This document shows, in pieces, positions 1-29,696 of a stretch of DNA of 29,696 bases (its first letter is position 1; each line of letters opens with the position of its first letter). This stretch comes from a virus: positions 1 through 29,696 of the IMG/VR virus record IMGVR_UViG_3300048010_000288. One strand, given 5' to 3'. Under the pieces are notes generated by a model. The model ran no database searches. It saw only the letters and a list, made by a program, of their open reading frames with translations, and was not told the origin of the DNA. The position numbers and the translations under genes were made by a program.

Positions 1-26
1 CTATCTCCACTTGTACCGATGTTTGA
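1..26 (+). CDS. 3' end of an upstream gene (partial, unidentified)
   Basis: Reading from base 3, the frame runs open from the window edge to a TGA at 24-26. This would overlap the start of the next gene by eight bases, the compact style seen throughout this genome. Only seven codons are visible, so no product can be named. In related phages a DNA-replication gene often lies here, but nothing in these bases shows it. The frame of the next gene is also open to the window edge, so this call is weak. Confidence 0.25.
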
Positions 27-402
27 ACACCAAAAAGAAGCCCGCACCTTCAGGGTGTTGATGGAACAACCCACTGAGCAGTTCAGTCCACAAATTGCAG
101 CCCTTCAGCAACATCTGATCTCCGAAGAGTATGAGGAGTTCTTGGAGGCTCATGCTGAATCAGTTAACTATATCCAGAACAAGCGTTCCCGTGAGCATGC
201 TCTCAAAGAGCTAGCTGACCTGGCTTATGTCTGTTACCAGTATGCAGCCGCTGCAGGCTGGGACCTAGATGAAGCACTAACCCGAGTCCATAAATCAAAC
301 CTGTCGAAGCTAGACGAGAACCTCCGTCCAATAAAGCGTGAAGACGGAAAGGTAATTAAAGGACCCAACTACCAACCTCCCTCCCTTATTGATCTCGTTT
401 GA
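19..402 (+). CDS. mazG: MazG-like nucleotide pyrophosphohydrolase
   Basis: A 127-aa all-alpha NTP pyrophosphohydrolase of the MazG/phosphoribosyl-ATP pyrophosphohydrolase type. Two acidic metal-binding motifs are visible: EEYEE at residues 36-40 and ELAD at 64-67, matching the family's ExxE...ExxD arrangement. The C-terminal stretch (SNLSKLDEN, then KREDGKVIKGPNY) is typical of phage MazG-like proteins, which hydrolyse NTPs or dNTPs to the monophosphate. In cyanophages a role in the nucleotide pool or in alarmone control has been proposed; this sequence does not say which. The frame is open upstream to the window edge, so the start at 19 is the first visible ATG rather than proven. The stop overlaps the next start as TGATG, suggesting translational coupling with the ribonucleotide reductase genes. 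Confidence 0.85.
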   Translation: MFEHQKEARTFRVLMEQPTEQFSPQIAALQQHLISEEYEEFLEAHAESVNYIQNKRSREHALKELADLAYVCYQYAAAAGWDLDEALTRVHKSNLSKLDENLRPIKREDGKVIKGPNYQPPSLIDLV

Positions 403-1793
403 TGTCTGATTTTATTGCACGTACGGGCCGGGTTCAATCCTGGCTCGATAACCCTGAATCAAAGCTCCCCGTCTCATGCACAGTCTTCGTCGTTGAAGAC
501 ACTATGGAAGGAAAGAATGGAATCGAAGCATCTTGGCGATTTGTGTCTCACGCACTTCGGAATGCCGCTGGGGTCGCTGTTCATCTTTCTAAGTTACGTC
601 CCCGAGGCGAAGAAAATGGAAAGGGTCTTGTGGCTAGCGGCCCTGTATCATTCGCCAGAATCTACAGCGTACTTAACGAGACTCTACGAAGAGGTGGCAC
701 GTACAAGAACGGAGCTTGCGTAATTCATCTAGATGCAAACCATACAGATCTAGAGGAGTTCGTAACCGTAGGGCGACATGAGCTGCCCTGGGTCAAGCGC
801 TGCATTGATGTAACCCCTGAATGGTGGAATGATCTTACCGAAGCCCTCCAAACCAAAATCCTCAAAGGTATCCAAGCCGGTGATATTTGGCTTAACAAAG
901 TCAAGTACGACAACGAAGGACGCCGTATTTATGGCAACGTTTGTCTCGAAATCTATCTCCCATCCCGTGGGACCTGCCTGCTTCAACATGTCAATCTTGG
1001 TGCCTGCCGGGTGGGAGATCTCCCTCAAGCATTTGTCGAAGGCATATCCCAGCTATGTGATCTCCATTCGAGAACTGGAGTGGGCGACACGGGAGAGTAT
1101 CTTCCCTCTGAAGAAGATCGTCAAGTGGGTCTCGGATTGTTGGGTCTGGCTAACTACCTGGCGCTTCACGGTGTCTCATACGCCGCCTTCGGCGAAGCCT
1201 TGGAAGCCGTTCGGTTCGAGACCGACCATCTGCAGTCGCCGGCTTATGTCCTCGCTGAAGAATTCAAGGCAGGTGTAGCTGCTGCCGCAAACATAGCGCG
1301 TGCCCATGGCATGGTCCGTGCATTCACCGTGGCACCTACCGCCTCCTGTTCATATCGTTATAAAGATCTCGAAGGTTTTACTACAGCCCCCGAGATCGCT
1401 CCGCCGATCAGCCGTGAAGTGGATCGTGACTCCGGCACCTTTGGTGTCGAGAGTTTTAATTATGGAAACGTAGAGATTGCCAGTGAAGTAGGTTGGGATT
1501 CATATAAGAAAGTGGTAGATGGCATCTGCGGTATCTTTGAGGATACTGGGCTATTCCACGGATATAGTTTTAATAGTTGGAGTGACGTCGTGACCTACGA
1601 TCAAGCCTTCATAAATGATTGGTTCGACTCTCCTCAGACCAGTCTTTATTATGCGCTTCAGGTCATGCCCGATACACTCCGTAAGGATGATGTCTCGGCC
1701 ATTATTGATGGTGAGGGATATGAAGATCTCTTCGGATTCAGTGACCTAGATAGCGAAATTGAGGAGATGTTCTGTTCATCCTGCGCTGAGTAA
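402..1793 (+). CDS. nrdA: Class I ribonucleotide reductase, alpha (large) subunit
   Basis: Reduces ribonucleotides to deoxyribonucleotides for phage DNA synthesis. From ATG 402 (463 aa) the key catalytic residues are present: thiyl-radical Cys181 and Glu183 in NVCLEI, the redox pair Cys26 (VSCTVF) and Cys192 (GTCLL), the tandem Tyr416-Tyr417 (SLYYAL) that carries the radical between subunits in class I enzymes, and a C-terminal CSSC (458-461) that would be recharged by thioredoxin. The PTASCS loop (about 312-317) fits the phosphate-binding loop. The protein is much shorter than E. coli NrdA (about 760 aa) and has no N-terminal ATP cone, so allosteric activity control is probably absent. The tyrosine pair and adjacent beta gene argue for class I although this cyanophage type has been annotated as class II. 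A TTG at 399 in frame is less likely than ATG 402, which overlaps the mazG stop. Confidence 0.9.
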   Translation: MSDFIARTGRVQSWLDNPESKLPVSCTVFVVEDTMEGKNGIEASWRFVSHALRNAAGVAVHLSKLRPRGEENGKGLVASGPVSFARIYSVLNETLRRGGTYKNGACVIHLDANHTDLEEFVTVGRHELPWVKRCIDVTPEWWNDLTEALQTKILKGIQAGDIWLNKVKYDNEGRRIYGNVCLEIYLPSRGTCLLQHVNLGACRVGDLPQAFVEGISQLCDLHSRTGVGDTGEYLPSEEDRQVGLGLLGLANYLALHGVSYAAFGEALEAVRFETDHLQSPAYVLAEEFKAGVAAAANIARAHGMVRAFTVAPTASCSYRYKDLEGFTTAPEIAPPISREVDRDSGTFGVESFNYGNVEIASEVGWDSYKKVVDGICGIFEDTGLFHGYSFNSWSDVVTYDQAFINDWFDSPQTSLYYALQVMPDTLRKDDVSAIIDGEGYEDLFGFSDLDSEIEEMFCSSCAE

Positions 1794-2512
1794 TGTCTGA
1801 CTATTCGAAAATCGTATCGAGGAAACGTTCCTGGACCCCTGTTGCTGTAGACAAGGGCCAGGTGAAGGAAGGAAGCGAAGACACCCTTAAGCGGTGTCTC
1901 GCTCTTCGCTGCTTAGAACTCCCCGTAAAGGAGATGCTTAAACAGGGTCTGGAAAGAGACCTGCCTGATGACCCTGGAGTCATCCCCGCCCTTATATCCA
2001 ACATGAACGATGAAGACAAGCATGATCGTGCTTTGCAGTTCATTGTTGATGTCCACGGCACTGACGAACGAGCTGAACGGGAGGCCGAAAGAATCCGCCA
2101 GGCTTGGCTCCGCGATCCGTCGCATCCAATCCTCAAAACGGCGATACTTGAGCGCTCTGTGTTCTTCGTGCTTCTCCCATTCTTCCGCTTTAACGGCGAC
2201 ATGGGTATACGAACCGTTGCCAGTGATATCAGCCGTGACGAGCAAACCCACACAGCCATCCACGCGATGGTCGCCCACGACTTGGGTGAAGTAACAACAC
2301 CCGCATTGAACAAACTCCGCAAGGCCACAGTCCACTGGGCTATGGATCTTCTCGGATCTAGTTCTGATAAATATCTCGATAAGGATTCATTGATGAAGGC
2401 ATCTGATCAGCTCTACTATCAGGGCAAAGCTGATGCTTTTGTTGATACCCGCAGGGCTCGTATGCCCGCCTTCTTCGAGGCTTCTAATGTAAACCTCCCT
2501 CAATATGGCTGA
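1793..2512 (+). CDS. nrdB: Class I ribonucleotide reductase, beta (small) subunit, tyrosine-less
   Basis: A 239-aa ferritin-like, all-helical protein that should hold the metal cofactor generating the radical for the alpha subunit. Candidate metal ligands are Glu74 and His77 (DEDKH), Glu120 (LERSVFF), Glu150 and His153 (RDEQTH), plus an N-terminal acidic residue, probably Glu42. The spacing resembles E. coli NrdB (E115/H118, E204, E238/H241). The residue four after His77, where E. coli has radical Tyr122, is Leu81, so a stable tyrosyl radical at the usual site is not possible. This resembles the tyrosine-less class Ic logic, where a metal pair stores the oxidising equivalent. The start overlaps the alpha stop as TAATG, so the subunits are probably made in step. 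The protein is shorter than bacterial NrdB (about 375 aa). Confidence 0.85.
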   Translation: MSDYSKIVSRKRSWTPVAVDKGQVKEGSEDTLKRCLALRCLELPVKEMLKQGLERDLPDDPGVIPALISNMNDEDKHDRALQFIVDVHGTDERAEREAERIRQAWLRDPSHPILKTAILERSVFFVLLPFFRFNGDMGIRTVASDISRDEQTHTAIHAMVAHDLGEVTTPALNKLRKATVHWAMDLLGSSSDKYLDKDSLMKASDQLYYQGKADAFVDTRRARMPAFFEASNVNLPQYG

Positions 2513-2681
2513 CTTCCAAGAATTCGATGTATTTAGCAAGAGTACAACTCTTGATGCATTGATTGAGGAGCTAGAGGCTATGTATCCACATTACTTACCA
2601 ACACCGAAGGATGACCAATCAGTGATCATGTATCGCGCTGGTCAGAGATCGGTTGTCGAATATATCAAAGCGAAACTTTAA
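2505..2681 (+). CDS. Small phage protein, 58 aa (Bbp19-like?)
   Basis: A 58-aa open frame starting with an ATG inside the last codons of the beta-subunit gene (8-base overlap) and ending two bases before the next gene. Seen: an acidic helical N-terminal half (LDALIEELEAMYP) and a C-terminal GQRSVVEYIK stretch. Small proteins with an R-SVV-x-I ending are common next to portal genes in podoviruses, and the motif recalls the Bbp19-like phage domain, but that is from memory. The tight spacing on both sides makes it a real gene even though it is short. Function is unknown. Confidence 0.65.
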   Translation: MADFQEFDVFSKSTTLDALIEELEAMYPHYLPTPKDDQSVIMYRAGQRSVVEYIKAKL

Positions 2682-2683
2682 TC

Positions 2684-3028
2684 ATGTGTGCATCAGCTCC
2701 TAGCGCTCCATCCATTCCAGAACCCGAGCCGTTGCCGGCACCTAAGCCGATGCCGGCTCCCAAGGCACCAGCCCCACCTCCAGTAGTTGCTCCACCTCCA
2801 GCACCTGCTCCGGTTAAGACTCCTCCACCACCGAAGCAGGCAGATGCTCCCACACCTGCACCCCCACCGACTCTTGTGCAGGGTACTGAGGAAGCTCCTG
2901 TAGTTAAAAAGAAAAAGAGCAAGCGTGCTGTTAATCAACAAAAAAGTAGAGGCACATCACTGCTAAAGATTCCTCTCAACTCCGGCGCTAAGAAGTCTGC
3001 CGGTCTAAACATTCCTACTGCTAAATAA
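2684..3028 (+). CDS. Proline-rich T7 gp7.3-like virion protein
   Basis: A 114-aa protein in three parts: an N-terminal Pro/Ala/Glu-rich stretch (residues about 5-65, with PEPEP, PAPK and PPPP runs), a Lys-rich linker (KKKKSKR, about 76-82), and a C-terminal tail with SRGTSLLKIPLN and GLNIP. The position directly before the portal and the basic, Gly-containing tail ending in an NI motif match T7 gp7.3, a small virion protein needed for tail assembly or adsorption. Only the C-terminal quarter looks comparable to T7; the proline-rich arm is likely extended and disordered. The homology is inferred from position and composition. Confidence 0.6.
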   Translation: MCASAPSAPSIPEPEPLPAPKPMPAPKAPAPPPVVAPPPAPAPVKTPPPPKQADAPTPAPPPTLVQGTEEAPVVKKKKSKRAVNQQKSRGTSLLKIPLNSGAKKSAGLNIPTAK

Positions 3029-3031
3029 GTC

Positions 3032-4669
3032 ATGAAACCCTCTGCACAAGCAAGGTATATGACCCTGACAGCGGACAGGGAGCAGTTCCTAAATGCTGGG
3101 CGTAATGCTGCCAAGCTTACTCTACCTTACCTTCTGACAGATGAGGGTTTGGCTAGTGGTGAAAAGCTGCATACGCCTTGGCAATCAGTAGGGGCTAAGG
3201 GCGTCAATGTGCTCGCAGCAAAGATGATGCTGAGCCTATTCCCCGTAAACACAACGTTCTTTAAGCTGCAAATCAACGACGCAGAACTGTCTAAGCTTCC
3301 TGAAGTGAATGACGCTATGCGTTCTGAGATTGATCTTTCCCTTTCCAAAATGGAACGGGTGATCATGCAGCACATTAGCGAGACTTCAGACCGTGTGCAA
3401 CTGCACGCTGCTATGAAGCACTTGGTGTGTTCTGGAAACGTTCTTGTTTACCAAGGAAAGAAAGCCCTTAAGTTGTTCCCTCTTGATCGCTTTGTTATTG
3501 CCCGAGATGGTGATGGCAATGTTCAGGAGATTGTTACCAAAGAGATCGTCGATAGATCTCAGCTTCCCGAAGAGTTCCAGCAAGCCAATCCTGATCGTGA
3601 CGTTAACTCCCCTGGAGAAGACGGTCCGAAGTTTGGTGTAGCAAGCAGCTCTAACAAAGGCCAATCTGATGATGCTGTCATCTTTACTCATGTCGAGTTC
3701 AAAGACGGAGCACACAAGTGGTATCAAGAGTGTGAAGGTAAGAAGATCAAAGGATCTGATTCCTCTGCACCCCTGAAGTCCACTCCCTGGATGCCCCTCC
3801 GCTTTAACGTCGTTGACGGTGAAAGCTATGGACGGGGACGAGTAGAAGAATTTATTGGTGACCTGACTTCACTAGAGACCTTGATGAAGGCTCTAGTCGA
3901 GGGATCAGCTGCAGCCGCGAAGGTTGTGTTCTTGGTCTCTCCCTCCAGTACTACTAAACCCCAATCACTTGCGACAGCTTCTAGCGGCGCGATTATCCAA
4001 GGTCGTCCTGATGACGTTGGTGTGGTTCAAGTTGGCAAGTCTGCTGATTTCTCCACCGTCCAAACGATGATCGCTGATCTCACCAAGCGACTGTCTGACG
4101 CTTTCCTCGTACTGTCTGTCCGTCAATCTGAACGGACCACAGCCGAAGAGGTGCGTGCTACACAGCAAGAACTGAACGAACAGCTTGGTGGTATCTACAG
4201 CAACCTGACAACAGAACTGCTGACCCCTTACCTGAGCCGCAAGATGTCTCAGATGAGCCGCTCAAAGGTTCTCCCTGCCCTACCTAAGGGTTTGGTGATG
4301 CCAACCGTGGTGGCTGGTCTGAATGGCATTGGCCGTGGCCAAGACCGTCAATCCCTGATGGAATTTGCTGGGACTATTGCCCAGATTATGGGGCCTGAAA
4401 TCATGGCTCAATACCTGAACCCTGATGAGTTCATCAAGCGTCTCGCTGCAGCCTCAGGCATTGAAGCCTTGGGTCTGGTGAAGGGTGCTGATCAGATGAA
4501 GCAAGAATCCGACCAAGCCAAGCAAGACGCCATGCAAGCGCAGCTAGTCAGCCAAGCCGGACAACTGGCTAAGTCTCCTATCGGGGAACAGATGACTCAA
4601 CAAATGATGCAACAACCTAATGACCAACAGCAACCCAGCCCCGAAGCGCCGCCGAGCCCGCAAGCCTGA
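3032..4669 (+). CDS. Portal (head-tail connector) protein, T7 gp8-like
   Basis: A 545-aa portal protein (T7 gp8 is 536 aa), expected to form the dodecameric ring at the capsid vertex through which DNA is packaged and ejected. Recognisable features are the N-terminal region (ADREQFLNAGRNAAKLTLPYLL), the conserved WQSVGAKGVNVLAAKMMLSLFP block at about residues 50-73, and the SERTTAEEVRATQQELNEQLGG region (about 365-387) typical of podoviral portals. The C-terminus (about 490-545) is Gln/Pro-rich and probably flexible. It is followed by a gene overlapping its last 50 bases and then by the scaffold, the standard T7-like order. No Shine-Dalgarno is seen before the ATG. Confidence 0.95.
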   Translation: MKPSAQARYMTLTADREQFLNAGRNAAKLTLPYLLTDEGLASGEKLHTPWQSVGAKGVNVLAAKMMLSLFPVNTTFFKLQINDAELSKLPEVNDAMRSEIDLSLSKMERVIMQHISETSDRVQLHAAMKHLVCSGNVLVYQGKKALKLFPLDRFVIARDGDGNVQEIVTKEIVDRSQLPEEFQQANPDRDVNSPGEDGPKFGVASSSNKGQSDDAVIFTHVEFKDGAHKWYQECEGKKIKGSDSSAPLKSTPWMPLRFNVVDGESYGRGRVEEFIGDLTSLETLMKALVEGSAAAAKVVFLVSPSSTTKPQSLATASSGAIIQGRPDDVGVVQVGKSADFSTVQTMIADLTKRLSDAFLVLSVRQSERTTAEEVRATQQELNEQLGGIYSNLTTELLTPYLSRKMSQMSRSKVLPALPKGLVMPTVVAGLNGIGRGQDRQSLMEFAGTIAQIMGPEIMAQYLNPDEFIKRLAAASGIEALGLVKGADQMKQESDQAKQDAMQAQLVSQAGQLAKSPIGEQMTQQMMQQPNDQQQPSPEAPPSPQA

Positions 4670-4877
4670 CGGCCAATTCAAAGGAGATAATCCTGCAACT
4701 CCCAATCTCAATGAGGCTTGGGAGTCTACTGATATTGAAGAGGCTCTCCCCAAGAAAGAGAACCCCTATGCCGTTAAACAGAAAGTCTCTGGTACGAGCC
4801 AGGACACTGCTGGTAAATACAGTAAGGCTAGCAAGGTAACACCCACCTTCGGCAAAGTCCACACCACCTATAACTGA
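4620..4877 (+). CDS. Small basic protein between portal and scaffold
   Basis: An 85-aa protein whose first 50 bases overlap the portal gene in another frame. Seen: an Arg/Lys-rich N-terminus (PKRRRARKPDGQFK, residues 8-21), an acidic centre (STDIEEALPKKENPY) and a Lys/Thr-rich end. The RKxDGQFKGDNPxTPxxNEA pattern recurs in proteins at this site in marine T7-like phages, as I recall, so it is probably conserved, but I know no assigned function. One base separates its stop from the scaffold ATG, so it sits in the head-assembly operon and may be a minor head or scaffold-associated protein. Confidence 0.7.
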   Translation: MTNSNPAPKRRRARKPDGQFKGDNPATPNLNEAWESTDIEEALPKKENPYAVKQKVSGTSQDTAGKYSKASKVTPTFGKVHTTYN

Positions 4878-4878
4878 T

Positions 4879-5718
4879 ATGGCTAACCGCATCACATTTG
4901 ATCCCTCTGAGGATGTCACCGACGAACAGAAGGCTGCAGAAGCTCGTGCAATGGAGCAGGGAGACCTGTTGATCAAAGCACAGGAAGAGGACAAGGCTCG
5001 TAGGTTTGAACAAGCTGATGCTGAGGGTGAAGACGTATCACTCATCGGCGGCAAGTTTAAATCACAGGACGACCTCCTAAAGGCCTACGAAGAGCTTCAA
5101 TCAAAGCTTGGTAAGTCTGAACCTGAAGAGGAAGAAGAGCCCACTGAGGAGCAGCCAGAGGCTACTGAGGAGGTTCCTGAAGAGGAGACCCCTGAGGTAG
5201 TCACTGAGGCTGTTGATTATATGACTCAGCTCGGGAAAGAGTTCAGTGAGTCCGGCAATGTCTCTGATGAGGCTGTCGAAAAGCTCTCTGCTATGGACAG
5301 CAAAGATCTCGTCCAGGCCTATCTCAAGTACAACGCCAACACCACCGCTGCTGCACTGCAACAGAATCAGGTGAACGACATCATGGCGTCTGTTGGTGGT
5401 ACCGAGGCTTACACCGAGATGATCTCGTGGGCTAGCCAGAACCTGCCCGCAGAAGAAGTCAACGACTTCAACGCTGTGACCGCTACTAATAACCCTGTGG
5501 CTATCAAGTTCGCAGTCCAGGCCCTCTCCTCCAAGTGGAAAGGTGCCGAGGGCTATGAGGCTCCACTGGTTACTGGTCGCAAATCTGCATCCAAGAGCAA
5601 GGTCTTCCGTAGCCAGGCTGAACTGAGCCGGGCCATTGCCGACCCTCGCTATCAAACTGATCCCGCATTCCGGATGGATGTGGAGGAGAAGCTGTCCCGC
5701 TCTGGCGACCTTCTCTGA
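4879..5718 (+). CDS. Capsid assembly (scaffolding) protein, T7 gp9-like
   Basis: A 279-aa acidic protein between portal and capsid genes, the T7 gene 9 position. Scaffolding proteins direct procapsid assembly and leave before DNA packaging. Seen: an IGGKFKSQDDLLKAYEELQSKL motif (about 56-77) typical of podoviral scaffolds, a long Glu-rich disordered stretch (about 80-112), and a helical C-terminal half ending in a basic, Arg-containing segment (DPRYQTDPAFRMDVEEKLSRS) of the kind that contacts the coat protein. Its stop codon provides the first base of the pairing arm that can mask the ribosome site of the next gene. Confidence 0.92.
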   Translation: MANRITFDPSEDVTDEQKAAEARAMEQGDLLIKAQEEDKARRFEQADAEGEDVSLIGGKFKSQDDLLKAYEELQSKLGKSEPEEEEEPTEEQPEATEEVPEEETPEVVTEAVDYMTQLGKEFSESGNVSDEAVEKLSAMDSKDLVQAYLKYNANTTAAALQQNQVNDIMASVGGTEAYTEMISWASQNLPAEEVNDFNAVTATNNPVAIKFAVQALSSKWKGAEGYEAPLVTGRKSASKSKVFRSQAELSRAIADPRYQTDPAFRMDVEEKLSRSGDLL

Positions 5719-5793
5719 TCTCCAAGCGTTCGTTCATCCCTAACGGGACGCATAACACTCAGTGCATGGAACGGGGCCTGAGCTTTTGGAGAT
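5718..5793 (+). promoter_or_regulatory. Putative glutamine riboswitch (Downstream-peptide / glutamine-II-like)
   Basis: The leader contains the conserved blocks of the glnA/Downstream-peptide glutamine aptamers in order: CGTTCATCC (5731-5739), GGGACGCA (5745-5752) and GGAACG (5768-5773). P1 pairs CGTTC 5731-5735 with GAACG 5769-5773; a second stem pairs TCCC 5737-5740 with GGGA 5745-5748; a third pairs CAT 5751-5753 with ATG 5766-5768, with CAC/GTG inside. An outer helix joins ATCTCC (5718-5723) to GGAGAT (5788-5793), extended by AAGC/GCTT, and contains GGAG 5788-5791, the Shine-Dalgarno of the small gene at 5798. The downstream gene is a short ORF, as expected for the Downstream-peptide class. 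Inference: glutamine binding favours the closed outer helix and turns translation off. The class assignment is from remembered consensus. Confidence 0.75.
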
Positions 5794-5797
5794 TATC

Positions 5798-5929
5798 ATG
5801 TCTGACGTTCAAATTCGTGCAGCAGTGAAAGCTCAAAAAGCTGCTGCTAAGTACTACAAGCTCACCTATCGTGGTGTTGCTTATCTCAAGAGCCCCTCTG
5901 CTTGGGCTCCTGAGCGAATCCCTGCTTGA
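5798..5929 (+). CDS. 43-aa riboswitch-controlled small protein, DUF4278-like
   Basis: A 43-aa protein with a basic, Ala-rich N-terminal helix (residues 5-18) and a KLTYRGVAY motif (21-29) that matches the signature of the small cyanobacterial DUF4278-type proteins. Its ATG lies six bases after GGAG, the clearest Shine-Dalgarno in this window, and that site can be masked by the upstream glutamine-riboswitch-like leader. In cyanobacteria short proteins controlled by nitrogen signals act as inhibitors or adaptors of nitrogen metabolism (the glutamine synthetase inactivating factors, and small PII-binding proteins). A similar role here, reprogramming host nitrogen or carbon flow during infection, is an inference. 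It lies between scaffold and psbA, within the host-derived island. Confidence 0.75.
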   Translation: MSDVQIRAAVKAQKAAAKYYKLTYRGVAYLKSPSAWAPERIPA

Positions 5930-5934
5930 TTGAT

Positions 5935-5970
5935 CGGCCCCTTGGGGTGGCCTTGTAACCCCTTTTATTT
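5935..5970 (+). terminator. Weak hairpin followed by T-rich run before psbA
   Basis: Between the small gene and psbA the bases GGCCC...GGG or, alternatively, GGGG 5944-5947 with CCCC 5959-5962 can pair, and the second is followed directly by TTTTATTT. Stems are short (4-5 bp), so this is at best a weak terminator or a structured psbA leader. PhotoRC-type RNA motifs are known upstream of psbA in marine cyanobacteria and phages, but I cannot confirm a match by eye. Confidence 0.3.
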
Positions 5971-5983
5971 ATCTTGCTTTCCT

Positions 5984-7060
5984 ATGACTGTCGCAATTAA
6001 GCAGTCTCAGGAGAATCTCTGGGACTCGTATCTTGAGTGGGTGACGTCCACAAACAACCGTCTATACGTAGGGCACTTTGGGGTGCTGATGATCCCCTCT
6101 CTGCTAACCGCAACTACCGCCTTCATAATCGCCTTCATTGCTGCCCCTCCGGTAGACATTGACGGCATCCGTGAGCCCGTCTCTGGTGCTCTCCTCTGGG
6201 GTAACAACATCATCTCTGGTGCTGTTGTCCCTTCATCAAATGCCATCGGCTTGCACTTTTATCCCATCTGGGAAGCTGCATCGCTTGACGAATGGTTATA
6301 TAACGGTGGGCCTTATCAGCTCATTGTATTTCATTTTCTCATTGGCGTTGTCTGTTATGCAGGACGCGAATGGGAGCTTTCGTATCGCCTCGGGATGAGG
6401 CCTTGGATCTTTGTTGCTTACTCCGCTCCCGTTGCTGCCGCCACGGCTGTCTTCCTTGTGTATCCGTTTGGCCAAGGTTCGTTTAGTGATGGTATGCCGC
6501 TTGGCATCTCTGGCACGTTCAATTACATGCTGGTCTTCCAGGCTGAACACAACATCCTGATGCATCCATTCCACATGCTTGGTGTGGCTGGTGTATTTGG
6601 TGGTGCTCTGTTCTCTGCCATGCATGGATCTTTGGTGACCTCCTCCCTTATCCGGGAAACCACTGAAGCGATCTCACAAAACTATGGCTACAAATTCGGA
6701 CAAGAGGAAGAGACTTACAACATCGTGGCTGCTCACGGTTATTTTGGCCGTCTTATTTTCCAGTATGCTTCCTTTAATAATTCTCGCTCTCTCCACTTCT
6801 TTCTCGCCGCTTGGCCGGTGGTAGGAATTTGGAGTGCTGCTATGGGTGTATCTACGATGGCCTTCAACTTAAATGGCTTTAACTTTAATCAGTCGATCAC
6901 ATCGTCTGAAGGACACGTAGTTAATACTTGGGCAGATATTCTTAATAGGGCTAGCCTTGGTTTCGAGGTGATGCACGAACGCAACGCTCATAACTTCCCC
7001 CTTGATTTGGCAACAGCTGACTCTAAGCCTGTTGCTCTTGTAGCCCCGTTGGTCGGATGA
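5984..7060 (+). CDS. psbA: Photosystem II reaction centre protein D1
   Basis: A full-length D1 (358 aa; cyanobacterial D1 is about 360), the thylakoid-membrane core subunit that binds P680, the manganese cluster and QB. With an offset of one from standard numbering all key residues are present: Tyr160 (YZ), His189 next to it, Asp169 and Glu188, His331, Glu332, His336, Asp341 and Ala343 (manganese ligands and processed terminus), His197 (P680), His214 and His271 (iron), and Ser263/Phe254 at the QB site. Glu129 equals position 130, the form associated with high-light D1. A 15-residue C-terminal extension remains for processing. The start is set at ATG 5984, giving the conserved N-terminus; an in-frame TTG at 5930 would add 18 unrelated residues. 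Phage D1 replaces photodamaged host D1 to keep energy flowing during infection. Its stop overlaps hli as ATGA. Confidence 0.98.
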
Positions 7061-7251
7061 CTGTAGTTACCGAAGAGCGTGGCCGTACAAATATTTATGC
7101 CATCGAACCTCCAATTATTATTATGTCACCTACTGATTATGAAGCCACCTACGGGTGGACTGACCGCGCTGAGCGCTGGAATGGTCGCCTAGCAATGCTG
7201 GGTGTGACCATCGCTATTGTTACACAATTGGTCGCCGGATCAATCTGGTAG
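7057..7251 (+). CDS. hli: High-light-inducible protein (Hli)
   Basis: A 64-aa single-helix chlorophyll-binding protein of the Hlip/ELIP family. The family motif [11 protein letters not shown] spans residues 39-49, with the chlorophyll-binding Glu39 and Asn42 and Arg44 visible, followed by a membrane helix (about 45-63). The N-terminal 35 residues are soluble and divergent. Hlips bind photosystem II assembly intermediates and dissipate excess energy, protecting new D1. The ATG overlaps the psbA stop by four bases, so the two photoprotective proteins are translationally coupled. A terminator-like hairpin follows the stop. Confidence 0.95.
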
Positions 7252-7266
7252 TCGGTATAGCCGACA

Positions 7267-7296
7267 GGGAGGTGCAAGCCCTCCCCTACCTATTTT
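7267..7296 (+). terminator. Intrinsic terminator-like hairpin after hli
   Basis: GGGAGG (7267-7272) pairs perfectly with CCTCCC (7280-7285) around a 7-base loop, and CTACCTATTTT follows. This closes the psbA-hli unit before the capsid leader. The T-run is short and begins a few bases after the stem, so termination may be partial. Confidence 0.55.
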
Positions 7297-7315
7297 GCCA
7301 CTAGGCCCAGTACGC

Positions 7316-7392
7316 TGGACAACCTTTTGGCGAAAGCTTTCGCTCAAGTTATAGAGCAATGTCCAACAAATTAAATAACTCTGTGCACAGAG
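7316..7392 (+). promoter_or_regulatory. Structured capsid-gene leader with two 14-bp palindromes
   Basis: In the gap between hli and the capsid gene, TGGACA (7316-7321) is complementary to TGTCCA (7360-7365) and encloses a perfect 14-bp palindrome, GCGAAAGCTTTCGC (7330-7343). A second perfect 14-bp palindrome, CTCTGTGCACAGAG (7379-7392), follows 35 bases before the capsid ATG. In RNA each palindrome gives a 5-bp stem with a 4-base loop. They could be RNase III processing or mRNA-stabilising hairpins for the most abundant virion protein, or part of a phage RNA polymerase promoter; the sequence alone does not decide. Confidence 0.5.
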
Positions 7393-7426
7393 GCTGCTCC
7401 ATTGTCAACCTCTTTAATCAATTACA

Positions 7427-8428
7427 ATGACTTATTCAGCTTTCCAGGGTAACAACGTAGCCGACGGCTCACGTACTCCCTCACAAAACTATGACACTCG
7501 TTACGCAACAGCTCTGAAGCTGTTCTCCGGCGAAGTGTTCAACGCTTTCAATGACGCCACGATCTTCAAGGGCCTTGTTCGTAACTACAGCCTCCGTGGC
7601 GGTAAGAGCAAGCAGTTCTTGCTGACTGGCAAGCTCGGCGCTGGGTACCATACCCCTGGCACGGCTATCGGACCCGACGCTGGTCTGAAGTCGAACGAGA
7701 AGACCATCGTGATGGATCAACTGCTGTATTCCAGCCAGTTCGTCTATGACCTGGATGAAATCCTCAGCCAGTGGTCTGCTCGCTCTGAGATCTCCAAGCA
7801 AATCGGTGAAGCTCTGGCCCTGCACTACGATGATCGTATTGCTCGTGTTCTCGCCAAAGGCGCTACCGAATCTTCTGTTGTTACTGGTGAGCCTGGTGGC
7901 TTCCAGGTGAACATCGGTGCTGGTAACACCAACAACGCTCAGGCTCTGGTTGACGGCTTCTTTGAAGCTGCAGCTGTGCTTGATGAGCGTTCTGCTCCTC
8001 AGGACGGACGCTGTGCTGTGCTGTCTCCCCGTCAGTACTACTCCCTTATCTCCTCTGTTGATACCAACATCCTGAACCGTGAAATCGGTAATACCCAGGG
8101 TGATATGAACAGCGGCAAGGGTCTCTACAGCATCGCTGGCATTCGCATCTATAAGTCCAACGTTCTGGCTGGCCAGTACGGCAAGGATGCAACTGCTAAC
8201 GCTGCCGTGACCGGTGAAGAGAACGACTACGTGGTGGACAACTCCGCCCTGGCCGGTCTCGTCTTCCACCGTGAAGCTGCTGGCACTGTTGAGGCTATTG
8301 GTCCCAGCATTGAAACCACTTCCGGTGACTACCACGTCCAGTATCAGGGCGACCTGATCGTGGGCAAACTCGCTATGGGTGCTGACACCCTGCGTGTGTC
8401 TGTTGCAGGCTCCCTCCAGGCTGCCTGA
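7427..8428 (+). CDS. Major capsid protein, T7 gp10-like
   Basis: A 333-aa HK97-fold coat protein (T7 gp10A is 345 aa). Typical features are the N-terminal YATALKLFSGEVFNAFNDATIF segment, the FLLTGKLGAGYHTPGT region at about 64-79, a long spine-helix region (SARSEISKQIGEALALHYDDRIARVLAKGA), and the RCAVLSPRQYYSLI block near 198-211. It is placed after scaffold (with the photosynthesis island between) and before tail tubular A. Codon use is strongly biased toward C-ending codons, as expected for the most abundant product; this also creates a long spurious reverse-strand open frame. No Shine-Dalgarno is visible; the leader is AT-rich. Confidence 0.95.
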   Translation: MTYSAFQGNNVADGSRTPSQNYDTRYATALKLFSGEVFNAFNDATIFKGLVRNYSLRGGKSKQFLLTGKLGAGYHTPGTAIGPDAGLKSNEKTIVMDQLLYSSQFVYDLDEILSQWSARSEISKQIGEALALHYDDRIARVLAKGATESSVVTGEPGGFQVNIGAGNTNNAQALVDGFFEAAAVLDERSAPQDGRCAVLSPRQYYSLISSVDTNILNREIGNTQGDMNSGKGLYSIAGIRIYKSNVLAGQYGKDATANAAVTGEENDYVVDNSALAGLVFHREAAGTVEAIGPSIETTSGDYHVQYQGDLIVGKLAMGADTLRVSVAGSLQAA

Positions 8429-8435
8429 TTTACAA

Positions 8436-8462
8436 CCCCTGAGACCTTCGGGTCTCTCGGGG
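8436..8462 (+). terminator. Post-capsid hairpin (position of T7 T-phi)
   Basis: CCCC (8436-8439) and GAGACC (8441-8446) pair with GGTCTC (8451-8456) and GGGG (8459-8462) around a TTCG tetraloop, with a small internal loop. It lies eight bases after the capsid stop, where T7 has its class III terminator. It lacks a strong T-run, so it may attenuate, or protect the 3' end of capsid mRNA, rather than stop all transcription. Confidence 0.65.
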
Positions 8463-8484
8463 CTCATCATTCCCTAGAAATTAA

Positions 8485-9096
8485 ATGGCTCTAACTACAA
8501 CTAAACTGGATGCTGTAAACACCATCCTTTCTAATATCGGTCAATCCCCTGTAGTAGATCTGACCAGTGGAAACCCCATCGTTGAGATGGCGGAGATAAC
8601 ACTTGATGAGATCTCTCGTACCGTGCAGTCTGAAGGTTGGATCTTCAACACTGAGTACGACTATCCTTTCAATATGGATGCAAATAATGAAGTAGCCATT
8701 CCTGTGAATGTCTTACAGTGTGACCTTCCTGTAGGCTCCGGTTGTAGTACATCAAGACGTGATGGCAAACTTTACAATCGTTCAGAGCATACCTACGACC
8801 TATCTAATTACGCCTCTGATGGTGTGGTGAAATGTGACGTCGTTTGGATCTTTGAGTTTATGGATCTGCCTGAGGCTATCAAAAACTACATCATTATTCG
8901 TGCTGCTAATGTCTTCGCAGGCCGTGCTGTGGGCTCTACTGAGGCTGTTAAATTTGGTCAGCAAGAGGAAACTCTAGCCCGTGCTGGCGCTATTGAATAT
9001 GAAACTCAACAGGGTGATTACAGTATTTTTGGGGATACTCGTGCAATCAATACCTATCGTTCATATCGTCCCCGCTCTACTGTCTATCGTTATTGA
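8485..9096 (+). CDS. Tail tubular protein A, T7 gp11-like
   Basis: A 203-aa protein (T7 gp11 is 196 aa) that forms the ring joining portal to the nozzle. Typical N-terminus TTKLDAVNTILSNIGQSPVVDL, then EISRTVQSEGWIFNTEYDYPF (about 42-62), and a C-terminal half with IKNYIIIRAANVFAGRAVGS and the ending RAINTYRSYRP. It follows the post-capsid hairpin and precedes tail tubular B with a three-base spacing, as in other T7-like phages. Confidence 0.93.
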   Translation: MALTTTKLDAVNTILSNIGQSPVVDLTSGNPIVEMAEITLDEISRTVQSEGWIFNTEYDYPFNMDANNEVAIPVNVLQCDLPVGSGCSTSRRDGKLYNRSEHTYDLSNYASDGVVKCDVVWIFEFMDLPEAIKNYIIIRAANVFAGRAVGSTEAVKFGQQEETLARAGAIEYETQQGDYSIFGDTRAINTYRSYRPRSTVYRY

Positions 9097-9098
9097 TT

Positions 9099-12000
9099 AT
9101 GGCTGCTATTTCTCAATCAATTCCCACTCTATTAGGTGGGGTTAGTCAGCAGCCTGATCCGATCAAGCTACCTGGACAAGTCAGGAAGGCTGATAATGTC
9201 TATCTTGATCCTACATTTGGCTGCGTTAAAAGGCCTCCCACTAGATACGTCGCCGCTCTTGGTGACAACAACATTCCCGAAAATGCTAAATGGTTTCCTA
9301 TCTTTAGAGACAATAACGAACGCTATTTAGCTTGTTGTTATGAGGATCAGACTAAATCACCTAAAACTCGATTTCGTGTCTGGGAAGCTGATTCTGGTAT
9401 TGAAAGAAATGTCCAGTATGGTGACAATGTAGGCAACTATATAAATCCTGGTAACTTCAGAAGACTAGAGTTTCTCACAATTAACGACTATACGTTTATT
9501 GTAAACCCTAGCGTGCAAGTCTCCATGTCAAGTGGAGGAAGGGTTCCTCAAAAGAAAAATGAGGCTCTTATAGTCATCAACCAAATTGGCTATAATACTA
9601 CCTATGCTGTTGATCTTCTAAAAGAAGACGAGGACTTACAGCAGACTGAAGAAACCCGAGCCACTGAAATTGGTGTTTCTCCTGGCAGCTGGGAAGATGA
9701 TGATCAAGACGGTAGCTGTGGGGCTTCAGGTGTACAAGAATACACTGAATCCAATGGACTTAGGTATCGCCTTACTGTTAATTGCCAGCCTACACAGGTT
9801 ACTGAGTATAAGGAAGGCCAAACTTATCCCACTCAAGTTGCTTTACAGAACACATCAGAGCGACAATTCGCGGATTGGGCTGCAATTCAATTCGGCAATC
9901 CTAAAGAGGTTGCACCTAACTCCTATGCCTATACAACCATCAATATGACGATGGATGGTAAGGACATTGGGCTTCGAGTTGAAGGGCGTGCCGTCAAGAT
10001 ATGCAAGTATGGTGAAACTAGCGAGGGTTCTGCTAAAAACCGAATGTTCTGGTCTTTTAGCTCAGCTGATGTTATTAGTTACCAGAACGCCGCAGATAAT
10101 AATAAGAAGCCTTGGGCTATAGGTAATGATGGAAAAACCAAAGTCACAGCAGGTGCTGATGTGGGAGCCGGTTATTCAGCAGATGGCCTTGACGTCTGTA
10201 ATGATAATGGAAAGGTTCTTTCTGCTGGAACCGATAGAGAAATTGAATTCGAAGTTGTTGCAATCGACAAAGGTCCTAAGACACCTGAATATAGTTACAA
10301 GTCAGTCTATAGTGCAAGTGTTCAGCTTTTGAATGGTGGTGTTGGTCCTAAAAAGGGGGATATTTACGAACAAACCTTTAAGGGTAAGCTCTATAAAATC
10401 CGTGTTAGGGACATCGAAAAAACTTATGTCTATAAGTCTGACGCTTCGGTAAGCTTTACCACTCCCTCAGATATTACTGGAGGTCCTTTAGATGTGGCGT
10501 CTATTGCTGGTGCTTTAGTTACACAGATCAATGCACTTGATGGATGGGAGGCTGAAGTCACTGGTAACGTTATCAAGGTTGTCAAGACAAACGGTACATC
10601 ATTCAACATATCAGCTAGAGGGGGCTCTACTGAAAATGCTATGTATGGCATCAAGAATGTTGTCAATGACATTTCTAAGCTGCCGACGGTTGGTTTTGAC
10701 GGGGTTGTTCTTAAAGTAATGAACTCTGTTGATACTGAAGCGGATGATTACTATGTAGAGTTTGTCACGACAGATGGCATCCCGGGAGCTGGTAGTTGGT
10801 CTGAAACTGCCAAACCAGGTATTCAGACAAGTCTAAATGCTTCCACAATGCCTCACGCATTAAAGCGGAAGCCTAATGGAAACTTCAAAATCATATCACT
10901 AGAAGGTACTGATGATGAGGACCCAATTGCCTGGGCCAACAGGACTGTTGGCGATGATGATACTAACCCTATTCCAACCTTTGTAGGTAAGGCCTTAAAT
11001 AATATGGTCTTCCACATGAACCGTTTTGGGTTCTTGTCAGAGGATACTGTAACTCTTTCCCAGGCCGGTGATTATTTCAATTTCTTTGTGGGCTCTGCTA
11101 TTGCTGTTAGTGATGCTGATCCGATAGATATGGCGGCCACCTCTACTAGACCTGCAAACTTAAAAGCAGGTATTAGTACTGCCAGTGGTTTGATACTGTT
11201 TTCAACAGATGCTCAATTCCTTATGGATACCAGGGATGTGGCTTTTGGCCCATCTACGGTTCAAATAAATGAGGTTTCAAATTATGCCTACAGGTCAGAG
11301 GTGAACCCCATTGAAGTTGGAACTTCTATATTTTTTGCGTCAAACTCGACAAACTTCTCAAAAGTATTTGAGATGTCTATTGAGTCAATTGGCTCTACTC
11401 CACAAGTTGCCGAGGATACTAGGATTGTGCCTGAGTATGTTCCCAAAGGCCTCATGTGGGCGGCTGCTAGCTCCAATAACAACCTAGCCCTGATGGGCAC
11501 GGGACAGCGAAATGTATATTGCTTTAAGTATTGGAATCAGGGTAAAGAGAGAGCGTTGGCTGGTTGGTTTAGGTGGAAATTTGATTTCGACATCAAACTC
11601 ATAGAATTCTATGATGATGTGGCCTATCTAATCATGCGTAATGAATTGACGGGGGCATACATTATATCTACCATGAATCTCATGGATGACCCTGATGTTG
11701 CTACCATCTGGTCTGATGATAGAAGCTTTGAGCCTCGTCTTGATGTTTATGCCCCAAGTGAGGATCTAGCTATTAAGGATGGTCCTACTGTTGATGGCCA
11801 ACCTACTAGAAAGATCAGACTGCCTGACGGGGCTTACTATGGCCAAGATTTAGCCTATCTCCAATTTACTAAATCCAGAGGTACATTCTTCTCTGCCTTC
11901 CCAATTGTGGATCGTGTTGACGGCACCGCTTGGGTACGTGTTCCATTGACTGTGCTTGAAGCAAGCAACGATTTTAACTTAGGTATGACTTACACAATGG

Positions 12001-12347
12001 AAGTCGAACTACCTGGTTTCTATGCTAAGTCTGACGAAAAGGTTGATAGAGTCAATATACCAATGATTGAAACGGTCAACATTGAACTTTATCTTTCTGG
12101 AAGCTACACTGTTAGTCTGGAGAAGCTTGGGTATGAAGATCGTATACTTTACTTTGACGCTAAAGAAGCTGATGTCTACTTAGCTGATAAGAACCCTATC
12201 GTTGAGACATCAAAGAAAGAGTTACACGTCTTCAGTCGTGGTGACCATGCCTCAGTCACAATCGTTAGTGAAGACCCACTCCCAGCCGGTATCACTGGAT
12301 ATACCTGGGAGGGACATTATAGCACTAGAGGCATCACAAGAATCTAA
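9099..12347 (+). CDS. Tail tubular protein B (nozzle), T7 gp12-like
   Basis: A 1082-aa nozzle protein. The N-terminus (AAISQSIPTLLGGVSQQPDPIKLPGQ) is diagnostic of the gp12 family, and conserved blocks continue through a central FHMNRFGFLSEDTVTLSQAGDYFNFF region (about 632-657). It is clearly longer than T7 gp12 (794 aa); the extra length is mostly in the first 600 residues, suggesting inserted decoration or surface domains. ATG 9099 is chosen because it gives the conserved start; an in-frame TTG at 9093 overlaps the gp11 stop and is less likely. Codon use is more A/T-ending than in the capsid gene, consistent with lower expression. Confidence 0.93.
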   Translation: MAAISQSIPTLLGGVSQQPDPIKLPGQVRKADNVYLDPTFGCVKRPPTRYVAALGDNNIPENAKWFPIFRDNNERYLACCYEDQTKSPKTRFRVWEADSGIERNVQYGDNVGNYINPGNFRRLEFLTINDYTFIVNPSVQVSMSSGGRVPQKKNEALIVINQIGYNTTYAVDLLKEDEDLQQTEETRATEIGVSPGSWEDDDQDGSCGASGVQEYTESNGLRYRLTVNCQPTQVTEYKEGQTYPTQVALQNTSERQFADWAAIQFGNPKEVAPNSYAYTTINMTMDGKDIGLRVEGRAVKICKYGETSEGSAKNRMFWSFSSADVISYQNAADNNKKPWAIGNDGKTKVTAGADVGAGYSADGLDVCNDNGKVLSAGTDREIEFEVVAIDKGPKTPEYSYKSVYSASVQLLNGGVGPKKGDIYEQTFKGKLYKIRVRDIEKTYVYKSDASVSFTTPSDITGGPLDVASIAGALVTQINALDGWEAEVTGNVIKVVKTNGTSFNISARGGSTENAMYGIKNVVNDISKLPTVGFDGVVLKVMNSVDTEADDYYVEFVTTDGIPGAGSWSETAKPGIQTSLNASTMPHALKRKPNGNFKIISLEGTDDEDPIAWANRTVGDDDTNPIPTFVGKALNNMVFHMNRFGFLSEDTVTLSQAGDYFNFFVGSAIAVSDADPIDMAATSTRPANLKAGISTASGLILFSTDAQFLMDTRDVAFGPSTVQINEVSNYAYRSEVNPIEVGTSIFFASNSTNFSKVFEMSIESIGSTPQVAEDTRIVPEYVPKGLMWAAASSNNNLALMGTGQRNVYCFKYWNQGKERALAGWFRWKFDFDIKLIEFYDDVAYLIMRNELTGAYIISTMNLMDDPDVATIWSDDRSFEPRLDVYAPSEDLAIKDGPTVDGQPTRKIRLPDGAYYGQDLAYLQFTKSRGTFFSAFPIVDRVDGTAWVRVPLTVLEASNDFNLGMTYTMEVELPGFYAKSDEKVDRVNIPMIETVNIELYLSGSYTVSLEKLGYEDRILYFDAKEADVYLADKNPIVETSKKELHVFSRGDHASVTIVSEDPLPAGITGYTWEGHYSTRGITRI

Positions 12348-12349
12348 CA

Positions 12350-12793
12350 ATGAGACAGTACCAACCCGCTACCTTCCGGGATGGGGTAACTGTTGCTAAG
12401 AACATTCGCAAGGAAGACCTACAGGAGATAAGAGGCTTAGGTTTTGACCTAGTCAATATCCCTGTAGGTGTCCTCACCAGTGAACACGCCACTGTCTTCT
12501 ATACCCGAGAGGGTGTGGTGGCAGGGTGTGCTGGTGTGAATCGTGAAGAAGGCAACGTAGGCCGCATCTGGATGTTATGCACCGAAGCAATTCACAAGGA
12601 ACCTATAACCTTTGTGCGTCAGGCCAAGTCATGGCTCAGAGATATCGAGAATGATTATCGGCTGCTGTGGAACCTCGCAGACGCCAGGAACCACGTCCAC
12701 CACAAACTTCTACGCCACTTAGGTTTTAAGGCTCTCAGAGCTGTGCCTATTGGCGATACTAATTACTATGAAATTGTAAGACTATGTGTGTAG
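12350..12793 (+). CDS. GNAT-like internal virion protein, T7 gp13-like
   Basis: A 147-aa protein in the T7 gene 13 position (138 aa in T7). The pattern of a central beta region (TVFYTREGVVAGCAGVN, then VGRIWMLCTEAI), a helix (FVRQAKSWLRDIENDY), and the ending LADARNHVHHKLLRHLGFK fits an acetyltransferase (GNAT) fold, as in gp13 homologues of T7-like phages. In T7 gp13 is needed for correct virion maturation; catalytic activity has not been shown by sequence alone. The gene overlaps the next by ten bases. Confidence 0.8.
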   Translation: MRQYQPATFRDGVTVAKNIRKEDLQEIRGLGFDLVNIPVGVLTSEHATVFYTREGVVAGCAGVNREEGNVGRIWMLCTEAIHKEPITFVRQAKSWLRDIENDYRLLWNLADARNHVHHKLLRHLGFKALRAVPIGDTNYYEIVRLCV

Positions 12794-13578
12794 CAGCAGC
12801 GGCAATCCCTGCGGTCTCGTTAGCTATCTCTGCTGTTAGTACCGTTGCCTCCATTGGTATGGGGGTGATGTCTGCTCAACAGCAGGCAGCACAGGCCCAG
12901 GCATCACTCAACATGCAGGCCCAACAGGCCGAAAGACAGCAGCAAATGCAGTATCAAAGTATGCTGCAAGGCCAAGAACAGCAAAGAGCATCCCTGCTTC
13001 AGAGGCAGAATCAAAGTGCTCAACAGTACAACTTACAGGTCCAGCAATCTAATCAACAGATTCTAGACCAATATAACCAACAACAACGTCAGGTACGCCA
13101 AGAGCGCGAGAACCTGATGAATAAACATTCAGCCGACAAGGTCCTTTATCAACAATCAAGGGAGACCGCTGAAGAGCAGCAACGCCTCAACAATGAAGCC
13201 GCTAACCGTGTTTACATGGGTGAGCAGGCCAAAATCTCAGAGGCTAGAGCAGCAGCAGCCTTTGAAGCCCAGAGCATCCTTGCCAAGTCTATTGGCGCTA
13301 AAGGAACAATCATGGCTTCAGGACGCAGTGGTCAAAGTGTCGGTTTGCTTGTCAATGATGTCGAACGTCAAGCAGGCTTCGCTAAGGCGCAAGAACTTGC
13401 AATGGCAGACAAGAAAGTTGAACAGGCAGAAATTGCAATGGAGGGAGCTTTCCTTCAAGCAGAGGGTGACAATGCTGCGGCACAAGGCAATATTGCCTGG
13501 AACCCATCCCTACCTTCAATGCCGGAGATGCCAGGTCTACCGAGCTTTATTGATGGAAGTAAATTTAGCATCGCTTAA
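12784..13578 (+). CDS. Internal virion protein B, T7 gp14-like
   Basis: A 264-aa ejection protein (T7 gp14 is 196 aa). An N-terminal hydrophobic segment (residues about 3-30, AAAAIPAVSLAISAVSTVAS then a Gly/Met-rich stretch) is followed by a long Gln-rich helical region (about 33-120) and a second helical part ending near 228. In T7 gp14 leaves the head and forms the outer-membrane part of the trans-envelope channel; the hydrophobic N-terminus here fits insertion into a membrane. It overlaps gp13 and is followed two bases later by the gp15 homologue. Confidence 0.88.
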   Translation: MCVAAAAIPAVSLAISAVSTVASIGMGVMSAQQQAAQAQASLNMQAQQAERQQQMQYQSMLQGQEQQRASLLQRQNQSAQQYNLQVQQSNQQILDQYNQQQRQVRQERENLMNKHSADKVLYQQSRETAEEQQRLNNEAANRVYMGEQAKISEARAAAAFEAQSILAKSIGAKGTIMASGRSGQSVGLLVNDVERQAGFAKAQELAMADKKVEQAEIAMEGAFLQAEGDNAAAQGNIAWNPSLPSMPEMPGLPSFIDGSKFSIA

Positions 13579-13580
13579 AC

Positions 13581-16394
13581 ATGAGCAGAATTTATCAGGG
13601 AGGCTCTGCGGAGTCTCGCTATAGACAAACAGATCTAGGCCAAGGCTATCGCCCACAACGGGCACAAAGTAATGAAAGAGCCGCTAAGGAGTGGCGTCAA
13701 AGAGTTATTGAGGATGGCAACACTAGGCTGAGGGATCTTGAACGGAAAACTCAGGCTGAAAATACTCAGTCCCGCCTCGAAATGCAGGTGGAAATCTCTG
13801 GTCTGAAGCAGCAACAGCTTGCGGAAGAGATCGAGCTTGAGATGGATCAGCAGTATGAGAAGGATATTCTCAAGCAAGAGCAGACCCATGAAGGTCTAGA
13901 GATGAAGCTGGACTCTGCTGAATTGCAGGCCAAGCATCAGGTCCAGAACGCCAACATGAGCGCCATGAAGGGTGCTGTTTCAAGCATCCTTAGCTTTGCT
14001 GGCTCTGCCATGCAATATGCCCAGGTTCAGGGTGAGATCGATGCAAGGGAGCAGGCTAAGCAGGATCTTATTGATTCAGGCGCTTGGGCGTTTGAGTCTG
14101 ACTTTGACGCCTCCTCTCCGGTTGGTTCTAGTGTTGTAGAGCAATCCAACAACCAATCACTAGTAGAGATCTCGGAAGAGACTGCTATTGCAAGCACTGG
14201 CCTAAATCCAGTTGATCAGGAGTCCCTTCGCCAAACTGTTGGCATTGGTCAATCTGATGCTCGCGTTCAGCGTCAGATCTCGTTAGGCGAAGCATCTGCA
14301 ACTATTGGCACTCGGATTACTCAAGCCTTCAATGATCCAAATCGTCGGATCACTATCATTGATCAGGCTACAGGGCAGCCAAAGACTATTCGTCCTATGG
14401 ACGCCAAGTCTTACGAGTTACCTCAGGTTGCCATGGCATTGGGCCAACAGCTCACCAGAGAGATGGGTGTTGCTAATGCTGATCGTTATACAGCAGTTAA
14501 GCAATATGTGCCCCAGCTACAGAATGCGATTAACAACCTAGTTGCTAGAGAGCAGGCTGGTCGCCTTGCTGGTGAACAGGCAACTAGGGAGTCGGCTGGG
14601 TTTACCCGTGCTGCCCAAGTGATGGCTACTGGTGATATTGGAGGAGCCTGGGCCGCTTACTACGAAGCTGCCGCTACCTCTGGCATCTACAAAGGCGATC
14701 AAGTCAAGATCACCAAGGCAGCTGTCGAAGCAATGGTACAGGATGCAACTCCTGCCCAGCTAGAGCAGCTCAAGAACGGCAACTACCGGGTGTTTGAAGG
14801 TGGCCCTACCTTCGCCAACGATAAGCGCTTTGCAGGGCTTATTGATGAGGCTATTCGTGACAAGAATAAAGGCTTAATTACTGACTTCAACCAGAATGAG
14901 AAGTTCCAACAAATTGAGCTAAGTAACGCCACAAATAGCTTTCAAGAGGCGTTGATGAATGCAGATAGCCCAGAGGCTACAACACAGGCTCATCAGGCTT
15001 ATGAGACCCAGCTGGAGGCCCTAGCGGCTGCAGGTAATGGTAAGGCCCGTGTAGAACTAGCCAAACAGCTAGGCAGATCAAATAACTACAACCCTGATAA
15101 CGCTAATAATCTTCGGTCTCGTATTGAGGCGGGTGAAACGTTCACTGAGGACTTCCTTATTGGCGAGCTGGCTAGTGGTCGGATTAACTCCAACGAGTTT
15201 GCTGATATCAAGCGTATGGGTCTGGCAACTCCTGAGCAGAAGGCCAAGGTCTATGGAGGTAAAGAGGCACGCAATGCTTCTAATGCTAGGGGCAAGTCAA
15301 TGGTGTCTCAGACTCTCATCAAGGCCAATCCATTCTTAGAAACTGCCCCTACTGATATCAGGAGCGGGATTGTTTCTAACATCTCCCAAGACATCGACAA
15401 ACGTCGTGACTTAGCTGTAAAGGGCTATGTCGAAGCAGCACAACAAGCTACCGGCCAAATCCCTGGACCTGGAGATGTGCAGAAGTTTGCGGATGATTGG
15501 CTCCAAAAAAATGTCCCCCTGCTACTTGATGGTGTTCAGGTTGATGAAACCAATGGAGCCGTAACTGGCTATCAATATCTGGGTGCATCCGAGCCACAGA
15601 AGGTTGGTGGATTCAGTAGTGCGTATATCAAGAACCCTGACGGCTCTCCCTATCAGGCATTCAACTATTCACAACTATCGCCACAGAAGTTAGCAGCTGT
15701 TGCTAACTCTGGTACATCTATAAATTATGCAGGAGATTCAATTCTTACTAGACAGGAGAAACTTGCTGGTGCAAAAGCTTACGTCTCTGGCCAAGCTTTC
15801 CCTCCTTCTATTGTTAGTAAAGCAACTGCCCTAGGTGTCACACCAGCTTATCTGGTGCGAGAGCAGGCTCGGGGCATAGGAAAAGAGTTAGGTGCGTTGC
15901 CGACACAACAACCACCCAGCCAGATACAGAAGACTGGTCTGAATGGTGCAAGCCTCGAACCTACAAACATGGAACAAGGAGCGGCTGTCCTCCAACAAAT
16001 GGGTGTGCCTACCAAGGGTGCTGCTTATCTCGCTGGAAATATCCAACAAGAATCTGGTTGGAATGGAATGCGCGACTGGGGGCAAGTCATGGGAGATGGG
16101 ACTAGCCGAAATGGCGGTCTTGTGTCTTGGGCGTCCTGGGCTAACGATCCAGCCCGTCTCGGGAAGATCGAAGCATACCTAGGTAAAGATATTTCTAAGG
16201 CAACTCACACAGAACAGCTTCGAGCAATGATGTGGGAGATGCAAACAAGCTATAAATCAGCGTATAGGGTATTCATGAACCCACTTGCTACTGATGCACA
16301 GCTAAGGCGAGCATCGTATCAATATTGGGGCTATGGACATGAGGGAGCACGTTTCCAGTATTCCCGACAACTCTATAGTAAATCATTAATTTAA
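13581..16394 (+). CDS. Internal virion protein C, T7 gp15-like, with C-terminal tail-lysozyme domain
   Basis: A 937-aa ejection protein (T7 gp15 is 747 aa). Residues about 20-150 are highly charged and helical, followed by a large helical body as in gp15 core proteins. The last ~145 residues form a separate domain: GAAYLAGNIQQESGWN with candidate catalytic Glu824, then RNGGLVSWASWANDPARL, matching the phage tail-lysozyme type (Phage_lysozyme2) that cleaves peptidoglycan during genome entry. In T7 the equivalent lytic activity is in the N-terminus of gp16, so in this lineage it is attached to gp15 instead. A hairpin lies in the 60-base gap to gp16. Confidence 0.9.
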   Translation: MSRIYQGGSAESRYRQTDLGQGYRPQRAQSNERAAKEWRQRVIEDGNTRLRDLERKTQAENTQSRLEMQVEISGLKQQQLAEEIELEMDQQYEKDILKQEQTHEGLEMKLDSAELQAKHQVQNANMSAMKGAVSSILSFAGSAMQYAQVQGEIDAREQAKQDLIDSGAWAFESDFDASSPVGSSVVEQSNNQSLVEISEETAIASTGLNPVDQESLRQTVGIGQSDARVQRQISLGEASATIGTRITQAFNDPNRRITIIDQATGQPKTIRPMDAKSYELPQVAMALGQQLTREMGVANADRYTAVKQYVPQLQNAINNLVAREQAGRLAGEQATRESAGFTRAAQVMATGDIGGAWAAYYEAAATSGIYKGDQVKITKAAVEAMVQDATPAQLEQLKNGNYRVFEGGPTFANDKRFAGLIDEAIRDKNKGLITDFNQNEKFQQIELSNATNSFQEALMNADSPEATTQAHQAYETQLEALAAAGNGKARVELAKQLGRSNNYNPDNANNLRSRIEAGETFTEDFLIGELASGRINSNEFADIKRMGLATPEQKAKVYGGKEARNASNARGKSMVSQTLIKANPFLETAPTDIRSGIVSNISQDIDKRRDLAVKGYVEAAQQATGQIPGPGDVQKFADDWLQKNVPLLLDGVQVDETNGAVTGYQYLGASEPQKVGGFSSAYIKNPDGSPYQAFNYSQLSPQKLAAVANSGTSINYAGDSILTRQEKLAGAKAYVSGQAFPPSIVSKATALGVTPAYLVREQARGIGKELGALPTQQPPSQIQKTGLNGASLEPTNMEQGAAVLQQMGVPTKGAAYLAGNIQQESGWNGMRDWGQVMGDGTSRNGGLVSWASWANDPARLGKIEAYLGKDISKATHTEQLRAMMWEMQTSYKSAYRVFMNPLATDAQLRRASYQYWGYGHEGARFQYSRQLYSKSLI

Positions 16395-16402
16395 TGTGTT
16401 GT

Positions 16403-16424
16403 GGGGTGTGGTACGCCATGCCCT
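16403..16424 (+). terminator. Hairpin between gp15 and gp16 genes
   Basis: GGGTGTGG before a TACG loop (16412-16415) pairs with CCATGCCC (16416-16423), including two G-T wobbles. GTTTTCATC follows at a short distance. It may be a partial terminator or an mRNA processing hairpin, separating two very large ejection-protein genes. Confidence 0.4.
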
Positions 16425-16454
16425 GCAAATAGTTTTCATCATTAACTACAACTA

Positions 16455-19400
16455 ATGGAGTATTTTGACCAGTTCCCGGGAGAGGACATCACGCCTGCGG
16501 GTAGTTTTGCCTCTGATCCTGAAAAGGACGAAGAAGAACTAGATGAGATGCTTAGGCAGCAACGTGATCAAGCTGCTCAAGTACAACAAGAACAAGAACA
16601 ACCAGCCCCTGCTACTGAAGCAGAGGCACCTGCTGAAGAGCAACCCCAAGAGGGGTGGATGGATCAGCTCACTGGCGCTGCTGTTGGCCGTGTTACTGAC
16701 TTGGTAGATAACGTCTTCCAGGGCGATCAGAAAACCTACGAAGAGATTCGTGAGGGTATGCGTGAGGCAAATGCCAAGCGCGAAGAAGAGCGTGAAGCTA
16801 ACCCTGTCACTGCTGTCCTTGATGAGACCGAAAGGGCTCTTGAGGGTGGTTATGCCGGTGTGATTGAGCAACCTATCCGATTTGCTCAGCAGATCATGGG
16901 GCAGGAAGCAACCTTCAACCTAGGCATTGCAGAGAACAAGACCGCCATTGGTGAGTTTGGTCGATCCACAATCACCATGCTTGGCCTCATGCGGGGTGCT
17001 GGTGCTGCTGGTGTGAAAGTTGGTGGTGGTGCTTCTGTCGCCTCTCGCCTCGCTACTGAGACAGCTCGTGGTGCTGTTGCTGACTTCATTATGGAAGAAG
17101 GTGATGGCAACCTCAGCAACCTGCTGGGTGAGATGAATCCAGATCTTGAGGACACCTTCCTCATGGCTCTGGCTCACGATGACGATGACAACGTCTGGAC
17201 CCGCAAGCTGAAGAACATGGCCGAAGGCGGCATCTTCGGCATTGCTGTAGATGGCATTGGTGAATTCATCGGTGCTGTTCGTGCTGGTAAAAAGGCCAAG
17301 GCTGCAGGGGGATCCCGTGAGCAGGTTAAGGAAGCAATGGAGAAATATCTCCAAGGTGAACTTGATTTGGGTATCACTTCCACTAAGCCAACTAAACAGC
17401 TTGGTGCATACGATGTATTCGTTGAGGTCACTGATGGTGATTTCTCCCGTATCAAGGAGCTTGATTCTTACGAGCTGCAGTCCCTGTTTAAGCACTACGA
17501 GGTAGATAAGTTCAGCAGTACTAAGAACATCCTCAGAGAGGCTGATCCTGAAGTCTCTATGGAGGCTGTTGGGGAGGCTGTCTATACAAAAGAACTGCCT
17601 AATGGATCTTCCATTGATTGGATGGCCCGGAAGGTTGACCCCGCTGAGATTGCATCTCCTGAGCCATCAACAACTGACCTCAGCATGTTGTCTGAGGAGG
17701 CCCAAGCCAACCTTCGTAAGGTGTCTGATGCCCGTGTACGTCTTGGTCAGGAGCTACAGAACCAGAACATCATTCGCATCGACTGGGATATTCAGACTGC
17801 TGAGACAAGACTCGATGCTCAGAGTCCTGAAGTTCAGAAGCTCGTCGAGGCTGATTACACCCGTCAACGTACTGAAGGCGAGCCTGAATGGTCTGAGCTG
17901 AATGATGCTCAGAAGTCAGACTGGGCCGAAGGTATGCGTAAGGATGGCTTCGGGGTTAAAGAAGAAAACCTAGGTACCCACGGAATCAAGCTCTATAAGC
18001 AGTTTGGTGAAGTTGCTAAGGAGCAAAAGCCCGGCACGATCATCCAAGCTGAAGCTGCTGATGATGGCTTTGGCAATAAGGGGATCTCTGAAGCTCAGAA
18101 GCGTCAGGGTGGCGGTGAAGACGCCGAAAGCAACGTCCGTGAGCGCCTCTATCAACGCTCTGGATTGTCTGAGCCTGATGAAACAGGCAAGATGTATGGC
18201 ATCGTCAAGTATAAGCCTGATGGTCGTAAGATCCTCCAACCCCTTGACTTCTCCCGTCCTATTCAGGAGCAAGTTGATGAGGCTATGGACTCCGCTTTCC
18301 AGTACAAGCTGGATGTGGATTCCGTCACTGGTGAGACTCGTCAAGCTGGCATTCTGATCAAGAAAGGTAATATCAACTTTGATCCCAATGTCCGTAGTCG
18401 CCTTAAAGAAAGTACTGATAACAACGCTCAGTCTGTAGAGACCAACCTCTACGAACCCAATGAGCGTGCTGCTATCACCTCAGGCACTACACCCACAGAA
18501 GCAGCAACATCACTCATCGATGCAGCAGGTTCTACCAATGCTCGTCGCATGGCAACGGATGAAACATTCCGTGGAATCCTTGCATCACCTGATGCTGAGA
18601 CTGCCCTACAAGGCGTTGTAAAGGCTGTTGCAGACAACCTTGATGTAGATGCTATCTACGACAAGCTTCGGGCCGCTAACAATGGCAAACAGGAGTGGAT
18701 TCTAGAGTCTATTCCTATTCTCAATGACTTCCTAGAAAGTAGCCGTGGTGCTAATGACTTCAGCTCTCTGACACAACTCCTCCAGAAGGCTGATGGCACT
18801 GTTGTTAAGCAGTACATGACCGATGAAGGTGCTTTGGCTGTGCGTGTCCTGGCTAAGGATACTGCTAACCAGATCTCTGATCTTGCTCGACAGATGCAAG
18901 AGGTTGATGCTGTCAATGGTGATTCTTATCGCCAAGCAGAGATGCTCTTGGATCGGATGGAAGTGCTCTCGAAGATGAATATCGAGGCCAGCTATAAGGC
19001 AGGCTCCCAACTGCAACGCCGTAACTCTTCTAAGTTCAATATCCGCAAGATCTTGGGTGAAGGAGATGGTGATGCTGCACTGAAGCAAGTCAAATCAGAC
19101 GAAACCATTACCAAACTGCGTGAAGCTCTGGCTGATGGTGATCCGAAGGCTAAGCAAGAGTTCCGAACTCTGGCTGATGCTGTCGTTCTGGCTGATGGCA
19201 ACCCTGAGAAGATCATGTCCTTCTGGAAGAAGTGGCGCACCGTAGGCGCAGCTGCACTTCGGACCGCTATGTATAACGGATACCTGTCAGCTACTCAGTC
19301 ACAGCTCCGCAACTTAGTCGGTAACGAGTTCAACCTTCTTCTCCGCCCTGCAACACAAGCAATTGGCTTCGCTGCTCAGGGTAACTTCACCGAAGCTCGT

Positions 19401-21125
19401 ATCCAAATGGCTGCATATCACGGCCTCTGGGAGATGCATGGTGAAGCATTCGACATCTTTAGGAAGTCATTCGCTAGGTCTGCAGAAGATACCAGTCAAG
19501 TTGTCCGTTTTGAAGGTGGACAGCCCGGTACTGGTCGCATGTTGGTCGAAAACATGAAAGCATCTGCCAAGACTCAAGGTGAGCGTGGTGCTGCTGAGCT
19601 AGTCGATATGTATTACTCAGTATTTAACAGTCCTTTTGTCCGTATGCCTACCCGTGGCCTACAAGCTGCGGATGATGCTGCCCGTACCCTCATTGCTCGT
19701 ATGGAGCTGAAGAAGGATGCAATGCGGAACAGCTTCGAGAAGGGCCAAGGCTTCAAGGTTGACGAGAAGCGCTACGCCAAGTTGGTTGAACTGAAGATCG
19801 ACGGTGAAGGAAACCTCCTTGATCAACGTCTTCTTGACACTGCTAAGGAAGTCACCTTCCAGGAAGACCTCCAGGGCTTTGGTAAGACCCTTCAGGACCT
19901 CAGCAATACCAATCCAGTGGTGAAGTTGATGTTCCCATTCGTCAAGACGCCTATCAACATCATGCGTCAGACGGCTAGTTATATTCCCGGCGTCCACCAA
20001 CGATTCATCAAGGACTTCCAAGATGCAATCGACGCAGGTGATGTCGAGAAGATCGCTATGTACAAGGGACGTGAAGCCATTGGCTACATGACTCTGGGTA
20101 CTGCTGTGGGTCTAGCTGCTGGTGGTGTAGTTACTGGTAAAGGACCTGCTGATAAGCAAAAGCGTGAGTTGTGGCTGAAGAATAACCAGCCCAATTCAAT
20201 CAAAACTCCCTTCGGGTGGGTGTCTTACGAGACGATTGAACCCCTCAATACGATCTTATCTGCCTCTGTAGACCTGATGCAGATGGCTGCCGCTGGTAAC
20301 CAATCTGCTTATGACAGAAGCTTTGCTCAGTTTGCCTATTCCATGTCTGCTGCAACCGTTGAGAAGTCCTACTTCCAAGGGATGATCGACACAGCTGCTC
20401 TGCTTAACATCCGTGACCCCCGTTGGGGTCAACTGGCCCAAAGAAAGATCGCTCAAACTGGTAACACCCTGATCCTTCCATTCTCAGGTGCTCGTGCCCA
20501 ACTGAGCCGTCTGCTGCAACCCGGTAAGCAGGAGTTTGACAATGTATGGCAGCAGGAGATGGCTCGTGCTCTCCCCACCACTCAGCGCATCTTCGGTGTT
20601 GATCGTGTGGACATCCTGGAGAACAAGCCAATGCAGTATGGGGACTATGTCAATAACATCTGGAATGTTCTGACGCCCTTTGACGTCACTAACGACAACC
20701 CTGACTCTGTTGCTAAGCAACTAGGTGAGCTTGGTGTAGATGTAACCCTCTCCTTCTCTGATACCTTTAAAGGTATTGATCTGACTGCCCGTGAAAAGCA
20801 GCAGTTCAACCAATATTTAGCTGATACTGGCATTGGTAAAGAACTCAAATCCCTTCTGGCTGGTGAGAAGTTTCAAGCAGATGTTGAGGCGTGGAAGGAA
20901 TCTGGCAAAGGCCAAGATCCTGCACCAAAGTGGCTCGATCTGATTCATACCAAGCTCCGTACAGCCAAACGTAAAGCCAGAGCAGCAATGCTAGCTGAGA
21001 ATCCAACTTTTGCTGACAAGGTCGATCTGAATCAAGTTGAAAGAAACCTTGTTAAACAAGGACGTTACAACCAAGAGCCTCCACAGAAGATTCAAAAACA
21101 ACTAGAGTTTATTCTAGAGTACTAA
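16455..21125 (+). CDS. Internal virion protein D, T7 gp16-like
   Basis: A 1556-aa ejection protein (T7 gp16 is 1318 aa), expected to span the inner membrane after ejection and draw DNA into the cell. The N-terminus (1-75) is acidic and Gln/Pro-rich; no soluble lytic transglycosylase motif is visible there, unlike T7. Hydrophobic or amphipathic segments appear at about 170-200, around 940-980 (SATQSQLRNLVGNEFNLLLR) and near 1205-1230 (YMTLGTAVGLAAGGVVTG). The C-terminal third is helical with conserved FVKTPINIMRQTASYIPG. It is followed immediately by the tail fibre gene with no gap. The reading frame is intact over 4.6 kb. Confidence 0.92.
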   Translation: MEYFDQFPGEDITPAGSFASDPEKDEEELDEMLRQQRDQAAQVQQEQEQPAPATEAEAPAEEQPQEGWMDQLTGAAVGRVTDLVDNVFQGDQKTYEEIREGMREANAKREEEREANPVTAVLDETERALEGGYAGVIEQPIRFAQQIMGQEATFNLGIAENKTAIGEFGRSTITMLGLMRGAGAAGVKVGGGASVASRLATETARGAVADFIMEEGDGNLSNLLGEMNPDLEDTFLMALAHDDDDNVWTRKLKNMAEGGIFGIAVDGIGEFIGAVRAGKKAKAAGGSREQVKEAMEKYLQGELDLGITSTKPTKQLGAYDVFVEVTDGDFSRIKELDSYELQSLFKHYEVDKFSSTKNILREADPEVSMEAVGEAVYTKELPNGSSIDWMARKVDPAEIASPEPSTTDLSMLSEEAQANLRKVSDARVRLGQELQNQNIIRIDWDIQTAETRLDAQSPEVQKLVEADYTRQRTEGEPEWSELNDAQKSDWAEGMRKDGFGVKEENLGTHGIKLYKQFGEVAKEQKPGTIIQAEAADDGFGNKGISEAQKRQGGGEDAESNVRERLYQRSGLSEPDETGKMYGIVKYKPDGRKILQPLDFSRPIQEQVDEAMDSAFQYKLDVDSVTGETRQAGILIKKGNINFDPNVRSRLKESTDNNAQSVETNLYEPNERAAITSGTTPTEAATSLIDAAGSTNARRMATDETFRGILASPDAETALQGVVKAVADNLDVDAIYDKLRAANNGKQEWILESIPILNDFLESSRGANDFSSLTQLLQKADGTVVKQYMTDEGALAVRVLAKDTANQISDLARQMQEVDAVNGDSYRQAEMLLDRMEVLSKMNIEASYKAGSQLQRRNSSKFNIRKILGEGDGDAALKQVKSDETITKLREALADGDPKAKQEFRTLADAVVLADGNPEKIMSFWKKWRTVGAAALRTAMYNGYLSATQSQLRNLVGNEFNLLLRPATQAIGFAAQGNFTEARIQMAAYHGLWEMHGEAFDIFRKSFARSAEDTSQVVRFEGGQPGTGRMLVENMKASAKTQGERGAAELVDMYYSVFNSPFVRMPTRGLQAADDAARTLIARMELKKDAMRNSFEKGQGFKVDEKRYAKLVELKIDGEGNLLDQRLLDTAKEVTFQEDLQGFGKTLQDLSNTNPVVKLMFPFVKTPINIMRQTASYIPGVHQRFIKDFQDAIDAGDVEKIAMYKGREAIGYMTLGTAVGLAAGGVVTGKGPADKQKRELWLKNNQPNSIKTPFGWVSYETIEPLNTILSASVDLMQMAAAGNQSAYDRSFAQFAYSMSAATVEKSYFQGMIDTAALLNIRDPRWGQLAQRKIAQTGNTLILPFSGARAQLSRLLQPGKQEFDNVWQQEMARALPTTQRIFGVDRVDILENKPMQYGDYVNNIWNVLTPFDVTNDNPDSVAKQLGELGVDVTLSFSDTFKGIDLTAREKQQFNQYLADTGIGKELKSLLAGEKFQADVEAWKESGKGQDPAPKWLDLIHTKLRTAKRKARAAMLAENPTFADKVDLNQVERNLVKQGRYNQEPPQKIQKQLEFILEY

Positions 21126-23768
21126 ATGGCAAACACACAAAACAAATATACGGGAAATGGCTCAACAAAGCTTTTCTCGTTTACATTCCCCTATATCAAT
21201 GAAGAAGATGTCAAGGTAACCCTTGATGCTGTTAACACAACTGAATATACATTTGCCAACGCGACAACTATTAGCTTCAATACAGCTCCTGCTAATGGGG
21301 TACAGATTGTCATCTATCGGGATACTGAAAGTGATTCCCTAGTCAACACCTTTTATCCCGGATCTGCTATCCGGGCTAGGGACCTTAATGACAATTTTAC
21401 CCAGACTCTTTATATCGTTGAAGAGCTAGATAACAACGCAGATGCTTCTTTAGATACGGCAGATGAGGCACTAGCGACGGCTCAGCGTGCAGAGAATACT
21501 GCTAACGAAGCATCTGATAAATCAGATATAGCTGTTTCTTCGGCTAATGCAGCTCAAAGCACTGCCGATTCAGCACTATCAAAGGCAAATCAAGCTCAAG
21601 ATGCTGCAGATCAAGCCTCTACAGATGCTTCTAATGCAGCTGATTCGGCTTCTGCAGCTCAGGCTTCAGCTGATGCAGCTCAAAGTGAGGCAGCTGAGGC
21701 AGCAGCCTTAGCCCAGCAAGCCGCAGATGATGCCGCCTTAGTGTCTACTGTTGTAGATACGGCTAATGAGGCTAAAGCTGATGCAGCTCAAGCTCTGACT
21801 ACGGCAGAAGGTGCTCTCAGTTCTGTTACAGATGACACCGCTGCTGGTGCGATTACTTTTGAAAAGCTCACCACCCACGAAGCTGGCGTCGGTGTAACGG
21901 GTGGCATTGTTGCAGTAACAGGGACCGCAGATGGTCGGCATTTTTATGCCAACAATTCTACAGGTGCCGGAGCTACTACCAATTACGGGTTCTTTTCCAA
22001 TATTGGTGGAACAGGTAACTACAACTTCTTCGCCGCAGGAGACTCACCGAACGTTTTCGAGGGTAACGTTGGTATTGGGACAACTGGACCCGAGGGAAAA
22101 CTTGTCGTAAGGCCTGGGGGTACTCCAACAACGACTATCGCTGGCAGAGATATGTCTGTCGGCGTTATGTCCAAATCTGCTTCTGGTAGATCGGCATTTA
22201 CTGTCCTGATTGAAAATAATTATACGGAGGATAGTGGCGAGGCAGGTTATTATTGGATCTATCCATTTGATAGTGGTGGCAACCCTAACTATAAGGTCTT
22301 TAGAAGTTCTGTAGGGGAAACGCTTGTAGATAAGTGTTGGATAAACCAAGCGGGTGGGGCATACTTTGCTGGTGATCTACAGGTTGATGGGAATATTGCT
22401 GGTGTCCCTACCGCTCTCAATGTTAAGGACTTTGGTGCAGTTGGTGATGGTGTGGCCAACGACACTAATGCTTTTAAGGCTGCTATTGCTGCAGCATCAA
22501 CCCAAGATGGTCCTAAGAAGATATGGGTACCTTATGGTACTTACTTAATCAAAGAACCTCTTTTAGTTTCAGGTAACGGTATCACTATTGAGGGTGAAGG
22601 GATTGGTAGCTCTCTCCTTTCGGCTGGGGCTCCCTGCAGCCGACTATTTCTGGATTTTGATGGGTTTGGTATTAACTGCACGGGTGAGCGTTTTGTCCTT
22701 AAATCCATCGAACTTTATGGATCGACTAGTCGCTATGATGATGTTGGTGGTAGCCAAAGTGGTGACAAGGCTGCAATTGGTATTGGTAACGGCATTGCCA
22801 CACGATTAGAGCGTGTAAGCATCTATCGTGAGCCTGGTATTGGTGTTTACACCTATGGAAATTCCGTGTCTTCGGTTTATTCACAGGTAAGTGTTGAAAA
22901 GTGTAAGGGGCTTGGTTTCTTATTCAGTAAGGGTCAAAACAGTGCTAACGCAGAGTGTGGGATCATCACAATGGATACCTGCCGTGTTGCTCGCTGTGAT
23001 GGTGCAGCTGTTATGGCTGGCAATCCTAATGATTCCGAATTATCTGCCTATAGAATAATCCAGCTTAATTGTGAATATTTCTTCTGTGGTGGGTTTAAGG
23101 CCATTCATAGCATGCCAGCCTCTGATCATGTTGTGCGCCTTAATGGTGACAACCATACGATGATTGGTTGCGCTGTCAGAGGGCCTATAAATCAACCTGG
23201 TGGAGTATCAACCACAAAAGGTGAAATCCTAGACGGAGTAACTGCTGATACTCTAGTTAAAGGTGTCTATGTTAATGGTAGAAACAACCTGCTCCTAAAC
23301 AACAGATACATCAATGTTTATGCGTTTGGCGTAACTATTTCTCAGACTAGTACGTACTGTAAGGTTGATGGCGCTGAATTGCGTAGTAATGGGTCTTTCT
23401 TCACCTATGGTGTTGACATTCAGCAGGGAGCAAAAGGCTATCAGATTGAACGTGTTGGCCGTGATCAATGTACTAACCCTTCTAATGACACTAGTACCAA
23501 AGCTAATGCCAGCACCCTTGCAGTTAAAACTGAGGGTGAGAGGATTAGATACACCGTAAACGGTGATGGCTTGGTTGTTGAGCCAGGTTATCTAGCTCTC
23601 ACAGCCAATAGCAGTAATGCCTTGCGTGTTGATACATCTACCCTTGAGACACGTCTTTATGGAGATCTACGCTTCAACAATGCGGGTGATGGAATTAAAT
23701 TGATGTCTCCTGATGGAACCATATACACACTCACTGTCGATAATGCCGGTTCTATTCAGGTTAGTTAA
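21126..23768 (+). CDS. Tail fibre / tailspike: T7 gp17 N-terminus with pectate-lyase-like beta-helix
   Basis: An 880-aa receptor-binding protein. Residues 1-~103 are the T7 tail-fibre N-terminal domain (YTGNGSTKLFSFTFPYINEE, then AIRARDLNDNFTQTLYIVEE) that docks to the tail. Residues ~104-232 are an Ala/Asp/Ser-rich coiled-coil shaft. A Gly-rich beta region (~250-428) follows, then a Pectate_lyase_3-type right-handed beta-helix starting at LNVKDFGAVGDGVANDTNAF (431-450). The beta-helix suggests a trimeric spike that binds or cuts a surface polysaccharide, unlike the thin fibre of T7. Catalytic residues cannot be assigned by eye. The C-terminus ends in a short beta segment (SPDGTIYTLTVDNAGSIQVS). 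This is the most likely host-range determinant. Confidence 0.9.
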   Translation: MANTQNKYTGNGSTKLFSFTFPYINEEDVKVTLDAVNTTEYTFANATTISFNTAPANGVQIVIYRDTESDSLVNTFYPGSAIRARDLNDNFTQTLYIVEELDNNADASLDTADEALATAQRAENTANEASDKSDIAVSSANAAQSTADSALSKANQAQDAADQASTDASNAADSASAAQASADAAQSEAAEAAALAQQAADDAALVSTVVDTANEAKADAAQALTTAEGALSSVTDDTAAGAITFEKLTTHEAGVGVTGGIVAVTGTADGRHFYANNSTGAGATTNYGFFSNIGGTGNYNFFAAGDSPNVFEGNVGIGTTGPEGKLVVRPGGTPTTTIAGRDMSVGVMSKSASGRSAFTVLIENNYTEDSGEAGYYWIYPFDSGGNPNYKVFRSSVGETLVDKCWINQAGGAYFAGDLQVDGNIAGVPTALNVKDFGAVGDGVANDTNAFKAAIAAASTQDGPKKIWVPYGTYLIKEPLLVSGNGITIEGEGIGSSLLSAGAPCSRLFLDFDGFGINCTGERFVLKSIELYGSTSRYDDVGGSQSGDKAAIGIGNGIATRLERVSIYREPGIGVYTYGNSVSSVYSQVSVEKCKGLGFLFSKGQNSANAECGIITMDTCRVARCDGAAVMAGNPNDSELSAYRIIQLNCEYFFCGGFKAIHSMPASDHVVRLNGDNHTMIGCAVRGPINQPGGVSTTKGEILDGVTADTLVKGVYVNGRNNLLLNNRYINVYAFGVTISQTSTYCKVDGAELRSNGSFFTYGVDIQQGAKGYQIERVGRDQCTNPSNDTSTKANASTLAVKTEGERIRYTVNGDGLVVEPGYLALTANSSNALRVDTSTLETRLYGDLRFNNAGDGIKLMSPDGTIYTLTVDNAGSIQVS
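21440..21825 (+). repeat. Degenerate GCAGCT/GCTGAT repeats coding the fibre coiled coil
   Basis: Imperfect short repeats encode the Ala-rich shaft: GCTGATGCAGCTCAA occurs near 21671 and again near 21779, with variants (AATGCAGCTCAA, TCTGCAGCTCAG) between. The repeats are in frame with heptad-like A-x-x-A patterns. Such repeats can recombine in frame to lengthen or shorten the shaft. Confidence 0.6.
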
Positions 23769-23771
23769 ATT

Positions 23772-24458
23772 ATGACATTCCTCACCGATGCTGCTAAATA
23801 CTATAAAGCTGAGCCCCACCAGATTGCAGCCTGGGAAGCTTTAGAGGCTGAGCTATCTGCTACTACCTTAGAAGAGTTTAAGAGGGCTTACAGGGGCTCT
23901 CAGGAGCCTCCTACGGTCTCTGGTGATTATATTGAATTCACTAGAGATACCTTTTCTAAACTTACTGGCTATGCAGCCAACCTCTTCACGCAAGTAGAGG
24001 CAGACGATTGCACAAATCTATTCGAAATTACTGGCTTTGGATATGACCCGGAGCTAGCAGCTATGTTGATGGCAAACATCTTACATGAGACTTGCAATCT
24101 TAAGTATATGCAAGAGATTGCAGATGGCTGGGCGTATGAGGGTCGTGCCGATCTCGGTAACACTCAGCCAGGTGACGGACCCCGCTACAAGGGGGCCGGC
24201 GTTTTGCAGCTCACAGGTAGATACAACTACCAGAGATGCAGTCAGACTCTCGCTGATCCACGGGTAATGAAGGGCGTCGATTATGTCGCCAAGACTTACC
24301 CCTTCCGCTCTGCAGAAGGTTGGATTACTGATAACGACCTCCTTACAGTTGCTAAGACTAAAGGATTCGATGACGTCTGCTACCGAATTAACGGTGGTTG
24401 GAACGGCTACGAAGATCGTAAAGCTAAATACAAGATCTGCAGAGATGTTCTGATCTGA
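23772..24458 (+). CDS. GH19-type endolysin (chitinase-like lysozyme)
   Basis: A 228-aa lytic enzyme. Residues ~90-228 match the glycoside hydrolase family 19 fold used by many phage endolysins: ANILHET with candidate catalytic Glu106, YEGR with Glu123, the substrate-groove motif YKGAGVLQLTGRYNY (139-153), and the C-terminal INGGWNGYEDRKAKY. It would cleave peptidoglycan glycan strands at lysis. The first ~85 residues are a helical, acidic segment that I do not recognise and that could be a wall-binding or regulatory part. No signal peptide is seen, so release would depend on a holin, possibly the small membrane protein at 25031. Confidence 0.85.
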   Translation: MTFLTDAAKYYKAEPHQIAAWEALEAELSATTLEEFKRAYRGSQEPPTVSGDYIEFTRDTFSKLTGYAANLFTQVEADDCTNLFEITGFGYDPELAAMLMANILHETCNLKYMQEIADGWAYEGRADLGNTQPGDGPRYKGAGVLQLTGRYNYQRCSQTLADPRVMKGVDYVAKTYPFRSAEGWITDNDLLTVAKTKGFDDVCYRINGGWNGYEDRKAKYKICRDVLI

Positions 24459-24471
24459 TCTGAAAACAATT

Positions 24472-25038
24472 ATGGATAAAGTTATCGACCTAATCGCGTC
24501 GATGGTCAGCCCTGGAAAAACCTGGGGTTGTTTCTTTCGTAAGACTTTATCCACACTCCTAGTTGCTTCTATTGGAGCCTATGGCTTCAACGCATACCAG
24601 CGCTTAGAAAGAAGTAGCTGGGAGGATCTCCCTCTTCACACCGCCATTATGGAGGGGGATATTGCTAAGCAGGTACAACGGTATCTTGACGGGTTAAAGG
24701 TTGCAGACTCCGGTTTGCGGTCTATCTGGCTTTATAGCTGGCCCGACGCAAGATCACTCATACCTGTTGCACATGCTGGGCATCATGTTAATCCACTTCC
24801 CCTTGGTTATTGGATCGTTTCTGATTCTGACTCTGTAGGGGAGATGGTGTTAGGTACATGCACCTGTATAGATCGTCCCGGTAAGAAGTTATTGGCTTGT
24901 CCAATCTTTGCTGAGAATGATGCTTGGGGTGTTGTTGTGTTTGAACATGAACCCGGTAGCAGGCGTATGCCTGGATATAAAAATGTCTATGCAGCCTTAG
25001 CTCACAAACTATCCCATATCATCTACCATCATGATTGA
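24472..25038 (+). CDS. Membrane-anchored protein with possible GAF-like domain
   Basis: A 188-aa protein not firmly recognised. Seen: a basic/amphipathic N-terminus, one hydrophobic segment at about 24-39 (KTLSTLLVASIGAYGF), a short helical linker, then a soluble domain with IWLYSWPDARSLIPVAHAGHH (84-104), GTCTCIDR (128-135) and KKLLACPIFAENDAWGVVVFEHEPGS. The alternating strands and the pattern of a cysteine-containing strand followed by a G-V-V-V-F-E hairpin look like a GAF-type sensor or its degenerate relative, which is an inference. Its position between endolysin and a holin-like gene suggests a role in lysis or its timing, possibly as a membrane-tethered sensor. It overlaps the next gene by eight bases. 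Confidence 0.6.
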   Translation: MDKVIDLIASMVSPGKTWGCFFRKTLSTLLVASIGAYGFNAYQRLERSSWEDLPLHTAIMEGDIAKQVQRYLDGLKVADSGLRSIWLYSWPDARSLIPVAHAGHHVNPLPLGYWIVSDSDSVGEMVLGTCTCIDRPGKKLLACPIFAENDAWGVVVFEHEPGSRRMPGYKNVYAALAHKLSHIIYHHD

Positions 25039-25201
25039 AATTCTAGGTGTCAAGATCTCTGCTGAGGTCTTGGCTGCTCTGGCCTTTGTTTTGTCGGAGC
25101 TTATTGGTGCATCTAAGCTTAAGCAGAATGGTGTAGTAGCCCTTCTGGTTGATCAGCTTGCACGAGTTGGAAAGTCTCCTGTTCGTCGTCGTCGGGGTTG
25201 A
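25031..25201 (+). CDS. 56-aa holin-like membrane protein
   Basis: A 56-aa protein: residues 3-27 form a hydrophobic helix (ISAEVLAALAFVLSELIG), 34-46 a second amphipathic stretch (GVVALLVDQLARV), and the end is strongly basic (RRRR). Small size, one or two helices and a charged C-terminus fit a phage holin, and T7 has its holin (gene 17.5) at this place, between fibre and small terminase. It overlaps the preceding gene by eight bases and is followed by terS after one base. Holin function is inferred from position and topology. Confidence 0.6.
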   Translation: MIEILGVKISAEVLAALAFVLSELIGASKLKQNGVVALLVDQLARVGKSPVRRRRG

Positions 25202-25202
25202 T

Positions 25203-25424
25203 ATGAAACGAGCCAGCGAAGATGCCTTTGAAGAGCTTCATGCTCTACTCACCAACGAAATTATTGCCCGGATCAAGTCTGGGGAAGCCACCACGGCTGA
25301 CCTACGTGCTGCCATTGATTGGCTAGCAAAGAACGATATCACCGGCGTTGCTGTGCAGGGTTCTCCCCTCGCTGGCCTCGCTGGCCTGATCCCAGAGCTG
25401 ACTTTCGATGAGGTAAATGGCTAA
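25203..25424 (+). CDS. terS: Small terminase subunit, T7 gp18-like
   Basis: A 73-aa DNA-recognition subunit of the packaging motor (T7 gp18 is 89 aa). It has a helical N-terminus (FEELHALLTNEIIARIKSGE), the ATTADLRAAIDWLAKNDITG segment typical of podoviral small terminases (residues 28-47) and an acidic C-terminus (IPELTFDEV) of the type that contacts the large subunit. ATG 25203 lies one base after the stop of the holin-like gene; an upstream in-frame start at 25149 would overlap that gene by 50 bases and adds an unrelated hydrophobic stretch. It is separated from terL by four other genes, more than in T7. Confidence 0.8.
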   Translation: MKRASEDAFEELHALLTNEIIARIKSGEATTADLRAAIDWLAKNDITGVAVQGSPLAGLAGLIPELTFDEVNG

Positions 25425-25647
25425 GTCATCACCAGCACGCTTGCGTGCCCAAAAAAAATACAACAGGAAGCCTGCGCAGAAGAAGCGTCGGGCTGCCCTA
25501 AATAAAGAGAACCGTCGTCGTGGTACCTACGGCAATGGTGATGGTAAGGACGTCAGCCATAAGAAGAACGGTAAGACCGTACTTGAAAAGGCGTCAACCA
25601 ACCGTCGGCGTAATGGCCGTAACGGTAAAAGCAAATACAAAAAGTAA
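25417..25647 (+). CDS. Highly basic small phage protein, possible HNH relative
   Basis: A 76-aa, very Lys/Arg/Asn-rich protein. The N-terminus (RAQKKYNRKPAQKKRRAALNKENRRRG) should bind nucleic acid, and the middle GDGKDVSHKKNGKTV followed by a NRRRNGRNGK tail resembles the remnant of an HNH-like loop (D-x-x-H then N-R). Proteins of this kind are common near phage terminase genes, usually unnamed. No full HNH metal site is visible, so enzymatic activity is doubtful. It overlaps terS by eight bases and the gene order suggests a packaging-related or DNA-binding role. Confidence 0.6.
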   Translation: MAKSSPARLRAQKKYNRKPAQKKRRAALNKENRRRGTYGNGDGKDVSHKKNGKTVLEKASTNRRRNGRNGKSKYKK

Positions 25648-25671
25648 ACCACCTCACTAAATGAGCCACCG

Positions 25672-25941
25672 ATGGACAGCCCCCGAAGCCTCATGCACGA
25701 TCTTCTCACCTTCCGCGCTTCTGATGCGAAGCGTATGTGGAGGGAAAATATCTTGGCTCGGGATCAATACACCTGCACATATTGTGGGGCTACTGACAAC
25801 TTAACCCTAGATCACATTGTTCCTCGCTGCAAAGGTGGGGCGCGGTGGGATGCAAATAATGTAACTACCGCGTGTCGACCCTGTAACCAGGCCAAGGGCT
25901 CTATGTCTTTGGCTGATTTTCATACATTTATAGCAGCTTAA
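25672..25941 (+). CDS. HNH endonuclease
   Basis: An 89-aa compact HNH nuclease. The zinc-binding cysteine pairs are Cys35/Cys38 (CTYC) and Cys68/Cys71 (CRPC), and the catalytic loop contains Asp47-His48 (DHIVP) and Asn63 followed by Asn72. The N-terminal 25 residues lead into RDQYTCTYCG, the usual start of the domain. HNH proteins beside terminase genes can assist end formation during packaging, as in HK97-type phages, or be homing nucleases; its small size and placement within the terminase gene cluster favour the first, but this is inference. It is 24 bases after the previous gene and three bases before the next. Confidence 0.85.
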   Translation: MDSPRSLMHDLLTFRASDAKRMWRENILARDQYTCTYCGATDNLTLDHIVPRCKGGARWDANNVTTACRPCNQAKGSMSLADFHTFIAA

Positions 25942-25944
25942 ATT

Positions 25945-26319
25945 ATGGCTACTTACCCTAAACAGCTCCAGTTATTTGAAAAGAATGTCATTGGTGGGGA
26001 CATTAGCACCCCTTCCTTTGGAGATAAGGTGATCCTGTCTGATGGCTATGCAGTCATCACCCCTTATACCGTCAATATGATCATCCGCTTCCTTGAGGAG
26101 GATTACACCGGCTACATCACAACAATCGATCATGTACGTCATGAGCCTCGGTTCCGTCCGTTTGATACACCCTTTGGAGATGTTGTGGTGATTGCTACAG
26201 GTAACGTCTCTGGAGATCAGGCCGCCAATGAGCTGATCGAGATTATGCGTATCCTCTGGGACATTGATCGGGCTGTAACCGATAACAGCTTCGGCTACGC
26301 ATCCTCAACTCTTAACTGA
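25945..26319 (+). CDS. Hypothetical protein, 124 aa
   Basis: Not recognised. Seen: a beta-rich N-terminal half (FGDKVILSDGYAVITPYTVNMIIRFLEED), a central TTIDHVRHEPRFRPFDTPFGDVVVIATG stretch and a helical C-terminus (ANELIEIMRILWDID). No signal peptide, membrane helix or catalytic motif is evident. It begins three bases after the HNH gene and is followed eight bases later by a strong terminator, so it is the last gene of the lysis/terminase-small transcription unit. Real coding potential is supported by its position and the absence of competing frames. Confidence 0.65.
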   Translation: MATYPKQLQLFEKNVIGGDISTPSFGDKVILSDGYAVITPYTVNMIIRFLEEDYTGYITTIDHVRHEPRFRPFDTPFGDVVVIATGNVSGDQAANELIEIMRILWDIDRAVTDNSFGYASSTLN

Positions 26320-26326
26320 TGGATAT

Positions 26327-26350
26327 GGGGCTTCGGCCCCTCTTTTTATT
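26327..26350 (+). terminator. Strong intrinsic terminator before the homing-nuclease/terL genes
   Basis: GGGGC (26327-26331), a TTCG tetraloop and GCCCC (26336-26340) are followed at once by TCTTTTTATT. This is the most canonical Rho-independent terminator in the window. It lies directly before the ATG of the next gene (26351), so that gene and terL need read-through or a separate promoter. Confidence 0.85.
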
Positions 26351-26830
26351 ATGCTGAAACACCTCAAAGAGGTGGAGAAGAGAGGCTGTCATAGATACTC
26401 ACTTTATAGATGCCACTGTGATAACGAGAAAGTTATCAGAGATGATTCAGTAAAGAGAGGGCAGTCCTCTTGTGGCTGCGCCCGTGGATCACACTTAAAA
26501 ACTCACGGTCGTGCCCACTCCACTGAAGCGGAACTTTTGTTCCGTTCTAGAAGCCGAGCCCGAAAGAAAGGGTTCGAGCATAACATTGAACTGGATGACA
26601 TTGTTATCCCAGACACTTGTCCATTGCTTGGTATAAGCCTCTACAAGGGCTCTGGAAGCGTTGGGCCTAACTCTCCTACCATTGACCGTATAGACAGCTC
26701 TCAGGGCTATATAAAAGGCAATGTGTGGGTGATCTCATATCGCGCTAATACTATTAAGAATGACGCAACCATCGAAGAACTCGAACTTATCGCTAGAGGA
26801 CTTAGAAAAAAAGATGAGGGAAGACTTTAA
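26351..26830 (+). CDS. HNH-like homing endonuclease, possibly 5'-truncated
   Basis: A 159-aa protein of the free-standing phage HNH-like family. Cys21/Cys23 and Cys41/Cys43 form the N-terminal cysteine motifs (YRCHCDNEKVIR ... SCGCA), the middle is helical (TEAELLFRSRSRARKKGFEH), and the C-terminal active domain has CPLLG, PTIDRID (109-115), QGYIKGNVWVISYRANTIKND. The family's usual beginning, a short G-x-L-x-V strand before EVEKRG, is missing: the ATG comes right after the terminator T-run, so the gene may have lost its first 10-15 codons or starts at this ATG by insertion. Its last 71 bases overlap the terL frame if terL starts at 26760. No ribosome-binding site is visible. Confidence 0.8.
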   Translation: MLKHLKEVEKRGCHRYSLYRCHCDNEKVIRDDSVKRGQSSCGCARGSHLKTHGRAHSTEAELLFRSRSRARKKGFEHNIELDDIVIPDTCPLLGISLYKGSGSVGPNSPTIDRIDSSQGYIKGNVWVISYRANTIKNDATIEELELIARGLRKKDEGRL

Positions 26831-28508
26831 GGTCTTCCTCACTCTTGTCTGGGTAGAGCTAAATCTACCAAAACCCACACGGGCACAGTTGGCTATTGCT
26901 GACTATCTCCAGCATGGCCCAAAACGCTTGCAAATCGCAGCTTTTCGCGGTGTGGGGAAATCATGGATTACAGCAGCCTTTGTGCTGTGGGTCCTATTCA
27001 ATGATCCAGACAAAAAGATTATGGTTATATCTGCATCTAAAGAACGCGCAGACAACTTTTCTATCTTTTGTCAGAAACTAATCATTGACATCTCATGGCT
27101 AAACTTCCTCGGTCCAAAAGACTCAGATCAACGGTGGTCCCGCATCAGCTTCGATGTAGGCCCCGCCAAACCCCACCAGGCTCCCAGTGTAAAGAGTGTG
27201 GGTATCACAGGCCAGATGACGGGTTCTCGTGCCCACTTGATGATCTTTGATGACGTCGAGGTCCCAGCTAACTCCGCTACAGATATGCAGCGGGAGAAAC
27301 TCCTACAACTAGTAACTGAAAGTGAATCAATCCTTACACCTGATGAGGGCTCCAGGATCTTGTTTCTTGGGACACCGCAGTCGACTTTCACCATCTACAG
27401 AAAGTTGGCCGAGCGGTCATATCGCCCCTTCGTGTGGCCAGCTCGATATCCACGAGATCTCAGCAAGTATGAGGGACTACTCGCACCGCAGCTGGTCGAA
27501 GACATTGAGAGAGGACAGGATCCCTGGACACCTACAGATACACGCTTCAATGACCTAGACCTCATGGAGAGGGAGTCGGCTATGGGTAAGTCGAACTTCA
27601 TGCTCCAGTTCATGCTCGATACGAGTATGTCTGATGCTGAGAAGTTCCCTCTTAAGTTCCAAGACCTTATTTGCACACCCCTAGGTGATGAATGTGCTGA
27701 GCGTTATGCCTGGTCTGCTGATCCTAGATATATGATCAAGTCCTTAAACCCCGTAGGACTGCCCGGAGATCGCTTCTACGGGCCGATGTTCATTGATGAG
27801 GGTGTTTGTGAGTACAACGAAACAATCGTCTCTGTAGACCCTTCTGGACGTGGCTCAGATGAAACAGTTGCTGTGGTGCTGTCAAGCGCTAATGGTTATG
27901 TCTTTGTTCGTGATATGCGGGCTTTCAGGGATGGTTATTCTGATAGCACCCTATCTAGCATTGTCCGACTCGGTAAAAAGTATCGGGCAAGCCGTCTCCT
28001 CATCGAATCAAACTTCGGTGATGGAATGATTTGTGAACTCTTCAATAGACACATCCAACAGATGGGTGCTGCCTTCTCTACTGAAGAAGTTCGTGCAACA
28101 GTGAGAAAAGAAGAACGCATCATCGAAACACTAGAGCCGGTGATGAATCAACACAAACTTATTATTGACCCTAAGGTCTGGGAGTATGATTATGCCAGCA
28201 ATCCTGATGCACCTCCTGAGAAACGATTGGAGTACATGCTCGGATACCAAATGTCGCGCATGTGCCGAGAAAAGGGCGCTGTCAAACATGATGACCGAAT
28301 TGATGCCCTTAGTCAGGGAGTACAATGGTTTATCGATAGCCTTGCACAAAGTGCTCACAAAGCCCAAGCTCTTAGAAAACACGAAGAGTGGAAAGCAATG
28401 ATGGATCTCTTTGAATCAGACCCTCATAGAGCCACAGATGCACTAGCACTTGGTTATTCCTTCAAATCCCTTAAAACCACTGGTAGCTCTAAGGTTTGGG
28501 GTTGGTAG
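26760..28508 (+). CDS. terL: Large terminase subunit (packaging ATPase/nuclease), T7 gp19-like
   Basis: A 582-aa packaging motor (T7 gp19 is 586 aa). The Walker A motif RGVGKS is at 63-68, followed by DKKIMVISASKERAD; the conserved GITGQMTGSRAHLMIFDDVE holds Walker B; LFLGTPQS is the coupling motif. The C-terminal nuclease has VSVDPSGRGSDE, IESNFGDG and KHDDRIDALS acidic sites. The ATPase pumps DNA into the procapsid and the nuclease cuts the concatemer. The first 18 codons lie inside the homing-nuclease gene; an internal ATG at 26814 would start just at the conserved EDFKVFL segment, so the true start is uncertain. It is the last gene before a long gene-free stretch. Confidence 0.95.
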   Translation: MTQPSKNSNLSLEDLEKKMREDFKVFLTLVWVELNLPKPTRAQLAIADYLQHGPKRLQIAAFRGVGKSWITAAFVLWVLFNDPDKKIMVISASKERADNFSIFCQKLIIDISWLNFLGPKDSDQRWSRISFDVGPAKPHQAPSVKSVGITGQMTGSRAHLMIFDDVEVPANSATDMQREKLLQLVTESESILTPDEGSRILFLGTPQSTFTIYRKLAERSYRPFVWPARYPRDLSKYEGLLAPQLVEDIERGQDPWTPTDTRFNDLDLMERESAMGKSNFMLQFMLDTSMSDAEKFPLKFQDLICTPLGDECAERYAWSADPRYMIKSLNPVGLPGDRFYGPMFIDEGVCEYNETIVSVDPSGRGSDETVAVVLSSANGYVFVRDMRAFRDGYSDSTLSSIVRLGKKYRASRLLIESNFGDGMICELFNRHIQQMGAAFSTEEVRATVRKEERIIETLEPVMNQHKLIIDPKVWEYDYASNPDAPPEKRLEYMLGYQMSRMCREKGAVKHDDRIDALSQGVQWFIDSLAQSAHKAQALRKHEEWKAMMDLFESDPHRATDALALGYSFKSLKTTGSSKVWGW

Positions 28509-28529
28509 GTTCTATTGGCGTCCCCTAAG

Positions 28530-28551
28530 CAAGAGAAGTGGTGCTCTCTTG
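28530..28551 (+). other. Perfect 7-bp hairpin after terL
   Basis: CAAGAGA (28530-28536) pairs perfectly with TCTCTTG (28545-28551) around an 8-base loop, 22 bases after the terL stop. Without a following T-run it is more likely an mRNA 3'-end or processing element than a terminator. Confidence 0.45.
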
Positions 28552-28562
28552 TGTGGATATGC

Positions 28563-28620
28563 GGTGAGATTGGAGGGACCTAGTTTGCTGAACTTCGGCG
28601 CTAGCCCTCCTCTCGCTTTA
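28563..28620 (+). terminator. Long terminator-like stem after terL
   Basis: GGAGGG (28572-28577) pairs with CCCTCC (28605-28610), extended outside by GAGA/TCTC (28566-28569 with 28611-28614) across a TT bulge and inside by CTAG/CTAG. CGCTTTAAT follows. It is the natural end of the late transcript; the T-run is short. Confidence 0.5.
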
Positions 28621-28640
28621 ATACACACAACCAAATTAAA

Positions 28641-28800
28641 TCAAGACTGGTAGGGAGAAAGTCCCGTGCTCTGACGACTGGGGCACAAATAACACACCAG
28701 ATCCCTGTCAATAGTACAAGAGTAGTACACACCCCAGTCGGTCTCCCGTCGACAGGACGGGGAAGCCCGCAGGGGTGAACCGGACCTGACCCAGGGACAT
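28641..28800 (+). ncRNA. Candidate structured RNA or genome-end element (unknown)
   Basis: This gene-free, GC-rich stretch holds several perfect complementarities: CGACTGGGG (28675-28683) with CCCCAGTCG (28732-28740); GGGAGA (28653-28658) with TCTCCC (28742-28747); GTGCTC (28666-28671) with GGGCAC (28681-28686); CTGGT (28647-28651) with ACCAG (28696-28700); CCTGTC (28704-28709) with GACAGG (28751-28756); and hairpin CCCGTC (28745-28750)/GACGGG (28756-28761). Some exclude each other, as in a switching or pseudoknotted RNA. No tRNA, group I intron, RNase P or hammerhead core is recognised. It could be an ncRNA, a 5' leader for the thyX unit, or DNA structure at the genome end or packaging site. 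The strand is inferred from the neighbours. Confidence 0.4.
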
Positions 28801-28801
28801 G

Positions 28802-28819
28802 GTGAAGTGATCACATCAC
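28802..28819. repeat. 18-bp inverted repeat, possible operator
   Basis: GTGAAGTGA (28802-28810) is followed by TCACATCAC (28811-28819): a near-perfect palindrome with a single symmetric mismatch and the perfect core GTGATCAC. It lies between the GC-rich structured region and the AT-rich run before thyX, a plausible binding site for a dimeric regulator; no such protein is identified in the window. Confidence 0.4.
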
Positions 28820-28824
28820 AATCA

Positions 28825-28894
28825 TCACAAACCATCCATAATAGTATACATAGTATATATCTATGATTACTATTATTATATACATATCCTCTAT
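28825..28894 (+). promoter_or_regulatory. AT-rich run upstream of thyX, possible early promoter
   Basis: About 70 bases made almost only of A and T, with several TATA-like hexamers (TATACAT, TATTAT, TATATAC). The sharp change from the GC-rich region before it and its place upstream of thyX fit a host RNA polymerase promoter at the start of the early region. No convincing -35 box is seen, so the exact element cannot be given. Confidence 0.3.
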
Positions 28895-29533
28895 ATGTCT
28901 ATCACCAATCTAATTACTATTACTCCTAAGGCTGAGGAGATTATTGCTTACTGTGCAAGGGTATCTAACCCTTCTAATCAGGATAATCCTGAGAGTGAGA
29001 AACTTATTCGTTATCTCATCAAACACAGACATTGGTCTCCTTTTGAAATGGCTCATATGGTGGTTGAGATTAATACCACTAGAGCTATTGCTGCTCAGAT
29101 CCTTCGTCATAGATCTTTCTCCTTTCAAGAGTTCTCTCAAAGGTATGCTGATATTGATTTCTTGTCTGGTTTAGAAGTACCAGATCTTAGACGTCAAGAT
29201 ACTAAGAATAGACAGAACTCTATTGATGATCTTGATCCAGGTGTTGTCTCCTATTACCAACGACAGATCGATGCTCATTTCGATAATGCTTTGGATCTTT
29301 ATCGGGATCTTGTGGACTCTGGGGTAGCCAAAGAGTGTGCTCGTGGTGTTCTTCCACTCAATACTCCTAGCCGCCTCTATATGGCCGGATCAGTTCGTTC
29401 ATGGCTGCATTATGTAGATCTGAGATCTGCTAATGGAACTCAGAAAGAACACATGGAGATCGCTCTTGGTGTGAAGGAGATTATCCGCACTGAGCTTCCC
29501 AACATATTCTCTGCCTTCTTTACAGATGGATGA
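28895..29533 (+). CDS. thyX: FAD-dependent thymidylate synthase ThyX
   Basis: A 212-aa flavin-dependent thymidylate synthase that makes dTMP from dUMP. The ThyX signature RHR-x7-S is present: Arg71-His72-Arg73, then SFSFQEF and Ser81 (SQRY). The HWSPFEMAHMVVEI segment (46-59) and the C-terminal NTPSRLYMAGSVRSWLHYVDLR (about 154-175) match the family. It complements MazG and ribonucleotide reductase in the nucleotide supply. No Shine-Dalgarno is visible; an AT-rich run lies upstream. The next gene starts inside its last codons. In many T7-like phages this gene would be in the early/middle region, so terL to thyX probably spans the right end to left end junction of the genome map. Confidence 0.95.
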   Translation: MSITNLITITPKAEEIIAYCARVSNPSNQDNPESEKLIRYLIKHRHWSPFEMAHMVVEINTTRAIAAQILRHRSFSFQEFSQRYADIDFLSGLEVPDLRRQDTKNRQNSIDDLDPGVVSYYQRQIDAHFDNALDLYRDLVDSGVAKECARGVLPLNTPSRLYMAGSVRSWLHYVDLRSANGTQKEHMEIALGVKEIIRTELPNIFSAFFTDG

Positions 29534-29696
29534 TGATCGTAAACAACGCCTTCAGGCAGCTCTAGAAGCTGCTAGAAAGGCTAAGAATCCTGTTATGGTT
29601 AGATCCATACAGGCAGCCTTAAATGATGAGGTTGTAGACCCTTTTGAGGGGATGTCCATTCATCCAGAGGTAGATCATCTCTGGAAGTTTCCACTT
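29526..29696 (+). CDS. Hypothetical protein, 5' part (runs off the window)
   Basis: An open frame of 57 codons up to the window edge, starting with an ATG that overlaps the thyX stop by eight bases. Seen: a charged, helical beginning (MDDDRKQRLQAALEAARKAK) and a later DPFEGMSIHPEVDHLW. The N-terminus looks like a helical, possibly DNA-binding or regulatory phage protein, but no family is recognised. Coding is supported by the tight overlap and continuous frame. Confidence 0.6.
   Translation, partial: MDDDRKQRLQAALEAARKAKNPVMVRSIQAALNDEVVDPFEGMSIHPEVDHLWKFPL

Follow-up and report, generated by a model that had tools for sequence, protein, structure and literature searches.

A putative type-2 glutamine riboswitch ahead of a DUF4278 small-protein gene in a Syn5-like T7-type cyanophage

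The aptamer and its place in the head-gene cluster

The window analysed here, by which we mean the whole stretch of 29,696 nucleotides, is a 29.7 kb viral record (IMG/VR IMGVR_UViG_3300048010_000288) whose closest named DNA relatives are S-TIP28 and Syn5, both of the genus Voetvirus. In the part of interest, the gene order is portal, scaffold, Glutamine-II aptamer, DUF4278, psbA, hli and capsid (Table 1). The aptamer was the sole Rfam match above cut-off in the whole window searched with Infernal (E = 6.4e-9). A preliminary description of this DNA had recognised three sequence blocks of a glutamine aptamer, which lie where it placed them (CGTTCATCC at 5731-5739, GGGACGCA at 5745-5752 and GGAACG at 5768-5773, read from the window), and had likened them to both the glnA and the Downstream-peptide classes. 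The covariance model bears out the aptamer and its Downstream-peptide (Glutamine-II) identity, but not the likeness to glnA: because the Glutamine-I model (RF01739) scores 20.4 bits against a cut-off of 35, that class is ruled out and the aptamer is assigned to type II. Mapped onto the crystal-structure numbering of PMC6698751 (A33 at 5766, G35 at 5768, and G36 to G42 at 5769-5775), no pseudoknot base named in that paper is missing from the window; the CGUUC/GAACG helix and the contacts C5751:G5774 (C19:G41) and A5766:G5775 (A33:G42) are all present, as are the triple bases G18 and G35, found as G5750 and G5768. From family membership, L-glutamine would be the expected ligand. The single-sequence folding energy of the leader (z -0.69) was not informative.

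Table 1. Features of the riboswitch locus and its flanking genes, in window coordinates
Feature	Position	Strand	Evidence or remark
Head scaffold/assembly protein gene (upstream)	4879-5718	+	phrog_1052, 5.3e-61
Outer (anti-Shine-Dalgarno) helix, 5' arm	5716-5726	+	First three bases are the scaffold stop codon; covaries across phage leaders
Glutamine-II aptamer (RF01704)	5728-5782	+	Infernal, full model 1-60, 48.0 bits vs gathering score 33
Pseudoknot helix, 5' strand CGUUC	5731-5735	+	Pairs with 5769-5773; C1-C5 of the crystal structure in PMC6698751
P1 hairpin UCCC/GGGA	5737-5748	+	Rfam alignment
Linking strand C17-G18-C19	5749-5751	+	C5751 pairs with G5774; alignment to PMC6698751 numbering
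P2 hairpin	5758-5782	+	Arms 5758-5765/5776-5782, U5763 bulged, 7 pairs; Rfam alignment
3' pseudoknot strand (GAACG), inside P2 loop	5769-5773	+	Pairs with 5731-5735
Outer helix, 3' arm	5785-5795	+	Contains Shine-Dalgarno GGAG 5788-5791
DUF4278 small protein gene, 43 aa	5798-5929	+	Start ATG 5798; PF14105 25.6 bits vs cut-off 25.3 (narrow pass)
psbA (photosystem II D1), downstream	5984-7060	+	phrog_182, 2.4e-186
High-light-inducible protein gene (hli)	7057-7251	+	phrog_178
Major capsid protein gene, landmark beside phage copies of the switch	7427-8428	+	phrog_267

The small phage gene downstream had likewise been anticipated, though without its DUF4278 identity. Relatives of the encoded protein keep a near-invariant L-x-YRG-x-x-Y motif, and pooled pN of 0.079 against pS of 0.32 (pN/pS 0.25) among them indicates purifying selection on the ORF. 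A tblastn search with the small ORF recovered no relatives in phages, its shortness being the probable reason, and no solved structures were found for the protein family. Some short-type leaders hold an in-frame ATG inside AUAUGGAG, which was not taken as the ORF start.

Pattern scans of IMG/VR (at least 120 stretches per scan) were followed by confirmation of Glutamine-II with Infernal at ten representative phage loci, and in P-SSP7, P-SSP2, P-SSP3 and P-GSP1 the aptamer sits in unannotated DNA. A survey of the context of phage leaders (tblastn with window proteins, within 1.5 kb) found that most of the 189 with a YRG-type ORF among the matches listed have the capsid gene as their next recognised downstream gene, with psbA or scaffold usually the closest one upstream. 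In Syn5 no gene is annotated between the scaffold and capsid genes, and Syn5 is absent from the DNA matches of the window aptamer; the module therefore looks inserted. A consensus for the Syn5 RNA polymerase promoter matched neither the window nor the Syn5 stretch, an uninformative negative. Since phage copies lie almost always in the scaffold/psbA-to-capsid interval, and since some ORFs after phage aptamers are only 13-20 codons long, the main beneficiary of the switch might be the capsid gene: through transcript stability or readthrough, the switch would adjust capsid production to nitrogen supply, and the small ORF would be a leader peptide. However, another conserved RNA structure, which has a leader of its own, stands between the ORF and the capsid gene, psbA and hli intervene in the window, and no terminator was found at the small-ORF end; we consider such a role very improbable.

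Several further features were observed in these loci. L328, a close relative of the window, carries a group I intron at 4136-4363 (RF00028, 107.6 bits), on the same strand and ~0.9 kb downstream of the riboswitch. Loci L120, L249, L255, L276, L277, L296, L300 and L312 involve a ~120-aa, signal-peptide-bearing, beta-barrel-like protein (MKxxALALA...KIGAKYKF): in some phages it starts immediately behind the DUF4278 micro-ORF or at a distance within its reach, and in others a similar C-terminus ends just upstream of the aptamer. Tandem pairs of glutamine-aptamer-like elements occur in other marine phage contigs (L003, L030, L031, L034, L036, L062, L098, L112 and others), often with a palindrome (e.g. 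TGTGTTA...TAACACA) before them and a YRG-type small ORF after.

A second structured RNA lies just upstream of the major capsid gene, at 7247-7368 in the window and at ~5640-5830 in Syn5 (L431). In many loci 44-92 nt separate it from the capsid start; a pattern search found a copy in 137 of the 183 fetched capsid-bearing loci among the matches listed, and pairs covary strongly in 68 representatives. Its parts are a hairpin that is tRNA T-arm-like in some loci and bears a CACCUCAGAGUCGGAC loop in others, a UUGGC...GGAUACC...GCC domain and a GUGG-GAUAGA-CCAC hairpin. The copies scanned gave no Rfam match above threshold, with a weak mascRNA (tRNA-like) resemblance in Syn5, and the element might be where RNase P-type processing occurs, or might act in translation of the capsid mRNA.

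An outer helix over the ribosome-binding site

The proposal in the preliminary description that an outer helix hides the Shine-Dalgarno sequence holds, and the helix is longer than was claimed, with 11 pairs (U5716-G5726/U5785-A5795), two of them G-U, and -13.6 kcal/mol as a duplex. Because the arms fell out of register when whole leaders were aligned with MAFFT, we used arm-swap permutations, in which duplex energies between the 20 nt preceding the aptamer and the segment running from P2 up to the start codon were compared for native and swapped pairs, with near-duplicates removed and groups defined from the encoded protein independently of the helix. In window-type phage leaders, defined by a protein with an N-terminal extension (n = 79 non-redundant leaders among the matches listed), native arms averaged -6.52 kcal/mol and swapped arms -4.50 kcal/mol (z -9.2, 0/20000 permutations), and 5' arms shifted 20 or 40 nt upstream as a negative control gave no signal. 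The result was repeated in loci from a separate later fetch only (z -5.5) and persisted with the window-like clade removed (z -5.7), and inside the 13-member window-like clade native arms outperformed swapped ones (0/20000). Among the matches listed, leaders of phages with the shorter protein gave z -2.6, and host leaders showed no outer helix by the same test (z 0.4).

Compensating changes are seen in the arms GAUCUCCAAG/UUUGGAGAUU of the window, CUCCAUAG/CUAUGGAG of L282, GAUCUCCG/CGGAGAUC of L381 and AAUCCAUAG/UUAUGGAUU of L340, the covarying change in the last (GGAU/AUCC) falling inside the Shine-Dalgarno itself. In the window-type group, the Shine-Dalgarno is covered in 18 of 26 helices of -7 kcal/mol or stronger; a strong helix (-9 kcal/mol or better) is found in only 17 of the 79 leaders, and the P-SSP7-type leaders inspected are mostly without one. 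Sequence and comparison together establish the aptamer, the small gene and the outer helix, and the lock over the ribosome-binding site appears to be this phage group's own addition, absent from host copies. An intrinsic terminator was rejected as the expression platform, since the outer helix is not followed by a U-tract and terminator prediction gave nothing at that point.

The position of the 5' arm, which begins at or just past the scaffold stop codon in the window and in many relatives, would also suit a device that mainly ties translation of the small gene to termination of scaffold translation, with the aptamer inherited and contributing little; in most window-like relatives, moreover, the aptamer follows the end of the scaffold match by 12-17 nt. 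Yet conservation of the aptamer core is complete and extends to bases that serve ligand binding alone, and some helices have psbA or a different gene before them, or an upstream gene whose end is far from the arm (L061, L050, L288); we find a mainly coupling role quite unlikely. Translating ribosomes may nevertheless open the 5' arm regardless of glutamine, since the arm overlaps the scaffold stop codon.

Direction of the switch

We consider it probable that in this Syn5-like T7-type cyanophage a type-2 glutamine riboswitch controls translation of the DUF4278 small protein as an ON switch, with the outer helix as its lock. Without glutamine, the outer helix would hide the Shine-Dalgarno and keep translation low; upon glutamine binding, the pseudoknot would lock onto P2 and, the linker being very short, drag the 5' arm off, freeing the Shine-Dalgarno, so that the small protein would be made when glutamine is abundant. 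We infer both the ON direction and this tether (strain) mechanism, and favour them because published ON behaviour, linker geometry and pseudoknot-free folding point the same way. In experiments covered by a review, a type-2 element from a Prochlorococcus strain is reported to switch expression on when it binds glutamine (PMC6316151), and ligand binding is expected to free an occluded ribosome site (PMC6698751, the structure paper). In span estimates from ideal A-form geometry, as opposed to a 3D model, 15 of 29 strong helices have a linker too short, or an arm overlapping P2, for the full-length helix to coexist with the folded pseudoknot and P2. When the leader is folded without the pseudoknot, 5728-5735 continues the outer helix (-26.8, compared with -23.6 for outer helix, P1 and P2 together).

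The preliminary description had the gene shut off when nitrogen is plentiful, which is probably wrong, given the activating host element and the competition between helix and folded aptamer in many members. In an OFF switch, the glutamine-folded aptamer would stack on the outer helix and stabilise it, hiding the Shine-Dalgarno at high glutamine. The outer helix does enclose the aptamer as a nested stem, and the linkers of the window (4 nt and 2 nt) allow the two to coexist by the ideal-geometry estimate: the 5' linker must span ~27 Å and its 4 nt reach ~32 Å, just enough to make coexistence, and hence an OFF switch, possible in the window. The phage platform also differs from that of the host, so that host polarity need not carry over. 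Against this stand the published activation by the host element and the 15 helices with unsuitable linkers or arms, and on balance we regard an OFF switch as unlikely and retain the ON switch as the preferred reading.

Relation to known systems and biological meaning

The window leader shares with RF01704 of marine picocyanobacteria the aptamer, the pseudoknot bases and the class of downstream DUF4278 small protein, and the host leaders fetched also precede LTYRG-type small ORFs. It differs in its covarying anti-Shine-Dalgarno outer helix, its location in the head-gene cluster and the lack of an upstream NtcA-type box. The motif GTA-N8-TAC, which we take to be the NtcA-box form, was found within 35 nt upstream in 20 of 26 host leaders, compared with 1 of 139 phage leaders, among the matches listed, and lies directly upstream of the type-2 aptamer in host loci such as L126, L137 and L149, suggesting that the transcriptional sensor was lost in the phages while the RNA one was retained. 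The copies in P-SSP7, P-SSP2, P-SSP3 and P-GSP1 have the same aptamer followed by a YRG-motif micro-ORF, adjoining psbA and the capsid gene, but their ORF is of a 17-aa type without the N-terminal extension and they have little or no outer helix.

Glutamine aptamers of cyanobacteria mainly precede DUF4278 genes, and marine picocyanobacteria carry more than one copy of the type-2 element (PMC6316151); Weinberg et al. 2010 described the motif before ORFs of 17-100 aa in cyanobacteria and marine samples (PMC2864571). A review treats type-2 glutamine riboswitches as restricted to marine picocyanobacteria, with phage cases appearing elsewhere and in passing only. Glutamine riboswitches have already been reported in phages (PMC9004378, PMC9964418, PMC9602691). 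Those of phage Melnitz (in the tmRNA region) and Pelagibacter phage Mosig are likewise glutamine riboswitches in marine phages, but in the accessible portion of PMC9004378 the Melnitz element is described as glnA (glutamine-I)-like and tmRNA-linked, with no mention of a DUF4278 gene. The literature searched, with incomplete coverage, yielded no description of the phage DUF4278 module or its platform. What appears to be new is the phage-specific expression platform together with its almost invariable location shortly before the major capsid gene of T7-like cyanophages.

The Glutamine-I riboswitch of gifB (IF17) in Synechocystis likewise senses glutamine before a DUF4278-containing nitrogen regulator, and as an ON switch, but belongs to the other aptamer class, whose model fails on the window. 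IF7 and IF17 are glutamine synthetase inactivating factors, which bind and inhibit glutamine synthetase. Only the DUF4278 part of IF17 is recognisable in the 43-aa phage protein, and that part is reported as dispensable for IF17 function (PMC6316151). By analogy with what is thought of its host relatives, the small protein would probably adjust host nitrogen metabolism, the least certain step of the scheme. It is possible, if doubtful as a whole, that T7-like cyanophages rebuilt a host riboswitch with their own ribosome-site lock, releasing a DUF4278 microprotein when glutamine rises in infection and so steering host nitrogen assimilation during capsid production.

The type-2 switch is a common module of T7-like cyanophages with a nearly fixed place beside the capsid gene, including isolates in which the spot is unannotated. 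Its covarying anti-Shine-Dalgarno arm gives this class, for which a switching mechanism has so far only been proposed, an expression platform that is concrete and can be tested, and the module provides a direct route to asking how a lytic phage reads the nitrogen state of its host.
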